The notes beneath the pieces were generated by a model. That model was not told the DNA's origin, did not search any database, and was given only the letters and a program-made list of their open reading frames with translations. DNA of 64,000 nucleotides from Cyanobacteria bacterium SIG26 (GTDB taxonomy: Bacteria > Cyanobacteriota > Vampirovibrionia > Gastranaerophilales > Gastranaerophilaceae), in assembly GCA_015152555.1 (NCBI GenBank), contig SUTS01000001.1, positions 124,001 through 188,000 of the forward strand, written 5' to 3'. The translations under genes and the position numbers were made by a program. Positions 1 through 64,000 of this stretch are shown piece after piece; within the stretch, counting starts at the first letter, position 1, and each line of letters starts with the position of its first letter.

Positions 1-356
1 AAAAACGGCAAATAACAGGCAAAAATCATTACAGTTAAAAACAAGGCCATCAAATTTGTTTTTGAAGAATCTTCACTTGCCTGAATATCACGCAATCTGC
101 GTAAAATATTTGGGAAATACAAACAAGAACTAAAAGCCCCAATACCCACAACCCATAAATTATGCCAATGAGGCATTTGGGCTCCCAATTTAAATTGCGC
201 CATAAAATCCGGATTAAGGAAAATCATATAAATTAACACTGTTGAATACAGCAAAGCTTCAATTAACTCAATCCACAAAATATTTACAATAAAATTTCTG
301 CGACCAATAACTCCATCAAAACCAATAAGATTATTATTTTCTTTAAAATCCGACAT
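1..356 (-). CDS. DUF805-like membrane protein (3' part missing)
   Basis: Reading the minus strand from an ATG at 356 gives an open frame that runs off the window edge, about 118 codons. It begins MSDFKENNNLIGFDG, then GRRNF, a hydrophobic segment (LIEALLYSTVLIYMIFL), a second one after HWHNLW, and RRLRDI followed by a third hydrophobic stretch. The G-R-x-N-F start and the R-R-L-R-D-I motif between membrane segments fit the DUF805 (YhaH-like) inner-membrane family, whose function is unknown. It lies 9 bp downstream of rmuC on the same strand and is probably co-transcribed with it. The family call is from motif memory only. Confidence 0.6.
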   Translation of the reverse strand, partial: MSDFKENNNLIGFDGVIGRRNFIVNILWIELIEALLYSTVLIYMIFLNPDFMAQFKLGAQMPHWHNLWVVGIGAFSSCLYFPNILRRLRDIQASEDSSKTNLMALFLTVMIFACYLPF

Positions 357-365
357 TATAGTCTC

Positions 366-1568
366 CTATATACTAACTTCAATATCTTCAGACTCTACGA
401 CATCCTCAACTAAAAACTCTTGAGGAATTGCATTTTCAACAATTTTTTTACCTAATTTTAATTCTTTTGAAGATATCCCGAATTGTTTAAGTTTTTCAGC
501 CTCTTTAAAAATACTGCCATTACGTTTTGCGGTAAAACGACTTAGTTCAGTTTTAATACCAGTAGAAGCTTTATCCACAAGCTGTTGAATATTCAATAAA
601 TTCTGCGCGTGAGAAGCAATATTATTATACAAATTTTCACCAACAGTAATAATATTTTTCACACTATCATACTGAACCTGAGATGCCCACAGTTGATTAA
701 CCAATCTCAATGTAACTAATAATGACGAGGTCCCGACGATAATAATATTACGAGAATGCGCTAATTCAACGACTTTTCTAAAATCATAATCCGTATAAAT
801 CAAATTAACACAAGCTTCGACCGGCACATACATTAAAATAAAACCCGGCTGAGTTAATTCGTCAATTTCTTCATAATTCTTTTTAGCTAAATTTGTTATA
901 CAATTATTCAAATCTGTAATAAATGATTTTTTAAGAATATCACTATCATCTGACTGTTTATATTCAATATAATTTTTTAAAATAACCTTTGAATCGATAA
1001 TAATATTTTTATCATTAGGAAGATTAACAACAAAATCCGGTTTAGCACCTTCAGAAACAAATTGTTTTGTATAATGTACATTTTCTTCCAAATTCGCAAA
1101 TTTAAAAATCTGTTCAAGCCAATCTTCACCAAACTCGCCTTTAGAATTTTGATTCATTGTAAGCGCTTTTGCATATTTTTCAGCGGTAGCAATCGCATTT
1201 TTTATTTCCAAAGACTCTGTTTTATGAGCATTTTGATAATTATCAATGGTTTCTTTAAATTCTTTTAACAAACGATTCACAGGCGTCAATTCTTCGGCTT
1301 TAAATAATTCCATCTTTGTTTTCAAATCATTAGAATGTTCTGTTAATAACGCTTCCTGCTGAGTTTTTAAAGAATCTTGAGCAATTTGTGAAAAAGCAAG
1401 CTTCACTTCATTTACTATATTTTCATTCAAACCAATCTGGCTTTTTAATTTTAAATTTTCTTCTTTCAAAGCCAACATTTTATTATCATATAATTTTGAA
1501 GCGTACAACCATACACTCAAACCGGTAATAATTATTGTCAATAACAAAATAACTATTTCTAATATCAT
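366..1568 (-). CDS. rmuC: DNA recombination protein RmuC family
   Basis: The 400-residue product has an N-terminal membrane anchor (about residues 4-22), a long coiled coil (about 25-135), and a C-terminal nuclease-like domain. That domain contains GEFGEDWLEQIF, PDFVVNLPNDKNIIIDSKV and VPVEACVNLIY. These match the RmuC family, thought to limit DNA inversions and to have a restriction-endonuclease-like fold. The PDF...DSKV pair is the expected PD-(D/E)xK-like centre. Length and architecture are normal for the family. It faces away from the glutamate synthase gene and shares a divergent spacer with it. The DUF805-like gene follows 9 bp downstream. Confidence 0.9.
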   Translation of the reverse strand: MILEIVILLLTIIITGLSVWLYASKLYDNKMLALKEENLKLKSQIGLNENIVNEVKLAFSQIAQDSLKTQQEALLTEHSNDLKTKMELFKAEELTPVNRLLKEFKETIDNYQNAHKTESLEIKNAIATAEKYAKALTMNQNSKGEFGEDWLEQIFKFANLEENVHYTKQFVSEGAKPDFVVNLPNDKNIIIDSKVILKNYIEYKQSDDSDILKKSFITDLNNCITNLAKKNYEEIDELTQPGFILMYVPVEACVNLIYTDYDFRKVVELAHSRNIIIVGTSSLLVTLRLVNQLWASQVQYDSVKNIITVGENLYNNIASHAQNLLNIQQLVDKASTGIKTELSRFTAKRNGSIFKEAEKLKQFGISSKELKLGKKIVENAIPQEFLVEDVVESEDIEVSI

Positions 1569-1696
1569 TTTCCACCCCTAATCTTATCTATAACTATATA
1601 AATTCTATCACAAATAATCAAGACTTGCACTCATAATGTGTTTTTATTAAAATATTGTTGATTGATAAAGTTAACTATATAAGAAGGGATAAGATT

Positions 1697-3067
1697 ATGG
1701 CTGTTGAAAGACAAAAAGTACAAGAACAAGATAAAATAGAAAGACGTTCAAATTTCAACGCGGTGGAAAGTAATTTAACACCGGAACAAGTAAAATTAGA
1801 AGCGTCAAGATGCCTAAATTGTAAAAACCCACGTTGCGTACAAGGTTGCCCTGTAAATATACAAATTCCGCAATTTATTGCAGCATTAAAAGAAGATAAT
1901 TTGGAAGAAGCAGGCAAAATCATTCGCGAAACAAGCATGTTACCGTCAGTTTGTGGTAGAGTTTGTCCTCAAGAAAGACAATGTGAAGGCAATTGTATTT
2001 TAGGTATTAAAGGTGAACCAGTTGCTATCGGAGCACTTGAAAGATATGTTGGCGACAACACAGAAGCCGAATCTACAGAAATCAAACCGTCAGGTAAAAA
2101 AGTTGCAGTAGTAGGTTCCGGTTGTGCCGGAATTACAGCAGCGGCAGATCTTAGAAAAGCCGGCCACGAGGTTGTTGTGTTTGAAGCTCTACACAAACTA
2201 GGCGGTGTTCTTCGTTATGGTATTCCACCATTCAGACTTCCTAGAACTATTCTGGACAGAGAAATTACGAATCTCAAAGCTATGGGAGTAAAATTCCACA
2301 CAAACGTTATTGTAGGTAAATCTATTACATTAAAACAATTAAAAGATGATGGATTTGATGCAATATTCATTTGTTCAGGCGCAGGTTTACCAAAAATGAT
2401 GAATATTCCGGGCGAAAATCTTAACGGTGTATTCTCAGCTAACGAATTTTTAACACGAGTAAACCTTATGGGTGCAGGTCAAGGAGATTGTGTAACTCCT
2501 CTTAAAGTCGGCAAAAAAGTTGCAGTTATTGGCGGAGGAAACGTTGCAATGGATGCAGCAAGAACTGCAGTACGTGTAGGATTTGAAGAAGTTTCTATTC
2601 TATACAGAAGAACTGAAAAAGAATTACCTGCCCGCTTAGAAGAAATCAGACACGCGAAAGAAGAAGGTGTTCAATTCAAATTCTTACACGCACCTGTCGA
2701 AATTCTTGAAAACGAAGGTTATGTAAGCGGTATGAAATTTGAGGTTATGGAACTTGGAGAACCTGACGCATCAGGTAGAAGAAAACCAGTCGGTACCGGC
2801 GAATATGTAATTGAAGACGTTGATACAGTAATCGTAGCTTTAGGTACAGGTCCTAACCCTATTATCCAAAAATCAGCAGAAGCTGAAGGTTTAGAAATTA
2901 TCACGGATTCAAAAGGTTATATTGAAGTTGATGCAAACACTCGTTCAACAAACTTACCTTGTGTATACGCCGGCGGAGACGTTGCCCCTGTTGGAGCCTC
3001 TAACGCAATTAACGCAATGGGCGCAGGTAAAAAAGCAGCTAAAGCTATTAATGATTTATTGAAATAA
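1697..3067 (+). CDS. gltA: NADPH-dependent glutamate synthase, small-subunit type (GltA/GltD-like)
   Basis: Flavoprotein of about 456 residues. Such proteins pass NADPH electrons to the glutamate synthase large subunit, or act alone in homomeric archaeal-type forms. The N-terminal half carries two cysteine groups for Fe-S clusters (CLNCKNPRCVQGCP and CGRVCPQERQCEGNC). It then has an FAD Rossmann motif (GSGCAGITAAADL), an NADPH Rossmann motif (GGGNVAMDAARTA) and the final FAD motif (YAGGDVA). I prefer the ATG at 1697, giving MAVERQ, because AAGGG lies just upstream and the extra 14 residues of the longer frame look non-conserved. No large subunit lies nearby, so it may be the stand-alone type or pair with a ferredoxin-NADP reductase-like partner. 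A hairpin terminator follows. Confidence 0.88.
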   Translation: MAVERQKVQEQDKIERRSNFNAVESNLTPEQVKLEASRCLNCKNPRCVQGCPVNIQIPQFIAALKEDNLEEAGKIIRETSMLPSVCGRVCPQERQCEGNCILGIKGEPVAIGALERYVGDNTEAESTEIKPSGKKVAVVGSGCAGITAAADLRKAGHEVVVFEALHKLGGVLRYGIPPFRLPRTILDREITNLKAMGVKFHTNVIVGKSITLKQLKDDGFDAIFICSGAGLPKMMNIPGENLNGVFSANEFLTRVNLMGAGQGDCVTPLKVGKKVAVIGGGNVAMDAARTAVRVGFEEVSILYRRTEKELPARLEEIRHAKEEGVQFKFLHAPVEILENEGYVSGMKFEVMELGEPDASGRRKPVGTGEYVIEDVDTVIVALGTGPNPIIQKSAEAEGLEIITDSKGYIEVDANTRSTNLPCVYAGGDVAPVGASNAINAMGAGKKAAKAINDLLK

Positions 3068-3084
3068 ATTATAAGAATTAATAT

Positions 3085-3136
3085 AAAAATAGCATGTTAA
3101 AAATTTCATTCATAATTTTTGAGACATGCTATTTTT
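3085..3136 (+). terminator. Rho-independent terminator after glutamate synthase gene
   Basis: A 13-bp stem (AAAAATAGCATGT pairing with ACATGCTATTTTT) encloses a loop that can itself fold (AAAAATT/AATTTTT), and it ends in a T tract. It sits 18 bp after the stop codon and 19 bp before the next start. Confidence 0.8.
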
Positions 3137-3154
3137 AATTAATAAAGGCTACTA

Positions 3155-3988
3155 ATGAAAAACATTTATATCATATTTTTTGTCTTAATAACCCTATTTA
3201 CTAATAATCAAGTGTTAGCACTAAATTTTGACACTTCAATTGATGCTGAAATTAAACAAAAATATAATTCAACAAAGTTAGAAAATGAAGTTTTACCAAA
3301 TTTACCAAAGGTTCCGGCATCATCAAAACCTGCGTATAAAAATAATACCACCATCCCAAAAGAGACTTCTCAAGAAACCAAACCGACAATAACAAAAGTC
3401 GACCCAAAAGACGCAATAAAAATAAACAAACGAACAAAATTCCAAGCAAATTCGAACCAAAAAATTTCGGATTGGCTAAGTGAAGGAACTCTCGTTTCAT
3501 TTACAACAACCTTACCTGTTTATAAAAAATACGTAACAATTCCATCAGGCACAAAAATAACAGCTATGATTACAGATTCTCACCAACCACAAATAACAGG
3601 TAACGGAGGACTTGTTGAATTAAAAATAACAGCAATGAATTATAATGGAAAAAACTATACCCTAAACGGAAAAATAACAAAAGCAAACCATAAAAAAATA
3701 TTTTTCAATAACATAAAAGGGAAACGCAAATATTTAAAAGGTATAGCAAACCAAGTAAATAACGGAGAAAAATTCTATAAAAAATCCCGCAACATTTCCG
3801 GCAAACTAGCTAACAATCCTATCGGAGTCATATTTTCGCCAATACCAACAGTAATAGGAATTGCAGGTTATTCAATTTGCACTATTTTATCTCCTATTAC
3901 GGCAATCGGAACAAAAGGTGAAAATATTACAATACCCGCCGGAAGTCAATTTGAAATCAAACTATTAGATAACGCTTTTATTTATTAA
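3155..3988 (+). CDS. Secreted beta-rich protein of unknown function, paralog of the 10.6-kb gene
   Basis: Product of 277 residues with a clear signal peptide (MKNIYIIFFVLITLFTNNQVLA, cleavage near residue 22). Next comes a Pro/Lys/Thr-rich linker (about 30-95), then a beta-strand-rich part with VTIPSGTKITAMI and GNGGLVELKI, a hydrophobic glycine/proline segment near 215-245, and a terminal ITIPAGSQFEIKL motif. The order 'I-P-x-G-T ... G-x-V-x-L ... hydrophobic hinge ... I-x-P/A-G-x-x-x-x-I/V-K' recurs in the 10604-11761 product, so I infer paralogy. Both resemble the VirB10/TrbI beta-barrel layout only loosely, and no secretion genes lie nearby. The gene overlaps the 3' end of the convergent small membrane-protein gene by 11 bp. 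Confidence 0.7.
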   Translation: MKNIYIIFFVLITLFTNNQVLALNFDTSIDAEIKQKYNSTKLENEVLPNLPKVPASSKPAYKNNTTIPKETSQETKPTITKVDPKDAIKINKRTKFQANSNQKISDWLSEGTLVSFTTTLPVYKKYVTIPSGTKITAMITDSHQPQITGNGGLVELKITAMNYNGKNYTLNGKITKANHKKIFFNNIKGKRKYLKGIANQVNNGEKFYKKSRNISGKLANNPIGVIFSPIPTVIGIAGYSICTILSPITAIGTKGENITIPAGSQFEIKLLDNAFIY

Positions 3989-4358
3989 AATTCCACCAAT
4001 TTGAGCGATAAGGTTTTATCTTTTCGGGGTGATTTTTATCACGTAAAAATAAAGGTTTTTGATACGGTTTGACAGTTTTTTTAGGTTTATATTCTTCCGT
4101 AATTAGTTTTTGTTTTAAAGTGGGATTTTGAGAATCTTCAAGCATCTTATTATAAAACTGCTCCGGAGTTACAACATTCTCAACCCCATCCAGATACTGA
4201 AAAGTGGCATCAATCCTTTGTTGTGGTTCCGATTTGATTCTATGATATTCTGCCATATACGCTTTTTGCCAAGCAGCAAAAGGAATCAGCGACATCAACA
4301 CAGCAAAGCCACAACAAATACATAAAACTATCCACGTATACTTAAAACTATCGCGCAT
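3978..4358 (-). CDS. Small single-pass membrane protein, hypothetical
   Basis: The 126-residue product has one N-terminal membrane segment (about residues 9-28, WIVLCICCGFAVLMSLI). A basic, proline-rich soluble tail rich in Lys-Pro pairs follows and ends RSNWWNFNK. I recognise no family. The frame is well separated from its neighbours, its composition is gene-like, and its stop lies inside the convergent upstream gene. The start is an ATG with no strong Shine-Dalgarno sequence. The protein probably sits in the inner membrane with its tail outside, but that orientation is a guess. Confidence 0.6.
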   Translation of the reverse strand: MRDSFKYTWIVLCICCGFAVLMSLIPFAAWQKAYMAEYHRIKSEPQQRIDATFQYLDGVENVVTPEQFYNKMLEDSQNPTLKQKLITEEYKPKKTVKPYQKPLFLRDKNHPEKIKPYRSNWWNFNK

Positions 4359-4401
4359 AAAAACATGATAACAAAATTATTAAAAGATGTAAATCCAATA
4401 T

Positions 4402-5685
4402 CTAAATATCCATATCATCCAAATCGTCAGATTCTTTAAACTGATCTAATAATAATCCGTTATCTTCTAAATATTTAAGTAATGGCAGTCTCTCCGGCGG
4501 AATATCAGCCCTGGTTTTACCGGTCAAAATATTTTCATCTTGAGTGTTACCATTTACTCGTGCACAAACATCTTTAAATTGTGTACTTGTCATCTGCCAA
4601 CCTTTTGAATCATAATCAACTTGACAAACTTCTTCAACAATATCAATATATTGAACAATTTGATCTACAGTCATTAACGATGTTTTTTCAAAATCGGCCC
4701 TTTTTTGTGCATTCTCAGGTTTTAACAATTCTCGATAATCCGCAGCCGACATATCACGTACCTTTTGCCACTCTGCTTGATATTCGGCATATTGTCTTTG
4801 GGTCATTACTCGGACTTCAGCTTCTGACTTTGTGTCAAATGTAGCCCAAGCTAGTCGATTTTTGACCTCATAATCATTATTATAACCAACATTACCAATG
4901 GATCTAAATATTGTATGTTCTGTTATATTATTAGCATCATAAAGAGATTTAAATTCAGCAAAAGAATTTTCTTCCATCTTTTCAAAATTTGGAACTTCTT
5001 TTCGAGGACACGCTGTAACTTGTGAACCTATAGGCGGCGCAGAAATACCACCCCCACAACAAGAACTTGTTTCTTCGTCGGTAACTAATCTTGTATAGGA
5101 AGTATTACTTGTTGTTTCATATAAAGACAAATCTTTAAATAACCACTTATTCATTTGAATAAGACTAGCGTCATATAACAGTTGCACCTGTTCATCGGTC
5201 AAATCAACACCATGTTTTTTTGCTAACGCAATTTGACCACGCCCAGGGTATGTATCCCTAACCCAATTATCACCCCATGTTTTTAAATCATAACCTGAAG
5301 GATGCTCTACATTTGGAAAATAATCCTTTAATACTCTTGGAACTGTTTGTCGGTACATTTGAGCGAATTGTGATCGCTCTTGTTCTAACCCTGAAGTTTT
5401 ACCATCATAATTTATATCAGTTATAAAAAACTTATTAACTGTCCGTTCAGAGAAAAATAATACTTGTTTAAACCTTCTAAACTCATTTGTGTTTTTTATA
5501 TTTTCATTTGAATTAAAAAATTTCACTAATTCATCATCAGAAATAGTACCACTTTTATCCGTATCAAGCTTTGTAAATAAACTCTCTTTTATATTAAAAT
5601 GCTCATAACCAACACCATCTCGTTTTGGGAATAAATAATCTTGCGACTGGGAACCACCGGCTCCATTAACACCATCAATGCCCAT
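4402..5685 (-). CDS. EF-hand calcium-binding protein, hypothetical
   Basis: Product of 427 residues without signal peptide or membrane segment. It starts MGIDGVNGAGGSQSQ. A canonical EF-hand loop at about residues 41-52 (DTDKSGTISDDE) has every calcium ligand position in place. A second loop at about 94-105 (DINYDGKTSGLE) is also canonical. The rest is helical and polar, with a cluster SSCCGGG near 210 and TACPRKE near 225. I recognise no enzymatic domain. Similar EF-hand-like loops occur in the 48.0-kb gene and in the partial gene at the right edge, suggesting this genome uses a family of cytosolic or non-classically exported calcium-binding proteins. The downstream gap to the previous gene is 43 bp. 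Confidence 0.75.
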   Translation of the reverse strand: MGIDGVNGAGGSQSQDYLFPKRDGVGYEHFNIKESLFTKLDTDKSGTISDDELVKFFNSNENIKNTNEFRRFKQVLFFSERTVNKFFITDINYDGKTSGLEQERSQFAQMYRQTVPRVLKDYFPNVEHPSGYDLKTWGDNWVRDTYPGRGQIALAKKHGVDLTDEQVQLLYDASLIQMNKWLFKDLSLYETTSNTSYTRLVTDEETSSCCGGGISAPPIGSQVTACPRKEVPNFEKMEENSFAEFKSLYDANNITEHTIFRSIGNVGYNNDYEVKNRLAWATFDTKSEAEVRVMTQRQYAEYQAEWQKVRDMSAADYRELLKPENAQKRADFEKTSLMTVDQIVQYIDIVEEVCQVDYDSKGWQMTSTQFKDVCARVNGNTQDENILTGKTRADIPPERLPLLKYLEDNGLLLDQFKESDDLDDMDI

Positions 5686-5844
5686 ATTACATCCTTATAT
5701 TATATCATCCATATATATAAAGTATTTAAACGTTTAAAAATTGCCCCACCCCACCACATCATATCATATAGGGCATTATTAACAGGGTTTCAGCCGTTTT
5801 AAATTTATATTTACATTTTGTTACAATTAAAACGAAGGTGATTT

Positions 5845-5879
5845 CCTCCCTAGATGGGGAGGGGCTGGGGGTTGGGGTG
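5845..5879. repeat. CCCTCCC/GGGGTG dispersed repeat, short form
   Basis: The copy reads TCCTCCCTAGATGGGGAGG followed by a G-rich tail ending GGGGTGG. CCTCCC and GGGAGG form a small hairpin. The same layout recurs at 28676-28709, and in an interrupted long form at 5891-5967 and 18401-18476. It lies in the roughly 390-bp gene-free gap upstream of minC. Confidence 0.7.
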
Positions 5880-5890
5880 GTACAATTTTT

Positions 5891-5967
5891 CCCCTCCCTG
5901 GATGGACTCTGCCAAAGTAAAACAATTAAGTATTGTTTTGCTGAGAGATAAAGGTAGAGTTGGGGTG
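5891..5967. repeat. CCCTCCC/GGGGTG dispersed repeat, long form
   Basis: It starts CCCCTCCCTGGATGG like the short form. It then carries about 40 bp holding the hairpin AAAACAATTAAGTATTGTTTT before the G-rich end GTTGGGGTG. The copy at 18401-18476 is nearly identical, including the hairpin and its flanks ACTCTGCC and GCTGAGAG. Small-RNA-like or MITE-like mobility is possible. The rest of the 5686-6074 gap shows only AT-rich sequence and a possible -10 (TATAAT at 6021). Confidence 0.75.
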
Positions 5968-6074
5968 ATTTAAAATACCCGATACGAAAATTAACAAAAA
6001 ATAACAATTTCCTTGAAGTCTATAATTGTTTAGTGTACTTTATCCATGTAACCGAATTTTTGGGAAAGGAAAAA

Positions 6075-6935
6075 ATGGATAAGGGATATGTAGAGAACGG
6101 TTTTATCGTTGATTTAACCAATACGAAAAAAACTTCTGAAATTATTTATGAACTTTCAAGGATTTTAGACATGCCGGAATCTAAAGAAAAACACATTTGT
6201 TTAAAATTAGGTTCTGTTGATTTATCACAAGCGGAATTAACAAGTATTAAGGCATTAGTTGAGCTTATGGATTCACAATTAGCTTTTATCAGTACCAGTT
6301 CAACAGAAACTTTAGATTCTGCAACAGCCTTAGAAATAAAGATTTCAGAATTTACAAACGAAGTTGAAGCTCCGTCATTTGAAGATAAAGAGACTCCTAC
6401 AGAGGTTTCTGAAGCTTTAGATAATATATTTGGAGAAGGTTCATCAAATTCTTATAATAACGAAGAACCGATAGAAACACAATCAGTAAACGAAATTTTA
6501 CAACACGATGAAACAACAATTGAACCTGTTATTGAAGAAAGCGACAAAGAAAATTTCGCAAAAGCTAATGAAGCACAAAATTTACCGACATTATATTTAA
6601 AAAAGACAATACGTTCAGGTCAAAGTATTTCATCCGATGGTAACATTATCGTTATAGGTGATGTAAATCCGGGTGCTGAAATTATTGCCAAAGGTGACAT
6701 AACAGTATGGGGTATCCTTGGCGGTATTGCTCATGCCGGATCAGATGGCAACAGTTTTGCAAAAATCAGAGCATTAAAATTAAACCCTGTTCAAATCAGA
6801 ATAGGCGACATTTTTGCAAGAAGGCCGGATACAATTAATATACCGTATGTACAAAAATCTTGCGAATACATACCGGAAGAAGCTTTTGCATACAACGGCA
6901 ATATTGTTATAAAAAAATTACATGATGAGAATTAA
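6075..6935 (+). CDS. minC: Septum-site determining protein MinC
   Basis: Inhibitor of FtsZ ring assembly that works with MinD at the membrane to keep division at mid-cell. The C-terminal domain (about residues 180-286) is clearly MinC. It has the right-handed beta-helix features KTIRSGQSISSDGNIIVIGD, VNPGAEIIAKGDITVWGIL and IRIGDIFARRP. The N-terminal domain (about 1-100) is diverged. The two are joined by an acidic linker rich in Glu and Ser (about 105-170), longer than in most homologs. I take the ATG at 6075, giving MDKGYVENGF, because GGAAAGGA precedes it. The frame is also open for 14 codons upstream. First gene of a minC-minD-minE operon, with 10 bp to minD. Confidence 0.9.
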   Translation: MDKGYVENGFIVDLTNTKKTSEIIYELSRILDMPESKEKHICLKLGSVDLSQAELTSIKALVELMDSQLAFISTSSTETLDSATALEIKISEFTNEVEAPSFEDKETPTEVSEALDNIFGEGSSNSYNNEEPIETQSVNEILQHDETTIEPVIEESDKENFAKANEAQNLPTLYLKKTIRSGQSISSDGNIIVIGDVNPGAEIIAKGDITVWGILGGIAHAGSDGNSFAKIRALKLNPVQIRIGDIFARRPDTINIPYVQKSCEYIPEEAFAYNGNIVIKKLHDEN

Positions 6936-6945
6936 GGAGACATAA

Positions 6946-7761
6946 ATGACTGGCAGAGTAATAGTAATTACATCCGGAAAAGGCGGAGTTGGTAAAACAA
7001 CTACAAATGCCAATATTGGTACCGCACTTGCAAGAGCCGGAAACAAAGTAGTAATGATTGACACAGATTTAGGTTTAAGAAACTTAGATTTGCTTTTAGG
7101 ACTTGAAAATAGAATTGTTTACACAATCGTTGACGTTGTTGAAGAACGCTGCAAACTTAAACAAGCTCTGGTTAAGGATAAGAAAAACCCTAACTTATGT
7201 TTATTAGCAGCAGCCCAAACAAGAGATAAAACCGCAGTTACAGAAGAACAATTAAAAGATATTTGCGAAAAACTAAAAAAAGATTTTGATTTTATTTTGG
7301 TAGACTGTCCTGCAGGGATTGAACAAGGTTTCCAAAACGCAGTAGCAGGAGCAACTGAAGCTATCGTAGTTACAACTCCTGAAATGTCTGCAGTACGTGA
7401 CGCTGACAGAATTATTGGATTGTTGGAAGCAAAAGAAGAAATAGAATCTTATAAACTATTAATCAACAGAGTTAGACCTAATCTTATCAAATCTAATGAT
7501 ATGATGAGTGTTGAAGATGTTGTCGAAATTCTTTCAACAGATTTAATCGGTATAATTCCAGAAGATACAGGTATTATTACATCAACTAACAAAGGTGAAC
7601 CTATTGTTAACGAAGAAAAATCATTAGCAGGTATGGCTTATCGCAATGTAGCTCAACGTATTATGGGCGAAGATGTACCATTCTTGAATCTTGAAGAAGA
7701 AACAAGCGTAGTAGCTAAGGTTAAGAAATTCTTCTCTAACCTAATTGGTAAGGAGAAGTAA
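6946..7761 (+). CDS. minD: Septum-site determining ATPase MinD
   Basis: Deviant-Walker ParA/MinD ATPase that binds the membrane in its ATP dimer form, recruits MinC and is released by MinE. Of 271 residues, the N-terminus has the deviant Walker A motif SGKGGVGKTTTNANIG (about residues 10-25). DTDLGLRNLDLLLGLE and DCPAGIEQGFQNA are the switch regions. The C-terminus VVAKVKKFFSNLIGKEK is the amphipathic membrane-targeting helix. AAGGAG lies upstream of the start. The stop is one base before the minE start, so translation is likely coupled. Confidence 0.97.
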   Translation: MTGRVIVITSGKGGVGKTTTNANIGTALARAGNKVVMIDTDLGLRNLDLLLGLENRIVYTIVDVVEERCKLKQALVKDKKNPNLCLLAAAQTRDKTAVTEEQLKDICEKLKKDFDFILVDCPAGIEQGFQNAVAGATEAIVVTTPEMSAVRDADRIIGLLEAKEEIESYKLLINRVRPNLIKSNDMMSVEDVVEILSTDLIGIIPEDTGIITSTNKGEPIVNEEKSLAGMAYRNVAQRIMGEDVPFLNLEEETSVVAKVKKFFSNLIGKEK

Positions 7762-7762
7762 G

Positions 7763-8275
7763 ATGAGCGAAAACATTTTAAAAGAATTATGTAATAAAGT
7801 TCTTAGCCTATTCAAACAAACAGAATCAAAAGAAGAAAACGCTAAAGACGTTGCTTGTAACAGATTGCGTGTGGTTTTAATGCAAGACAGAACTAATCTT
7901 ACTCCTGAATTATTACAACGAATGAGAAAAGAATTAGTCGAATTACTTTCAAAATACGTTGAAATGGACAAAGATGCATTGGAACTAAACTTCGACCAAG
8001 AAGGCGATCAAATGGCTTTAATGCTTTCTATCCCTGTAATCAGAGCAAAAGATGAAGCAGAAATAGAAAAAGCTTTAGCTAAAGAAGAAGAAGAAGAAAA
8101 CGTCGAAAATGAAATTGAGATTACAGAAGGAAATGACGAAAATGAGCCTTCTGATGAAGAAATCGGAGAAAGAGAAGAAGCCAACGAAGCCGATAATGAC
8201 GATGAAGATGAAGAAATAGAAATTACAGAAGACTCAGAAGATACTGAAAGTTCTGAAGATACTGAAGAAAAATAA
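7763..8275 (+). CDS. minE: MinE topological specificity factor with long acidic tail
   Basis: MinE stimulates MinD ATPase activity and sets up the pole-to-pole oscillation. The first ~95 residues are ordinary MinE: an amphipathic start (MSENILKELCNKVLSLF), the anti-MinCD segment NRLRVVLMQDR, and the dimerisation part ELLSKYVEMDKDALELNF...MALMLSIPV. Typical MinE ends here at about 90 residues. This one continues for roughly 70 residues of almost only Glu, Asp, Asn, Ser and Thr (blocks EEEEE, DDEDEE, EDSEDTE), likely disordered. I start at the ATG at 7763, with GGAGAAG just upstream, rather than the longer frame overlapping minD. A hairpin terminator follows. Confidence 0.93.
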   Translation: MSENILKELCNKVLSLFKQTESKEENAKDVACNRLRVVLMQDRTNLTPELLQRMRKELVELLSKYVEMDKDALELNFDQEGDQMALMLSIPVIRAKDEAEIEKALAKEEEEENVENEIEITEGNDENEPSDEEIGEREEANEADNDDEDEEIEITEDSEDTESSEDTEEK

Positions 8276-8300
8276 ACCCAAAATTTCCACAAATAAAAAG

Positions 8301-8322
8301 GTCCCGATTTCGGGGCTTTTTT
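8301..8322 (+). terminator. Terminator of the min operon
   Basis: A 7-bp stem GTCCCGA/TCGGGGC (one T-G pair) with a 2-base loop and six following T residues, 26 bp after the minE stop. Confidence 0.75.
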
Positions 8323-8361
8323 GTTTTACGTGGTAAAATAAAATTAAAGGAATCTATAAGT

Positions 8362-8946
8362 ATGATAAAAAATAAAGATGAAATTATTAACACCTTAAAT
8401 AATGGCGGAGTAATTGCTTTTGTTACAGATACGGTTTGGGGGCTTGGATGTCTTCCTGATAACAAAAATGCCGTAAAACGAATATATCAAATCAAAAAAC
8501 GTGAAGCTCAAAAACCATTGATCTTGATGTCAAATGACATTTATCATTTACTAAATTACGTAAAACCGATACCTAAAACCGGCCAACAGTTAATCAAAAA
8601 ATATTTTCCAGGAGCTCTGACAATAGTAACCGAAAAAAGCGAAAACACCCCCGATTATATAACCTCAAATATGCTAACCGTAGGTATAAGGGTTCCTGAT
8701 AACGAAACATTTAAACAAATTTGCGAAATAATACCGGGCCATGTTTTAGCAACAACAAGCGCTAATCTCTCGCATCAACCCGCTGCAAAAACTTATGAAC
8801 AAGCTATTGGAAATATGACAGGACTTGCAGATTTAATAATAGGAGATTACAACCACAAAGCAAAAGGGATAGAATCAACAGTTGTAGGTGTTATTGGAGA
8901 CGAAATAAGAATTTTTAGACAAGGCGCAATCACACCGGAATTATAA
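8362..8946 (+). CDS. tsaC: L-threonylcarbamoyladenylate synthase (Sua5/YrdC/TsaC family)
   Basis: Makes threonylcarbamoyl-AMP from threonine, bicarbonate and ATP, the first step of the universal t6A37 tRNA modification. The 194-residue length matches the single-domain YrdC/TsaC type rather than long Sua5. Visible motifs are GGVIAFVTDTVWGLGC near residue 15, KKREAQKPLILM near 45 (the basic substrate-binding segment), FPGALTIV near 85, GIRVPDN near 113, and ATTSANLS near 133. AAAGGA lies upstream of the start. The gene ends 54 bp before the GT2-like gene. No other t6A genes are visible. Confidence 0.92.
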   Translation: MIKNKDEIINTLNNGGVIAFVTDTVWGLGCLPDNKNAVKRIYQIKKREAQKPLILMSNDIYHLLNYVKPIPKTGQQLIKKYFPGALTIVTEKSENTPDYITSNMLTVGIRVPDNETFKQICEIIPGHVLATTSANLSHQPAAKTYEQAIGNMTGLADLIIGDYNHKAKGIESTVVGVIGDEIRIFRQGAITPEL

Positions 8947-9000
8947 TATTTGAAATTTATTCTTGTTTTTAATAAAATAAAACTAAACAAGGGGAATTTT

Positions 9001-10566
9001 ATGGAAATTATTTTAAGTATCGTATATTTGTACATTCTTTGGTACACACTATATTTATTAATTTTAGGAATCAGAAACTTCAATGATAAACCGTTTTACA
9101 TCGAAAAAAAATATTCTAAATATGGAGATATAAAACGTAATTTTGCAGTAATTATATACAGCCATAATCACAAAGAATGCTTGCAATCTCTTGTTGAGCA
9201 GTTAAAAATGCAAGATTATCCCTTAGCCAATTTTAAGGTTTATGCAATTTTAGATGACTGTAACGATGGTTCTGAAAAAATATTTGAATACGATAATTTT
9301 ATCCACGTTATGAATATCCAAGATGTTGGAACATTAGGTAAAAACCAAGCAATTAATTTGCTTTTAGACGAACTAAAAAAAGATACAACAATAGATGCTT
9401 ATATTTTCATTGACGGAACAAGAAACATTGAACCGAACTTCCTTTCACTTGCAAACACAGCTTTGATTAAAGCTGATGCCGTATCCGGTGAATTAAATAT
9501 TGATTATGAAAATATTGATGTTATCGACAAAATTAAAGCCGCATATAGAAAATATAAATCAAACTTCTTTAAACAAAGCCGAACATTATTGGGACTTGCA
9601 ACAAGGATAGATTCCGGCTTATTTATTATAAAAAAATCAGCGTTAGAAGATATTAGCGGAATCGATTTTACAGATTCTAATAGTGAATTAGAAGTTAGTT
9701 TATTATTATCACAAGCCGGACATAAATGCGTCTTTAATCCAAATATTCAGTCTTATATTTCAGGTCAAGATTGTCTGTTTAAAAGACCAAAATTAACTAA
9801 GAAATTTAACTTATTAAAAAGCAATTATAAAAATTTAAAAACTTTAAATTTCCCATTTATAGAACACGTATGTTCACTTTTAAACCCAAATTTGTGGTTT
9901 ATAATTGCCGCATATATAGTTTTAATAAGTTACTCATTCAGTTACCCGTTTTTTGTAACTTGTAATGTCGTAATATTTACGGCCGCACTATTATTCGCAA
10001 TTTTTGGATTAAGTTTGGTTAATGCAAAACTAACAACTCAAGAAACATTATTATTGTTACTATATCCGATTTATTCATTATTTCACATTATAAAAAATTT
10101 CCCGCCGGTTAGATATTTACTAAAAAAAATCGGGGCAAATTCAGACAAAGAAACTGATAAACTTGTAATAGATGTATTAGTACAAACAAAACGCGGCGAC
10201 AGAAGTTGTCAACTAGAATTTATTTCAACAGAAAGCGGATTATCTAAAATCAGATTTATTTATAGAAACAAAAAGTATACAACTTCATCTCACTTAAGAA
10301 TGATAGATGCACTACAACAATTAAAATCTAAAATGGAAGATTACGGTCTGACATTAAAAATATGTAGCTGTTGTAAACATTTCACATCATGTGTAGACGG
10401 TTCTAAAAATATGCTCAAAGGGATTTGTAATAATGAATTTCCAAGCCCGCTACTAAATGAACCTCGTCCTACTTTAATTTGGAATTCATGTTCAAGCTTT
10501 GAAGCTGACGAAATAAACAGCCTTATAGAAGAAATGGCACAAGAAATTGAAGATCAAAAAGATTAA
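9001..10566 (+). CDS. GT2-like glycosyltransferase membrane protein with degenerate active site
   Basis: Product of about 521 residues, starting at ATG 9001 with AAGGGGA just upstream. One N-terminal membrane segment (MEIILSIVYLYILWYTLYLLIL) precedes a GT-A-like domain (NFAVIIYSHNH, DYPLANFKVYAILDD, AYIFIDGTRNIEPNF). Two or three membrane segments follow near 300-380 and then a soluble tail. This is the layout of processive GT2 enzymes. However, the usual DxD is IDGT, the ED base motif reads SNSELE, and the QxxRW motif is missing (FKRPKL). The tail holds a cysteine group (CSCCKHFTSC...CNNEF...CSSF) that could bind metal. Sugar transfer is therefore uncertain. Its role with the secreted protein downstream is unknown. 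Confidence 0.75.
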   Translation: MEIILSIVYLYILWYTLYLLILGIRNFNDKPFYIEKKYSKYGDIKRNFAVIIYSHNHKECLQSLVEQLKMQDYPLANFKVYAILDDCNDGSEKIFEYDNFIHVMNIQDVGTLGKNQAINLLLDELKKDTTIDAYIFIDGTRNIEPNFLSLANTALIKADAVSGELNIDYENIDVIDKIKAAYRKYKSNFFKQSRTLLGLATRIDSGLFIIKKSALEDISGIDFTDSNSELEVSLLLSQAGHKCVFNPNIQSYISGQDCLFKRPKLTKKFNLLKSNYKNLKTLNFPFIEHVCSLLNPNLWFIIAAYIVLISYSFSYPFFVTCNVVIFTAALLFAIFGLSLVNAKLTTQETLLLLLYPIYSLFHIIKNFPPVRYLLKKIGANSDKETDKLVIDVLVQTKRGDRSCQLEFISTESGLSKIRFIYRNKKYTTSSHLRMIDALQQLKSKMEDYGLTLKICSCCKHFTSCVDGSKNMLKGICNNEFPSPLLNEPRPTLIWNSCSSFEADEINSLIEEMAQEIEDQKD

Positions 10567-10603
10567 TTTGCTCTGAAGGAAACTTGGGGATTATAATATT
10601 AGT

Positions 10604-11761
10604 ATGAAAAAAATCTTGAGCACTATTTTAGTCACAATATTATTAGGTTCTACAATATATACTCACGCTGTAGAACCACTAAAAGGCTCGGTTACGGAAA
10701 CAAATACTTATCAACAAACCCAAGATGAATTATTCACGGGGAAAGTAGAAACACTTAATAGAAAAGAAACTATAAATATGACGGTTTCTCAAGTGTTGGA
10801 TTCCTCATACTCAACAGAGGGAGATGAATTTTTCGCAGAAGTTACCGATGATGTTTATGGGGATAAAGGCATTGTCATACCCAAAGGCACAATTGCTCAC
10901 GGCAAGCTAACAAAAACAACCGATCCGACAAGATTTGGGAAAGAGGCCACAATGGATTTAGCTTTTGACTATTTAGTAACCCCGGATGGCAGAGAAATAC
11001 CGATAGAAGGAACAATGACAACAAAATTACACCCGATATCACAAGGCGCAAAAATCATTGCACAAGACTTAGGTTATACAGTTGCCGGTGGTGCAGTCGG
11101 AGGATTAATGGCACTTAATTGGTTGGGGTTAGAATCTGCAATACTTTCTCAAGGTTATACAGTTGCAGGAGGTGCCGCTGTAGGAGGAGCCGTAGCTCTT
11201 GGAGTTGCACTGATAAGAAAAGGTAACCACGTAATGATAGCCCCGGGTGATGAAATAAAAGTAAAAATAAATACAAAAATGGATTTACCGGTATATAATC
11301 CGGAAGCATTAAAACAAGAAGAAATTTTATACGATGGACTTACTATAAACATCAACGAAATCAAACACGAAAAAGATCCATTCGGAGAAATTAATACAAT
11401 AACGTTAACAGTTCTGATTTCTAATTTGTCTGATAAAACATTATCAGGATTTGATATGTCATTAGTGAACGACTATAATGTAAAATTTAGTCCTTCAATT
11501 TTTGGCAATACAAAACTAATGTTTCGCCAAATTAAACCGGGAGACAGATTAGTTGAACAAGTATCATTTTCTGTCGATAATATAAACCGTAAATTTTGGC
11601 TTACGTTCTACGACAGAAAAAATAGTCAAGTTATCACTAAAATCTCGCTAGATAATGCATATAGAAATATGCCTGAAAAACTAAAAAAGAAAAATAAAAA
11701 AATAAGGTCAAAAAAACAAAACTTTAAAAAAGAAGAAGATTTTATGGAAATGGATTTTTAA
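10604..11761 (+). CDS. Secreted beta-rich protein, VirB10/TrbI-like layout, unknown function
   Basis: Product of 385 residues with a signal peptide (MKKILSTILVTILLGSTIYTHA). A core follows with GDEFFAEVTDDVYG, VIPKGTIAHGKL, MDLAFDYLVTPDGREIP, a glycine-rich hydrophobic repeat (GYTVAGGAVGG then GYTVAGGAAVGG), and APGDEIKVKI. The C-terminal ~150 residues form a second beta domain (ITLTVLISNLSDKTLSGFDM) and a Lys-rich tail. 'I-P-K-G-T', 'P-D-G-R', 'G-G-A-V-G-G' and the final 'P-G-x-x-x-x-V' follow the order seen in VirB10/TrbI outer-membrane domains, but no type IV secretion genes are present. It shares its core order with the 3155-3988 product. It may be envelope-located. A perfect bidirectional terminator lies between it and lysS. 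Confidence 0.7.
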   Translation: MKKILSTILVTILLGSTIYTHAVEPLKGSVTETNTYQQTQDELFTGKVETLNRKETINMTVSQVLDSSYSTEGDEFFAEVTDDVYGDKGIVIPKGTIAHGKLTKTTDPTRFGKEATMDLAFDYLVTPDGREIPIEGTMTTKLHPISQGAKIIAQDLGYTVAGGAVGGLMALNWLGLESAILSQGYTVAGGAAVGGAVALGVALIRKGNHVMIAPGDEIKVKINTKMDLPVYNPEALKQEEILYDGLTININEIKHEKDPFGEINTITLTVLISNLSDKTLSGFDMSLVNDYNVKFSPSIFGNTKLMFRQIKPGDRLVEQVSFSVDNINRKFWLTFYDRKNSQVITKISLDNAYRNMPEKLKKKNKKIRSKKQNFKKEEDFMEMDF

Positions 11762-11772
11762 AAAGAAAAAAC

Positions 11773-11806
11773 AAAATGCGGGCTATCAAATGATAGCCCG
11801 CATTTT
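11773..11806. terminator. Bidirectional terminator
   Basis: A perfect 16-bp stem (AAAATGCGGGCTATCA / TGATAGCCCGCATTTT) with a 2-base loop. A- and T-tracts on both sides serve the convergent secreted-protein gene and lysS. Confidence 0.9.
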
Positions 11807-11821
11807 ATATCTACTAAATTA

Positions 11822-13327
11822 TTAGTCTCTTTTTTTCAAAGTTGGGAACGCGATTACATCACGGATTGACGGAGAATTAGTTAATAACATAATTAATCTA
11901 TCAATACCTAATCCCAAACCTCCCATCGGAGGAACACCGTGTTCTAACGCACAAATATAATCCTCGTCAATTGGCATTGCTTCATCATCACCTGCAGCTT
12001 TTGCTTCCATTTGCGCTTCAAATCTTGCTCTTTGATCAATCGGATCTGTAAGTTCAGAAAACGCATTAGAAATTTCCCAACCATTAACACGAGTTTCAAA
12101 ACGCTCTGTTAATCTTTCGTTATCTCTATGAACTTTTGCAAGTGGTGAAATATCTCTTGGATAATCATAGATATGAATTGGTTGAATTAAAGAAGATTCA
12201 ATTTTTTCTTCAAAAACTCTTTCTACAACCTGTCCCCAGTTATCACAATCATCCGCATCCACGTGAACTGATTTTGCGGCTTCTTTTGCTTCTTCAACAG
12301 CTTTAATTGTGTCAAAATCAATACCTGTAGCTTCTTGAACTGCACCTAACATAGTTTTTCTATCCCAAGGTGGAGTCAAGTCGATTTCATTTTCACCATA
12401 TTGAATTTTTGTTGTGCCTAGAACTTCCTGTGCAACATAAGCTACAAGGTTTTCCGTTAATGTCATCATATCATTATAATCAACATAAGCTTGATACAAT
12501 TCCATCATAGTAAATTCAGGATTGTGACGAGTATCAATACCTTCATTTCTAAAACTTCTATTGATTTCAAAAATAGCTTCAGACACACCACCCACCATTA
12601 AACGTTTTAGGTATAATTCCGGAGCTATTCTCAAATACATATCCATATCTAAAGTGTTATGGTGAGTAATAAATGGTCTTGCATTTGCTCCACCTGCTTG
12701 AGGATGAAGCATTGGAGTTTCAACTTCCATAAAACCTTTTGAAATCAAATATTCTCTAACTTTTTGAATAATTAAACTTCTTTGTTGGAAAGTCTTTTTA
12801 ACATCTTCATTAACAATCATATCAACATATCTTTGACGATATTTTGTTTCAACATCTGTTAACCCGTGGAATTTTTCAGGTAATGGTAACAATGATTTTG
12901 ATAAAATTTGTAATGATTTTGCCTTAATTGATAACTCTCCTCGCGGAGTTCTTCTTACTGAGCCATAAAAACCAACGATATCTCCAATATCAATAGTTTT
13001 TAATGTTTTCATATCTTCTTCAGACAAATTTTCTTTATGTGAAAATATTTGGATTTTACCGGAAGCATCAACCAAATCAATAAACATGCCGGTATTTCTA
13101 TTAGCCATAACACGTCCTGCAACATGATATGAATCCTCAACTTCTTCACCGATTGCAAGATCTTTATACTTATCTTGCAAATCTTGTGCCATTATATCTT
13201 TATCATATCCGTATGGATATGGATTAAGTCCTCTTTCTCTCAAATTCTCCATTTTTTGTATTCTTACTTGACGAATTTGGTTTTGAGATGAATTTGATTC
13301 TTGTGTTTTTTCAATTTGTTGAGTCAT
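11822..13327 (-). CDS. lysS: Lysyl-tRNA synthetase, class II
   Basis: Charges tRNA-Lys. The 501-residue product has the OB-fold anticodon-binding domain (about residues 55-170) followed by a class II catalytic domain. Motif 2 is visible as RSFRNEGIDTRHNPEFTMME (near 265), and motif 3 as GLGLGIDRLIMLLTNS (near 475). HPQAGGANARPFITHHN and LRIAPELYLKRLMVGG are the characteristic class II LysRS segments. The N-terminus MTQQIEKTQESNSSQNQ is a polar extension. AGGAATG precedes the ATG. It is transcribed alone and diverges from the permease gene. Confidence 0.98.
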   Translation of the reverse strand: MTQQIEKTQESNSSQNQIRQVRIQKMENLRERGLNPYPYGYDKDIMAQDLQDKYKDLAIGEEVEDSYHVAGRVMANRNTGMFIDLVDASGKIQIFSHKENLSEEDMKTLKTIDIGDIVGFYGSVRRTPRGELSIKAKSLQILSKSLLPLPEKFHGLTDVETKYRQRYVDMIVNEDVKKTFQQRSLIIQKVREYLISKGFMEVETPMLHPQAGGANARPFITHHNTLDMDMYLRIAPELYLKRLMVGGVSEAIFEINRSFRNEGIDTRHNPEFTMMELYQAYVDYNDMMTLTENLVAYVAQEVLGTTKIQYGENEIDLTPPWDRKTMLGAVQEATGIDFDTIKAVEEAKEAAKSVHVDADDCDNWGQVVERVFEEKIESSLIQPIHIYDYPRDISPLAKVHRDNERLTERFETRVNGWEISNAFSELTDPIDQRARFEAQMEAKAAGDDEAMPIDEDYICALEHGVPPMGGLGLGIDRLIMLLTNSPSIRDVIAFPTLKKRD

Positions 13328-13432
13328 TTTTCATTCCTTCTATTTGTTACTTAATTTCGCAATACAATTGTAGCATAAATATTTTTATCCGTGCAACTTG
13401 ACTCAAATCAACTAAAATGAGATAATTTGTAT

Positions 13433-14305
13433 ATGTTCAAGTATTATGGAAAAACTGCACCGTATTTATTCTTGCTACCGGCAGGAATTGTACTGTTATT
13501 ATTTTTTTTCATACCATTTTTCCATACTATTATTCTTAGTTTTCAAGATTATTCAAACAGTATTTATGCCCCTAATTTTGCAGGATTACAAAACTATATT
13601 AATATTTTGCACAATCCAACTTTTTACAAAGTTATGCTAAATACAATCATCTACCTTATAGTTGCGGTTCCTATATTAGCAATTATACCCTTATTTTTAG
13701 CAATTTTGATAAACCAAAAAATCCGAGGAATTACTTTGTATAAAATCCTTATTTACCTCCCGGTTATCGTCTCAATTGTAGTTGCAGCTATAGCATTCAA
13801 ATGGCTTTATGCAGAACAAGGAATCCTTAATTACATTTTAAACTTATTTGATATAAATTCTATAGGTTGGTTATCTGATCCAAAATATGCAATATATTCT
13901 GTTATCCTTGTTACTATTTGGAAAGGGCTCGGATATTATATGATGATATATCTTGCAGCTTTAATGAGCGTGCCAAAAGAATTATATGAAGCTTGTGATA
14001 TAGATGGTGCCGGATTTTTTAGAAAACATTTAACTGTTACTGTGCCCCACCTTATGCCCACAATTGCACTGGTTACAACTATAAGCTCAATTTCTGCAAT
14101 GAAAATTTTTGCAGAAATTTATGTTATGACAAAAGGCGGACCTCTTAATTCTACAAAAACGATTGTTTACTATATTTATGAAAAAGCATTTGAAAACCTC
14201 GATCTGGGGTACGCTTCAGCTATGGCAGTAATCCTACTTGTTATTGTTATGGTATTTTCATTAGTTAATATTTTATGTTTTGAAAAGGGTAAATATAAAA
14301 TTTAA
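13433..14305 (+). CDS. Sugar ABC transporter permease, UgpA/MalF type
   Basis: One of two membrane subunits of a carbohydrate-uptake (CUT1) ABC transporter. The roughly 290-residue product has six membrane segments and the EAA loop ELYEACDIDGAGFFRKHLTVTVPHLMP (about residues 180-206), which docks on the ATPase. PYLFLLPAGIVLLLFFFIPF at the start is typical of UgpA/LacF-type permeases. I use the ATG at 13433. A TTG two codons upstream is possible, and neither has a strong ribosome-binding site. The partner permease lies at 15106 beyond an opposite-strand gene. No solute-binding protein or ATPase is in the window. Confidence 0.92.
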   Translation: MFKYYGKTAPYLFLLPAGIVLLLFFFIPFFHTIILSFQDYSNSIYAPNFAGLQNYINILHNPTFYKVMLNTIIYLIVAVPILAIIPLFLAILINQKIRGITLYKILIYLPVIVSIVVAAIAFKWLYAEQGILNYILNLFDINSIGWLSDPKYAIYSVILVTIWKGLGYYMMIYLAALMSVPKELYEACDIDGAGFFRKHLTVTVPHLMPTIALVTTISSISAMKIFAEIYVMTKGGPLNSTKTIVYYIYEKAFENLDLGYASAMAVILLVIVMVFSLVNILCFEKGKYKI

Positions 14306-14306
14306 A

Positions 14307-15053
14307 CTATAATTTTATACATTTTCCGGATTTTGCATGATTTACAACGGTATTAATCAACTGAGTATTTAATTCACCTTTTGAAGGATTACAATCTACA
14401 GCGGATGCACCATCTTTATTAACACTGACATAACAAGTTGTATCTGAATACTCACAAGCATAATTTTCCCAGTTTTTATATTCACCTTCTTGATCCAGAG
14501 TTACACAAGGTCCGGCAGTTCCAAAACCATACTTCATCATCAACTTGTCATACGAACTCATTTTGTCCGTACTGAAAGAAATTTTCATATTTCCATCTTT
14601 TACATTTGGTTTAGGATTTTTATTATCATGTTTTAAATAAGCATTATATAAAGCTTCTCTTTCTGATTTAGAAAATTTACAAACCATATCATCCCTTGAC
14701 TCGTTTGTTAAATCTTGCGCAGACGGCAGCCCTTTTTTAATATCTTTTTCTGGTACGTCTGCTGCATTTGCAAATGCAGACATTAAAGATACTGCAGTAT
14801 CATAAGCTTCTTTATTATTTACATAATCAACATAAGATGATATATACACCTCGCAACGACCATTTGATAGTAAACCTTTTATTGTATAAGTCATTTTATT
14901 CCCAGCTTCTGATTCTGTAGAATATGTATATTTTGTACATGTTTTAAGTTTATTAATATACGATAAAGGCGGTTCTTCACCAACAGTAATTGCATAAGTC
15001 GCCACACCACAAATTATCCCGAACAACACCAACAAACTCATTCTTAATTTCAT
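14307..15053 (-). CDS. Secreted cysteine-containing protein, hypothetical
   Basis: Product of 248 residues with a signal peptide (LVLFGIICGVATYAI, cleavage near residue 24). About eight cysteines follow (KTCTKY, GRCEVY, MVCKF, GPCVTL, YACEY, TTCYVS, VDCNPS, GKCIKL), spaced as if forming disulfides. I recognise no family. AGAGGAAA lies upstream of the start. It ends one base from the end of the first permease gene and diverges from the second, so it interrupts what is normally a two-permease operon. It is likely periplasmic or surface-exposed. A link to sugar uptake is only suggested by position. Confidence 0.7.
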   Translation of the reverse strand: MKLRMSLLVLFGIICGVATYAITVGEEPPLSYINKLKTCTKYTYSTESEAGNKMTYTIKGLLSNGRCEVYISSYVDYVNNKEAYDTAVSLMSAFANAADVPEKDIKKGLPSAQDLTNESRDDMVCKFSKSEREALYNAYLKHDNKNPKPNVKDGNMKISFSTDKMSSYDKLMMKYGFGTAGPCVTLDQEGEYKNWENYACEYSDTTCYVSVNKDGASAVDCNPSKGELNTQLINTVVNHAKSGKCIKL

Positions 15054-15105
15054 AATACTTTTCCTCTTATGTTTTTGCTATCATTATAACATAAGCGAGG
15101 TATTA

Positions 15106-15948
15106 ATGAAATTTAATTTTAAAAATATACCAACACATATTATCCTTGTATTAATATCAATTATATCGATATTCCCATTCATTTGGCTGTTATCAACATC
15201 TCTTAAAGGCGCAGGAGAAAACATTTTCGCATACCCTCCAACAATAATACCAAAAGATTTTACCTTTGCTAATTACATTGGAGTTTGGCATAGAGTTGAT
15301 TTGATGAAATATTTTATAAACAGTATGATTGTTGCCGGAGGTACAGTCTTATTAAATCTGATACTCTCATCTTTAGCAGCCTATCCTCTGGCAAGAATGG
15401 AATTTAAAGGGAAAAAATTTACATTTTTTGCGATTTTAGCAACAATTATGGTCCCGTTTCAAGCAATTATGCTACCGGTATATTTAATAACATTAAAACT
15501 TCATCTTGTTGATAGTTACAGTGATACAATGGGATTTATCGGATTAATTATGCCATTTGCAGTGAGCGCATTTGGAATATTTTTGATGAGACAAGCGTTT
15601 TTAACAATCCCCAGAGAAATGGAAGAAGCCGCAATCGTCGATGGTTGCAATGTTTTTCAAGTATTTTGGAAGGTCCTATTACCAATGGTGAAACCTTCAC
15701 TTGCTGTTCTTGCAATATTTACATTTATCGGTTCTTGGGGTGAATTCCTTTGGCCTAGTATTGTCCTAACAAAAGAATCAATGTACACATTACCTGTCGG
15801 AGTTAACAATTTACAAGGTATGTTTTCTTCAAATTGGCGTTATATTGCAGCTGGATCAATAATTTCAACTATACCAATTATTATATTTTTCCTAGCTATG
15901 CAAAAATACTTTATTTCAGGAGAAAATGAAGGAGCAATCAAAGGCTAG
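15106..15948 (+). CDS. Sugar ABC transporter permease, UgpE/MalG type
   Basis: Second membrane subunit of the CUT1 transporter. The 280-residue product has six membrane segments, the N-terminal FPFIWLLSTSLK motif, and the EAA loop REMEEAAIVDGCNVFQVFWKVLLPMVKP (about residues 172-200). The C-terminal SGENEGAIKG matches the 'G...GaiKG' end of MalG/UgpE proteins. GCGAGG lies upstream of the ATG. It should pair with the 13433-14305 product. Because an opposite-strand gene separates them, it probably has its own promoter in the 15054-15105 spacer (TATAAC about 20 bp before the start). The 52-bp tandem repeats begin five bases after its stop. Confidence 0.93.
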   Translation: MKFNFKNIPTHIILVLISIISIFPFIWLLSTSLKGAGENIFAYPPTIIPKDFTFANYIGVWHRVDLMKYFINSMIVAGGTVLLNLILSSLAAYPLARMEFKGKKFTFFAILATIMVPFQAIMLPVYLITLKLHLVDSYSDTMGFIGLIMPFAVSAFGIFLMRQAFLTIPREMEEAAIVDGCNVFQVFWKVLLPMVKPSLAVLAIFTFIGSWGEFLWPSIVLTKESMYTLPVGVNNLQGMFSSNWRYIAAGSIISTIPIIIFFLAMQKYFISGENEGAIKG

Positions 15949-15953
15949 ATGTT

Positions 15954-16109
15954 ACTAACCGTGGTTTAGTTTGAGAAACCATTGTATTCTGGGGTAAATA
16001 TTGCCACTAACCATGGTTTAGTTTGAGAAACCATTGTATTCTGGGGTAAATATTGCCACTAACCATGGTTCGGTTTGAAAAATCATTGTATTTTGGGGTA
16101 AATATCATT
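15954..16109. repeat. Three 52-bp tandem repeats plus a partial fourth
   Basis: Units start at 15954, 16006 and 16058 (ACTAACCATGGTTTAGTTTG...), each exactly 52 bp. A fourth copy breaks off after ACTAACCGTT at 16110. Units 1 and 2 are almost identical and unit 3 is diverged. Each unit holds an inverted repeat GGTTT...AAACC with an 8-base loop, and the motif GGGGTAAATAT near its end. The array sits directly downstream of the MalG-type permease. Confidence 0.9.
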
Positions 16110-16133
16110 ACTAACCGTTATTTAAATTAAAAA

Positions 16134-16505
16134 CTAAAAATCACAAGTTAATACTAATTGAGCATCATTATCACGAGCATTTCTTAGAGCTTCTGACGGT
16201 AATTGTTCTTCTACACCGCTTTCTGTCATAACCCCATATACTTTACATGAAAAATCTCCTGATTTATTTGTTTCAGAAACTTCATTTTTCAAAGACTCAA
16301 AACGTTCTTTTAAAAACTCAATTTCATTATACAAATCTTTTATACTATCTGTAGTTATAGTTTGAGAATTTTCAACCTGTGCAGATTTCTCAAGATTTTT
16401 TTGTGCGCTTGCGTCTTTTGTATTTGTATAAATTGCAGCAACAACAAAACCAAACATCAATATAACTGCAACAGTAATAGCCTGATATTTATTAAATCCG
16501 TCCAT
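16134..16505 (-). CDS. Membrane-anchored coiled-coil protein, hypothetical
   Basis: Product of 123 residues with an N-terminal membrane segment (ITVAVILMFGFVVAAIY, about residues 10-26). A heptad-like coiled coil (SIKDLYNEIEFLKERFESLKNEV, about 55-77) follows, then a small C-terminal part with two cysteines (FSCKVYG and VLTCDF) that may form a disulfide outside the membrane. No family recognised. GGAGGG lies upstream of the ATG. It diverges from pckA. Confidence 0.65.
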   Translation of the reverse strand: MDGFNKYQAITVAVILMFGFVVAAIYTNTKDASAQKNLEKSAQVENSQTITTDSIKDLYNEIEFLKERFESLKNEVSETNKSGDFSCKVYGVMTESGVEEQLPSEALRNARDNDAQLVLTCDF

Positions 16506-16664
16506 AAACCCTCCAATAAAACCTCACTACTAAATACTACCATAAAATCATTAAAATAAGTTACAATTTTTAGTGTAAATTTTACATTTATTTGTTGCAA
16601 ATTAGGTGTTTTTATACTACAGTAAAGGTGTATGGAAACGTTTACTTCAAAGGAGGAAGTTATA

Positions 16665-18266
16665 ATGGAAACTTATGGTATTGAAAAATTTGGTATTATC
16701 GGACCAAAAGCAGTTCACCGCAACTGGACACCAGCTCAATTAACAGAAGCTGCGTTAAGATTAGGTGAAGGTACATTGAGCAACACAGGAGCTCTTGTTG
16801 TAACAACAGGAAAATACACCGGCCGTTCACCTAAAGACAAATTTATCGTTGATACAGAATCTATCCACAACGATATCGCATGGGGTAAAGTAAACAGACC
16901 TATCAGCAAAGAAAAATTCGATTCTATCAAAGGTAAAATTGCATCTTACTTACAAAATAGAGAAATCTTTATTTTTGACGGTTTTGCAGGTGCTGACAAA
17001 ACTTACCAACAAAAATTCCGTGTAATCAACGAAATGGCTAGCCAAAACTTATTCATTCACCAATTGTTAATCAGACCAACATCTGAAGAATTGGCAAACT
17101 ATGGTGAACCAGATTATACAATTTTATGTGCTCCAGGTTTCAAATGTGATCCTGAAGTTGATGGTGTAAATTCAGAAGCTTGTATCGCTATTGACTACGA
17201 AGCAAAAACTATCATTATTTGCGGTTCTCAGTATTCTGGCGAAATCAAGAAATCTGTATTCGCTACAATGAACTATGTTATGACAAAAATGAACGTATTA
17301 CCTATGCACTGTTCAGCTAACATGGACCCTGCAACAGGTGAAACTGCAGTATTCTTTGGTCTTTCAGGAACTGGTAAAACTACATTATCTGCAGACCCTT
17401 CAAGAAAACTTATCGGTGATGACGAACACGGTTGGTCACCTGATGGTATCTTTAACTTCGAAGGTGGCTGCTATGCAAAATGTATTAACCTTTCTGCTGA
17501 AAACGAACCAGACATCTATAATGCAATCAAATTTGGTTCATTAATCGAAAACGTAGTTATGGATCCAGAAACAAGAGAATTTGATTTCAATGATGGTTCA
17601 TTAACAGAAAATACTCGTGTTGGTTACCCAATCGAATACATCAACAATGCACAAGTTCCTTCAAAAGGTGGCATTCCAAAAGTTGTTGTATTCTTAACAG
17701 CAGATGCTTTCGGCGTATTGCCTCCAATCTCTAGATTAAGCAAAAACGCAGCTATGTACCACTTTGTAACAGGTTTCACTTCAAAACTTGCAGGTACAGA
17801 ACGTGGTATTACAGAACCTCAACCAACATTCTCAACATTATTCGGCGAACCATTCATGCCAATGGATGCTTCTGTTTACGCTAAAATGTTAGGTGACAAA
17901 TTAGACCAATACGGAACTCAAGTTTACTTGGTTAACACTGGTTGGGCTGGCGGAAGCGCTTCTTCAGGTGCAAAACGTATGAAATTAAGCTACACTCGTG
18001 CTATGGTTTCAGCAGCTCTTAACGGTTCATTCGATAGCGTTGAATTCAAACATCACGATGTATTCAACGTTGAATACCCTACAAGCTGTCCGAATGTTCC
18101 TGATGAAATGCTTGATGCTCGTGGGATGTGGGCTGATAAAACAGCTTATGATGAACAAGCTAACAAACTTGCTCAAATGTTTGCGGATAACTTCTCAGCT
18201 AAATATCCAAATATGCCATCTGAAATCGTTGCAGCTGGTCCAAAACCACTTAGCTCAGTTAAGTAG
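16665..18266 (+). CDS. pckA: Phosphoenolpyruvate carboxykinase (ATP)
   Basis: Interconverts oxaloacetate + ATP and PEP + CO2 + ADP. In fermenting gut bacteria it often runs toward oxaloacetate. The protein is about 533 residues, the usual size. Visible are GKYTGRSPKDKFIV (substrate Arg, about residue 54), LPMHCSANM (metal-binding His, near 215), the kinase-1a P-loop GLSGTGKTT (232-240), LIGDDEHGWSPDGIFNFEGGCY (kinase-2/metal), and the adenine-binding region GWAGGSASSGAKRM. I start at the ATG at 16665 because AAAGGAGG is 8 bases upstream. The longer frame would put this ribosome-binding site inside the gene. A strong terminator follows. Confidence 0.98.
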   Translation: METYGIEKFGIIGPKAVHRNWTPAQLTEAALRLGEGTLSNTGALVVTTGKYTGRSPKDKFIVDTESIHNDIAWGKVNRPISKEKFDSIKGKIASYLQNREIFIFDGFAGADKTYQQKFRVINEMASQNLFIHQLLIRPTSEELANYGEPDYTILCAPGFKCDPEVDGVNSEACIAIDYEAKTIIICGSQYSGEIKKSVFATMNYVMTKMNVLPMHCSANMDPATGETAVFFGLSGTGKTTLSADPSRKLIGDDEHGWSPDGIFNFEGGCYAKCINLSAENEPDIYNAIKFGSLIENVVMDPETREFDFNDGSLTENTRVGYPIEYINNAQVPSKGGIPKVVVFLTADAFGVLPPISRLSKNAAMYHFVTGFTSKLAGTERGITEPQPTFSTLFGEPFMPMDASVYAKMLGDKLDQYGTQVYLVNTGWAGGSASSGAKRMKLSYTRAMVSAALNGSFDSVEFKHHDVFNVEYPTSCPNVPDEMLDARGMWADKTAYDEQANKLAQMFADNFSAKYPNMPSEIVAAGPKPLSSVK

Positions 18267-18291
18267 TTTTTAAAACAAACAAACAACAGAA

Positions 18292-18322
18292 AAGAACCTT
18301 GTAGAGTATCTACAAGGTTCTT
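18292..18322 (+). terminator. Terminator of pckA
   Basis: A 14-bp stem (AAGAACCTTGTAGA / TCTACAAGGTTCTT) with a 3-base loop and a T tract, 26 bp after the stop. Confidence 0.92.
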
Positions 18323-18400
18323 TTTTCAGGATTATTTCGTTACAATTGAGGTATTTTAAGAATTTTAAGGATTATTTTGTAGTTGGGTAACACAATTACT

Positions 18401-18476
18401 CCCCTCCCTGGACGGACTCTGCCGAAACAAAACAATTAAGTATTGTTTTGCTGAGAGGTAAGGCTGGGGTGGGGTG
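18401..18476. repeat. CCCTCCC/GGGGTG dispersed repeat, long form
   Basis: Near-identical to 5891-5967: CCCCTCCCTGGACGG, ACTCTGCC, the AAAACAAT/ATTGTTTT hairpin, GCTGAGAG, and the end GGGGTGGGGTG. It opens the gene-free repeat island at 18327-18990. Confidence 0.8.
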
Positions 18477-18489
18477 ATGGGAATGGTAA

Positions 18490-18575
18490 CGTCATTCTGA
18501 GGGCTTTAGCCCGAAGAATCTCAAAAATTTGTATAGAAAAATAATAAGAGATTCTTCGCTCCGCACAGAATGACG
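18490..18575. repeat. TCATTCTGAG/GAAGAATCTC inverted-repeat element
   Basis: The left arm CGTCATTCTGAGGGCTTTAG plus CCCGAAGAATCTC is answered by the right arm GAGATTCTTCGCTCCGCACAG plus AATGACG. The outer ~7 and inner ~12 bases of the arms are complementary. This is a REP/BIME-like or MITE-like structure. A left-arm copy recurs at 28462-28495. Confidence 0.8.
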
Positions 18576-18610
18576 ATGAGCGGAAAGGCTATTAACTTAA
18601 ATATATTTAC

Positions 18611-18873
18611 CCCCGCTCAGAATGACGAAAGAACAAACAGGTGAAAGGAAACCTAATATTTACCCCCAGAATGACGATGGTAGGAATATAGAGATTCTTC
18701 GCTTATTCGGTGCTCGCAATAAACGGCACCGCTCACACTTGCAACGAAAACTCAACGTTTCCTTTGACGCGTGTTCGTCTCTCACTACGTTCGTGCCTCT
18801 GATCGCACCGGCTCAGAATGACGGTTTGCAAGTACTATCGACACCAATACATTTACCACCGAGGATGACGTAA
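18611..18873. repeat. Degenerate copies of the TCATTCTGAG element
   Basis: Right-arm fragments ending in (C)AGAATGACG occur at about 18616, 18666 and 18816, and a diverged GAGGATGACG at about 18861. GAGATTCTTCG at 18690 begins a copy with a ~100-bp GC-richer centre. Three arms follow the word ATTTACCCCC, ATATTTACCCCC or CATTTACCACC. An apparent 83-codon frame here is repeat sequence and not a gene. Confidence 0.65.
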
Positions 18874-18996
18874 AGTTTGACAAATAGTACCCTAGCACTA
18901 ACATTTACCCCTCAAAAATATCTTCCATACCAGGAAGAAAGATTATTTCCCTTTCTACTTCGGCCAAGCTCGCATCTCAAAATCTTGTCAAAAAAA

Positions 18997-19017
18997 AGCG
19001 TATGAATTACATACGCT
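18997..19017 (-). terminator. Terminator of the TPR gene
   Basis: An 8-bp stem AGCGTATG/CATACGCT with a 5-base loop. On the minus strand it is followed by a run of about 10 T, 29 bp after the TPR stop. Confidence 0.85.
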
Positions 19018-19045
19018 GTATACCTCATATAATATAAATATATCC

Positions 19046-20716
19046 TTATATTTCAAATAAACTATGAAGTCGGGATTGGATTTCACCCTCATCAAGCTCT
19101 TCGGTTAATCTATTTAAATCTATTGCAGTTTGATAATAATGCGCAGCATCATTTGTAAAGCCCATTTCCTGACTTGCACGACCGGCATTAAAATAAGCCA
19201 ATGTATAATTAGGATTTAGCGCAATTGCTTCTTCAAAATATTCTAACGCTTCTTCCGCGTTCATTAAACCATCCAAATACAATATACCTAAATTATTTTG
19301 AGCATATTCATTTTCAGGTTTCAATTCAACAGCTTTATGATACGCGACCAAAGCCTCTTCTAAATAATCTTTTTCCCAAAGTGCAATACCCACTTTTGAA
19401 TAAGCTCTAAATTCTTCAGGATTTAACGTAATCGCATCACAATAAGATCTGATTGCCTTATCTAAATCATAATCAGCCATATATATATCACCAAGGGCAA
19501 TATATAAATCATAGTTTTTCGGATCTAAAATAATCCCGGCTTGATATGTTGATACAGCAGCTTCAACATTACCTTTTTGTTCGGCAAATATCGAACCTAA
19601 AGCTTGACAAACAATGGATGTCCATTCCGCATCAGGATTTAAAGAAATAGCTTTTTGATAATGTTCGATTGCATCATCATACAATTCCATTTTTGCATAA
19701 GCATAACCTAAAGAGTTATTATAAAACGGATTTTCCGGATCATAATTAACCGCCAGTTTAAACGCACTAACTGAATTCATTTTATCTTCTTTTGACATAT
19801 ATAAATGACCAAGTTCATAATAAATTTGTGCAGTATCAATATCAAATTCTAATAATCTTTCATAACAGTCAATCGCTTCTTCTGTATTTTCAGGATAATA
19901 AGTTTGCAAAATTGTAGCTAACTTCACCAAAATATCTCGATTAAGCGGATTTGCTTCCAGAACTTTCCTATAACAATTAACAGTTGTTTCGATATCTTTA
20001 TTTCGTAACGCTAAATCACCAATTTTGTTATAGAAATATTCACTATGAACAGTATTATCAACGGCAGATTTATATAATTTTTCAGCCGAATTATACATTT
20101 TGAATTTTTCCAAAAATTTGCCCACAGTATTATATGAAAAAATTGAAACATCATTTGTCATGTTCTTATAAAGCATCTTCATTGTAGCTCTATCCCAAGC
20201 CAACATGACACTACCTGTTAAAAAGTAATACAAAAATCCGACATAATCCTTGTAACAAGCAGATTGTTGGTTATTTATTTTTTGCAAAATTGATTGAGAA
20301 AGAATCATCCTTGGGCGGCCTGATGTAAGCGGATTCATTGAAATCGCGGATTTAAATTCTTCTTCTGCAGATTCATAATCCTGCGCCAGTTGCATAAAAT
20401 AACCGGTATAAAGATGGGCGTCTTTATTATTAGGAGACAAAGAAATCGCCGTTTTACATTGTTCAATTGCAGAACCTACACTAATTTGACCCTGCTCCCA
20501 CATTAAAGTAGCAAGACGATAATAAGTTTCAGGGATGGTCGGGTCATATTTAACAGCATCAACATAATGCTCCATCGCTTCTTGCAAGTCCGAATTTCTC
20601 TGACCAAGCAAATATTTTTCGTGAGCTAATCTGGCTTTTTCTAACGAGCATTGCGCCCTTTGTTTATTTTCTTTGCTATCTGTGCCTATCATCGGCATTA
20701 ATACTTGTTCTGACAT
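19046..20716 (-). CDS. Tetratricopeptide-repeat protein
   Basis: Product of 556 residues made almost entirely of 34-residue TPR units, about a dozen. Recurring motifs are A-x-x-x-Y-x-x-A-I-x-L-x-P, for example AIEHYQKAISLNPDAEW, AVSTYQAGIILDPKNYD, AIRSYCDAITLNPEEFR, ALVAYHKAVELKPENEY and ALEYFEEAIALNPNYTL. There is no signal peptide, so it is probably a cytosolic scaffold. One unit near residues 165-190 is interrupted by a more hydrophobic stretch (YVGFLYYFLTGSVMLAW). The domain is certain, but the binding partner is not. Single-gene unit with its own terminator. Confidence 0.9.
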   Translation of the reverse strand: MSEQVLMPMIGTDSKENKQRAQCSLEKARLAHEKYLLGQRNSDLQEAMEHYVDAVKYDPTIPETYYRLATLMWEQGQISVGSAIEQCKTAISLSPNNKDAHLYTGYFMQLAQDYESAEEEFKSAISMNPLTSGRPRMILSQSILQKINNQQSACYKDYVGFLYYFLTGSVMLAWDRATMKMLYKNMTNDVSIFSYNTVGKFLEKFKMYNSAEKLYKSAVDNTVHSEYFYNKIGDLALRNKDIETTVNCYRKVLEANPLNRDILVKLATILQTYYPENTEEAIDCYERLLEFDIDTAQIYYELGHLYMSKEDKMNSVSAFKLAVNYDPENPFYNNSLGYAYAKMELYDDAIEHYQKAISLNPDAEWTSIVCQALGSIFAEQKGNVEAAVSTYQAGIILDPKNYDLYIALGDIYMADYDLDKAIRSYCDAITLNPEEFRAYSKVGIALWEKDYLEEALVAYHKAVELKPENEYAQNNLGILYLDGLMNAEEALEYFEEAIALNPNYTLAYFNAGRASQEMGFTNDAAHYYQTAIDLNRLTEELDEGEIQSRLHSLFEI

Positions 20717-20885
20717 CTTTCTGCCCCACTACAATATAGATTTACATGTCATGTCGGATGCGAACTTCATTTCTTTAATCTAATATATAAAATCTCCTCC
20801 ATTTGTAGTAGAAATATAGACAAAAAATAATTTAATAAAGACGATATTTATTGATTTTTACACATTTTAATGCCAAGATTAAATT

Positions 20886-22058
20886 ATGCATTATAATAAA
20901 AATGAACAAAAAACACTAGCTTGGCTTAATGGGGCACATTATATCAATGACATTTACACAGGATTTTTAAATCCGATTATGCCGTTTATTGCAGAACAGG
21001 TAAAGATTTCTATGCCAATAGCAACAATCATTCTGAGCTGTTCACACATTTTTTCGTCATTATTACAGCCTTATTTTGGATTTTTTGCAGACAAAATAAA
21101 AAAACGCGCATTTGTATTTTGGGGGTTAATACTTACCGCATCATTTATATCCCTAGTTCCTTCCTGCATCAACATTAAAACAATGGTTCTATGTATAATA
21201 TTAGGTAGTTTAGGCTCCAGCTTATTCCACCCACAGGCTCTTGGATTTGTTGTAAAATTTTCAACCTCAAATGTAGCAAAAAACATGGGGATATTTATTG
21301 CTATGGGAACCCTTGGTTATTCAATGGGCCCACTATTATCCTCAACTATAGCTCAATATTTCGGACTTGACAAAATGCCGACACTGGCATTATTAGGAGT
21401 GATTTGGGCTAGCTTGATGTTTTTATGCGTACCAAAATTTTCTCATATAGAAACTCAAACTGCTAGAATTCAGCTAAAACAAGCATTTGTTGATATTTTA
21501 TCAAATAGGAAATTAAATATTCTCAATATAATCGCGATGTTAAAATCTTTAATAACAACTTCATGTTCTATTTTGTTACCATTTTTATGGAAGGCTCAAG
21601 GATATAGCAAATTACAGATAGGACTAGCAATGTTTTGTTTCTTACTATTGGGCGGGATTGCATCATTAATAAGTCCAAAACTTGAAAAGAAACTCGGAAC
21701 AGCAAATGTATTTTATATATCAATGATAACAACATTTCCGATGATGTTACTTTTTATGTTTACGTATGAAAAAATCCCAGTGATATCTTTTCTTATATAT
21801 ATATTAATGGGCTTTGTAACAATGTTCGCAACACCTATAACAATGAGTATGGCTCAAAAAGTTTTACCTCAATATAAAAGTATAATCGGAGGATTTATCA
21901 ACGGTTTTTCGTGGGGAATTGTTGCAATTGCAATGTCAGTAATCGGATATATCGCCCAAGCAACAAGCATTGTACCAGTACTTGTTGCCATTTCAACAAT
22001 TCCGGCAATATGTTCAATACTTGTAAAAAAGTTGTTTACAACCACTAACAACAGCTAA
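20886..22058 (+). CDS. MFS transporter, fosmidomycin-resistance (Fsr)-like
   Basis: Product of 390 residues with twelve predicted membrane segments. It opens with NGAHYINDIYTGFLNPIMPFI, the H-x-x-x-D-x-Y-x-G-F-L motif of the Fsr branch. FSSLLQPYFGFFADKIKKR then serves as the MFS loop 2-3 motif, and LGSSLFHPQALGFV matches the 'G-S-x-x-F-H-P' signature of that branch. It is probably a drug or metabolite proton antiporter; the substrate cannot be read from sequence. It has a monocistronic layout. Confidence 0.85.
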   Translation: MHYNKNEQKTLAWLNGAHYINDIYTGFLNPIMPFIAEQVKISMPIATIILSCSHIFSSLLQPYFGFFADKIKKRAFVFWGLILTASFISLVPSCINIKTMVLCIILGSLGSSLFHPQALGFVVKFSTSNVAKNMGIFIAMGTLGYSMGPLLSSTIAQYFGLDKMPTLALLGVIWASLMFLCVPKFSHIETQTARIQLKQAFVDILSNRKLNILNIIAMLKSLITTSCSILLPFLWKAQGYSKLQIGLAMFCFLLLGGIASLISPKLEKKLGTANVFYISMITTFPMMLLFMFTYEKIPVISFLIYILMGFVTMFATPITMSMAQKVLPQYKSIIGGFINGFSWGIVAIAMSVIGYIAQATSIVPVLVAISTIPAICSILVKKLFTTTNNS

Positions 22059-22078
22059 AACAATACCCGGAATAAAAC

Positions 22079-22318
22079 TTAACCAACAATAGATAGACAT
22101 CTTGAGCCATTTGTTTCGGCTTTATCTTTTGAAATCATAGAGGTAACAGATTGTATGATATTTTTCACAAAATTAGGTGTATCATACACAAGTTTTTGAT
22201 CGCTGTCATGACCAAAGTTTTCTGTCATTTTAGACTTTGCAGACTGCTGCTTTGAAGAAGCATTCTCAACCCCAATATTAGTATTATGATTTAAATAACT
22301 GATTGCCGAAACAAGCAT
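22079..22318 (-). CDS. Small hypothetical protein
   Basis: About 79 residues from an ATG at 22318. A TTG at 22330 would add four residues and is preceded by no better ribosome-binding site. The product starts MLVSAISYLNHNTNIG. It has a Ser/Lys/Gln-rich middle and a possible amphipathic helix FVKNIIQSVTSMISKD. No family is recognised. It is tail-to-tail with the MFS gene at 20 bp. Composition is gene-like, but evidence is limited to the open frame and its fit in the gap. Confidence 0.45.
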   Translation of the reverse strand: MLVSAISYLNHNTNIGVENASSKQQSAKSKMTENFGHDSDQKLVYDTPNFVKNIIQSVTSMISKDKAETNGSRCLSIVG

Positions 22319-22538
22319 ACCTAACCCCAACTATCTCTACAAAGGAATTTTATACTAAACTACATATAAAATCAAGAGGATTAAACAAAAATTTAATCCA
22401 TAAAAAACAAACCCTTTACAAATAAATATAAACTAACCTCAGCATCCTTTGTTTTTATAAAATTTACAAACTCAAGTAAAAAGACATTTCCCCGACTAAA
22501 AATAAAAAGCCAAGATTCTCATCATGATTCTTTAAGGT

Positions 22539-22554
22539 GCGGGAGACGAGGCTC
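22539..22554 (-). repeat. Duplicate of the tRNA-Gly 3' end
   Basis: The 16 bases GCGGGAGACGAGGCTC are identical to the tRNA-Gly 3' part at 22619-22634, exactly 80 bp apart and in the same orientation. This may be a decayed second tRNA or an attachment-site remnant. Confidence 0.6.
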
Positions 22555-22578
22555 ATCAATCCACAATCTACACACTAT

Positions 22579-22613
22579 AAAAAAGCCTTAAGACTAAAGT
22601 CTAAGGCTTTTTT
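22579..22613. terminator. Terminator downstream of tRNA-Gly
   Basis: Stem AAAAAAGCCTT-A-AGACT / AGTCT-AAGGCTTTTTT with a single bulged A and a 2-base loop, starting immediately after the tRNA 3' end. Confidence 0.8.
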
Positions 22614-22614
22614 A

Positions 22615-22689
22615 TGGAGCGGGAGACGAGGCTCGAACTCGCGACATCCTCCTTGGCAAGGAGGCATTCTACCACTGAATTACCCCCGC
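22615..22689 (-). tRNA. tRNA-Gly (GCC)
   Basis: The minus strand folds as a cloverleaf of 75 bases including an encoded CCA. The acceptor stem is GCGGGGG/CTCCCGC (one G-T pair). The anticodon stem-loop is CCTCC-TTGCCAA-GGAGG with anticodon GCC, and the T arm contains GTTCGAGC. The discriminator is U. Confidence 0.96.
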
Positions 22690-22851
22690 ATATTTGGGTT
22701 ACCCTTTTATAATACGTGCTAAAAAAAAAATTGCAAGACTTTTTTTATTATTATTTTGTAAAGTTTTATTTACAATCATCTTAAATCAAGCAATTTTAAA
22801 CCTTCAGCACCATTATATCAACAGCAGATTAACACTGAAAGGAATTTATTT

Positions 22852-23991
22852 ATGTCAATTATCTCAAAATTATTTACCCCGAAAACTGTAACAACAGTAC
22901 AAGAAGCTATCACCCCTAAATCCAAACAACTACCAAACAGATACACTCATGGCGGTATTGTTCCTTGCGGGGCAAACACACTACCTCAACGTACAGATTC
23001 ATTAGGAGAAATTGTGGATTCTTTAGAAATCCAACAAAAAAATCAACGTAAAAGAAGTGAACAATACCTTAAAGAGGTCCTCGAATCTCTCAAAAGTGAA
23101 AACTATGATTTTGAAAAAGTAGCTAAGCAAACAGGTAAAGATGTTCGTGCAGTAATTTGTGATTATGTAGGAAAAGCAATTGACCAACACAACCAATTTG
23201 TAAAAAATGGTGGCCGTGTATCAAATGAAGCATATAAAAAATTACTAGAACTCCAACGGATAGCACGTAGCGCAATTTCATCAAAAGCTGCAGAAATTAA
23301 ATCAAACGAAATCGGCGAATTTATTAAATCAACAAAAGGAATGCCTCAAAGACATGCCAGTTTAGCTCACGATATCGTAGATTTATCTTGCTCACATAAA
23401 ATGATTAGTGATGAAGTTTTCCCAGAAGTTAACCTTAATGATATCGGTTTTGACAAAACAACTAACAAAGAAATGACACGTGCTGGATACGCATTAAAAA
23501 AATTAGCCGAGGCAAGCAAACGCAATCCTGCTGTTGCGGACTTAGCTGAAGCTGTTGCAACACATTCAGGTGATACGAACTCTAAATATTTTATCCCTAG
23601 ATTTTTAGAAAACACTGACTTTCAACCTGAGCAACTTAAAGCTACAGAAGAACTAATACCTTATCTTTCAAAAAGTATCTTAAAAGGTATGCCATCTATG
23701 GATTTGGGCGCAAATTCTAAAGAAAACCAATTCTTAAATATAGTCAATGCACTTTGTTCATCTGATTCAAAACCAGAAAATTTAAAATTATTAAAACAAA
23801 TTTATGAAATTACAGATGCTGACGGTATTAGAACAGATCACGGCATAAATATTGATACTATCAGATTAGGCGATAATGCAAAAATGAAAGAAAATATGGA
23901 CGCTCTAAGAGAAGTTATTAAAAATGCTGAAGCAAAACAACAAGAAATCGATGTTGCAGAATTTTTAACAAAAAATGTAAATATGGATTAA
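22852..23991 (+). CDS. Hypothetical helical protein
   Basis: Product of 379 residues with no signal peptide or membrane segment. It is mostly helical and charged, with KKNQRKRSEQYLKEVLESLKSENYDFEKV (coiled-coil-like, about residues 60-88) and ACSDSKPENLKLLKQIYEIT-type helices toward the end. I recognise no domain. GAAAGGA precedes the ATG. Such cytosolic helical proteins are common lineage-specific products, but I cannot assign a role. A bidirectional hairpin shared with the dnaE 3' end follows. Confidence 0.7.
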   Translation: MSIISKLFTPKTVTTVQEAITPKSKQLPNRYTHGGIVPCGANTLPQRTDSLGEIVDSLEIQQKNQRKRSEQYLKEVLESLKSENYDFEKVAKQTGKDVRAVICDYVGKAIDQHNQFVKNGGRVSNEAYKKLLELQRIARSAISSKAAEIKSNEIGEFIKSTKGMPQRHASLAHDIVDLSCSHKMISDEVFPEVNLNDIGFDKTTNKEMTRAGYALKKLAEASKRNPAVADLAEAVATHSGDTNSKYFIPRFLENTDFQPEQLKATEELIPYLSKSILKGMPSMDLGANSKENQFLNIVNALCSSDSKPENLKLLKQIYEITDADGIRTDHGINIDTIRLGDNAKMKENMDALREVIKNAEAKQQEIDVAEFLTKNVNMD

Positions 23992-24022
23992 TTTATAACA
24001 CCCACAATAATTAACCTAAACG

Positions 24023-24051
24023 AAAGACGGCGATTATTCATCGTCGTCTTT
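24023..24051. terminator. Bidirectional terminator overlapping the dnaE 3' end
   Basis: A 12-bp stem (AAAGACGGCGAT / ATCGTCGTCTTT, one G-T pair) with a 5-base loop. The right arm encodes the last acidic residues (DDDE) of DnaE, so the coding end doubles as the hairpin. Confidence 0.75.
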
Positions 24052-27000
24052 TAAATCTGTATCCATTGATTTTATTGATACATCAATCTTATTACCAAAG
24101 CCTTTTTTTAAGGTATTAACCAAGTCGTTTGAAGAATTCACCCAGAACATAGAAGATGCTAGGATTTTGACATCACCTGTCAAATCTTTCAATTTCAACA
24201 TCAAAGGATCAGTTCCTAAGAAATTACATAAAGTTTGTTTTAATAACATCAATTCTTCAAACTTAAACTCCTCTTTAAGCTCAATAGTAAAGATATTCGA
24301 ATTATCAACCGGTTTAATAGTATCAATCAAAATAATAGGCGGTTCATCTTCCCCGCGACGAGAAACTTTACCTGATACAATAATCCTTTGCTCGTTCTGT
24401 AAAAATTCATTATATTCAGCGATTTTAGAATTAAATGCCAAAGTATCAATTCTACCCGTCAAATCCTCAACAGTAACAAATCTAATAAATTTAGTCGGAT
24501 CATTTTTAGTTGGGATTTGCTTTGTTGCAATAACAAGCCCACAAATAGTTACAACTTTATCATTTGCGATATCAGGGATTTCAGAAATCTTATGAGTCAT
24601 CAAAAATGGTAATTTATCCCTTATTGTTGATAATGGATGACTTGTTACATAAAATCCCAAAAATTCTTTCTCAAATATTTGAATTTGACGAGCATCATAT
24701 TCTTCATCGGAACCTGCAAGAGTAAATTTTGCATTATCAATTGATGCGGTATCACCCAACATATCAAATAAACTACCTTGCCCTGATTCTTTCTCTTTGG
24801 CTTCTTTTGATGCAGTTGCGGTGATATATTCAAGGTTTTCCATCAACTGTTTGCGGCTTTTTTCAATAGTTGAAAACGCACCGGCTTTAATTAATCCTTC
24901 TAAAGTCCGTTTGTTAGTACACTTTACATCAACACGTTTAATGTAATCATAAATTGATTTAAACGGTCCATTTTCTTCTCTTTCTTTAATAATATCTTCA
25001 ATCACGCCTTCACCAACTTGCTTAATTGAAGCAAGACCAAAGCGGATATTATCTCCATCTGGTGTGAACGTTGCAAGAGAATTGTTGATATCCGGAGGAA
25101 GAACTTTGATACCTTTTTTCAATGCTTCTTCAATGTATAACTGAGTTTTTTCTTGATCACCTGATACACTAGATAGAAGTGCAGACAAATACTCAACAGG
25201 ATAATGACATTTTAAATACGCAGTTTGATATGCAACAAAAGCATACGCAGCTGAATGCGAACGGTTAAAACAGTATGATGCAAAACTTAAGATTTGATTG
25301 AACAAAGCTTCAGCATCTTTAGAAGACATACCGTGTTTTGCAGAACGTTCAATAAACAAACCCTTCTGCTTTTCCATTTCATCAACTTTTTTCTTACCCA
25401 TCATACGACGAACCATATCAGCTTGTCCTAATGAATAATCAGCCAAGATTTGGAAGACTTGCATAATTTGTTCTTGATAAACAATAGTCCCGTAAGTGTC
25501 TTTTAACACATTTTCCAAAGAAGGATGAGCATAAGTAATTGCTTGACGACCATGTTTACGTTCAACAAAATCATCCACCATCCCCGAATCTAATGGGCCA
25601 GGACGGAACAAAGCAACTAACGCACCTAAATCTTCAAAAACGTCAGGTCTTAAACGTTTAACAAGATTTTTCATCCCTTGAGATTCTAGCTGGAATACCC
25701 CATCCGTATCACCTGTCATTAACATTTCATAAGTTGGCTTATCATCAAGCGGAATATTGTTAATATCAACCTTTATACCTTGACGTTTTTCAATCATATC
25801 AACGGTTTTATATATAGTCGTTAAATTTCGCAGACCCAAAAAGTCCATTTTTAGCAAATTCAAAAACTCAGTTGCCGCATGAGGAGGATAACCTGTTTGA
25901 ATAATACCATCTTTCGAAGGTTGAATTGGTAAAATTTCATTCAATGGCTTTGGCGCAATAATAACACCAGCAGCGTGAGTACCGGTATTATTTTTTAACC
26001 CTTCGATACCAACAGCCAAATCAATCAACTTTTTCATACCGACAGTTTTACCTTCGGTCGGATCAATCATAATCTGTTCATCTTTGTCATACAAAGCTCT
26101 TAATTCAGAGCCTTCATATTCCATTGCTTTTTTAAGAGTTTTTGCTTTATCATTGATACTCATTGCAAGCTCAATTGCTGGATCAATTAAACCTGCAAGT
26201 TTATTTGCTTCAGAAAATGGAACTTTTAAAATCCTAGCAACACCTTTGAATGCTGCTTTAGCTGCATACGTACCAAAAGTAATAATCTGACAAACCTTAT
26301 CTTCGCCATATTTTTTTGTTACATAATCAATGACCTCACCACGACGTTCAATACAAAAGTCAATATCGACATCGGGCATCGTAAAACGTTCAGGATTCAA
26401 AAACCTTTCAAACAACAGTTTATGCTGAATTGGGTCAAGATCGGTAATTTCAAGAGCATAAGCAACTACAGAACCCGCCGCAGAACCCCTACCAGGGCCA
26501 ACAGGAATACCATGAGTTTTTGCATAATGAATAAAGTCCCACGTAATCAAGAAATATGCAGAAAATCCCATCTGCTGAATTACACCAAGCTCATATTTAA
26601 CACGGTCCTGAATCTCTTTTGAAACATCTTCACCATAACGTTTTTTCAATCCACAATGAACAATATACTCTAGATATGTATCAATCGTATGCCCTGCAGG
26701 AACTTCATATTCTGGCAATGGACTTTTTGTCTCAATGATAATATGACATTTGTCAGCAATTTTAACTGTATTTTGAATACATCTATCAAATAATTCCGCA
26801 TCCATCCACCTGAATGAATCTCTTAATTGAGACGGAGTTTTTACATAGAATTCATTATTTGGGAAATGAAAACGATTAGGATCATCTTTATCACTGTTTG
26901 TTTGCATACACAATAAAGTATCGTGCATATCAGCGTCTTCCAAACGTAAATAATGAGAGTCATTTGTAATGACCATCTCAATATCAAGTTCTTGTGCCAA

Positions 27001-27591
27001 CCTTATCAAATCAGGGTTTGTACGTTTCTGTTCTTCTAACCCATGATCTTGCAACTCAATATAATAATCCTCTCCAAACAAATCTTTGTATTTTTTTGCA
27101 ATTTCTTTTGCGCCATCATAATCATTTACCAAAAGTTTTTGTAAAACTTCACCACCAAGACACGCCGAACAACAAATTAACCCTTCGTGATATTGTTCTA
27201 ACAGTTCCCAATTAATACGAGGTTTTACGTAACGACCTTCACACCACGCAATAGAAGTCAATTTAATAATATTAGAATAACCAACGTTATTTTTTGCAAT
27301 CAAAACTAAGTGATAACAAGGATTGTTGTTTTTATCATGTTCTTTTATATCACCGTCGTGAACATAAAATTCACAACCCATCAAAGGCTTAACACCAGAA
27401 TCACGAGCTAACTCATAAAGTTCCATATCCCCATACATAACACCGTGGTCAGTTACAGCAACCGCAGGAAAATTATTTTCCTTACAGAAATTAAGTAACT
27501 CACCTATTCTTATCGCTCCATCCAACAACGAATACTCTGTATGCAGGTGGAGAGGAACATATTGTTGCTCTGTATCTACCATAATACACAT
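24034..27591 (-). CDS. dnaE: DNA polymerase III subunit alpha
   Basis: Replicative polymerase catalytic subunit, 1185 residues, the usual DnaE1 size. The N-terminal PHP domain shows LHLHTEYSLLDGAI (about 14-27) and AVTDHGVMYG (about 45-54). The polymerase core has GPGRGSAAGS (about 365-374) and the catalytic aspartates in PDVDIDFC (D407, D409, D411). A helix-hairpin-helix region, an OB domain (VVTICGLVIATKQIPTKND...IRFVTVEDLTG) and a C-terminal region follow. An ATG three codons in (27582) is an equally good start, and neither has a clear ribosome-binding site. Transcribed alone. Confidence 0.98.
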   Translation of the reverse strand: MCIMVDTEQQYVPLHLHTEYSLLDGAIRIGELLNFCKENNFPAVAVTDHGVMYGDMELYELARDSGVKPLMGCEFYVHDGDIKEHDKNNNPCYHLVLIAKNNVGYSNIIKLTSIAWCEGRYVKPRINWELLEQYHEGLICCSACLGGEVLQKLLVNDYDGAKEIAKKYKDLFGEDYYIELQDHGLEEQKRTNPDLIRLAQELDIEMVITNDSHYLRLEDADMHDTLLCMQTNSDKDDPNRFHFPNNEFYVKTPSQLRDSFRWMDAELFDRCIQNTVKIADKCHIIIETKSPLPEYEVPAGHTIDTYLEYIVHCGLKKRYGEDVSKEIQDRVKYELGVIQQMGFSAYFLITWDFIHYAKTHGIPVGPGRGSAAGSVVAYALEITDLDPIQHKLLFERFLNPERFTMPDVDIDFCIERRGEVIDYVTKKYGEDKVCQIITFGTYAAKAAFKGVARILKVPFSEANKLAGLIDPAIELAMSINDKAKTLKKAMEYEGSELRALYDKDEQIMIDPTEGKTVGMKKLIDLAVGIEGLKNNTGTHAAGVIIAPKPLNEILPIQPSKDGIIQTGYPPHAATEFLNLLKMDFLGLRNLTTIYKTVDMIEKRQGIKVDINNIPLDDKPTYEMLMTGDTDGVFQLESQGMKNLVKRLRPDVFEDLGALVALFRPGPLDSGMVDDFVERKHGRQAITYAHPSLENVLKDTYGTIVYQEQIMQVFQILADYSLGQADMVRRMMGKKKVDEMEKQKGLFIERSAKHGMSSKDAEALFNQILSFASYCFNRSHSAAYAFVAYQTAYLKCHYPVEYLSALLSSVSGDQEKTQLYIEEALKKGIKVLPPDINNSLATFTPDGDNIRFGLASIKQVGEGVIEDIIKEREENGPFKSIYDYIKRVDVKCTNKRTLEGLIKAGAFSTIEKSRKQLMENLEYITATASKEAKEKESGQGSLFDMLGDTASIDNAKFTLAGSDEEYDARQIQIFEKEFLGFYVTSHPLSTIRDKLPFLMTHKISEIPDIANDKVVTICGLVIATKQIPTKNDPTKFIRFVTVEDLTGRIDTLAFNSKIAEYNEFLQNEQRIIVSGKVSRRGEDEPPIILIDTIKPVDNSNIFTIELKEEFKFEELMLLKQTLCNFLGTDPLMLKLKDLTGDVKILASSMFWVNSSNDLVNTLKKGFGNKIDVSIKSMDTDLKDDDE

Positions 27592-27648
27592 ATGATATCA
27601 TGCATTATTTCGCAAAAAAAGAAATTATTAAATTAATTTAACGCAATA

Positions 27649-28440
27649 TCAATTACATTTAGTTTGCGTTTTCCAATCCAAATCACAATGTAAATAATCC
27701 ATATTTTTATTCAGAAAAATCCAAGCAGCACAAGATCTGGCTTGATTTGATGATTTTAAATTACAACCTTTATCAAGTCCGTAACCCCAATACACTTGAT
27801 TTAAATTATCAAGATACAAACCTTCAGGCATAATTTTATTTTGTGAAGTATCACTCACAGCAAAGAAAAAAGTATCCACACCATACCTATTTGGTTTATT
27901 TCTACCATTAATATCCACAACTATATATAAATGAGCTGTTTGGGAATTCCCCACACCACCAAATCCTACAGTTACACCATTCTTCAAAATTACAGCTCTT
28001 TTAGATTTAACAAGACTCCCTTTTTCATCAGAATCCAGCATAGTGTAATAATTACCAACACCCCAAACTTTTTTAGCAACCCCAAAACAAGCATCCGGAT
28101 TGTCTTTACAATCCAAAGATGCATTTAAATATGGTTTATATGCATTCCAAAAATCATCTGGCCCCGTTGCTCCTGATTTATAATCGAAACTTTTTCTAAA
28201 ATTTTCACCTAAATCATTTTCCGCAAGCTTATATGCCTCTGTTAAAATTGCAAACACTTGCTGAAACTTAGTTACAATAACTTTTTCTTGATATTTTGTT
28301 ATCAAAGTCGGAATAGTCATCGCAGCAACTATACCGATTACACCAATTGTGATAAGAACCTCCGGCAGTGTAAACGCAGCTTTTTTAATAAAAGAGTTAT
28401 CAAACCCTCTCCTGTCACCGCGGGGGTGAATATTAGGCAT
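27649..28440 (-). CDS. Type IV prepilin-like protein (pseudopilin family)
   Basis: About 263 residues. A leader MPNIHPRGDRRGFDNSFIKK is followed by AAFTLPEVLITIGVIGIVAAM, the class III prepilin N-terminal helix with Glu at position +5. Residue -1 of the cleavage site is Ala instead of the usual Gly. The globular part has paired cysteines (SLDCKDNPDACF, GCNLK, SCAAW, HCDLDW, TKCN) that likely form disulfides. I start at the ATG at 28440. The frame stays open upstream, but those codons fall in the dispersed TCATTCTGAG repeat (28462-28495), so a longer start is unlikely. The protein may be a surface pilin-like filament or an exported pseudopilin. No pilus assembly genes are nearby. Confidence 0.8.
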   Translation of the reverse strand: MPNIHPRGDRRGFDNSFIKKAAFTLPEVLITIGVIGIVAAMTIPTLITKYQEKVIVTKFQQVFAILTEAYKLAENDLGENFRKSFDYKSGATGPDDFWNAYKPYLNASLDCKDNPDACFGVAKKVWGVGNYYTMLDSDEKGSLVKSKRAVILKNGVTVGFGGVGNSQTAHLYIVVDINGRNKPNRYGVDTFFFAVSDTSQNKIMPEGLYLDNLNQVYWGYGLDKGCNLKSSNQARSCAAWIFLNKNMDYLHCDLDWKTQTKCN

Positions 28441-28461
28441 CTTTCCGCCCCGTTCAACCCT

Positions 28462-28495
28462 CGTCATTCTGAGGGCTTTAGCCCGAAGAATCTCA
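28462..28495. repeat. TCATTCTGAG element, left-arm copy upstream of prepilin-like gene
   Basis: CGTCATTCTGAGGGCTTTAG plus CCCGAAGAATCTCA, identical over more than 30 bases to 18490-18523. It lies 22 bp upstream of the prepilin-like start. Confidence 0.85.
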
Positions 28496-28553
28496 TAAAA
28501 TTTACTACCTTGGAGAGTAGTCAAAAGCCTTGCTACAAGACTATTAGAGGTTA

Positions 28554-28564
28554 CCCCCCCCCCC
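28554..28564. other. Homopolymer run of 11 C
   Basis: An uninterrupted tract of 11 C in an otherwise AT-rich genome, about 115 bp upstream of the prepilin-like start. It may be slippage-prone. The rest of the gene-free 28441-28874 stretch holds repeat copies (28462-28495, 28676-28709) and a small palindrome CCTCTCCTAGGAAGAGG at about 28740. Confidence 0.7.
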
Positions 28565-28675
28565 TAAAACATTGCTATATCTACGTTTCACCATTCTAAA
28601 CCCTCCGTACTGTTATAATTTTTATATTATTATAACAAATTTTCCACCACATAACAAGAGGGGGGTAAATACTCT

Positions 28676-28709
28676 CCCCTCCCTGGATGGGGAGGGTTAG
28701 GGTGGGGTG
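28676..28709. repeat. CCCTCCC/GGGGTG dispersed repeat, short form
   Basis: CCCCTCCCTGGATGGGGAGG then GTTAGGGTGGGGTG. This is the uninterrupted version of the element at 5891 and 18401. It is preceded by GGGGGGTAAATACT, the same GGGGTAAATA word found in the 52-bp tandem repeats. Confidence 0.75.
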
Positions 28710-28874
28710 ATGAGGCTAAAGTAAAAGGTCTAGAATTCCCCTCTCCTAGGAAGAGGGAATCAAGTATATCGATATTACCCTTCTCTGGTGAAACCAATCA
28801 CTATTTCTACTAGCAAAATAAAAATTTTTCAGGTTTTATACTTACAAAGAAATAAATTATAGAAAAGGGAAAAT

Positions 28875-29453
28875 ATGAAAATTATCAATAGAGTCAAAAC
28901 ATATATGACAGAACCTGTAAAATGTTATATATATAAGTGTAAATCAATTTGCTGTTCTAATGCACCACTACCAGAAGATTTTTTGCCAAAACATCAGGAT
29001 AAAATTGCAAGACAAGTATATTCCGGTTTTAATATTGGGCAAAATTGGATTGAAGATAATTATAATTCAATTATTTATCATACAACACCTAGCCCATTTC
29101 AACTTATAGGTTACGATAAAAATGGACGAAAAATGGTGGCAATTACCAAAGATATGATTGAAAAACTCCAAATAAAAAGTACAGAACAATTAAATGAAAT
29201 CATTGAGCGCTACAAAAACATCCCAAATTATTGTCCGTTTTTAAACAACAAGGCAAGATGTAATGTTTATGAACAACGTCCGCCAATTTGCAAAGAATTC
29301 GGAACAAAAACCGACAAAATTAATATTTGTCCGGAAAAAGCATCACGTCTGGAAATTATCAAAATGGAATTAGGGTTTATGTTTGAAGGGCATAAAGAAA
29401 TGATGAAAGATATAAAAAGATTCTTTAAAAAGCATTTTTCAAAAACAAACTAG
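28875..29453 (+). CDS. YkgJ-type cysteine-cluster protein
   Basis: Product of 192 residues. The C-terminal half carries CPFLNNKARCNVYEQRPPICKEFG and a following CPEK, the C-P-(F/L)-L ... R-C-x-V-Y-x-x-R-P-x-x-C-R/K-x-F/Y signature of the YkgJ (UPF0153) family of putative Fe-S or zinc proteins. The N-terminus has CYIYKCKSICCSNAP. Function is unknown in the family; metal binding is inferred from the cysteines. A second, shorter YkgJ-type gene lies at 40148. It precedes nusB by 73 bp on the same strand. Confidence 0.8.
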   Translation: MKIINRVKTYMTEPVKCYIYKCKSICCSNAPLPEDFLPKHQDKIARQVYSGFNIGQNWIEDNYNSIIYHTTPSPFQLIGYDKNGRKMVAITKDMIEKLQIKSTEQLNEIIERYKNIPNYCPFLNNKARCNVYEQRPPICKEFGTKTDKINICPEKASRLEIIKMELGFMFEGHKEMMKDIKRFFKKHFSKTN

Positions 29454-29526
29454 TATTGTTGCAAAAATTTTTTCATGGTAGCATAATCTCGTGTAGCAGA
29501 ATATGAAAAAATTATGAGGTAAAAAT

Positions 29527-30186
29527 ATGCAAGCCCGCAGAGCCGCAAGAGAATTAGCGTTTATTCTATTCTCTCAATTTGATAAAACTATCACTAACTA
29601 CTCAAAAGAAAACTTAGACGATATTATTCTAAAATCAGTAAGAATTTTATCAAGCAGCGCGAATGATTCATTAAAAATATCATTAGGCGCACTAATTGAT
29701 ATGAAAAATAAAGTAGATGATTACGAAGCTGAACACGAAATCAACTTGAATAGGCCATTAGAGGCTGCAAACATTGCAGTACCGCTTCCTATGACATCTG
29801 AGATGAAAGATAGAATTGATGAAATGATTGAAGTTGCAGAAAAAGCACTTTTAGCTCTAGAAATCGCGGAATTTACTACACTTGAATCTCAAGGTGATGT
29901 AAAAAATTATGCAATCAATATCGCTGAAACATTCCAAAAAAATCACACTTCCATAGATGATTTAATCAAAAAATATTCAACAGGTTGGGATTTTGAAAGA
30001 CTTGTAAAAATGGATAAAGATATTTTACGTATAGCGATTTCAGAACTCTTATATATCAAAGAAACACCAATGAAGGTAGTTGTAGACGAAGCTTTGGAAC
30101 TTGCAAAAAAATACTCAACAGAAGATTCACCTTCATTCATTAATGGAGTATTAGCAAAGATTATCGTTGAAAACGGTATAAAATAA
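29527..30186 (+). CDS. nusB: Transcription antitermination protein NusB
   Basis: NusB binds boxA RNA with NusE in rRNA antitermination. Of 219 residues, the N-terminus MQARRAARELAFILFSQFD is the characteristic RNA-binding helix. The C-terminus has LVKMDKDILRIAISELLYI, ETPMKVVVDEALELAKKYST and SPSFINGVLAKI, all classic NusB segments. It is longer than the usual 140-160 residues because of a helical insertion at about residues 45-115. GAGG lies upstream of the ATG. A strong bidirectional terminator follows. Confidence 0.93.
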   Translation: MQARRAARELAFILFSQFDKTITNYSKENLDDIILKSVRILSSSANDSLKISLGALIDMKNKVDDYEAEHEINLNRPLEAANIAVPLPMTSEMKDRIDEMIEVAEKALLALEIAEFTTLESQGDVKNYAINIAETFQKNHTSIDDLIKKYSTGWDFERLVKMDKDILRIAISELLYIKETPMKVVVDEALELAKKYSTEDSPSFINGVLAKIIVENGIK

Positions 30187-30203
30187 AAAATCAAACATCT
30201 ATA

Positions 30204-30238
30204 AAAAAAGCTCTAACATTGTATGTTAGAGCTTTTTT
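30204..30238. terminator. Bidirectional terminator after nusB
   Basis: A 16-bp perfect stem AAAAAAGCTCTAACAT / ATGTTAGAGCTTTTTT with a 3-base loop, between convergent genes. Confidence 0.92.
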
Positions 30239-30263
30239 ATTTTGAAAATTTTATGTAATTTAA

Positions 30264-31007
30264 TTATTCAGCATCATCTAATTCAAGAACTTTAGTTGGA
30301 GCAACATATTCTTTCATTAATCTGTCACCTTCTACAACCCTAAACCCTAAAATATCACGGTGAGCTAAATGAAAATCAGAATGACCGAATTTCAAATCCA
30401 TCAATTCATCGCCAACTTCATCTGCAAGTCGAATTTCTTTAACAATTTTTTGTTCATTAGAACCGTCAGGTTCACAAACCCTTTCAATAACAACTGCACT
30501 TACGAAAGTCTCGTTTAAACTTTCTCCTTTGTGATATACGACTTCAACAACTTCCATTGGTGAATTTAATTCCATACCATTTTTTCTAACAAGTTCAAAA
30601 TCCTCAGGAACAATATAAATCCCGCCAACTCGGCCGTTTTCAAACTCGTTTGCACCTAAATCCATATAATACATCGTATAGTTTTTACCATCAACACTGA
30701 ACTGTTCTTCACGTCTTAAATATTCTTCTTGTAAATAATATGGATTTTCTTTTACCACCTCAACTCCGGAGTCAAAATCTTCCACTAAAGTTGGTACTTC
30801 TTTAGCCTCATCAAGCTTTGGTGACGGTAAAACATCTTGAGCAGTGGATATTTGCGGCAACAATGTCATCCATAAAGCAACAGGTATTGAAACCATTTTA
30901 TTTGCTCGATTTAAACCATTTTGCGGTTTTTCATTTCCTTGATTTTTCGGGGTAACATTATTATAGCTGTTACCAAAACTAATACCGTTAATTGGTGTAA
31001 TTGCCAT
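30264..31007 (-). CDS. Lineage-type protein with N-terminal ISFG motif
   Basis: Product of 247 residues starting MAITPINGISFGNSYNNV. The N-x-I-S-F-x start recurs in the genes at 45839, 49598 and 50747. A hydrophobic segment (MVSIPVALWMTLLPQIS, about residues 38-54) may be an internal signal or anchor. Then comes an acidic, beta-rich domain (YTMYYMDLGANEF, GGIYIVPEDFELV, EVVEVVYHKGE) with repeated V-V-E/K patterns. No known family recognised. AGGAGAAG lies upstream of the ATG. Probably exported or envelope-associated, but this is inferred. Confidence 0.7.
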   Translation of the reverse strand: MAITPINGISFGNSYNNVTPKNQGNEKPQNGLNRANKMVSIPVALWMTLLPQISTAQDVLPSPKLDEAKEVPTLVEDFDSGVEVVKENPYYLQEEYLRREEQFSVDGKNYTMYYMDLGANEFENGRVGGIYIVPEDFELVRKNGMELNSPMEVVEVVYHKGESLNETFVSAVVIERVCEPDGSNEQKIVKEIRLADEVGDELMDLKFGHSDFHLAHRDILGFRVVEGDRLMKEYVAPTKVLELDDAE

Positions 31008-31099
31008 TTATCTTCTCCTTTTCTGGGAATTTTATTGTACAACAAATAATACCCGTAAAGCTTTAATTTTGTTAGTATTCTACAAAATCGTTACAAATA

Positions 31100-32248
31100 T
31101 TAAAACTCATCAGAATGGGAGACTACCCCCATTGTTTTGTTGTTATCAATATCTATAACTTGTTTTATTATTGTATGCGCCATAAGCAATAAATAAGGAT
31201 TGATTTCTGTCGTCTGACTCATATTTATATTGGCATTTTGCGCCGCCTTTTGTTGTTCTTTAATATTATCGTTAGTATTAAAAGAAACTATTGACTCCAT
31301 CGCATAATATTTTTGTTCATTTTCTACGCGCAACTTTAATTCTTGTTTTGGGAAGTCTTTACTACACTCAATTGATACTTGTACAGAATTTGAAGTTTCC
31401 AAAAATAGCGTCGCTTTTACTATCCCAAAATTTATTGTTGAAATCGTAACCGTTAAAATACTGTCACTGATTTCTGCATTCTCACTCTTTTGTTGAATTT
31501 CTAAATCAAAACCCACACAATCTTCTAATGGTAACCAAGGAAGATATAGCATCAAAAGTAGTTTCAAGGTTTTTTGCGGATTATTTTCAGAAGCGATTGA
31601 AATACTTGCGTTAATCAATTTAGCCATTTCTTTCATCTGGGACAAATCAGTAATACCTGATTTTGAAACCTCGGTCATTGACATAATCAGTTTTGTTAAA
31701 CCTTCCTTGCCATTTTTTTGTAATAATAAAGCCATATCATTTAAATTTATCATCCCATTTGAAAGAATTTCAAGTTTTTTTAATGCCGGTTGAATTTGAC
31801 TTGCCAGTTGAATATTAACCATTTCTTTTGCCATAGAAGGATTTAGACCTTGTAACTGAGCTAAAATTTGAGCTTGCAACTGAGATATATTATTTCGCTG
31901 AGCTGCAAGTTGATTAGCAAACAACTGATTAAACTGAGCTTGTGTCATTCCCTTTTGAACCATAAATATAAACTCGTTCAAATTACGCGGAAATTGCAGA
32001 ACTTCCTTTGCATAAACGGCTCTATCCATACCTTGTAACGCATTTAACTGGAAATTTTGAGAAATTTGATTTGTATTCTGAGCTACATTTTGAGATGTTG
32101 ACTGAGAAAATTCAGGGGCCTTACTTTGTGCAAGTTGTGCTGATTGAGTAGACAAATTTACATTGACAGAACCTTTTGCACTAAACATTTGTTGCTTATA
32201 ATTCTGCCCGAAATTGCTTAAAAATCTTTTTATATCAATACTTGCCAT
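31100..32248 (-). CDS. Gln/Ser-rich protein, possible FliK-like, unknown
   Basis: Product of 382 residues. The N-terminal ~100 residues are Gln/Ser/Asn-rich and low in complexity. A helical middle (FNQLFANQLAAQ, LQAQILAQLQGLNP, KLEILSNGMINLNDMALLLQK) and a C-terminal beta-rich domain follow, with LKLLLMLYLPWLPL and INFGIVKATLFLETSNSVQVSIE. The low-complexity start plus a compact C-terminal domain resembles hook-length-control (FliK-like) proteins, but no flagellar genes are visible and I would not name it so. It is the last gene of a minus-strand run from PBP1A, 32 bp after the GNAT gene. Confidence 0.65.
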   Translation of the reverse strand: MASIDIKRFLSNFGQNYKQQMFSAKGSVNVNLSTQSAQLAQSKAPEFSQSTSQNVAQNTNQISQNFQLNALQGMDRAVYAKEVLQFPRNLNEFIFMVQKGMTQAQFNQLFANQLAAQRNNISQLQAQILAQLQGLNPSMAKEMVNIQLASQIQPALKKLEILSNGMINLNDMALLLQKNGKEGLTKLIMSMTEVSKSGITDLSQMKEMAKLINASISIASENNPQKTLKLLLMLYLPWLPLEDCVGFDLEIQQKSENAEISDSILTVTISTINFGIVKATLFLETSNSVQVSIECSKDFPKQELKLRVENEQKYYAMESIVSFNTNDNIKEQQKAAQNANINMSQTTEINPYLLLMAHTIIKQVIDIDNNKTMGVVSHSDEF

Positions 32249-32280
32249 ACAACTAATTTAACTGATTTAAATAAAAAAGT

Positions 32281-33258
32281 CTAGTTTTCAATTGGCAAAT
32301 ATGATTGAGGATAATTATAATCTTCTAAAAATCCTAAATTTTTATACAATCTTAATGCTTGAAGATTATTAGTTTCTGTTGTTGTATTAATTTCCACAAT
32401 CGGCATATTATATAGATTTACGGCCTTCATAATGAAATCCATTGAATGTTTAAGCATCAATGTAGACAAACCTTTACCTTGATGTCCTTCTTTTATACCT
32501 ACAAGCGGGATATTTACAATTGAACCACCCGTAAGGTTCATAAACGCAAAACCTACAGCTTTACCTTTATACAAAAGAACACTCGTTGAATTTGGCATAA
32601 ATTCTGCATACACATCTTTAACAACCTTCGTTATAATATCTCTTACGCCTTCTTCTGTTTTAAATCTCGGATCAAATAAGGCATCAGAACTGTCATTAAA
32701 CGACTCTTGAATGACCTCAATTGCATCTTCAAAATACTCATCCTTCCAAGAAACAACTTGATAGTCTTGCGGAAGTTTTACAAGTCTGGCCCTTTCAAAA
32801 ATTTCTTTTGAAACGTTACTGTTGAATTTGAATCTTAAAACTTCAATACCAACAAATTTAAATCCTAGCTTTGCAATAACACTAATCAAAGCTTTTTGCT
32901 CACCCAACATCGGATAACAAACAATTTTTTCACGTCTTAATGGACGAGTAACACTCAAGAATTTTTCCAACAATTCTTTTGATTGCTCTAAAAGTTTAGA
33001 TTTTTCCAAGCAGTGAATTATATTTAATTCAATAGCTTCAGAAATAGCTGTTGTATACACCAAAAACGCTACAGGATCTTGATTCTCAAACAAAACAATA
33101 CACTTAATTAAATCTTTATCAATAGCATCCAAAAAACCATCATAGTCTAACGGTGCTAATTCAAAATTATAATCAGTTCCCGCTTTTTCGCGAAAATCTT
33201 CATATATATTTTCAAAACAATCATAATCGTGTGGTGTTAAAATTCTTATACTATACAT
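32281..33258 (-). CDS. GNAT-family N-acetyltransferase, two-domain
   Basis: Product of 325 residues. The C-terminal GNAT domain has VGFAFMNLTGGSIVNIPLVGIKEGHQGKGLSTLMLKHSMDF, with the acetyl-CoA loop E-G-H-Q-G-K-G-L-S (about residues 255-263) and TNNLQALRLYKNLGF (motif B). The N-terminal half resembles a second, degenerate GNAT fold (AFLVYTTAISEAIELNIIHCLEKSK). The acceptor is unknown. The gene is 11 bp downstream of ribBA in the same run, so it is probably co-expressed with riboflavin genes. That does not prove a shared pathway. Confidence 0.85.
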   Translation of the reverse strand: MYSIRILTPHDYDCFENIYEDFREKAGTDYNFELAPLDYDGFLDAIDKDLIKCIVLFENQDPVAFLVYTTAISEAIELNIIHCLEKSKLLEQSKELLEKFLSVTRPLRREKIVCYPMLGEQKALISVIAKLGFKFVGIEVLRFKFNSNVSKEIFERARLVKLPQDYQVVSWKDEYFEDAIEVIQESFNDSSDALFDPRFKTEEGVRDIITKVVKDVYAEFMPNSTSVLLYKGKAVGFAFMNLTGGSIVNIPLVGIKEGHQGKGLSTLMLKHSMDFIMKAVNLYNMPIVEINTTTETNNLQALRLYKNLGFLEDYNYPQSYLPIEN

Positions 33259-33269
33259 TTCCTACTTCC

Positions 33270-34484
33270 TTATAAATAATGGTGCATTTTTTCTTTCTTA
33301 GTGTCTATATAACGTTGATTATAGGGTGTAATCTCGGAATTAACTTTTACAATATCATTAACAGTTAATCCATAACCTTCCAAACCAATAATTTTTTTAG
33401 GATTATTTGTAATCAAATTAAAATTATTATACCCTAAATCAACTAGAATTTGAGCTCCTGTACCGTAATCCCTTAAATCTGACTTAAATCCGAGAGAAAG
33501 ATTTGCCTCAATTGTATCTTGACCTTCTTCTTGTAATTTATAAGCTTTGATTTTGTTACAAAGACCAATACCTCGACCTTCGTGATCAGTCAAATATACA
33601 ACTGCACCCTTTCCATATTCATCAATATATTTTAACGCGTTATGTAATTGAGAATTGCAATCGCACTTTAAACTATGGAAAATATCACCGGTCAAACACA
33701 TACTATGAACTCTTACAGCAGGTATTTTATCAGATCCGTCATCTTTTACCAATGCAACGTGTTCTGTTCCATTAATATGATTTTTATATGCGCAAAGCTG
33801 AAATACCCCATAAGGAGTTGGCAATGTTGTTTCAGCCTCTCTGGTTACTAACTTTTCTGATTTTAATCTATAAGCAATAAGTTCTGCTACAGAAATAAAT
33901 TTCATACCGTGTTTATCTGCGAATTTTCTCAAATCATCACGTCTTGCCATGTGCCCATCAGCACCCATCACCTCACACATAACACCTGCCGGCCTATGAC
34001 CGCAAATACGTGCCAAATCTACAACCGCTTCTGTATGACCTGTTCTTTCTAACACGCCGCCTTTTCTTGCAACACAAGGGAATAAATGCCCCGGACGTCT
34101 CAAATCAGAAGGTTGTGCGTCTCTTGCTATTGCAACCTCTATAGTTTTAGCTCTATCAAAAGCAGAAATCCCTGTAGTTACGCCATATTTTTCATGAGCA
34201 TCAATACTAACGGTAAATGCTGTTTTCATACCTTCACTATTTTGCTCAACCATTTGAGGTAAATCAAGCTGTAAAGCCATTTCGCTTGACATCGCTAAAC
34301 AGACCAAGCCTTTTACTTCTGAAGCCATAAAATTAATGATTTCAGGCGTAACTTTTTCAGCCGAAATAATTACATCGCCTTCATTTTCTCTATCCTCATC
34401 GTCCGCAACAACAATGGGTTTTCCGACTCTAAAATCTTCTATCGCATCTTCTATCCTGTCAAATCTAAATCTATTATTTTCCAT
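33270..34484 (-). CDS. ribBA: Bifunctional 3,4-dihydroxy-2-butanone-4-phosphate synthase / GTP cyclohydrolase II
   Basis: Makes both riboflavin precursors: the four-carbon unit from ribulose 5-phosphate and the pyrimidine from GTP. Of 404 residues, the N-terminal RibB domain shows VVADDEDRENEGD (about 20-32) and GHLFPCVARKGGVLERTGHTEA (about 132-153). The C-terminal RibA domain has HSMCLTGDIFHSLKCDCNSQL with the three zinc cysteines, and LTDHEGRGIGL. The start ATG overlaps the ribE stop as TAATG, so translation is coupled. No FMN riboswitch is visible upstream. Confidence 0.97.
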   Translation of the reverse strand: MENNRFRFDRIEDAIEDFRVGKPIVVADDEDRENEGDVIISAEKVTPEIINFMASEVKGLVCLAMSSEMALQLDLPQMVEQNSEGMKTAFTVSIDAHEKYGVTTGISAFDRAKTIEVAIARDAQPSDLRRPGHLFPCVARKGGVLERTGHTEAVVDLARICGHRPAGVMCEVMGADGHMARRDDLRKFADKHGMKFISVAELIAYRLKSEKLVTREAETTLPTPYGVFQLCAYKNHINGTEHVALVKDDGSDKIPAVRVHSMCLTGDIFHSLKCDCNSQLHNALKYIDEYGKGAVVYLTDHEGRGIGLCNKIKAYKLQEEGQDTIEANLSLGFKSDLRDYGTGAQILVDLGYNNFNLITNNPKKIIGLEGYGLTVNDIVKVNSEITPYNQRYIDTKKEKMHHYL

Positions 34485-35125
34485 TACACAAATCCATTCT
34501 CACATAAAAATCTCATATCTATCTTGCTACTATTATCTTTTGAGGATAAAAATTTTTCAACATATTTACCCAAAATATCTGTTTCAACATTTACAAAATC
34601 ACCCAAATTCAATTCTGATAACGTTGTATTTAAATAAGTATGAGGAATAACTGCAACTTTTACAACATTATTAGAAACAGATGCAACTGTTAAACTTATA
34701 CCGTTAATAGTAATTGAACCTTTGTGGACAATATATTTTTCCTGAGTTGAAGAAACTTCAAATTCCATCTCATAAAAATCAGACATTTTAATCGATTTAA
34801 TAAATTTTGCTAAACCATCAACATGACCTGAAACAATATGCCCACCTAATCTGGAATTTAACGTTAAAGCTCGTTCAAGATTAACCTTTTTCCCATTTTT
34901 CAAATTTGCAAAATTTGTCACTTTTAAAGTTTCATTACTAATTTGAACAGTAAAACTCGATGAATCATATTTTACAACAGTCTGACAAACCCCATCTATA
35001 GCAATACTATCGCCTAATTTTACATCATTTAAAATTTCACGACAAAAAATCTCCAAAGTTGCGCAATTTGCAGATTTAGAAAAACTCTTTACAATCCCCG
35101 TTTCTTCGATGATTCCTGTAAACAT
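34484..35125 (-). CDS. ribE: Riboflavin synthase alpha chain
   Basis: Dismutates 6,7-dimethyl-8-ribityllumazine to riboflavin. The 213-residue length is typical for the two lumazine-binding repeats. It starts MFTGIIEETGIVKSF, the invariant N-terminus. The first repeat ends with DSIAIDGVCQTVVKY, NLERALTLNSRLGGHIVSGHVDG bridges the repeats, and GSITINGISLTVASV lies in the second. It is co-transcribed with ribBA (overlapping stop and start) and lies 58 bp after the PBP1A gene. Lumazine synthase (ribH) and ribD are not in the window. Confidence 0.96.
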   Translation of the reverse strand: MFTGIIEETGIVKSFSKSANCATLEIFCREILNDVKLGDSIAIDGVCQTVVKYDSSSFTVQISNETLKVTNFANLKNGKKVNLERALTLNSRLGGHIVSGHVDGLAKFIKSIKMSDFYEMEFEVSSTQEKYIVHKGSITINGISLTVASVSNNVVKVAVIPHTYLNTTLSELNLGDFVNVETDILGKYVEKFLSSKDNSSKIDMRFLCENGFV

Positions 35126-35183
35126 AAAACCAGTTTAACACATTATCACTTTGATTAACAGAGATGATAAACAAACTTTTACA

Positions 35184-37340
35184 TTACCTCAAACTTTCAG
35201 GAACAGCCATAGGTATCGGTGCAATTTCTTTTGAAGTATCAACTACAGATTCTTTAGCATTTTGAGGATGCTGTTGATTAAAGTTTTTAACAACATCTGC
35301 CGGAGTCAAACTCTTAGGATTATCCCCAACCGTAGCCGGCCCCCCAACAGGTATTACAACTTCACCATCAAGAACTTCTCCTTCAGTTGTTTGCTCATCT
35401 TCTTGTTCATCATCCCCAATAAGTCTTGCATCTTTACCATAATCAACAAGTTCTATTGCCGGATAATCAAACTCTGTTTTTGTTGAACTTTTAGTTGCAA
35501 CCGTCATAATATCTTTCCAAATTTTCGCAGGAACAGTACCGCCGGTTAAACCACCCATTTTTTTGTTATTATCATCACCTACCCAAACTCCGGTAACAAT
35601 TTCAGGGGTATAACCTACAAAATAAGCATCTTTATAATCATCTGTTGTACCGGTTTTACCGGCTGCAGGTTTGCCGATATTTGCAGCAACACCGGTACCT
35701 GATTGAATTACTGTTTTTAACATTGCAGTCATTTCCGCAGCTGTTTTTAGACTTAATTGATGAGTAGACTTAGTTTTTCCTGCCCTATACAAAACTCTGC
35801 CACGAGAATCCTCGATACGTTCAATTGCATAAGGTTGTACAACATAACCACCATTAGCAAATGCACCATAAGCTCTAACAAACTCAAATAATTTTACGCC
35901 ATTAGACCCCAAAGATATAGTATAATCATATTCTAACGGAGTTGTTATACCCAAAACTCTTGCTAATTGAATTACCGGACGAATTCCAACCTCTTTAATA
36001 ACTCTTGCCGCACAAACATTTGATGACACCATCAATGCTTTATATACAGGGATTTTTCCGCGATATTTGTTACCATAATTGCGAGGAGACCAATTACCTA
36101 TAGTAACAGGCGCATCCAAAATCATATCATTAGGAGTAACTCCTTTTTCTAAAGCTGCAGCATATACAATCGGCTTAAAGGCAGATCCCGGAGGTCTGAT
36201 TGATTGGACTCTATCATACTGAGTTTCACCATAATTTTTACCACCGGCATAAACAAGAATTCTACCGTCAAGCGCATTAAATGAGAATACTGCAGCTTGT
36301 TGAGATTTACCTGTCATACCCCAAGCCTTCATATTTCGCAAAATCGATTCATTCGCCACATCTTGCGCTTTTGAATTCAATGTAGTAATAACTTTATAAC
36401 CACCATGAATAATCTCAGATTCATCAAAACCCAACTTAATCATCTCGTTAATTACATAATCGCTAAAATATGGTGCCTTATTGGTCGTATAAATCTGTGG
36501 CACAGAACTCAATTTCACATCAGCCTCAATCGCCTTTTTATACTCATCTTTAGTTATATACCTGCGAGTAAGCATTCTTTTAAGAACTTGATTACGTCTT
36601 TGAATAGCTAAATCTTTATTATTATAAGGGTTATAAACAGACGGAGCCTGTGGTAATCCTGCAATTAAAGCTAATTCAGGCAATGTTAATTGATTTAATT
36701 TCTTATTAAAATATATTTTAGAAGCTGCAGAAACTCCATAAGCCCCAGCACCTAAATATACATTATTCATATACATTTCTAAAATATCATCTTTAGAAAT
36801 AGTTTTTTCAATACGCGCTGCAACTTCTAATTCCTTGATTTTTCTGGTTAAAGTTCTTTCATTAGATAGGAACAAAATACGAGCCAATTGCTGAGTTAGC
36901 GTACTTGCACCTTGAACAGCTTGGCGCGCAATTACGTTTTGAATGGATGATCTTATAATACCTACAATATCATACCCGCCATGTCTATAAAAATTCTTAT
37001 CTTCTGTAGCAATAAGCGCATTTTTTAAATGATCCGGAACATCTTTCAACTCTACCTTATCGTAAGAATATGCAGTAAAAGTCTTAATTATCTCACCATC
37101 TTCCGAGAAAAACTGAGTCACAATATTCGGTTTAAAGTCCTGCAAATTCGCTATCGGAGGGAGTGATGACAAATACAAATTCAAAGCTACAAAGCCTGCA
37201 AGCATCAATGCCGCACAGGTTAATACAAACAATTTAAGATTAGCAAAAAACTTGTTTTCCTCTCTTCTTTTACGACGATTTTGTCTTATAGCTTTTCTTT
37301 CTGCTCGTTGTTGTTTATATTTATCATAAGAATTTGACAT
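35184..37340 (-). CDS. Penicillin-binding protein 1A (bifunctional glycosyltransferase/transpeptidase)
   Basis: Class A PBP that polymerises and cross-links peptidoglycan. Of 718 residues, a very basic cytosolic start (KQQRAERKAIRQNRRKRREE) precedes one membrane segment (about 37-57). The GT51 domain shows ATEDKNFYRHGG (catalytic E113) and GASTLTQQLAR (about 144-154). The transpeptidase domain has the S386-A-F-K389 nucleophile motif, SSN at about 439-441, and KTGT at 562-565. The C-terminus ends in an acidic/proline-rich tail. It heads the minus-strand run PBP1A-ribE-ribBA-GNAT-hypothetical. Confidence 0.95.
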   Translation of the reverse strand: MSNSYDKYKQQRAERKAIRQNRRKRREENKFFANLKLFVLTCAALMLAGFVALNLYLSSLPPIANLQDFKPNIVTQFFSEDGEIIKTFTAYSYDKVELKDVPDHLKNALIATEDKNFYRHGGYDIVGIIRSSIQNVIARQAVQGASTLTQQLARILFLSNERTLTRKIKELEVAARIEKTISKDDILEMYMNNVYLGAGAYGVSAASKIYFNKKLNQLTLPELALIAGLPQAPSVYNPYNNKDLAIQRRNQVLKRMLTRRYITKDEYKKAIEADVKLSSVPQIYTTNKAPYFSDYVINEMIKLGFDESEIIHGGYKVITTLNSKAQDVANESILRNMKAWGMTGKSQQAAVFSFNALDGRILVYAGGKNYGETQYDRVQSIRPPGSAFKPIVYAAALEKGVTPNDMILDAPVTIGNWSPRNYGNKYRGKIPVYKALMVSSNVCAARVIKEVGIRPVIQLARVLGITTPLEYDYTISLGSNGVKLFEFVRAYGAFANGGYVVQPYAIERIEDSRGRVLYRAGKTKSTHQLSLKTAAEMTAMLKTVIQSGTGVAANIGKPAAGKTGTTDDYKDAYFVGYTPEIVTGVWVGDDNNKKMGGLTGGTVPAKIWKDIMTVATKSSTKTEFDYPAIELVDYGKDARLIGDDEQEDEQTTEGEVLDGEVVIPVGGPATVGDNPKSLTPADVVKNFNQQHPQNAKESVVDTSKEIAPIPMAVPESLR

Positions 37341-37582
37341 TTACACATCTCCCTACTAATAACCGAAAATATTATATCACGAATGATAAATTTGAGTAAT
37401 ATGTTAAAGGAATTATGTCATTTGTAACAATTTATCTCTAAATAAGCAAGCAACATAAGATTCTAACAATCACCCCAAATTATTAACCCACCAAAGTAAT
37501 TACAAATATCTTTACAAACACTTTAAAATACAATATGTTTAAGTTATACTCAAACGGTTGACAAAAATGGAGATTGAGAAAG

Positions 37583-38956
37583 ATGTATAACGTAGCGATT
37601 ATTGGTGCAGGACCTGCCGGAATATTTGCGGCATTAGAAATAACAAAATTAAAACCTGATTGGAAAGTTGTATTAATTGAAAAAGGACAAAGAATAGAAA
37701 AAAGAAAATGTCCTCTCCGAGAAGGTTCACAGAAATGTGTAAACTGCCGTCGTTGCGGATTGTTATGCGGTTGGGGCGGAGCCGGAGCGTTTTCAGACGG
37801 TAAATTAACACTGACTCCTGATGTTGGCGGACACCTTGTTGATTATATGACAAGAAAACAAGCCGAAGATTTAATCGGTTACGCTGATGAATTATATCTA
37901 AAATATGGTGCAACTGATGAAGTTTTCGGTACAGATATGAAAATTTTTGAAGATATCGCACACCAAGCAGTTTTAGCTGAATTAAAACTTGTTCATTCTC
38001 CTGTTAGACATTTAGGAACAGAAAGAAGTTTAGATGTATTGAAAAATATGCAAGATTATCTTGATGAAAGAATTACAATCCTAAATAATGTTTCAGCTCA
38101 ATCTCTAATTGTTGAATGCGAACAAGTGAAAGGCATTAAACTTGATAATGGTGATGTGATTTCTGCAGAATACACAATCATAGCCCCTGGTAGAGAAGGC
38201 GCTGATTGGCTTACTCAAGAATTTGCACAACATAAAATCGGTATGGTTAATAACGCAGTTGATATCGGGGTTCGTGTCGAACTTCCGGCACCGGTGTTTG
38301 AACCATTAACTTCAAAATTATACGAATCAAAATTAATCTATCATTCACCAACATTTGGAGATGAAGTTAGAACATTTTGTATGAACCCTAACGGAGAAGT
38401 TGTTCAAGAAAATTATAATGGAATTGCTACGGTTAATGGTCATAGTTATGCAAACTACAAAACTCCAAATACAAACTTTGCATTGTTAGTAAGTGAAAAA
38501 TTCACAGAACCGTTCAAAGAGCCGATCCAATATGGTCAACACGTTGCAAGGTTGGCTAATATGTTAGGTGGCGGAATTTTAGTTCAAAGGTTTGGCGATT
38601 TATTAGAAGGTCGCAGATCTACTCCGGACAGAATCAAGAACAGTATTATTACACCAACTCTTACTTGTGCAACTCCGGGAGATTTAAGCCTTGTTATCCC
38701 TCATAGACAAATGACAAGTATCATCGAAATGATTCAAGCGTTAGATAAAATTGCACCTGGTACAGCATCAAGATATACACTGTTATATGGTATCGAAGTT
38801 AAATTCTACTCTGCAAGGGTTAAATTGACTAACGAACTTGAAACAGAAGGTGTGAAAAACTTGTTTACAATCGGAGATGGCGCAGGAGTTACAAGAGGCT
38901 TGTTACAAGCTTCAGCTTCCGGTGTTCATGTAGCAAGAACTATTTGCGCAAGATAA
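37583..38956 (+). CDS. FAD-dependent oxidoreductase (COG2509-like)
   Basis: Product of about 457 residues. It begins with the dinucleotide motif VAIIGAGPAGIFAALEI. A cysteine-rich insertion (KCPLREGSQKCVNCRRCGLLCGWGGAGAFSDGKL, about residues 43-76) then has spacing suited to a Fe-S or redox site. TIGDGAGVTRGLLQASASG near the end is the second FAD-binding motif. This layout matches the uncharacterised FAD-dependent dehydrogenases of COG2509. Substrate unknown. I take the ATG at 37583, with GGAGA upstream, rather than a TTG three codons earlier. The gene-free 37341-37582 stretch upstream is AT-rich, with no recognisable element beyond likely divergent promoters. Confidence 0.85.
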   Translation: MYNVAIIGAGPAGIFAALEITKLKPDWKVVLIEKGQRIEKRKCPLREGSQKCVNCRRCGLLCGWGGAGAFSDGKLTLTPDVGGHLVDYMTRKQAEDLIGYADELYLKYGATDEVFGTDMKIFEDIAHQAVLAELKLVHSPVRHLGTERSLDVLKNMQDYLDERITILNNVSAQSLIVECEQVKGIKLDNGDVISAEYTIIAPGREGADWLTQEFAQHKIGMVNNAVDIGVRVELPAPVFEPLTSKLYESKLIYHSPTFGDEVRTFCMNPNGEVVQENYNGIATVNGHSYANYKTPNTNFALLVSEKFTEPFKEPIQYGQHVARLANMLGGGILVQRFGDLLEGRRSTPDRIKNSIITPTLTCATPGDLSLVIPHRQMTSIIEMIQALDKIAPGTASRYTLLYGIEVKFYSARVKLTNELETEGVKNLFTIGDGAGVTRGLLQASASGVHVARTICAR

Positions 38957-38975
38957 AAATAATATAATATATAAG

Positions 38976-39002
38976 AAGGGTACCTTGCGAAAAGTGCCCT
39001 TT
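38976..39002 (+). terminator. Possible terminator after the FAD oxidoreductase gene
   Basis: Stem AAGGGTAC / GTGCCCTT (one T-G pair) with a 10-base loop and a weak T tract. Confidence 0.5.
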
Positions 39003-39021
39003 ATATGTTATCATGTAAAAT

Positions 39022-39729
39022 ATGGTTATGTCTGCTAATAAGCACTTTGGTTTCACTTTAGCCGAGGTATTAATTACCTTAGGTATAATTGGTATTGTCT
39101 CTGCGATAACTATACCTAATTTAGTAACTAAAATCAGTAAAAAACAAGTTGAAACACACATTAAAGCTAATTATTCCATAATAAAACAAGCTTTAAGATA
39201 CGCCGAAGCAGATGGTTTATCTTATAATATGGCAATTAAAGACGGTGACGATGCCAGCTTAAAAAATTGGTTTGAAACCTATTTGAGCCCATATCTAAAA
39301 ACCCAACAAATATGCTACAATCAACAAGGTTGCTGGCACAAAGCAGGGATTGTGAAATCACTAACGGGAAATGCTCCTCGTTACGAAAACAACAACGGGA
39401 TAGGCGGCAATATAATAACATTTAGAATCGCAAACGGTTCCATGTTTAATATTGATGGTAATACAGCCTCAGATATGGCATCTTTTGGTTTAGATACCAC
39501 ATCTGATGGTATGACTTTTTATTTTGATGCAAACGGCGAAAAAAAACCAAACCAAATAGGCAAAGATATTTACATAATGGTTTGGTCAGATCAGGGGTTG
39601 GTTCCGGCAGGTTATAACAGGACAAAAGCAGAAGTTGAAACAAACTGCTTGAACGGTGATGGTTATTTTTGTCTACAATACGTTATGTCAAACAGTTGGA
39701 CAATTAATGAAAAAGCTTGGCGCAAATAA
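39022..39729 (+). CDS. Type IV prepilin-like protein (pseudopilin family)
   Basis: Product of 235 residues with a short leader (MVMSANKHFG) and then FTLAEVLITLGIIGIVSAI, a canonical class III prepilin N-terminus: Gly at -1, Phe +1, Glu +5. The globular part contains cysteines in CYNQQGCW and NCLNGDGYFCLQ, plus a Gly/Asn-rich loop region. DTTSDGMTFYFDANGEKKPNQIGKD is a motif also seen in the 27.6-kb paralog (DINGRNKPNRYGVD), confirming they are one family. No pilus machinery is adjacent, so these are probably substrates of a pilus or type II-like system encoded elsewhere. Confidence 0.88.
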   Translation: MVMSANKHFGFTLAEVLITLGIIGIVSAITIPNLVTKISKKQVETHIKANYSIIKQALRYAEADGLSYNMAIKDGDDASLKNWFETYLSPYLKTQQICYNQQGCWHKAGIVKSLTGNAPRYENNNGIGGNIITFRIANGSMFNIDGNTASDMASFGLDTTSDGMTFYFDANGEKKPNQIGKDIYIMVWSDQGLVPAGYNRTKAEVETNCLNGDGYFCLQYVMSNSWTINEKAWRK

Positions 39730-39736
39730 CTGATAA

Positions 39737-40072
39737 TTATCGAGTATTACTGTTTCGACCAGCATTTTCACGATTTAAACAATTCCCAAATTGACAATTA
39801 GCATTATATGGCTGGGTATTTTCTTCTTGAGCAGGTTCCATATTTATACTTTCAGGCAAATTCGGCTGACCTAAATTGCTTCTATTATTGAAAGAACTAT
39901 TAGGTTGAGTTATTTGATTTAAGTTATTTGGCAAAATTTTGTTCTTTAAAGAATCTTCCAATCCTGTATTAATTGTCGTTGTACAAGTTTTTGCACTATC
40001 TAGTGGGCATGATGCAATTACACTTATCCCAAATCCCATCAATAGCACAAATATAAATATAATCTTTTTCAT
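39737..40072 (-). CDS. Small secreted Asn/Pro-rich protein, hypothetical
   Basis: Product of 111 residues with a signal peptide (MKKIIFIFVLLMGFGISVIAS). It has four cysteines (SCPLDSAKTCTT, NCQFGNCL) and a low-complexity Asn/Gln/Pro middle. No family recognised. AGGAGT lies upstream of the start. Likely periplasmic or surface. It is convergent with the prepilin-like gene at 7 bp. Confidence 0.6.
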   Translation of the reverse strand: MKKIIFIFVLLMGFGISVIASCPLDSAKTCTTTINTGLEDSLKNKILPNNLNQITQPNSSFNNRSNLGQPNLPESINMEPAQEENTQPYNANCQFGNCLNRENAGRNSNTR

Positions 40073-40147
40073 ATAAAAATAACTCCTTAATATTATCTAC
40101 ATGACTAATATAAGAGATTATTTTAATAATTACATTGGAAAAATTGG

Positions 40148-40591
40148 CTATTTTTTAAAAAAGCGAACAAGTTTATTCGGCGTATGCTTTTTTTCAACTT
40201 CTTTTAAAATTTGCTTAAACGGTATTATCGGCTCCATTTTATATCCACAATCCTCCGATAAAGTACCACCCATTGCAAATAATTCTTCCTGTGGATACCT
40301 TCTACAAATCCCCGGACGCCAAAAATGTATTTTACAACGTTTTGTTTGAGAATCTAAATTTTTACACTCGAAAATCAATCCCAATTCATCCTTACCAATT
40401 ATTTTTAAATCAGAATAAAATTTGTGAATATATTGTAATCGTTCAAATTCTTTCTCATCTTGCAATACATGCTTAAAATGTTTCACATAAATATGCGTGC
40501 AACATTGACCACAACCCTTACATTTGCCGGTTCTATAATAGTGCTTTTTTAGTACTTTTGCTAAAAATAACCGTTTAACTTTTTCCCACAT
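40148..40591 (-). CDS. YkgJ-type cysteine-cluster protein
   Basis: Product of 147 residues. GKCKGCGQCCTHIYV (about 22-36) is the N-terminal C-x2-C-x2-C-C cluster of the YkgJ family. CKNLDSQTKRCKIHFWRPGICRRYP is the second half (C-x-x-L ... C-x-I ... R-P-x-x-C-R-x-Y-P). DCGYK closes it. The family is presumed to bind a metal or Fe-S cluster, and its function is unknown. A longer relative is at 28875. Single gene, followed by a 75-bp gap. Confidence 0.85.
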   Translation of the reverse strand: MWEKVKRLFLAKVLKKHYYRTGKCKGCGQCCTHIYVKHFKHVLQDEKEFERLQYIHKFYSDLKIIGKDELGLIFECKNLDSQTKRCKIHFWRPGICRRYPQEELFAMGGTLSEDCGYKMEPIIPFKQILKEVEKKHTPNKLVRFFKK

Positions 40592-40785
40592 AATTCAATA
40601 ATAATACAATTTTACACATCTTGTGTTAAGTTTTGTAAATGTTTTGTTGAGAATAGGCAAAAGTAAATCTTGAGGAGAATTAAAACAAATGTAAGATAAA
40701 ACAAATTACCCCTTGAAAATATAATAATAACCTTACAGTTTAAAACTGACATAATACTATAACATAACCAAAAATAACCAACCTT

Positions 40786-40810
40786 GACCTCTATTGAGGT
40801 CTTTTTTTTT
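40786..40810 (+). terminator. Orphan plus-strand terminator
   Basis: Stem GACCTC/GAGGTC with loop TATT and a run of nine T on the plus strand. There is no plus-strand gene upstream between 39729 and this point, so it may end an unannotated small RNA in the 40592-40785 gap. Confidence 0.65.
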
Positions 40811-40839
40811 GCAATTAATCGGCCCAAATGCATCAAACA

Positions 40840-43800
40840 CTAATCAACAGAGAAGATTTCCCTAATATCATCCATAGTAAGTGATTTTGTAATATTTCTA
40901 TCGACAGAAATTACGCTATCAACGAGATTTCGTTTAATTGTTTTAAGTTTTTGGATTTTTTCTTCAACTGTATTTTTGGTAATAAGTCTATATACAAACA
41001 CTTTCTTCGTTTGTCCGATACGATAAGCTCGGTCAGTAGCTTGGTCTTCAACTGCAGGGTTCCACCAAGGGTCATAATGGATTACATAATCCGCTCCGGT
41101 TAAGTTCAAGCCCGTACCACCGGCTTTTAAACTAATTAAGAATATTGGGATTGTCGGATCTGTATTAAATCTTTCAACAGCACCTTGTCGGTCTTTTGTT
41201 TTACCGGTTAAGTATTCATATTTAATACCTGTTTTATCAAGCCAAGCTTTTACAATATCTAACATATCAACAAATTGGCTAAATAACAGAATTCTATGAC
41301 CTTCTGATACAATTTCTTCCAACATAACTTTGAGTTTTTCAAACTTACCAGATGAAATAATATTTTTAACATTATCCTTATCATAAAGTTTAGGGTGACA
41401 ACAAATTTGGCGCATTCTAAGAAGCGCAGAGAAAATAGACAACCTGCTTTTTTCCAACCCATTTTGTTCAATAGATTTGAACAATTCTTCTTTTGTACTA
41501 TCAAGAACTTGCAAGTAGAAATCTCGTTGTTCATCTGTCAATTCACAGTAGGCAATATTTTCAACTTTATCCGGCAAGTCTTTTGCTACATCGCGTTTCA
41601 TACGACGTAAAATGAATGGATAAATTTGCAATTTCAAACGTTTTTCAACAACTTTATCCTGATGTTCCATAATCGGATTTACATAACGAGAATTAAAATC
41701 CGCCATAGAGAATAAAAATCCCGGCATCAAGAAATCAAATACAGACCATAATTCTTCTAATTTATTTTCAATCGGAGTACCTGATAATGCCAATTTATGT
41801 TGAGAATTTAACTGTTTAACAGCTTGCGCAGTTTGAGATGTAGCATTTTTGATATTTTGCGATTCATCTAAAATTACATATCTAAAATTGATATCTTTTA
41901 ATTTATCAATATCACGTCTTAAAAGCGCATAACTTGTAATTACAATATCATATTCAGGAATTTTCTTGAAAAATTGTTTTCTTTCTCCACCTTGCAATTT
42001 TAAACAAGATAAAGTCGGTGCAAACTTTTGGATTTCAGATTCCCAGTTAAATACAACAGTTGTTGGTGCAATAACCAACGCAGGCATAGGTCCGTCTTCT
42101 TCTTTTGCTTTTTGTAAAACAGTCAATGCTTGTAATGTTTTACCAAGCCCCATATCATCTGCCAAAATACCGTTTAGACCGTATTTATACATAAACCAAA
42201 GCCATCCAAAACCTTTCATTTGGTATTCGCGAAATTCTGCATTTATACCTGTTGGCAATGCCAAATCTTCGGCAGTAGAAAATGACGACATCTGCTCCCA
42301 GAAAGTTTTGAATCTATCACTCAATATCAATTCTACACCAAGGTTTTTAAGCTCATTAATCAAACCTGCACGATAAGTTTTTACGGTAAATCTGTTATCT
42401 GAATTTCTAAATACATCGAAAGAGTTAAATGAACGCATCATAGAATAAATATTTTGCGCAGGATATTCAACAAATCCTAAACTTCTAATCCTAGCATACT
42501 TTTCGCCGTTTTGTATTGTCTCAAAAATCTCATCAAAATCAATGATTTCTTCACCGGCTTGACCATAAATACTTATATCAAAACTATCGGGTTGCTCATC
42601 TGAAAAGTCAATTTTGGCACATAATTTGAATGGGTTTTCCATCAATTTAAAGAACGACATATCATCTTTTTCTTCAAATCGCCAGCCTTCACCGGCCTGT
42701 TTTAAGTAATAGTTATAAAAATCAATTGCATTTTCTTTTTCTAAAGCCAAATTATTTGTCTGCATAGGAACAAAACGACAAGCTAAAAGCATCGCATAAG
42801 CTTCTTGCTCATGTTTCAGGTTACGTTTTACCCAATAAATCAAATCTTCATCAGATTTTTTAACTGTAATATATCCGACTTTATCAGTCGAAGTCTTTGA
42901 ATAAGGAACTTTAACTCCGTCATATTCAAAATCTAATGACGCTTTTAATGACTGATCGTAGTCAATACCCATAGTAACAACATTAATCGGCGGACGTTGC
43001 TCTAACATTAATTTAGAGATTTTCTCATCTACAACAACATCCATTACTTCTTGTAATTTTGGCAAATCTTCATAAATAAACTTACCGCCTTCAGAATCTT
43101 TCAAATCCGTAAATGATGATTTTATAATATTTTGCGGAACATTTTGGATTGCAACATTTGTTGGGAATATAATGTTTTTATATCTGCCCCATTTTAAATG
43201 TCTTGAAAAATATCTCACTTCTTCAAACGGATAAACATCATCCTTATCCGGCCTTTGCCATTCTAAAGATAACAACAAAGTACCCGCCGTATTAGAAGTA
43301 TTTACATAAAGAACTAACTTCCATTCTTCATCCGTAAACTTTAATCTGTCTTTTGTTTTTTCATCTAAAACTTCATCTGCTTTAGCTAAAAGCGCAAACA
43401 ACGGACCAAATTTAGAAATAGGAATGTCGTACCAACCGGCTTTTTTATCCTGTCTTGAAATCTTCAATAACTGTTGAAATATCATAATTTCAACTTTTTG
43501 AGAGTTATTCAATTCAAAAGACTTATCTTGTTTTTGGGCCTCTATCAAAGCACGTAAAATTGGTTCTATTTGACGTACAACTTTTCCATTTTCTCTGGAT
43601 CGAACCAAAATCGAAAAGAAATTTGCCTTACGTTTTGGATTAAAATGGAAGATATAGCTACCTTGCGGTTCTTCTGTCAAAGCAGTATTTTCATCAGGGA
43701 AATCAAATTCTTGCCCAAATTTAGTTTCTAACCAATCTTCATAAGCATGCTCTTCTATTGCCTTTAACGCAACCGCAACAGAGTGTTTACACCATTCTTC

Positions 43801-44022
43801 CTTTAAAGGACAATTACAACGAGCTTCAACTTTATTCTTTTTAAAAATCAAATCCGTATTATAATGCGCCTGAAAATTCCCTTTAACTTTACCCATATAA
43901 AAGTTCTTTTCAGGATAATTATCGAACACCATATCCTTCGTATAGAGTTCATAACCTCTGCGCCAACTGCCTGCACTAGCATTTTCTTTTATAAATTTGT
44001 AATTAAATTCTGTTGTACTCAT
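40840..44022 (-). CDS. SWIM-domain SNF2/RapA-family helicase
   Basis: Product of 1060 residues. The N-terminal SWIM zinc finger is visible as C69-x-C71-x6-C78-x-H80 (RCNCPLKEEWCKHS). A long middle domain follows. The SNF2 ATPase has ADDMGLGKTLQAL (Walker A, about 640), a DESQ box (VILDESQNIKN), LSGTPIENKLEELWS, then the helicase C lobe with LLFSQFVDMLDIV, LKAGGTGLNLTGADYV and DRAYRIGQTKKVFVYRLI. The family remodels protein-DNA complexes, and some bacterial SWIM-SNF2 proteins act with the transcription machinery. The role here is not known. Single transcription unit. Confidence 0.93.
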   Translation of the reverse strand: MSTTEFNYKFIKENASAGSWRRGYELYTKDMVFDNYPEKNFYMGKVKGNFQAHYNTDLIFKKNKVEARCNCPLKEEWCKHSVAVALKAIEEHAYEDWLETKFGQEFDFPDENTALTEEPQGSYIFHFNPKRKANFFSILVRSRENGKVVRQIEPILRALIEAQKQDKSFELNNSQKVEIMIFQQLLKISRQDKKAGWYDIPISKFGPLFALLAKADEVLDEKTKDRLKFTDEEWKLVLYVNTSNTAGTLLLSLEWQRPDKDDVYPFEEVRYFSRHLKWGRYKNIIFPTNVAIQNVPQNIIKSSFTDLKDSEGGKFIYEDLPKLQEVMDVVVDEKISKLMLEQRPPINVVTMGIDYDQSLKASLDFEYDGVKVPYSKTSTDKVGYITVKKSDEDLIYWVKRNLKHEQEAYAMLLACRFVPMQTNNLALEKENAIDFYNYYLKQAGEGWRFEEKDDMSFFKLMENPFKLCAKIDFSDEQPDSFDISIYGQAGEEIIDFDEIFETIQNGEKYARIRSLGFVEYPAQNIYSMMRSFNSFDVFRNSDNRFTVKTYRAGLINELKNLGVELILSDRFKTFWEQMSSFSTAEDLALPTGINAEFREYQMKGFGWLWFMYKYGLNGILADDMGLGKTLQALTVLQKAKEEDGPMPALVIAPTTVVFNWESEIQKFAPTLSCLKLQGGERKQFFKKIPEYDIVITSYALLRRDIDKLKDINFRYVILDESQNIKNATSQTAQAVKQLNSQHKLALSGTPIENKLEELWSVFDFLMPGFLFSMADFNSRYVNPIMEHQDKVVEKRLKLQIYPFILRRMKRDVAKDLPDKVENIAYCELTDEQRDFYLQVLDSTKEELFKSIEQNGLEKSRLSIFSALLRMRQICCHPKLYDKDNVKNIISSGKFEKLKVMLEEIVSEGHRILLFSQFVDMLDIVKAWLDKTGIKYEYLTGKTKDRQGAVERFNTDPTIPIFLISLKAGGTGLNLTGADYVIHYDPWWNPAVEDQATDRAYRIGQTKKVFVYRLITKNTVEEKIQKLKTIKRNLVDSVISVDRNITKSLTMDDIREIFSVD

Positions 44023-44175
44023 CCCAGCGAGTATATCTCTTTCTTTCTTAAAGGGAATAATTACATCATATAGACCGTTATCTATAATCCCTTACAAAAA
44101 GATTATACACAATAACACATAAAAAAACAAGAGGGGTTAAATTATTTAATAATAACAGCAAAGCCTACAAAAAAA

Positions 44176-44198
44176 TGGGGTGACTATACGTAACCCCA
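44176..44198 (-). terminator. Terminator of lpxA
   Basis: Stem TGGGGT/ACCCCA with an 11-base loop. On the minus strand it is followed by a run of seven T, 22 bp after the lpxA stop. Confidence 0.7.
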
Positions 44199-44220
44199 CT
44201 TTATCAATTATTATGTTTGC

Positions 44221-45021
44221 CTAATCTTCCATTGAAATATTACCGGCTTTGGCTTTTAACACAACACCTCTTTTTGAAGTTTGAACAAAATTAACCATTT
44301 TTTCAATATATTCATTTGTTGGAAGCTCAGCTTTGATTTTTTCAATAGCTTGAGTTGTGTTTAATTCAGGTGAAATCAACATTTTAAAAGCTGCGTTGAT
44401 AGAGGTTCTGGTTTCCAAATCAACTCCTCTGCGTTTTAGTGCGATAACATTGATACCGCGAGGAGCTGCAGGTCTGCCATCGCATTTTGAATAAGGCAAG
44501 ATATCTTGGCGAGATGCTGAAAATCCGCTAACAATAGCCATATCGCCAATTCTGATATTTTGGTGGAATACTGACATTCCGCCAATAAATGCACCAAATC
44601 CAACGTGAACGTGTCCACCAAGTGTTGCAAGGTTAGCTAAAATCGCTTGATCTTCGATTACACAGTTGTGTGCAATATGCGAACCTACCATAAGTAAGCA
44701 CTTGTTACCTACTCTTGTTGTGAAATCACCACAAGCAGCTCCTCTATGAATTGTTACGTTTTCTTTGATAATTGTTTCATCTCCGATAACAACTTTTGTT
44801 TCTTCACCTTTGTAACCTAAATCTTGTGGTGCTGAACCGATTGTTGAAAATGATGAAATCGTACAGTTTTTACCGATTTCAGAATGCTCAATATGAACAT
44901 GTGAAAGCACTTTTGTTCCGCTTCCGATTTTTACATTTTCTCCAATAACAACATAAGGGCCAATATACGCATCCTCAGCGATTTGAGCTGATGGGTGAAT
45001 TACTGCAGTTTTATCTATCAT
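44221..45021 (-). CDS. lpxA: UDP-N-acetylglucosamine O-acyltransferase
   Basis: First step of lipid A synthesis, showing an outer membrane with lipopolysaccharide. The 266-residue length fits. The N-terminal left-handed beta-helix hexapeptides run through IHPSAQIAEDAYIGPYVVIG and onward. The catalytic His is in GSHIAHNCVIED (about residues 123-134). HRGAACGDFTTRVGNKCLLM and GGMSVFHQNIRIGDMAIVSG are also typical. No lpxB/C/D genes are adjacent, so it lies apart from the usual cluster. Confidence 0.95.
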   Translation of the reverse strand: MIDKTAVIHPSAQIAEDAYIGPYVVIGENVKIGSGTKVLSHVHIEHSEIGKNCTISSFSTIGSAPQDLGYKGEETKVVIGDETIIKENVTIHRGAACGDFTTRVGNKCLLMVGSHIAHNCVIEDQAILANLATLGGHVHVGFGAFIGGMSVFHQNIRIGDMAIVSGFSASRQDILPYSKCDGRPAAPRGINVIALKRRGVDLETRTSINAAFKMLISPELNTTQAIEKIKAELPTNEYIEKMVNFVQTSKRGVVLKAKAGNISMED

Positions 45022-45193
45022 AAATACTTCCTCTCTCTACTGTCCGATAGTTTAATTATAGTACCAAATAAAACCAAACCCCGAAAACTTTATATTATTT
45101 TAATATGGGATATAAAACCCTCTCCTGCCCTTCAAACATCCTCTCTCTTAAAGAAGTAGGATGAACAATTATTTGTGAAATATTGGGAAATAA

Positions 45194-45223
45194 AGGCGGC
45201 GGGGTGCAATCACCCCGCCGCCT
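45194..45223. terminator. GC-rich terminator hairpin, copy 1
   Basis: A 13-bp stem AGGCGGCGGGGTG / CACCCCGCCGCCT with loop CAAT. It is almost identical to the hairpin at 46580-46619. Confidence 0.85.
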
Positions 45224-45246
45224 GTCATATATTATATATTCTTCAA

Positions 45247-45822
45247 TTAAGGTCTGATTTTTTTAGCGACGTTAGTAATCTTTTTAATTATAGTATCATT
45301 TAAAAGATTATGTCTTTTGAAAAAGTTTCTGTAAGCAACTGAATCCGCTTTGTATTGAAGAATTATTGGATAATCTCCACCATGAGTTTCTTTCATTATT
45401 TTGTTGTAATCCCCTAATGTGATATCCAATTTGCCCAAGTTTTTCTTTAATGATTCCGGATCAATAGTAGTATATCTTGAGCGAAGAGTTACCTCTTCTC
45501 TGAGTCCAGCTTTCATTTCTGATGCTATTTTATTAAAATCCGCAACCGCAGTAGAATCATTAGCCTTATGAGTTGCATTAAAAATATCTCTATATGCAAC
45601 TGAATCCATATATAATTGTCTATCTGTGTGATTTATAATATCATTAGGGTATTTACTTCTTACTAATTTATTATTAATTTCTGCAGCTTTTTCGTATGGT
45701 TTATCAGCCATAAAGTTATTAAAACGTTCTTCGTGTTTATTTACTGATGGTCCACAACTTCCTATACCCAAGCTACAACCTGCAATAGTTGAACCAATAA
45801 TAAATTTACGAAATATATTCAT
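45247..45822 (-). CDS. Predicted lipoprotein, hypothetical
   Basis: Product of 191 residues. The start MNIFRKFIIGSTIAGCSLG carries a possible lipobox I-A-G-C with Cys at 16. Another Cys is in SCGPS. The mature part is helical and charged with an internal repeat: RQLYMDSVAYRDIFNATHKANDSTA and QYKADSVAYRNFFKRHNLLNDT share D-S-V-A-Y-R-(D/N)-x-F. No family recognised. AAGGAG lies upstream of the ATG. It follows the 45839 gene by 16 bp, likely an operon. Confidence 0.65.
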   Translation of the reverse strand: MNIFRKFIIGSTIAGCSLGIGSCGPSVNKHEERFNNFMADKPYEKAAEINNKLVRSKYPNDIINHTDRQLYMDSVAYRDIFNATHKANDSTAVADFNKIASEMKAGLREEVTLRSRYTTIDPESLKKNLGKLDITLGDYNKIMKETHGGDYPIILQYKADSVAYRNFFKRHNLLNDTIIKKITNVAKKIRP

Positions 45823-45838
45823 GTGTAAAACTCCTTAT

Positions 45839-46468
45839 TTATGATTCTTTTCCTCTAAGAATGTTCCAAGCTCTTTTCAATTTCTCAGAAAGAGTCAATT
45901 TATTGTTATCAAGGTTCTGGGTGTTTAGTTTTGGTTCTGTGGCTTTTTTAATTATTTCTTTTGGTTTAAACCATTCCCAAGGACCTTGTTCGTTAGGAAT
46001 AATGTCAGCTTCAGTTAAAATTTTTGCAGAATATGCTGCTCTATCTAATTCTCCCAAAGGTGTAATCTTTGAATAATGATAATCTCCTTCATTAAATTTC
46101 TTTAGCTTGCTGTATACTTCTTGTGCTTTTTCAGCATTTTGAAATCTTAAAGTTTCAACAACATCATCCTCGACATCTCCACCAATTTCAGCTGAATAAA
46201 CCATAATGTATCTACCGTTTATATGTGCTGGCTGTAACCAAGAAGAACCTCTACTGTTACCCAAATCAAATTTTAAGTATTCTGAATTATCATATTTATG
46301 AACACCTCTATCAACTTTCACAGGATATTTAGAATCTGCTAATTCTTTTGTATATTGAGCAATTTTTTGAGCTGCTCCTTTTTCTTTTTGTAATAATTTT
46401 CGAGCCAAAGGCGTTACTTCTAATGCTTGAAATGACGGATTATTTGTATTAATTGATTGAATTTGCAT
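45839..46468 (-). CDS. Lineage-type protein with N-terminal PSFQAL motif
   Basis: Product of 209 residues starting MQIQSINTNNPSFQALEV then TPLARKLLQ. This S-F-x-A-L-x-V-x-P-x-A/T-R pattern is shared with the 49598-49930 product (SFKALSVDPATRQLQ). A mixed alpha/beta domain follows (YLKFDLGNSRGSSWL, RYIMVYSAEIGGD, VVETLRFQNAEKAQEVYSKL), ending in a basic tail. No known family. GGGGG lies upstream of the ATG. First gene of a small two-gene unit with the lipoprotein, flanked on both sides by near-identical GC-rich terminators. Confidence 0.7.
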   Translation of the reverse strand: MQIQSINTNNPSFQALEVTPLARKLLQKEKGAAQKIAQYTKELADSKYPVKVDRGVHKYDNSEYLKFDLGNSRGSSWLQPAHINGRYIMVYSAEIGGDVEDDVVETLRFQNAEKAQEVYSKLKKFNEGDYHYSKITPLGELDRAAYSAKILTEADIIPNEQGPWEWFKPKEIIKKATEPKLNTQNLDNNKLTLSEKLKRAWNILRGKES

Positions 46469-46579
46469 ATTATATCCCCCTTTTTATGAATCCTTATAAA
46501 ATCATTCTAACTCGTAAATTTGCTGATAAAATATTATGTAACAATTTATGAATGTTAATTAAAAAAGTGGTAGGGTGTA

Positions 46580-46619
46580 AATAAAGGCGGCGGGGTGAAA
46601 TCACCCCGCCGCCTTTATT
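46580..46619. terminator. GC-rich terminator hairpin, copy 2
   Basis: A perfect 19-bp stem AATAAAGGCGGCGGGGTGA / TCACCCCGCCGCCTTTATT with a 2-base loop. It follows the alcohol dehydrogenase gene. About 30 bases match copy 1. Confidence 0.9.
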
Positions 46620-46631
46620 CTTTATTAAAAA

Positions 46632-47831
46632 TTACAGTGCATCTTGATAAATTGATTTAACATCTTCTCTTGAATTACCACTTGGTCCGATATTGATTAA
46701 GCCGTCTAGTGATGGTGTTGTAAACGCCAAATCCGTCAATCTTTCAACATCATTTGCGCTAAATCCCATATCTGTCAATTTTTCAGGAACATCAACTGAT
46801 TTCAACCAAGCATAAACGCCGTCTGCAGCTTTTTGAGCTTCTGATACTTCACCTTTTAAATCAGCAACCATTGGAGCTAAAATATCAGCTAAAGTTGCGG
46901 CTTTATCTTTATAAATTGTTTTAACAACCGATGGTAATAAAATAGCTAAACCTAATCCGTGTGATAAGTCAGGTTTTACAGCACTTAATGGGTGTTCAAG
47001 TGCGTGAGTATAGTGTAATAACCCGTTATCAAAACTTACACCTGCCATCATTGCTGCATAAGCCAAATAATATCTTGCCTCTAAATCTTCAGGGTTTGCA
47101 AGTGCTTTTGGTAAATACTTAACAACCAATTCAATAACTTGTTTTGCAATCGAAATTGAATAAGGCGAAGCTACTGCAGATGTCGCAGCTTCAACCACGT
47201 GGTTTACCGCATCAATTGAGACATATCTTGTTTGTTTTGGTGATAGTTTTGTCATCAATTGAGGGTCATCAATTGCATACATTGGATAAATGCAATCATA
47301 AGCAATCGCAGGTTTGAAGTCTTTTTCCAAATTTGTAACAACAGCAAATCTGTTTGTTTCTGTACCTGTTCCGTGAGTTAAATTGATTGAAATAATAGGT
47401 ACGGCTTTATCTGGGCAGAAAGTAAATTCGTAAAGTTCTTCTGCGGTTTTGTCAGGATATTCTAATAAAATTGCGACAGATTTACCCGCATCTGTAGGTG
47501 AACCTCCTCCGATTGCGATAACAGCTTGAGCACCAAAATCTTTTGCAAGTTTAACTGCATCATTAACATGTACCGTTGTCGGATTTGGTGTAACTTGGTC
47601 GTAATTTACATAACCAATTTCATTATCTTTTAATGCTTTTTCAACGACATCCCAAGCTCCTGTTGCTTTGTATGCATTTTTACCTGACATAACAATAACT
47701 TTTTCGATACCTTTTGATTTAATATTTTTTGCGATATCGTTAATCTTTTGGATAGCTCCAACCCCAAAATAGACGGTTGTTCTTGTTCTAATTTCTTTAA
47801 CCTCGTGGATATTAATATCTTTTTCCCACAT
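46632..47831 (-). CDS. Iron-containing alcohol dehydrogenase
   Basis: NAD(P)-dependent group III alcohol dehydrogenase of about 399 residues, probably reducing an aldehyde in fermentation. NAD-binding GGGSPTDAGK (about 97-106) is present, and HGTGTETNRFAVV follows. The metal ligands lie in DAVNHVVEAATS and the HALEHPLSAV...DLSHGLGLAILLP region. The start at 47831 (MWEKDINIH) is chosen because AAAGGAGAG lies 6 bases upstream. The longer frame has that site inside the gene. Exact substrate unknown. It is transcribed alone and diverges from the calcium-loop gene. Confidence 0.92.
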   Translation of the reverse strand: MWEKDINIHEVKEIRTRTTVYFGVGAIQKINDIAKNIKSKGIEKVIVMSGKNAYKATGAWDVVEKALKDNEIGYVNYDQVTPNPTTVHVNDAVKLAKDFGAQAVIAIGGGSPTDAGKSVAILLEYPDKTAEELYEFTFCPDKAVPIISINLTHGTGTETNRFAVVTNLEKDFKPAIAYDCIYPMYAIDDPQLMTKLSPKQTRYVSIDAVNHVVEAATSAVASPYSISIAKQVIELVVKYLPKALANPEDLEARYYLAYAAMMAGVSFDNGLLHYTHALEHPLSAVKPDLSHGLGLAILLPSVVKTIYKDKAATLADILAPMVADLKGEVSEAQKAADGVYAWLKSVDVPEKLTDMGFSANDVERLTDLAFTTPSLDGLINIGPSGNSREDVKSIYQDAL

Positions 47832-48037
47832 AATAACTCTCCTTTCTTTAAAACCATTATGCATTTACAAAAACAATTATAATAAGCGCAAATTTTAATT
47901 TCAATATTGAGATATAAGAGAATTATTGCGAAATGTAAAGTGGATATTTCTAATTTAGGCAATAAATAAAAAGTATATGTTTTATATATATTATAAAGAT
48001 TTATATGTGAACATGTGCTTTGAAAGGAGATTTGATT

Positions 48038-49528
48038 ATGTTTAATGGCGATTATTTAAGTATTAATGGTGCTAACAATGTTACAAATATCAATTCACAA
48101 ACCCTCTCAGATAAATTAAAGTCAATCTGTGCTGACGGGAGACAAATCTTTGATAGTTGTGGAACAATTGTAAAAATTAAAAACCTTGAGAATGAGATTA
48201 AAAATGCTTTGAAACAAGGCGACACAAAACTGGTAGCAGAGCTTGAATCTACACTAAATGGGTATTATGGCATTTCAGAAGAAGTAAATAAAGAAATTGC
48301 CAAAATATACGAAAACTGTCTTAATAAAGGTCTTTTAGTTAAGGAAGAAAATAAACACGGAAATAACAATATTTACCGCATTGATTCTGAGACCGGTAAA
48401 CCAAAGCTTGTCGGAGTCGAAAAAATAGAATATCTTGAAGATGGCTACATTGTTACTCGTTATAACGATACTGATGGCGACGGGAATATAGATGAATCAT
48501 CTGCAATTTATTACGACAATAAAAATAATGTTATCAGCACTACAGGAGCAGAACATAGTGTAGAAGATGGTGCTGAACCGTTTAAACTAACGGATGTAGG
48601 CGAAAATAAAGAAACTTTTACCGAAAACATATTACGGCAGACAAATTACTCACAATTAGGTATTGAAATGGGCTCTTTTGAGAATACATACTTTAATGAA
48701 GCTGGTTGGGAAGTTTCACCTGAGGATACATTAACTAAAAGTATTGGAAATTCTATCACTGTTACATTTAAAGATTCAGATGGTGATGGAGTTATCGGAC
48801 TTGAAGAACGTGAAGCTCCGACAAATGTAACACTTCGAGAAGGTGAGAATACCATAGAATATGTAGACAGCGATGGCGATGGTTGTGCAGATTCCGTAAA
48901 AACAATTGATGAAAATGGTGAAGAAATACAAATGGCATTGGATTACGATGAAAATGACCCTGATACTTTCGAAGCTTTGAAAATGACAAATATTGCATTG
49001 AACGGAACTCATAGCGGTGATGAAATCGCGGCAATTGTTGATAATATTAAGGCTAATCAATCAGAACAAACAAATATTCCACCTGATAATAAACCAAATT
49101 CCGAAAACTTCACACCAGGCTCACTTGAGGATGTTGAAAACTTGACAATGGGAGATATTTTAAATAGCTTAGCAAACGAAGCAATTCTCGATTACAATCC
49201 TGATACAGATGAATATTTTACGGTCGCAACATCAAAAGGCCATGCCGTACACTTTGCATTCTCTGACGATATAATACCGACAGGAGTATCTTACGGAATT
49301 GGAGGAGCAGCCAGTGTAACCTTCAAAGATACTGATAATGACGGTGTTGCAGATACAATGGAAGTTTACGACGGTACAGAAGTCGTAGCAACAAAACCAT
49401 TAACCGAAGAATTAAAAAATCCGGAAATGCGTGAATCGCTTAAAATGACCACTTTAGCTACAGACAGAAACTTACCCGAAGGTTATGATTATGAAAAACT
49501 AAATGAAGAACTTATCGGGCAAGGATAA
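48038..49528 (+). CDS. Calcium-loop (DxDxDG) repeat protein, hypothetical
   Basis: Product of about 496 residues without signal peptide. Four D-x-D-x-D-G loops are visible: DTDGDGNIDESS (from residue 144), DSDGDGVIGLEE (from 246, a full EF-hand loop), DSDGDGCADSVK (from 277) and DTDNDGVADTME (near 431). They sit between beta-strand pairs (e.g. SITVTFK before a loop), as in dockerin or thrombospondin type-3-like calcium repeats. The N-terminal ~100 residues are helical. Start chosen at 48038 with AAAGGAGA upstream. A strong terminator follows. Function unknown. Confidence 0.75.
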   Translation: MFNGDYLSINGANNVTNINSQTLSDKLKSICADGRQIFDSCGTIVKIKNLENEIKNALKQGDTKLVAELESTLNGYYGISEEVNKEIAKIYENCLNKGLLVKEENKHGNNNIYRIDSETGKPKLVGVEKIEYLEDGYIVTRYNDTDGDGNIDESSAIYYDNKNNVISTTGAEHSVEDGAEPFKLTDVGENKETFTENILRQTNYSQLGIEMGSFENTYFNEAGWEVSPEDTLTKSIGNSITVTFKDSDGDGVIGLEEREAPTNVTLREGENTIEYVDSDGDGCADSVKTIDENGEEIQMALDYDENDPDTFEALKMTNIALNGTHSGDEIAAIVDNIKANQSEQTNIPPDNKPNSENFTPGSLEDVENLTMGDILNSLANEAILDYNPDTDEYFTVATSKGHAVHFAFSDDIIPTGVSYGIGGAASVTFKDTDNDGVADTMEVYDGTEVVATKPLTEELKNPEMRESLKMTTLATDRNLPEGYDYEKLNEELIGQG

Positions 49529-49545
49529 ATTAATAATTAAATTAT

Positions 49546-49579
49546 AAAAAGGCGGAGGCAATAATGCCTCCGCCTTTTT
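49546..49579. terminator. Bidirectional terminator
   Basis: A 15-bp perfect stem AAAAAGGCGGAGGCA / TGCCTCCGCCTTTTT with loop ATAA, between convergent genes. The core GGCGG resembles the 45.2/46.6-kb hairpins but is not a copy. Confidence 0.92.
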
Positions 49580-49597
49580 GTATAACATTTTAATACA

Positions 49598-49930
49598 TTA
49601 TTTTTTAAACATTGCAGATAATTCTTCAGCCCATTCATAAAATTGAGCATTTAACTCTTTATTTGGATATATTTTACAAGTATCATTTACACAGTTTATA
49701 GAATCATCTTTTTTTAATAATTGAGTAACAAATCCATCTTGTTCAGTGTATTTGAGTAACAAATCGAAATTCTCATTTTTATGCAAATTTCTTTCACGAA
49801 TAAGTCTTGACACATAGGCTAAATCTTGTTTTAACCTTGGAGGTCTGTTTATTGATTTTTGCAATTGCCTTGTTGCAGGGTCTACAGATAAAGCTTTAAA
49901 TGAAACACCATTAGAAGTTTTAATATTCAT
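49598..49930 (-). CDS. Small lineage-type protein with N-terminal VSFKAL motif
   Basis: Product of 110 residues starting MNIKTSNGVSFKALSV then DPATRQLQ, the same N-terminal pattern as the 45839 gene. The rest is helical, with two cysteines (INCVNDTCKIY) that may pair. It ends EWAEELSAMFKK. No known family. AAGGAA lies upstream. The gene is separate from its neighbours. Confidence 0.65.
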   Translation of the reverse strand: MNIKTSNGVSFKALSVDPATRQLQKSINRPPRLKQDLAYVSRLIRERNLHKNENFDLLLKYTEQDGFVTQLLKKDDSINCVNDTCKIYPNKELNAQFYEWAEELSAMFKK

Positions 49931-50101
49931 AAATAAATTCCTTAAAATATTCTACACAAGTTACTAAAACCCTGTAAAAATAATTTTTGCTATAAATAAA
50001 AAATAAATTTTAACGGTCTATAATAAACACAATCCAATATCATTTAACAAGTTTGTTAAACCTATAGATTTAAAGCTCTCGAACAAGAGATTAGTCGATT
50101 A

Positions 50102-50374
50102 ATGCAGGATGATGATGTAACTGCTAAAAAAGGTATATATGAATACATATTATCAGGAAATGAAAAGCATTTGAATATTAGGGCATTTACACCAAGTATG
50201 AAGCGAGAAACTTATGAAAAACAAGCAGGAATCTGCCCTATATGCAAGCAATATTTTGGAATCGAACAAATGGAGGCAGATCATATAACTCCTTGGTGTG
50301 AAGGTGGTAAGACTAGTTCTGAAAATTGTCAAATGCTATGCAAAGAATGTAATAGAAGAAAAACTAATAAATAA
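50102..50374 (+). pseudogene. HNH endonuclease, truncated relic of a DUF262/HNH-type protein
   Basis: The 90-residue frame ends in a complete HNH domain: CPICKQYF, MEADHITPWCEGGKTSSENC, then QMLCKECNRRKTNK (zinc CxxC pairs, catalytic D-H and N). The segment before it (DDDVTAKKGIYEYILSGNEKHLNIRAF) is what usually precedes the HNH domain in large DUF262 nucleases. The frame continues 14 codons upstream of the ATG to a stop (50057). A plausible older frame (SFNKFVKPIDLK) is one base out of register at about 50073. I infer that most of the gene is gone and the rest is frame-damaged. It could still make a small stand-alone HNH protein. No ribosome-binding site. Confidence 0.65.
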
Positions 50375-50746
50375 ATTTTTAATTTCATCTGTCGGACAAT
50401 TCAAATTCAAAACTTTTTAATTTCGCTGTCCGACATTTTAGTTTTAGTTGTCCAAAATTCTCATTTTGAGAGTTAAATTCTCGTTTTAAAGTCAATGTTT
50501 ATCAAACTGCAAGACAATTTATATGTAAATACACACATGGTTTGATTACTTGTCACAGATGGTTTGATAATTTTGGGCAAAATAAAATCAAAAAAGCAAC
50601 TTTAATGTGCTAATTAATATAAAAACTTTTCTAAAAATCGGTGTCAAAAATTTATAAAATAAACAACTAACAAATTTATTTTTCTTCGTTTTTTATTAAA
50701 TATTGCTTGAATGTATACTATCAAATCTTTAAGGTATAATAATCTT
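50375..50746. other. Gene-free AT-rich stretch with small inverted repeats
   Basis: No gene seen. TGTCGGACA at about 50390 and TGTCCGACA at about 50431 form an inverted repeat, each preceded by TTTAATTTC. ATGGTTTGAT occurs twice near 50536-50565. A TATAAT at 50735 lies just before the next start. This fits decayed sequence around the HNH relic. Confidence 0.5.
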
Positions 50747-50902
50747 ATGAATGTGTATCCTGTCAATAATATAAATTTTAAAGCCAATTATTACAAAGCC
50801 TATAAATATGGGTAAAGTACTGATGTAAAAGTTATAACTGATAATGCAGAGAATTTAGGCTCAACACCTGTTCATGTAGATTGGTTCGACCAGAAAACCG
50901 AA
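50747..50902 (+). pseudogene. Former N-terminus of the PEP-utilising-type gene, cut by an in-frame TAA
   Basis: From ATG 50747 the frame reads MNVYPVNNINFKANYYKAYKYG, then TAA at 50813-50815. It continues STDVKVITDNAENLGSTPVHVDW in the same frame into the ORF that starts at 50903. The N-I-N-F-K-A start is the lineage motif seen elsewhere. TATAAT lies 6 bases before the ATG. The codons after the stop are still gene-like, so the stop looks recent, is an assembly error, or is read through. Confidence 0.7.
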
Positions 50903-52315
50903 ATGGTATATGATGGGAAATATTATACAACTAAAACATCGGTTTTAAGTGATGAATATAGAATCTTTTATGAAGATACAGGGAAGTATGAATTACAAGG
51001 ACAAGAGAGGTTTTTAGATAAAGACAAAATCAATAGTATAATTAGGAGTTTAAATAAAACCTCAAAACAAGCATTAATGAAAGGAACTGCAAAGGGCTTA
51101 TTAGTACATTCAAATAATGTAGATGAAAAACTGCTTAATTCAGACACTCCTCTAATCATAATATGTGATAATGATGAGCAATGCTATAAATACTTTGAGA
51201 AAGCCGAAGGACTAATATTAAAATCAGGTTCGTCAGGATTACTATCCCACTTTTCTGCAATTTGTAGAGACTACTTCTCATTTGGACATTTAGTTTCTGA
51301 TGAGCGGAGTCTAGCTAAATTGAATAAATATGAAGGTAAATTTATTTCAATTTCTAACGAGGGCGAAAACTTAGATTGCCAAGAAATAGCACCTATTACT
51401 AAAACTTCTCAATTGGCAGAAAAAATCACAGTTCCTGCAATGAGAAGAATTGATAGAATATTATCTTTAGATGAATGTGAAAAAGATACAGTTGGGAATA
51501 AAGCATATAACCTTAAACGAATGATGAATTTAGTAAAAGAAGGTAAACTGCAAGATGTTATTATTCCGAGTGCTTTTGTTTTACCTCATGCTTATTTAGA
51601 ACGGGTAGAAAAATATATAGCAGAAAATCCTAAAAATCGTTTCAATGAAGATAATGGAATTATAAATGAGATAAAAGATTATGCAAGAGGTGTTCTTTCT
51701 AACGATAACATTATGGTTCGTTCAGCTTTCAATGGCGAAGATTTAGAGGGATATTCCGCTGCCGGTTTATATGATTCTTTTGGAGCATCTTTAGAGAGGT
51801 TAGATTTGGATGTCATAAATAGAGTTCTTCAATCAAAAAACAAACCAATTGCAGTTAAATCAAGAGAACGACATGGAATTAAAGATGACGAAATAAAACC
51901 AAGCGTAATAATTCAAGACAAGATTTTATCTGATTACGTTTTTACAACTTATACGGAATCGCCTTTAGATAAAAACAAACTTTTAATTGAAATGTTAATT
52001 ACTGACAAGTCTTATTGCAGACCTGAACCATATCAAATTACTTTTGATAAAAGAACAGGGAAATTAGCTGTTGAAAAAGAACACGAAATAATGACCGAGT
52101 ACATTTTTGATGAGAATTATAATATATTAAAAACTACAAAACTTGGCGAATCTCGCTTTGAAGAATTGCTTCCAACATTGAAAAAACTAGTTAAAAATGC
52201 ATTAGTTTTAGAAAAAGAATTTGGCAAACCGCAAGACATTGAGGGTGGAATAAAAGCAGGGCAATTATATTTTTGGCAAGCAAGAAATATTGTTAAAAAA
52301 ACTATCAAACATTAA
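50903..52315 (+). CDS. PEP/pyruvate-binding ATP-grasp protein with N-terminal phosphohistidine domain
   Basis: The remaining 470-residue frame has a swivelling phosphohistidine-type domain (about residues 60-155) with SGLLSHFSAICRDY, matching the G-G-x-x-S-H-x-A-I signature (His116). A PPDK/PEP-synthase ATP-grasp domain follows (about 190-465): VGNKAYNLKRM, NIMVRSAFNGEDLEGYSAAG and KAGQLYFWQARNI. PEP synthase and PPDK have the opposite order, ATP-grasp first. The partner chemistry (a third PEP/pyruvate domain) is missing, so a phosphotransferase for another substrate is likely, as in rifampin phosphotransferase-type proteins. An in-frame stop upstream removes the native start, so expression is uncertain. 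Confidence 0.75.
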   Translation: MVYDGKYYTTKTSVLSDEYRIFYEDTGKYELQGQERFLDKDKINSIIRSLNKTSKQALMKGTAKGLLVHSNNVDEKLLNSDTPLIIICDNDEQCYKYFEKAEGLILKSGSSGLLSHFSAICRDYFSFGHLVSDERSLAKLNKYEGKFISISNEGENLDCQEIAPITKTSQLAEKITVPAMRRIDRILSLDECEKDTVGNKAYNLKRMMNLVKEGKLQDVIIPSAFVLPHAYLERVEKYIAENPKNRFNEDNGIINEIKDYARGVLSNDNIMVRSAFNGEDLEGYSAAGLYDSFGASLERLDLDVINRVLQSKNKPIAVKSRERHGIKDDEIKPSVIIQDKILSDYVFTTYTESPLDKNKLLIEMLITDKSYCRPEPYQITFDKRTGKLAVEKEHEIMTEYIFDENYNILKTTKLGESRFEELLPTLKKLVKNALVLEKEFGKPQDIEGGIKAGQLYFWQARNIVKKTIKH

Positions 52316-52445
52316 ATTTTATATAGTGCTATTCATATACGTACTTTTTTAAATTTCAAAATTCCCAAAACGGACTTTGCCCAAAATAACCAATCTATCC
52401 GTACAAACCAAAACGGACAAAAAAATACAATAACAATTAATTACA

Positions 52446-52477
52446 AAAACAGATAGATAAAATTATCTATCTGTTTT
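52446..52477. terminator. Terminator downstream of tRNA-Ser
   Basis: A 15-bp stem AAAACAGATAGATAA / TTATCTATCTGTTTT with a 2-base loop, 2 bp after the tRNA 3' end on the minus strand. Confidence 0.85.
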
Positions 52478-52479
52478 AA

Positions 52480-52569
52480 TGGCAGAGGGGATGGGATTCG
52501 AACCCACGGTGAAGTTTCCCTCACACAACCTTTCCAAGATTGCACCTTAAGCCACTCGGACACCCCTCT
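52480..52569 (-). tRNA. tRNA-Ser (GGA)
   Basis: 90 bases on the minus strand with encoded CCA. The acceptor stem is AGAGGGG/CCCCTCT, discriminator G. The anticodon stem-loop is CAATC-TTGGAAA-GGTTG (anticodon GGA). A long variable arm (TGAGGGAAACTTCA) and T arm GTTCGAATC are typical of class II tRNA-Ser. Confidence 0.97.
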
Positions 52570-52651
52570 TTACTATATTGCGGGTGATGGGATTTCGTGT
52601 TCTATTTGTGTCCTAAAACACTTTCGGCCTAACTAAAACCCTATTTACCTC

Positions 52652-52855
52652 CTAATTATCCTTTAAATGTTGTTGTTCGTCAAGTTCTAATATTTCAGAT
52701 TGATAATATTCCTCCGTACGCTCAATTGAATGAATCTTCGCATCTGCAAGCCGCTCTAATACTTTTGCATAATCTAAGCACTTCCGGCCTTTTATACCCT
52801 CGGTATCCATTTGTATCGTTCCATCCGGTAATAGTTTTATTTTTATTTTACCCAT
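52652..52855 (-). CDS. DUF2997-like small protein
   Basis: Product of 67 residues: GKIKIKLLPDGTIQMDTEGIKGRKCLDYAKVLERL. A beta-hairpin with P-D-G-T-I-x-x-x-T-x-G-x-x-G-x-x-C and a helix follow. This is the DUF2997 pattern ('I-x-x-x-G-x-G-x-x-C-x-x-x-x-x-x-L-E') known from cyanobacterial gene neighbourhoods with DUF1257 and Ycf46. Its function is unknown, and a single conserved Cys (about 26) is notable. It is the last gene of the minus-strand operon, 11 bp after the DUF1257-like gene. Confidence 0.7.
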   Translation of the reverse strand: MGKIKIKLLPDGTIQMDTEGIKGRKCLDYAKVLERLADAKIHSIERTEEYYQSEILELDEQQHLKDN

Positions 52856-52866
52856 CTTTTAACTTT

Positions 52867-54129
52867 TTACACCTCTATCGTTAAAACAATCGAATTATCT
52901 TCCATCACAACTTCACTCTCTAACCGCATATTCTCCTGCTCTAAACGTTCTTTTATTTTATTATAAGTCATCTCCTGAATATTCAAACCATATTCATCAT
53001 TCAAATCATTAATCAAATCCTCACATTGTGACGTATCAGAAACCTGCGTAATATCTAATGTATAACCTTCTGAACCATCTTTTTTATAATAAACCATCTC
53101 CATTCCAAACAATTTACAAGAGATTTCTTCACTACTTTCTACAAGTTCCTGAGCACCGTGTTCAGTTAATGTATTCAGTAAGATACCCTTATCTGTGTAG
53201 TTTGTTTTATAAGTATAAACAGTAGTTATAACATCTTCCACCAATCGCAAATCACGTCCTGCAACCATATTCAGTTTCCGAAAAATAATTTCTGCTTCCT
53301 TGGTAATTGCAGAATTATTATCTCCCGAGAATTCAGCAATATATTTACCGTCTTTCAATACCCAATTCAATGTAGCACGAGTGTTTTTTAACGGAGTCTG
53401 TGAATTCCCCTCATAAAAAAGATAATTTGTCTGATTTAACAAGCCTTTCAACTCACTTTGCTTTATATTAGTTTGAATTTTCAAATTCGTTAAGCCACAA
53501 GATACATTGCGTCCCTGCGCCTTGTTAGTCAAGCCTATATTAAGAATACGGACCTGCTGTTCGACTTCTAACATATAATTTTGCGAATTTGGCTGTCTGA
53601 AATATTTAATACTTTGATCATTCAGATTTGCAACAATCTCAGCATCCTCAGTAGAAAAAATTTGAACTGCACCTTCTGATTTTAATTTTTCATATATTTC
53701 TGCAGGATTTTGATAACTTGTTTCATATATAAAATAAAAATACTCATTGGATTCGATAAGTCGAACATTACGGCCGGTAATTTCATCTAATTGTTCGAAA
53801 AGTTTTTCTCCAAACAACTGTAAATTCTCGGCACTATTAGCCCCAGACAAATGAGCAATTAAATATTTACCGCTATTTTGCCAATCAACCTTTAAACCCG
53901 TAGGTAAATAATACGAATTCTTCTGAATTAATGCACAATCAACCTGAGACATCAAAGCCGAAATTTCATCAAATTCAATATTTGTAAGCACTCGAATTGA
54001 TTTTAAACTTTGAGAACTCTCTCTTTTTATAGGACTGGAAACTTCTGTAGCACGTTGCAGTTTTTCATTTTTTGCATCTTGCGGATTCAATAAAAACGCC
54101 ATCGGATATGCCATCAATGTAATCGACAT
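52867..54129 (-). CDS. DUF1257/Ycf35-like protein, enlarged
   Basis: Product of 420 residues. The C-terminus has GMEMVYYKKDGSEGYTLDITQ, YNKIKERLEQENMRLESEVVMEDNSIVLTIEV. The helix with Y-N-K-x-x-x-x-x-x-x-Q followed by E-D-N-S-I-x-L-x-(V/I) is the DUF1257 (Ycf35) ending. The family is usually about 120-130 residues. Here about 300 residues precede it and contain at least two copies of a similar alpha/beta unit (LKVDWQNSGKYLIAHLSGANSAENLQLF and LNWVLKDGKYIAEFSGDNNSAITKEAEIIF; both then R-D/N-x-R-L-x-E). No signal peptide. Next to the Ycf46-like ATPase, as usual for the family. Function unknown. Confidence 0.65.
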   Translation of the reverse strand: MSITLMAYPMAFLLNPQDAKNEKLQRATEVSSPIKRESSQSLKSIRVLTNIEFDEISALMSQVDCALIQKNSYYLPTGLKVDWQNSGKYLIAHLSGANSAENLQLFGEKLFEQLDEITGRNVRLIESNEYFYFIYETSYQNPAEIYEKLKSEGAVQIFSTEDAEIVANLNDQSIKYFRQPNSQNYMLEVEQQVRILNIGLTNKAQGRNVSCGLTNLKIQTNIKQSELKGLLNQTNYLFYEGNSQTPLKNTRATLNWVLKDGKYIAEFSGDNNSAITKEAEIIFRKLNMVAGRDLRLVEDVITTVYTYKTNYTDKGILLNTLTEHGAQELVESSEEISCKLFGMEMVYYKKDGSEGYTLDITQVSDTSQCEDLINDLNDEYGLNIQEMTYNKIKERLEQENMRLESEVVMEDNSIVLTIEV

Positions 54130-54147
54130 TATTTAAATCTCCCAACT

Positions 54148-55779
54148 CTAAACATCTAATGCTCGTCCGCCACGAGAAGTATTAACATCATCCTCATTTA
54201 CATCACCCGTAGAGTATTGCGCCATATCGTCTTTTTTTGTTGCTGTAACAGCACGCACATTTGCCCATTGACGCAATGCTAAAATTTGCTCTTTTTGAGT
54301 AACAGACAATGGTACAATATTTTTTATTGTATTTTCTAAATCTGCAAACTCCAACGGTCGTTTATTGAAAAATGCCTCATAAAGCGCAGTAATTACAACC
54401 TGTTCAATTTCCGCACCAACAAAACCTTCAGTCATCTGTGCTAACTTCTCATACAAAGTCTCACTTATTTCTAATTTACTTGCAACATCTTTATCTTTAA
54501 GTCGTTTTGACAGATGAAGTTTGAAAATTTCTTTACGTTCGCGTAACGTAGGTAAATCAACAAAGAAAATTTCATCAAAACGACCTTTTCGCAACAATTC
54601 TGCAGGCAAACTACTAATATTATTAGCAGTAGCAATAACAAATACAGGAGCAGTTTTTTCTTGCATCCAAGTTAAAAAAGTACCGAAAATTCTTGAGGAA
54701 GTTCCACTATCACCATTTGACCCTGACCCCATACCACTTAAACTTTTTTCAATTTCATCAACCCATAGAATTGATGGGGCAACAGCTTCAGCAGTTTTAA
54801 TTGCTTTGCGCATATTTTCTTCAGAACTACCGACAAGTCCGGAAAATATTTTACCAAAGTCCAACTTTAAAAGCGGCAATTGCCAAGCTGCACTCATCGC
54901 CTTTGCAGTCAAACTTTTACCGCAACCCGGAACACCTGTTATTAACACACCTTTTGGAGCCGGCAAGCAGTATTTCTTGGCAGACTCTGACCAAGAGTTA
55001 TTGCGTTTATTTAACCAATTTTTTAAATTTTCTAATCCGCCGACATCCGAAATTTTAATATCGGTATTGATAAACTCAAGGATACCGGTCTTTTTAATAA
55101 CTTGCATTTTTTCGGCTAATATAACAGATAAATCTTTGCCATCAATTTTACCATCATTTACCATTGAAAGCGCGAATGCATTTTCTGCCTCTTGTAAAGT
55201 TAGACCTAATGCGGCCTTACATAAACGTTCCTTACCGTCTTCATCTAAATCAGTTGTATCAATTTGGTTATTCTGAGAAACCATCTTATCCAATTTCGCT
55301 CTAATTTCTTCCAATGTCGGTAACGGCATATCTAAAATGGTAACCTCTTTTTGCATTGATTCAGGAATTAAAAGCTCTGATGCTAAAAAAATCACATTTT
55401 TACGATATTTACCGGTTTTTAACTCTCCGATAATATCTCTCAAATGTCTTACGACATTATAATCAACTTGTCTGCCCTTTACTCCAAAGTAAACATGGAA
55501 ATCACACATTATAAAAACTGCATTATTATTACAAGTCTTAATAAAATCAACAGCTTTATCCGGACTATTTGTACCGTCTATTTTCTTACCATTTAAAACA
55601 AACCCGTTTGTTTGTGTCCAAATATAAACATCACGAGGTATTTTAATCAACTTTTCTGATGCTGCAATCCTTTTGATTACGGAAATCGCACGTTCTTCTT
55701 CCCACGTAGTAAGGTAAATATATGGGAATCGCGCTCTAAACAATCTTGATAGTTGTGTAATAATATTATTATTTGTCAT
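54148..55779 (-). CDS. AAA+ ATPase, Ycf46-like
   Basis: Product of about 543 residues from ATG 55779, with AGAGG upstream. The N-terminal domain (about 1-235) opens with LFRARFPYIYLTTWEEERAI, the start typical of Ycf46 ('R-x-P-x-I-Y-L-x-T-x-E-E-E-R'). The AAA module follows DVGGLENLKNWL: Walker A GVPGCGKS (about 282-289), Walker B ILWVDEIEKSL, sensor 1 VFVIATANN, and R-K-G-R-F-D-E-I-F with the arginine finger region. It lacks a protease domain. Ycf46 homologs are encoded in plastids and cyanobacteria and have been connected with photosynthetic carbon use. This genome shows no photosynthesis genes, so the role must be more basic. Central gene of a five-gene operon. Confidence 0.85.
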   Translation of the reverse strand: MTNNNIITQLSRLFRARFPYIYLTTWEEERAISVIKRIAASEKLIKIPRDVYIWTQTNGFVLNGKKIDGTNSPDKAVDFIKTCNNNAVFIMCDFHVYFGVKGRQVDYNVVRHLRDIIGELKTGKYRKNVIFLASELLIPESMQKEVTILDMPLPTLEEIRAKLDKMVSQNNQIDTTDLDEDGKERLCKAALGLTLQEAENAFALSMVNDGKIDGKDLSVILAEKMQVIKKTGILEFINTDIKISDVGGLENLKNWLNKRNNSWSESAKKYCLPAPKGVLITGVPGCGKSLTAKAMSAAWQLPLLKLDFGKIFSGLVGSSEENMRKAIKTAEAVAPSILWVDEIEKSLSGMGSGSNGDSGTSSRIFGTFLTWMQEKTAPVFVIATANNISSLPAELLRKGRFDEIFFVDLPTLRERKEIFKLHLSKRLKDKDVASKLEISETLYEKLAQMTEGFVGAEIEQVVITALYEAFFNKRPLEFADLENTIKNIVPLSVTQKEQILALRQWANVRAVTATKKDDMAQYSTGDVNEDDVNTSRGGRALDV

Positions 55780-55798
55780 AACCAAACCTCTTTTGCCA

Positions 55799-56407
55799 TT
55801 ATTTTACACGATTTTTCCCAAGTTGTAAACAGAAATTCTGTTCAATCTGCGAAAAATCACCCATACCATTAACTTCAAGTCGCCCATCACCAGAAATACG
55901 TGCTTCTATTTTATTTTTATACTTTGAAAGATGCTTCTCACTATATGTATCAGTTAGAAAAATATATCTTTGATTTGACGAACCTACCCAAGGTCTGCTT
56001 AAATCAAACTTATCTTGTTCAAAACCACCATCAATTAATAAATCAATATTTCCCAAGAATTGTCCTACCGCTGTCATTTTATTTGACAATAATTCTTCAT
56101 ACGTATAACCGGTAAAACACAGCACCGATAATCCGTTTGACTTTATATAACGCGCTAATTCCGCAAGTTCGGCAGCTTGTTCAAAAGGTTCCCCGCCTAG
56201 AAATGTTACACCTTCAATATTATCTTTTTCTTGAAGAATCATCTCTAACAAATCTTCTACACTAAATTTATTACCAATACCAAAATCCCAGGTATCTTTT
56301 GCCCAACAACCAATACAATGCTTTTTACAACCCTGCACCCAAATACAAAACCTGACCCCCGGCCCCTCTACTGAAGTATTTTTCAAAATCTTATAAACAT
56401 CAATCAT
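55799..56407 (-). CDS. Radical-SAM 4Fe-4S protein, NrdG-like activase
   Basis: Product of 202 residues with the radical-SAM cluster C27-x3-C31-x2-C34 (GCKKHCIGCW). GPGVRFCIWVQGC before it and GVTFLGGEPFEQAAELAELA (the G-G-E-P motif) after it match anaerobic ribonucleotide-reductase activating proteins (NrdG). There is no nrdD partner here. The gene is coupled to the HHH gene (TAATG overlap) and 19 bp before the AAA gene. It may therefore activate a different glycyl-radical enzyme, or modify something in this operon. Normal length for NrdG is about 150-190. Confidence 0.85.
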   Translation of the reverse strand: MIDVYKILKNTSVEGPGVRFCIWVQGCKKHCIGCWAKDTWDFGIGNKFSVEDLLEMILQEKDNIEGVTFLGGEPFEQAAELAELARYIKSNGLSVLCFTGYTYEELLSNKMTAVGQFLGNIDLLIDGGFEQDKFDLSRPWVGSSNQRYIFLTDTYSEKHLSKYKNKIEARISGDGRLEVNGMGDFSQIEQNFCLQLGKNRVK

Positions 56408-57372
56408 TAAAAATCAACAATCCTGCCTTGATTATCATCATCATTACTTTCTGTCCGGTTTACATCACCTAAATAAATCATTGATTTAATTTTAGTCACA
56501 AAATGAGGCTTTGCACCTAAAACTTCAATAAATTCTTCCTCAGATTTAAAACTCCTATTTTTATTACGATACTCAATAATCTTTTTTGCAATAATTATAT
56601 TTACACTGGGAAGTAATGAAATCTCACTTTCTGTTGCATTATTTATATCAATTTTATTATCCGGATTATTTGACATTTTCGCCATAACAGCACTCATATC
56701 AACCAAAACCTCTGACTTTGATTGAATATTATCAACAGTTTCTTTAACCGGTTTTATATCGTTGATTTCAACAATTTTCTCACCTTCAATATTTGGCTTA
56801 TCAGTACCATCAACAAAAGTATCTTTTTGAATATCACTAATTTCAACATATTTTGGACCAATATTAGAATTATCTATATTAATCCTACGTTCACGTTTTT
56901 TAACTTGAGCAGATGGTGAATCTATACTTATAATATCCACGTCCGTTTCTAAACTAAACAATGCGGCATACGAATCCAATGAAACATACTCATCAAAAAC
57001 TTTACAAATACTGTTCCAATATTTATTAATTTTCCCCTTTTTAATAGTAAACATACGTTTTTTATTATATTGATTTGAATGATTATCCATTATAATAATC
57101 TGCTCATCAGGAGAATACTTTACGGTACAATGCGAATTCCCTATAACATTAGTTCCTTTGACAAATTGTTTTGCAACCAGTTTAATACTATTTTTATTTA
57201 ATTTTTCAACGATAACAGTTCGAAATACTAAAACACAAATTCCGCCTATTACAAATACGAACAACAAAAAATTCGCCAAATCAGGAACATAACTATATGC
57301 CAATATATAGGCAACTACCGCGCCAACATATAAATCAAATCTACCATAAGACATTCTTCTTCTATGCCACAT
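56407..57372 (-). CDS. Membrane protein with helix-hairpin-helix (ComEA-like) domain
   Basis: Product of 321 residues. Two N-terminal membrane segments (about residues 15-50: VGAVVAYILAYSYVP and FLLFVFVIGGICVLVF) are followed by a polar linker and a C-terminal HhH domain. The HhH core reads IDINNATESEISLLPSVNIIIAKKIIEYR and RSFKSEEEFIEVLGAKPHFVTKIKSMI, the same pattern as ComEA. It ends in an acidic tail. The HhH suggests DNA or protein binding at the membrane. Start choice is uncertain (57372 or 57354). It is the first gene of the operon, coupled to the radical-SAM gene, and diverges from aroA. Confidence 0.8.
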   Translation of the reverse strand: MWHRRRMSYGRFDLYVGAVVAYILAYSYVPDLANFLLFVFVIGGICVLVFRTVIVEKLNKNSIKLVAKQFVKGTNVIGNSHCTVKYSPDEQIIIMDNHSNQYNKKRMFTIKKGKINKYWNSICKVFDEYVSLDSYAALFSLETDVDIISIDSPSAQVKKRERRINIDNSNIGPKYVEISDIQKDTFVDGTDKPNIEGEKIVEINDIKPVKETVDNIQSKSEVLVDMSAVMAKMSNNPDNKIDINNATESEISLLPSVNIIIAKKIIEYRNKNRSFKSEEEFIEVLGAKPHFVTKIKSMIYLGDVNRTESNDDDNQGRIVDF

Positions 57373-57441
57373 AATATTAAAATACCATATCTAAAAAAAA
57401 TATAATGATGTAAACAGATGATTTTATGTTAATATGAGTCT

Positions 57442-58722
57442 ATGCAAAAAGTAATTAATAAAGATTTTAAAACTCTTAATGGTGAAATTACAATCCCTGC
57501 AGACAAATCAATGTCACACAGGGCAATTATTTTCTCTTCCTTAGCAAAGGGTAAATCTATTATTAAAAACTTTTCAGACGGTCAAGACCCTCATTCCACA
57601 TTAAATATCTTTAAACATTTGGGAGTAGATATTTCTCAAGATGAAAATAAAATAATTATAAATTCATCAGGGAAACTATCCGCACCAATACAAGACCTAG
57701 ATTGCGGGAATTCCGGAACAACAATGCGACTATTAGCAGGATTACTTGCCGGACAAAACTTTAATTCTACACTTGTCGGTGATAAAAGTTTATCAAAACG
57801 ACCAATGAAAAGAATTATTGAACCCCTAACATTAATGGGCGCTAATATAGACTCCGACGAATACAAGGCTCCGCTAATAATCAACGGAAAACCACTCCAA
57901 CCAATCAATTATGTTTCAAAAATCGCATCTGCACAGGTTAAATCTTGTATACTATTGGCAGGGTTAGGTATTGAAAACAATGATATTACAAGCGTTACAG
58001 AACCTTACGTTTCAAGAAACCATACCGAAATTTTACTAAAATACATGGGAGCAAACATTGAAATTAAAAACACCACGGTTTCGATCTCAAAATCAGAATT
58101 AAAACCTATAGAAATAGATATTTTTGGAGACATTTCATCTGCAGCATATTTTATTGTCGCAGCTTTAATTATTCCAAACTCTAAAATTATTCTAAAAAAC
58201 GTAGGCCTAAACCCAACCAGAACAGGGATTTTAGATGTTGCCAAATCAATGGGCGGAAATATTAAAATATTAGATAAACGCGAAATCTGCGGAGAAAGCG
58301 TTGGAGATATTCAAATTGAATATTCTGAACTAAATGGGTGCAATATTTCAGGAGAAATCATCCCTCGACTTATTGATGAAATACCGATAATCGCAGTTTT
58401 AGCAACCCAAGCAAAAGGTATCACAAAAATTTCAGATGCCCAAGATTTACGTAACAAAGAGTCTGATAGAATTACTGCCGTTGTAACCGAATTAAAAAAA
58501 CTTGGAGCAAACATTGATGAAACACCGGACGGAATGATAATAAACGGCAAAACCCAACTAACAGGGGAATGCGAAGTCGAAACATACCACGATCACAGAT
58601 TAGCAATGAGTTTATATGTTGCCGGACTTATTACGCAAAAGCCTATTATTATTAACGGTTTTGAATGGGTAGATATTTCTTTCCCAAATTTTGAACAATT
58701 GTTTAACGAATTAAAACAATAA
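57442..58722 (+). CDS. aroA: 3-phosphoshikimate 1-carboxyvinyltransferase (EPSP synthase)
   Basis: Joins shikimate 3-phosphate and PEP in aromatic amino-acid synthesis. The 426-residue product contains ADKSMSHRAIIFSSLAKG (N-terminal phosphate-binding segment), DCGNSGTTMRLLAGLLAGQ (the N-S-G-T-T/A-x-R signature, about 85-103), LRNKESDRI and DHRLAMSLYVAG near the end (catalytic region). It is tail-to-tail with clpB, one base between the two stops. No other aro genes are in the window. Confidence 0.97.
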   Translation: MQKVINKDFKTLNGEITIPADKSMSHRAIIFSSLAKGKSIIKNFSDGQDPHSTLNIFKHLGVDISQDENKIIINSSGKLSAPIQDLDCGNSGTTMRLLAGLLAGQNFNSTLVGDKSLSKRPMKRIIEPLTLMGANIDSDEYKAPLIINGKPLQPINYVSKIASAQVKSCILLAGLGIENNDITSVTEPYVSRNHTEILLKYMGANIEIKNTTVSISKSELKPIEIDIFGDISSAAYFIVAALIIPNSKIILKNVGLNPTRTGILDVAKSMGGNIKILDKREICGESVGDIQIEYSELNGCNISGEIIPRLIDEIPIIAVLATQAKGITKISDAQDLRNKESDRITAVVTELKKLGANIDETPDGMIINGKTQLTGECEVETYHDHRLAMSLYVAGLITQKPIIINGFEWVDISFPNFEQLFNELKQ

Positions 58723-58723
58723 T

Positions 58724-61318
58724 TTACAGAAATATCAACTTATCATCGTCTAATTCTATCCTAATAATATGGCCCTTTGCAAAATTTTGCGCCAAAATCG
58801 CTTTTGACAAAGGATTTTCCACCAACTGACGAACAACTCGTTTTAACGGTCTTGCGCCATATACCGGATTAAACCCTTGTGTCGCAAGAAATTCTTTCGC
58901 ATCATCAGTTATTTCAAAACCTAATTCTTGTTCTTTTAAAAGATTTCTCAAATAATCCATTTGAATATCAACAATTTTGCTAAGTTGTTGTAAATTCAAC
59001 GCTTTGAAGAAAATTGTTTCATCAATGCGATTTAAAAATTCCGGTTTAAATCTTTGACGCAAAACATCCATAACCTGTTCTTTTGTATTATTGAACTGTT
59101 CGGGTGAAATCATTGAACTTAAAGTGTTTTCAAGTATTATTTCGCTACCAATATTACTTGTCATAATAATCAAAGTATTTTTAAAATCAACAGTTCTGCC
59201 TTTAGAATCCGTCAATCTGCCATCATCAAAGATTTGCAACATAATATTGAAAACATCAGGATGAGCCTTTTCGATTTCATCAAATAACACAACTGAATAA
59301 GGCTTTCTTCTGACAGCTTCGGTTAGTTGTCCTCCTTCTTCATAACCGACATACCCCGGAGGTGCTCCCACAAGTCTTGCGACATTATGTTTTTCCATAT
59401 ACTCAGACATATCAATCCTAATAAGTGCATCCTCATCATTGAACATAAATTCTGCAAGAGATTTGGCAAGTTCGGTTTTACCAACACCTGTTGGCCCTAA
59501 GAATAAAAAAGTACCAATTGGACGTTTTGGATCTTTTAAGCCTGAACGAGCTCGACGAATTGCGTCAGAAACGGTATCTACCGCTTCATCTTGTCCAATA
59601 AGTCGCTTATGTATAATATCTTCCATTTTTAATAACTTTTGTTTTTCAGATTCAACAAGTTTTGTAACCGGAATTCCTGTCCATTTTGAAACGACTTCGG
59701 CAATATCAGAACCTGTAATTTCTTCCTTTAAAAATTTATTTTCTGCAAGTTCTCTGTTTTGACAAACTTTCAATTGTTTTTCAAGTTCTAGTAACTTACC
59801 GTATTTTAATTCTGCAGCCGTTTGCAAATCAGTATTACGTTCAGCTTCTTCAATTAAATTTTTTACATTATTTATTTCATCTTTGATATCAGCTTCTGAT
59901 GTAATTGAAGCTTTTTCTTCTTCCCATTGGCACTTCATCGAATTGATTTTCGCCTCAAGTTCACTTACCTGCTGAGTAATTACATCAACTTTCGATTTCG
60001 CTTCGTCAGATGTTTCTTTTTTCAAAGCTTCGCGCTCAATTTCTAATTGAATTTTTTGACGCATCATTGAATCAATTTCTTCTGGCATAGAATCGATTTC
60101 AATACGCAAAGAACTTGCAGCTTCATCTATCAAATCAATTGCCTTGTCCGGTAAAAACCTATCAGTAATATATCTATCTGAAAGTTTCGCAGCTTCTATT
60201 ATTGCACTATCTAAGATTCTCACACCGTGATGAACTTCATATTTTTCTTTCAATCCACGCAATATACTAATAGTATCTTCTACAGACGGTTCATTAACCA
60301 AAACCGGTTGAAAACGTCTTTCTAATGCCGGATCTTTTTCAATATATTTGCGATACTCATTAATAGTTGTTGCACCAATTGTTCTTAGAACACCTCGAGC
60401 CAACATAGGCTTTAACAAATTGCCCGCATCCATAGAACCCTCAGTTGAACCTGCTCCAACCACCGTATGCAACTCATCAATAAACATAACAATTTCACCG
60501 TTCGAATCTTCAACTTCTTTTAATACAGCTTTCAAACGTTCCTCAAATTCACCCCGAAATTTTGCACCGGCAACTAAAGCACCTAAATCTAAAGAGATTA
60601 ATTTTACATCTTTTAGACTTTCAGGAACATCACCACGGACGATACGTTGTGCCAAACCTTCTACTATTGCGGTTTTACCGACACCGGGTTCTCCAATTAA
60701 AACCGGATTATTTTTTGTACGACGATTTAAAACTTGTATTATTCGTCTAACTTCTTCGTCTCTGCCGATAACAGGATCTAATTTACCCTTACGAGCAAGG
60801 GAGGTTAAATCTGTTGAATATTTTTCTAAAGCTTTCATATTTTCTTCAGCATTTTTATTATCCACTTTTTTATTACCTCTTATTTTTTTCATTGCATTTA
60901 GAACAGATGTTGAATTTATTTTTGAGCCTTCAAGTAATGATTTAATACTGCTATTATCAAGTTTTGTCATAGCCAAAAGAATAGACTCAATCCCGACATA
61001 TTCATCTTTTAATTTAGAGCTTTCATCAATTGCTAATTCTAAAAGTCGTCGTGTATCATTTGACAAATACAAACCTTGAGAATTGCTGAGCCCTGACAAT
61101 TTTGGAAAACTTTCAATTTTAGATACGATTTGATTTATAAAACTTTGATTTAAAAGCTTTAATTCGCTCAAATAATCTTTAATAATTCCATCATCTTTAA
61201 TCATCGCAAACATAATATGTTCAGGCTCCATTTGAGAATTTTTGTATGAAGTCATAAAATTACTTGCAGATGAAATAATCTCTTGAGAATAGTTTGTAAA
61301 TTTATCAAAATCTAACAT
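58724..61318 (-). CDS. clpB: ATP-dependent disaggregase ClpB
   Basis: Hsp100 chaperone that, with DnaK, extracts proteins from aggregates. About 864 residues, the usual size. It has an N-domain, a first AAA module with GEPGVGKT (209-216) and [21 protein letters not shown], and a middle coiled coil (about 400-530, [12 protein letters not shown]...). The second AAA module has [16 protein letters not shown] and the pore loop [20 protein letters not shown]. The C-terminus includes [17 protein letters not shown]. Start at ATG 61318 with GGAG upstream. The ATG 15 bp earlier contains that site. No HrcA/CIRCE or other heat-shock operator is obvious upstream. Confidence 0.97.
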
Positions 61319-61419
61319 AACAATCAACTCCATTCTGAAATTAAACGTTTTATATTTTTATTTTAACGTTAATTTTATGAAAGTCATTGTAATTTAATTT
61401 TTAATTAATTATTCAGCAT

Positions 61420-62649
61420 CTATATGCTATTTAAAAAACGTTTTAGAGCGATTTTAACATGTGCATAATTTAATCCGCCTTGCAAATATGCAACATAAGG
61501 TTCTCGCATCGGCCCATCTGCAGAAAGTTCAATAGTTGAACCTTCAACAAAAGTACCACCTGCCATAATAACTTTATCCTCATAACCCGGAATATTCTCG
61601 GGTATTGGGGTAACATAACCGTTAACAGGGGATAATGCCTGAATAGTTCTACAAAATTCTTCTAACGGTTCAGGCGCACCAAAAGTAATATTTTGAATTA
61701 TATCTGTTCTTTTTTCATAATATTTAGGATATGAATTATAACCTATTTCATCAAAAATTTTAGAAGCCAGAACCGCACCTTTCAAAGCGTCAGATACAAC
61801 TGATGGAGCCATAAACAAACCTTGAAACATTAATCTGTGTTGATTAAACATAGCTCCCCCCTCAGAGCCTATCCCCGGAGCAGTCAAACGAACCGCAGCA
61901 CGCTCAACTAAGAGTTGTTTACCCGCAATATAACCTCCGGCCTCGACAATACCACCTCCTGCATTTTTAATCAACGAACCCGCCATCAAATCAGCACCGA
62001 CTTCTAAAGGTTCTTTAGTATCAACAAATTCACCATAACAATTATCAACAAAACATATACAATTCGGATTTTTTGATTTTACTATCTTACATATTTTTTC
62101 AATAGTTTCTATGGTTAAGGATTTCCTTGTCGAATAACCTTTTGAACGTTGGATTAAAACCATTGTAGTTGAATCATCAACCTTATTTTCTAAGGCATCA
62201 AAATCAATATCATAACCATCAACAAGAGGAACTTCATCATATAAAACACCGTTACCGATTAAAGAAGCACGCTTAGTTTCCTCATCCCCCAACGTTCCGA
62301 TAACTTCTTGCATTGTATCATATGGTGCACCGGCTACTGATAACAATTTATCACCCTGTTTAAGATTACCAAACAAAGCACAAGCCAATGTATGCGTTCC
62401 GGACACAAAATGAACTCTAACAAGAGCTTTCTCAGCTTTAAACACTTGCGCAAAAACATTATCCAAAACTTCACGCCCCAAATCATCATGCCCATAACCC
62501 GAAACCGTATAAAAATGTTCAGGAGCAACCCTATTATCAATAAAAGCTTGCAACACTTTTTCTTGGTTAAAATCTCTTATTTCATCAATAGCCTCGAACT
62601 GAGTAACTAAAGCCTTTTCAGCCTGTTTTATTAAATCTATATTGTTCAT
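61420..62649 (-). CDS. Methionine gamma-lyase family PLP enzyme (aluminium-resistance type)
   Basis: Fold-type I PLP enzyme of about 409 residues. The PLP lysine is in SLIKNAGGGIVEAGGYIAG (about 224-242). FVSGTHTLACALFGNL and CFVDNCYGEFVDTKEPLE (D-x-x-Y/C cofactor contact) match the 'aluminium resistance' branch of the Cys/Met-metabolism family, which probably lyses a sulfur amino acid. Substrate not certain. I take ATG 62649, as GAGGGA lies 7 bases upstream. The GTG at 62664 and ATG at 62655 place that site too near or inside the gene. Confidence 0.85.
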   Translation of the reverse strand: MNNIDLIKQAEKALVTQFEAIDEIRDFNQEKVLQAFIDNRVAPEHFYTVSGYGHDDLGREVLDNVFAQVFKAEKALVRVHFVSGTHTLACALFGNLKQGDKLLSVAGAPYDTMQEVIGTLGDEETKRASLIGNGVLYDEVPLVDGYDIDFDALENKVDDSTTMVLIQRSKGYSTRKSLTIETIEKICKIVKSKNPNCICFVDNCYGEFVDTKEPLEVGADLMAGSLIKNAGGGIVEAGGYIAGKQLLVERAAVRLTAPGIGSEGGAMFNQHRLMFQGLFMAPSVVSDALKGAVLASKIFDEIGYNSYPKYYEKRTDIIQNITFGAPEPLEEFCRTIQALSPVNGYVTPIPENIPGYEDKVIMAGGTFVEGSTIELSADGPMREPYVAYLQGGLNYAHVKIALKRFLNSI

Positions 62650-62820
62650 ATTCATATCCCTCACAAACCAATAATATTACAATAAAAAACAAATGTATAT
62701 AGAAATTAAAAAATTTCGTGCATTAACAATTCTTAACAATACCACAAAGATATTAAAGTTTTTACTCAATTATACCGTATCTATACAGTAAAAATGTGAA
62801 ATGTTAGGAGATCTTCAAAA

Positions 62821-64000
62821 TTGACTGAATTTCAATTTAATAGTGGTAATAGGATTGATTATAATTTGTTCAAACAGAAGATGGACAATGTCGTGTTTGG
62901 TGAGTCCAAGTTTAAACCGATGTTCAGCATATTTGACGAAAACGGAAGCCACAAATTAGAAGGTGACAATTTGGAAGTTTCGAATTTTTTCTCTGCATTA
63001 AGTGATGCTTCCGGTGATGATAATATTCTGACACTTAGTGAATTTAAAAAGATGTTAAAAGAACATGGTTTGAAAAACTTAAGTAATGTAGAAGAAATAT
63101 ACAATGAATTCAAAACTTATTTTAATAGCGAGTCCTCACCTCACATTACACAATTAGCTCCGGTAGTTACTACCAGTCAAGGATACCCTGTGACAGATAT
63201 TAAAACAGCGGCGATTAACACGCTAAGTAATGATGCCAGAGCCGCATCTGAAACATACAATCATCAAATAAACACCGAAGGTAAAATAAGTGCATTTGTA
63301 GACGGTGTTAAAATATTCTTTGATACAGAAAACGCATCACCTAAAGTTGAATTCGCAATTAAATTAGAAGAACACTCTTCTAACCTGATAAGACTTGCAT
63401 CTGATGGGAATTTATCAGTTAAAGACTACTACCAAAAAAAAATAGACTTTTTTATGGCTAATTTCCCTATAGATGATTTAGATTATACAGAATGTCCTTA
63501 TTTTTATGACTTGATAAGAGCATTTGGAGTCGATTTAGAAGAAGCAAAAAGCTTTTTAGGTATTGAATATAGTTCCAGAAAAGATAATGCCACCTTAAAA
63601 CAAGAAATCATTGAGGCTCTTTATAAAAAAATGATAGAAACAATGACTCCGGAAGAAGTTACAAAATATGTAAATACACTCAAAGATGCCCTTATTAATA
63701 ACGATATTACAAAATGTCAAAGTTTATTAGAAACAATGGCAAGAGATTTCAGTGGCAAATACAATATCTCCGGAGAGCTTGAATATGAGCCTCAATTAAA
63801 TCCGGCATATACGAACTATATCAAAAATACACCAAAACCTCCTTATTATATATATGATGAAAAGGAAGAAAGGATCCAATTAAAACAAGGCTTTTTAAAT
63901 GATGAAAATTATTGTAAAAAACTCGAAAAAGCAGGATACGCCATTGAATATTCTGTTAATAGTGAGGGAATGCGCGTATACAGCGGTTATGCTACAAAAA
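62821..64000 (+). CDS. EF-hand-like protein, C-terminal part missing
   Basis: A TTG at 62821 with TAGGAG 10 bases upstream opens a frame that runs to the window end (about 393 codons). It begins MTEFQFNSGNRIDYNLF. Two degenerate calcium loops follow: IFDENGSHKLEGDNLEVSNFF (about 38-58) and SDASGDDNILTLSEFKKML (about 62-80). The rest is helical with no signal peptide, and ends in a region with PPYYIYDEKEER. It is related in style to the 4402 and 48038 products. No enzyme domain recognised. The gene continues past the window. Confidence 0.65.
   Translation, partial: MTEFQFNSGNRIDYNLFKQKMDNVVFGESKFKPMFSIFDENGSHKLEGDNLEVSNFFSALSDASGDDNILTLSEFKKMLKEHGLKNLSNVEEIYNEFKTYFNSESSPHITQLAPVVTTSQGYPVTDIKTAAINTLSNDARAASETYNHQINTEGKISAFVDGVKIFFDTENASPKVEFAIKLEEHSSNLIRLASDGNLSVKDYYQKKIDFFMANFPIDDLDYTECPYFYDLIRAFGVDLEEAKSFLGIEYSSRKDNATLKQEIIEALYKKMIETMTPEEVTKYVNTLKDALINNDITKCQSLLETMARDFSGKYNISGELEYEPQLNPAYTNYIKNTPKPPYYIYDEKEERIQLKQGFLNDENYCKKLEKAGYAIEYSVNSEGMRVYSGYATK

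Follow-up and report, generated by a model that had tools for sequence, protein, structure and literature searches.

A five-gene AAA+ operon of Gastranaerophilales whose ATPase and HhH membrane protein share a C-terminal tail

Ycf46, DUF1257 and DUF2997 persist in many cyanobacteria and plastids, and the literature scarcely names DUF1257 or DUF2997. In the Gastranaerophilales genome Cyanobacteria bacterium SIG26, proteins resembling these three are encoded beside a radical-SAM protein and an HhH membrane protein, within a 64,000-nucleotide stretch of contig SUTS01000001.1 (the window). An earlier note, made from the letters of the DNA, reasoned that the conserved core cannot depend on photosynthesis, which this genome type lacks, and proposed a membrane-linked, ATP-driven system acting on a protein radical, Fe-S or nucleic-acid target under anaerobic conditions.

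Gene content and protein domains

The layout described in the earlier note was borne out by ORF calling. Five minus-strand ORFs occupy positions 52652-57372, with gaps of 13, 18 and 11 bp and a one-base overlap (TAATG) between the HhH and radical-SAM genes. Features of the operon are given in Table 1.

Table 1. Features of the five-gene operon, in positions of the window
Feature	Position	Strand	Details and evidence
HhH membrane protein	56407..57372	-	321 aa; ORF; HHH_3 E 5.1e-13; homologs in nearly all five-gene loci
N-terminal hydrophobic segment, HhH protein (residues about 23-59)	57196..57306	-	hydropathy peak 2.75
ComEA-like HhH domain (residues 239-297), conserved [PED]H motif replacing second hairpin	56482..56658	-	profile and alignment
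HhH protein C-terminal tail GRIVDF and stop	56407..56427	-	tail census, genome scan
Radical-SAM protein, NrdG-like	55799..56407	-	202 aa; Fer4_12/radical SAM E 2.1e-39; TIGR02491 129.4 bits
CxxxCxxC cluster motif of radical-SAM protein (C27, C31, C34)	56306..56329	-	sequence
AAA+ ATPase, Ycf46 type	54148..55785	-	545 aa, TTG start; AAA E 1.1e-28; AAA_lid_3; tree
Walker A GVPGCGKS of AAA+	54913..54936	-	conserved core in alignment
AAA+ C-terminal tail GGRALDV and stop	54148..54171	-	tail census, genome scan
DUF1257-like protein, hydrophobic N-terminus	52867..54129	-	420 aa; ORF, iterated profile, model, hhalign
Domain pair A+B (residues 42-194), first copy, DUF1257-like protein	53548..54006	-	model; hhalign AB vs CD E 2.7e-18
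Domain pair C+D (residues 213-419), second copy; D, DUF1257-related unit	52873..53493	-	model; hhalign
DUF2997 protein	52652..52855	-	67 aa; PF11211 E 2.5e-10; predicted beta-beta-alpha
DUF2997 invariant Cys26, helix start in model	52778..52780	-	invariant in 25 sequences

The smallest protein matches the DUF2997 profile (PF11211) over its full length at 40.5 bits, against a gathering score of 24.1, and so confirms the identity first given to it. Gly12, Gly23 and Cys26 are invariant among 25 sequences. The fold is predicted to be beta-beta-alpha; a Foldseek search returned no assignable fold (best E 0.49), and a tblastn search of phages and plasmids gave no match with this short and diverged query.

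The 420-residue protein had been described as an enlarged DUF1257/Ycf35. The Pfam family DUF1257 (PF06868) does not match it at E values up to 1, nor anything in the whole genome at 0.001, and the label therefore fails by the profile search that the earlier note itself proposed. The relationship to Ycf35 survives in a weaker form. A cyanobacterial Ycf35 profile reaches the 420-residue family transitively upon iteration, and the C-terminal unit aligns with DUF1257 in hhalign (probability 83, E 8e-6), which points to a distant relative rather than a member of the Pfam family. Its domain pair is tandemly duplicated. A sequence search of the PDB for a structure of the DUF1257 family gave no credible match. 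The closest structural match of the model in VIA was the beta2-adaptin appendage (Z 8.4), followed by TBP (about 6-6.7), values near background for such models, and the best Foldseek E value was 3e-5 with poor TM-scores. We therefore claim no named fold for this protein.

Hydrophobic segments are present at the N-terminus of the HhH proteins, as judged by hydropathy and alignment, and at the N-terminus of most DUF1257-like proteins of five-gene loci, in contrast to canonical ones (median KD15 1.89 versus 0.79). Both support the proposal of a membrane-linked, ATP-driven module. The suggested nucleic-acid target fares less well, since the usual DNA-binding G-h-G hairpins are altered: where these would read LPGIG and GIG, the HhH domain of the operon has LPSVN and AKPHF. 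The operon may nonetheless act on a nucleic acid.

Distribution, gene order and AAA phylogeny

The order HhH, radical-SAM, AAA, DUF1257-like, DUF2997 is found in most of the 31 type I loci sampled from Gastranaerophilales. Partly reordered five-gene sets are present in gut Clostridia (L173) and on plasmids of Paenarthrobacter and Rhodococcus, and a Ruminococcus locus carries HhH, radical-SAM, AAA and DUF1257-like genes. The association is thus not confined to this genome; such confinement would have counted against the earlier proposal. Presence of the module is patchy within the genus. In two loci (L076 and L078) the HhH/radical-SAM pair does not adjoin the AAA gene, and in one genome (G113) the radical-SAM gene is on a different contig. 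Four members of the genus that lack DUF2997 also lack the radical-SAM gene of the system in the shared sample.

The AAA proteins of five-gene loci form one clade (SH-aLRT 100), with one change on the tree against a mean of 17 after shuffling. This clade includes gut Bacillota and actinobacterial plasmids and excludes the six cyanobacterial AAAs sampled, so the idea of a cyanobacterial core conserved through the loss of photosynthesis is not supported. The cross-phylum sets and the AAA clade instead identify the module as accessory, mobile and horizontally spread across unrelated phyla, rather than as a leftover of photosynthesis or an anaerobic system for glycyl radicals. Paenarthrobacter and Rhodococcus are aerobes, and the complete sets on their plasmids leave the proposed anaerobic setting unsupported. 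The five-gene clade shows that the core can operate apart from photosynthesis and also in organisms other than anaerobes.

A C-terminal tail shared by the ATPase and the HhH protein

The new finding of this analysis is a tail, [GE]-R-x-hydrophobic-D/E-hydrophobic, that ends both the ATPase and the HhH protein, which are otherwise dissimilar. Across loci, the tail is present in 44/44 AAA proteins and in 47/50 HhH proteins by a strict pattern (50/50 by a loose one); shuffling the last 12 residues of the HhH proteins yields a mean of 0.13 matches against the 47 observed. The other components are almost devoid of it (radical-SAM 0/42, DUF1257-like 0/46, DUF2997 1/43). Among other ORFs the tail ends 6 of 239, namely three type II Mrr proteins, the AAA and HhH proteins of L205, and one adjacent protein of L085. 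In type II loci, a sister operon type, it is carried by TPR-HhH proteins and Mrr-domain proteins. Across the whole of its own genome, an in-frame tail occurs only in the AAA and HhH genes; we therefore rejected a role as a general client tag in this genome. A role as a glycyl-radical site was likewise rejected, because the position ahead of the Arg is variable (G/E and others) and there is no Gly after it.

A similar tail is found in 22/65 non-redundant viral AAA homologs (24/80 of all, against a shuffled mean of 0.34), and these have no DUF1257 or DUF2997 nearby. In cellular genomes, tail occurrence is suggestively associated with DUF1257/DUF2997 (17/32 versus 5/29, Fisher p 0.007), but the viral homologs contradict a dependence on those proteins, and either the AAA itself or another factor may serve as the receptor. 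The tail is also common in AAAs that have no radical-SAM gene nearby. The two functions are thus not necessarily linked, and the candidacy of the tail as a radical-SAM substrate appears weakened.

A proposed remodelling module, its rivals and its relatives

The explanation we prefer, with a probability of roughly one half, is a membrane-tethered AAA+ protein-remodelling module that is held together by tail docking and in which the radical-SAM protein modifies or matures a component. The core would consist of an AAA+ ring, the repeated DUF1257-like protein and DUF2997, and the HhH protein would be a membrane-anchored partner, scaffold or substrate. The common tail would act as a docking motif read by a single core receptor, either the DUF1257-like protein or the ATPase itself, such that HhH tails recruit the ATPase to the membrane or are engaged by it there. 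The radical-SAM protein would most likely act on one component, with the invariant DUF2997 Cys as the leading candidate. Speaking against the model are the viral tails that occur apart from DUF1257 and DUF2997, the separation of the HhH/radical-SAM pair from the AAA gene in L076 and L078, and that of the radical-SAM gene in G113. A bolder extension, which we regard as rather unlikely, takes the tail as a shared address through which one AAA-DUF1257-DUF2997 core commands interchangeable effectors (HhH, TPR-HhH and Mrr) in an undescribed, horizontally spread modular system, with the radical-SAM protein switching core or tail by modification.

The radical-SAM protein itself suggests another role. 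It narrowly passes the NrdG model TIGR02491 (129.4 bits against a cut-off of 126.1), has the size of NrdG, and carries the CxxxCxxC and GGEP motifs of the radical-SAM superfamily, as do 53/54 members of its family; AAA+ reactivases are known for other enzymes. The operon could on these grounds activate a glycyl-radical enzyme or anaerobic RNR that the AAA+ protein repairs or reloads, in keeping with the protein-radical target first suggested. We consider this very improbable. The operon protein is about 35% identical to the nrdG of the same genome, which lies directly downstream of nrdD on another contig; the operon has no adjoining nrdD, and related genomes without the module retain nrdD. None of the five proteins has a glycyl-radical domain (PF01228, PF13597), the matches in the genome being on contigs C2 and C16, and complete modules occur in the aerobic actinobacteria.

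Patchy presence inside one genus, together with plasmid and possibly viral carriage, would also suit a mobile-element or anti-phage module, in which sensing or remodelling would fall to the AAA+ core and the proteins that bear the tail would serve as exchangeable effectors, acting at the membrane or as nucleases: HhH in type I, and in type II TPR-HhH together with a nuclease of the Mrr type. The type II membrane-anchored Mrr-domain protein has D...QxK-like residues besides its tail, and plasmids carry a related radical-SAM gene next to a PIN nuclease, a helicase and an AAA of another kind. This reading is possible but less likely than the preferred one. Against it, no PADLOC system matched, type I has no nuclease, and most of the cyanobacteria sampled have DUF2997, which is not typical of defence. 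The IetAS anti-phage system pairs the ATPase IetA with the protease IetS; the IetA profile matches the AAA core alone and the operon lacks a protease, which places it outside that system. More doubtful is a role in Fe-S or redox stress proteostasis, in which the core and an Fe-S partner (Fed7 in cyanobacteria, the radical-SAM protein here) would safeguard or restore proteins when iron or oxidative stress sets in. A cyanobacterial cluster g consists of duf2997-ycf35-fed7, the fed7 mutant is sensitive to iron limitation, and the ferredoxin Fed7 binds a DnaJ protein (PMC4284462); ycf35 and ycf46 are kept mostly in marine red algal plastids and have been discussed in relation to iron (PMC5940233). 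On a Pseudanabaena plasmid, Hsp70 and GrpE adjoin DUF1257/DUF2997/AAA, and the invariant Cys of DUF2997 would also fit. Against this, ferredoxin and radical-SAM proteins are unrelated, which makes the analogy positional only, and the five-gene AAA clade stands apart from the cyanobacterial AAAs.

The six-residue tail on the ATPase and its partners offers a first entry point, open to tests with peptides, into the function of a widespread protein group, and the nuclease-domain protein that bears it in type II operons suggests a modular system. Individual components resemble known proteins. The best PDB sequence relatives of the AAA+ protein are Cdc48/VCP D2 and related classical AAA+ ATPases, with which it shares the AAA core; it differs in its own N-terminal domain, single AAA core and R-x-h-[DE]-h tail. 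The HhH protein shares an N-terminal membrane segment and HHH_3 with ComEA, the DNA receptor of competence, but scores 36 bits against a TIGR01259 cut-off of 152 and differs in its altered hairpins, conserved His motif and tail. Contractile injection clusters of Treponema/Spirochaetales have the radical-SAM-AAA pair in common with the operon, and DUF2997 in 2/3 loci; there sheath and tube genes surround the set, an HhH protein was not found, and the AAA is on a separate branch. The cyanobacterial and plastid proteins Ycf46, Ycf35 and DUF2997 share with the operon a homologous AAA+ protein, the DUF2997 Pfam match and the probable remote DUF1257 homology. Several loci, cyanobacterial and other, combine AAA, DUF1257 and DUF2997 genes, and the operon AAA is 43% identical to that of the Pseudanabaena plasmid locus. 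The operon is distinguished from this cyanobacterial trio by its radical-SAM protein, its HhH membrane protein, the common tails, and a DUF1257-like protein that is duplicated and begins with a hydrophobic stretch.

Composition of the operon

ORF calling in the window located five minus-strand ORFs encoding an HhH protein, a radical-SAM protein (rSAM), an AAA+ ATPase, a 420-aa protein and a DUF2997 protein. They are joined by a one-base overlap (TAATG) and intergenic gaps of 13, 18 and 11 bp, a presence and spacing that agree with the earlier note. The host genome is 1.86 Mb in size and belongs to the same phylum as the cyanobacteria. A tRNA-Ser gene lies just downstream of the DUF2997 gene on the same strand, a context that is common for integration.

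Pfam and NCBIfam confirmed the proposed family labels for four of the five proteins; the exception is the DUF1257 label, as the Pfam DUF1257 profile does not match the 420-aa protein. The cyanobacterial Ycf35 profile reaches relatives of this protein (together, DUF1257L) only upon iteration, and its last domain aligns with DUF1257 in hhalign (probability 83, E 8e-6). Taken together, these results identify the 420-aa protein as a distant DUF1257 relative. Its AlphaFold model (mean pLDDT 81) contains four small alpha/beta units, with the A+B pair repeated in tandem as C+D (E 2.7e-18), a duplication that accounts for the enlargement; units A and B have no sequence similarity to one another. Fold matches of the models are weak. 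In DUF2997, G12, G23 and C26 are invariant across 25 sequences from many phyla, and the predicted structure is beta-beta-alpha with C26 at the start of the helix.

A shared C-terminal tail

Unexpectedly, one and the same C-terminal tail, [GE]-R-x-hydrophobic-[DE]-hydrophobic-COOH, closes both the ATPase (ending RGGRALDV) and the HhH protein (ending GRIVDF). Among five-gene (type I) loci, the tail is present in 44/44 ATPases and 47/50 HhH proteins (50/50 if the last residue may be missing), and in one of 43 DUF2997, 0/42 rSAM and 0/46 DUF1257L proteins. Six of 239 other ORFs carry it: three type II Mrr proteins, the AAA and HhH proteins of locus L205, which were unlabelled in that run, and one protein of L085. 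This last protein has 232 residues, lies between HhH and rSAM genes, and ends DREVDL. Whereas the linker ahead of this tail in HhH proteins differs in both length and sequence, the tail itself stays constant; shuffling the last 12 HhH residues yielded 0.13 matches on average, compared with 47 observed. A whole-genome search with a DNA pattern that demands an Asp codon, and could let Glu variants escape, found five sites in the source genome, ORF-terminal and in frame only for the AAA and HhH genes; in genome G037, every in-frame site is a type I or type II operon gene.

The type II operons comprise four Gastranaerophilales loci, and G037 carries both types. In these loci a DUF2997-rSAM-AAA block precedes genes for TPR proteins, for DUF1257L and for a membrane protein carrying an Mrr domain (Pfam was run on two of the four Mrr proteins). 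The TPR proteins have a C-terminal HhH-like domain, as in type I, plus the tail, and the Mrr nuclease-domain proteins end GRKLDI, GRRLDI or GKKLDI. GVDII...QCKH is kept in the Mrr sequences and, from what is known of the family, is compatible with an active site. Since proteins with differing domains have the tail in common, we infer that it is a docking signal rather than part of a domain.

A similar tail occurs in 24 of 80 homologous AAAs on IMG/VR contigs (shuffled mean 0.34; 22/65 non-redundant), mostly without DUF1257 or DUF2997 nearby. The tail is therefore older than the window's operon, and the ATPase itself may serve as its receptor. Other viral homologs (L211, L213, L218-L221 and L225-L227, among others) have an acidic end, EDDL or DEDDL, in place of R-x-h-D-h.

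Coordinates of operon, reference and related features
Feature	Sequence	Positions	Strand
Five-gene operon	window	52652-57372	minus
tRNA-Ser gene	window	52480-52569	minus
nrdD	source genome, contig C2	28660-30435	
nrdG	source genome, contig C2	30477-30884	
Split PF01228 domain	source genome (G000), contig C16	12723-13144	
232-aa protein with tail	L085	6020-6718	
Mrr-domain membrane protein, type II	L092	621-1415	
Mrr-domain membrane protein, type II	L093	1090-1827	
Mrr-domain membrane protein, type II	L094	8724-9449	
Mrr-domain membrane protein, type II	L095	2651-3403	
GrpE/Hsp70/DUF1257/DUF2997/AAA, Pseudanabaena plasmid	L098	2568-8512	
Polaromonas plasmid cluster	L201	498-6558	
Acinetobacter plasmid cluster	L202	688-6525	

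Distribution within and beyond the phylum

DUF1257L relatives occur in 35 of 292 phylum genomes, every one from the Gastranaerophilales family of the window; 179 of the genomes carry DUF2997, most cyanobacteria among them. Gene order (HhH-rSAM-AAA-DUF1257L-DUF2997) is retained across most type I loci, the exceptions being L076 and L078, where no adjoining rSAM or HhH gene was found, and G113, where the system rSAM is on a separate contig. In the shared sample, the four genomes of the genus without DUF2997 (G122, G212, G224 and G277) also lack the system rSAM and have only weaker homologs, so these parts were gained or lost together.

Plasmid searches recovered all five genes, ordered AAA-DUF1257L-DUF2997-HhH-rSAM, in Paenarthrobacter and Rhodococcus, which are aerobes. 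Among the best 80 matches from 84,980 species genomes, ranked by a Treponema query, were an uncultured member of the Clostridia (DUF2997-HhH-rSAM-AAA-DUF1257L) and an uncultured Ruminococcus (HhH-rSAM-AAA-DUF1257L). In an AAA tree of 98 sequences, built by a quick method and with long branches on several plasmid and phage rows, all five-gene loci form a single clade (SH-aLRT 100), the trait needs a single change on the tree (17 on average when shuffled), and the six sampled cyanobacterial AAAs fall outside. The module has thus passed from phylum to phylum. The earlier note had reasoned from loss of photosynthesis that the core cannot depend on it; the conclusion is fair, but the route was wrong. 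A 17-kb contig catalogued as viral (L206, IMGVR_UViG_3300018493_003783) holds a complete type I operon and is either mobile carriage or a misclassified host contig.

Proposed mechanism and competing explanations

The model that the evidence favours most is an AAA+ remodelling machine tethered to the membrane, which would be assembled through docking of the tails, with the rSAM maturing one component; within it, we infer complex formation, the tail receptor and the rSAM target. CxxxCxxC and GGEP are kept in 53 of 54 rSAM relatives, so the enzyme is probably active on a target other than that of NrdG. The proposed NrdG-like label holds in that the protein narrowly clears the NCBIfam NrdG cut-off, but a role in glycyl-radical support is highly improbable: the source genome's nrdD has its own nrdG, relatives without the module retain nrdD, and a search of the operon proteins found no glycyl-radical domain. 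Elsewhere in the source genome, a pyruvate formate-lyase-like gene next to a PflA-like gene has its glycyl-radical domain (PF01228) divided between two frames, with an in-frame TAG; G112 shows a similar split.

On plasmids, related rSAMs neighbour a PIN nuclease together with an AAA distinct from the operon's. The Polaromonas and Acinetobacter clusters encode an AAA domain protein, a PIN protein, a hypothetical protein, a ClpB-like AAA and an rSAM 37-40% identical to those of the five-gene module, and are possibly an undescribed defence-like cluster. Related rSAMs also adjoin AAA genes in contractile injection clusters of Spirochaetota, and the radical-SAM/AAA partnership therefore recurs. In three Treponema/Spirochaetales loci (L104, L105 and L097) the pair lies inside clusters with sheath (PF04984) and tube (PF06841/PF19266) genes, joined by DUF2997 in two.

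That the operon is a mobile or anti-phage module is unlikely, though it is the strongest rival of the remodelling machine. An Fe-S or redox proteostasis system is a more doubtful explanation. On the Pseudanabaena plasmid, GrpE and Hsp70 genes immediately precede DUF1257, DUF2997 and AAA, hinting at a chaperone link. In cyanobacteria, the ferredoxin gene fed7 clusters with DUF2997 and DUF1257 genes, cells that lose it become sensitive to iron limitation, and Fed7 binds a DnaJ protein (PMC4284462).
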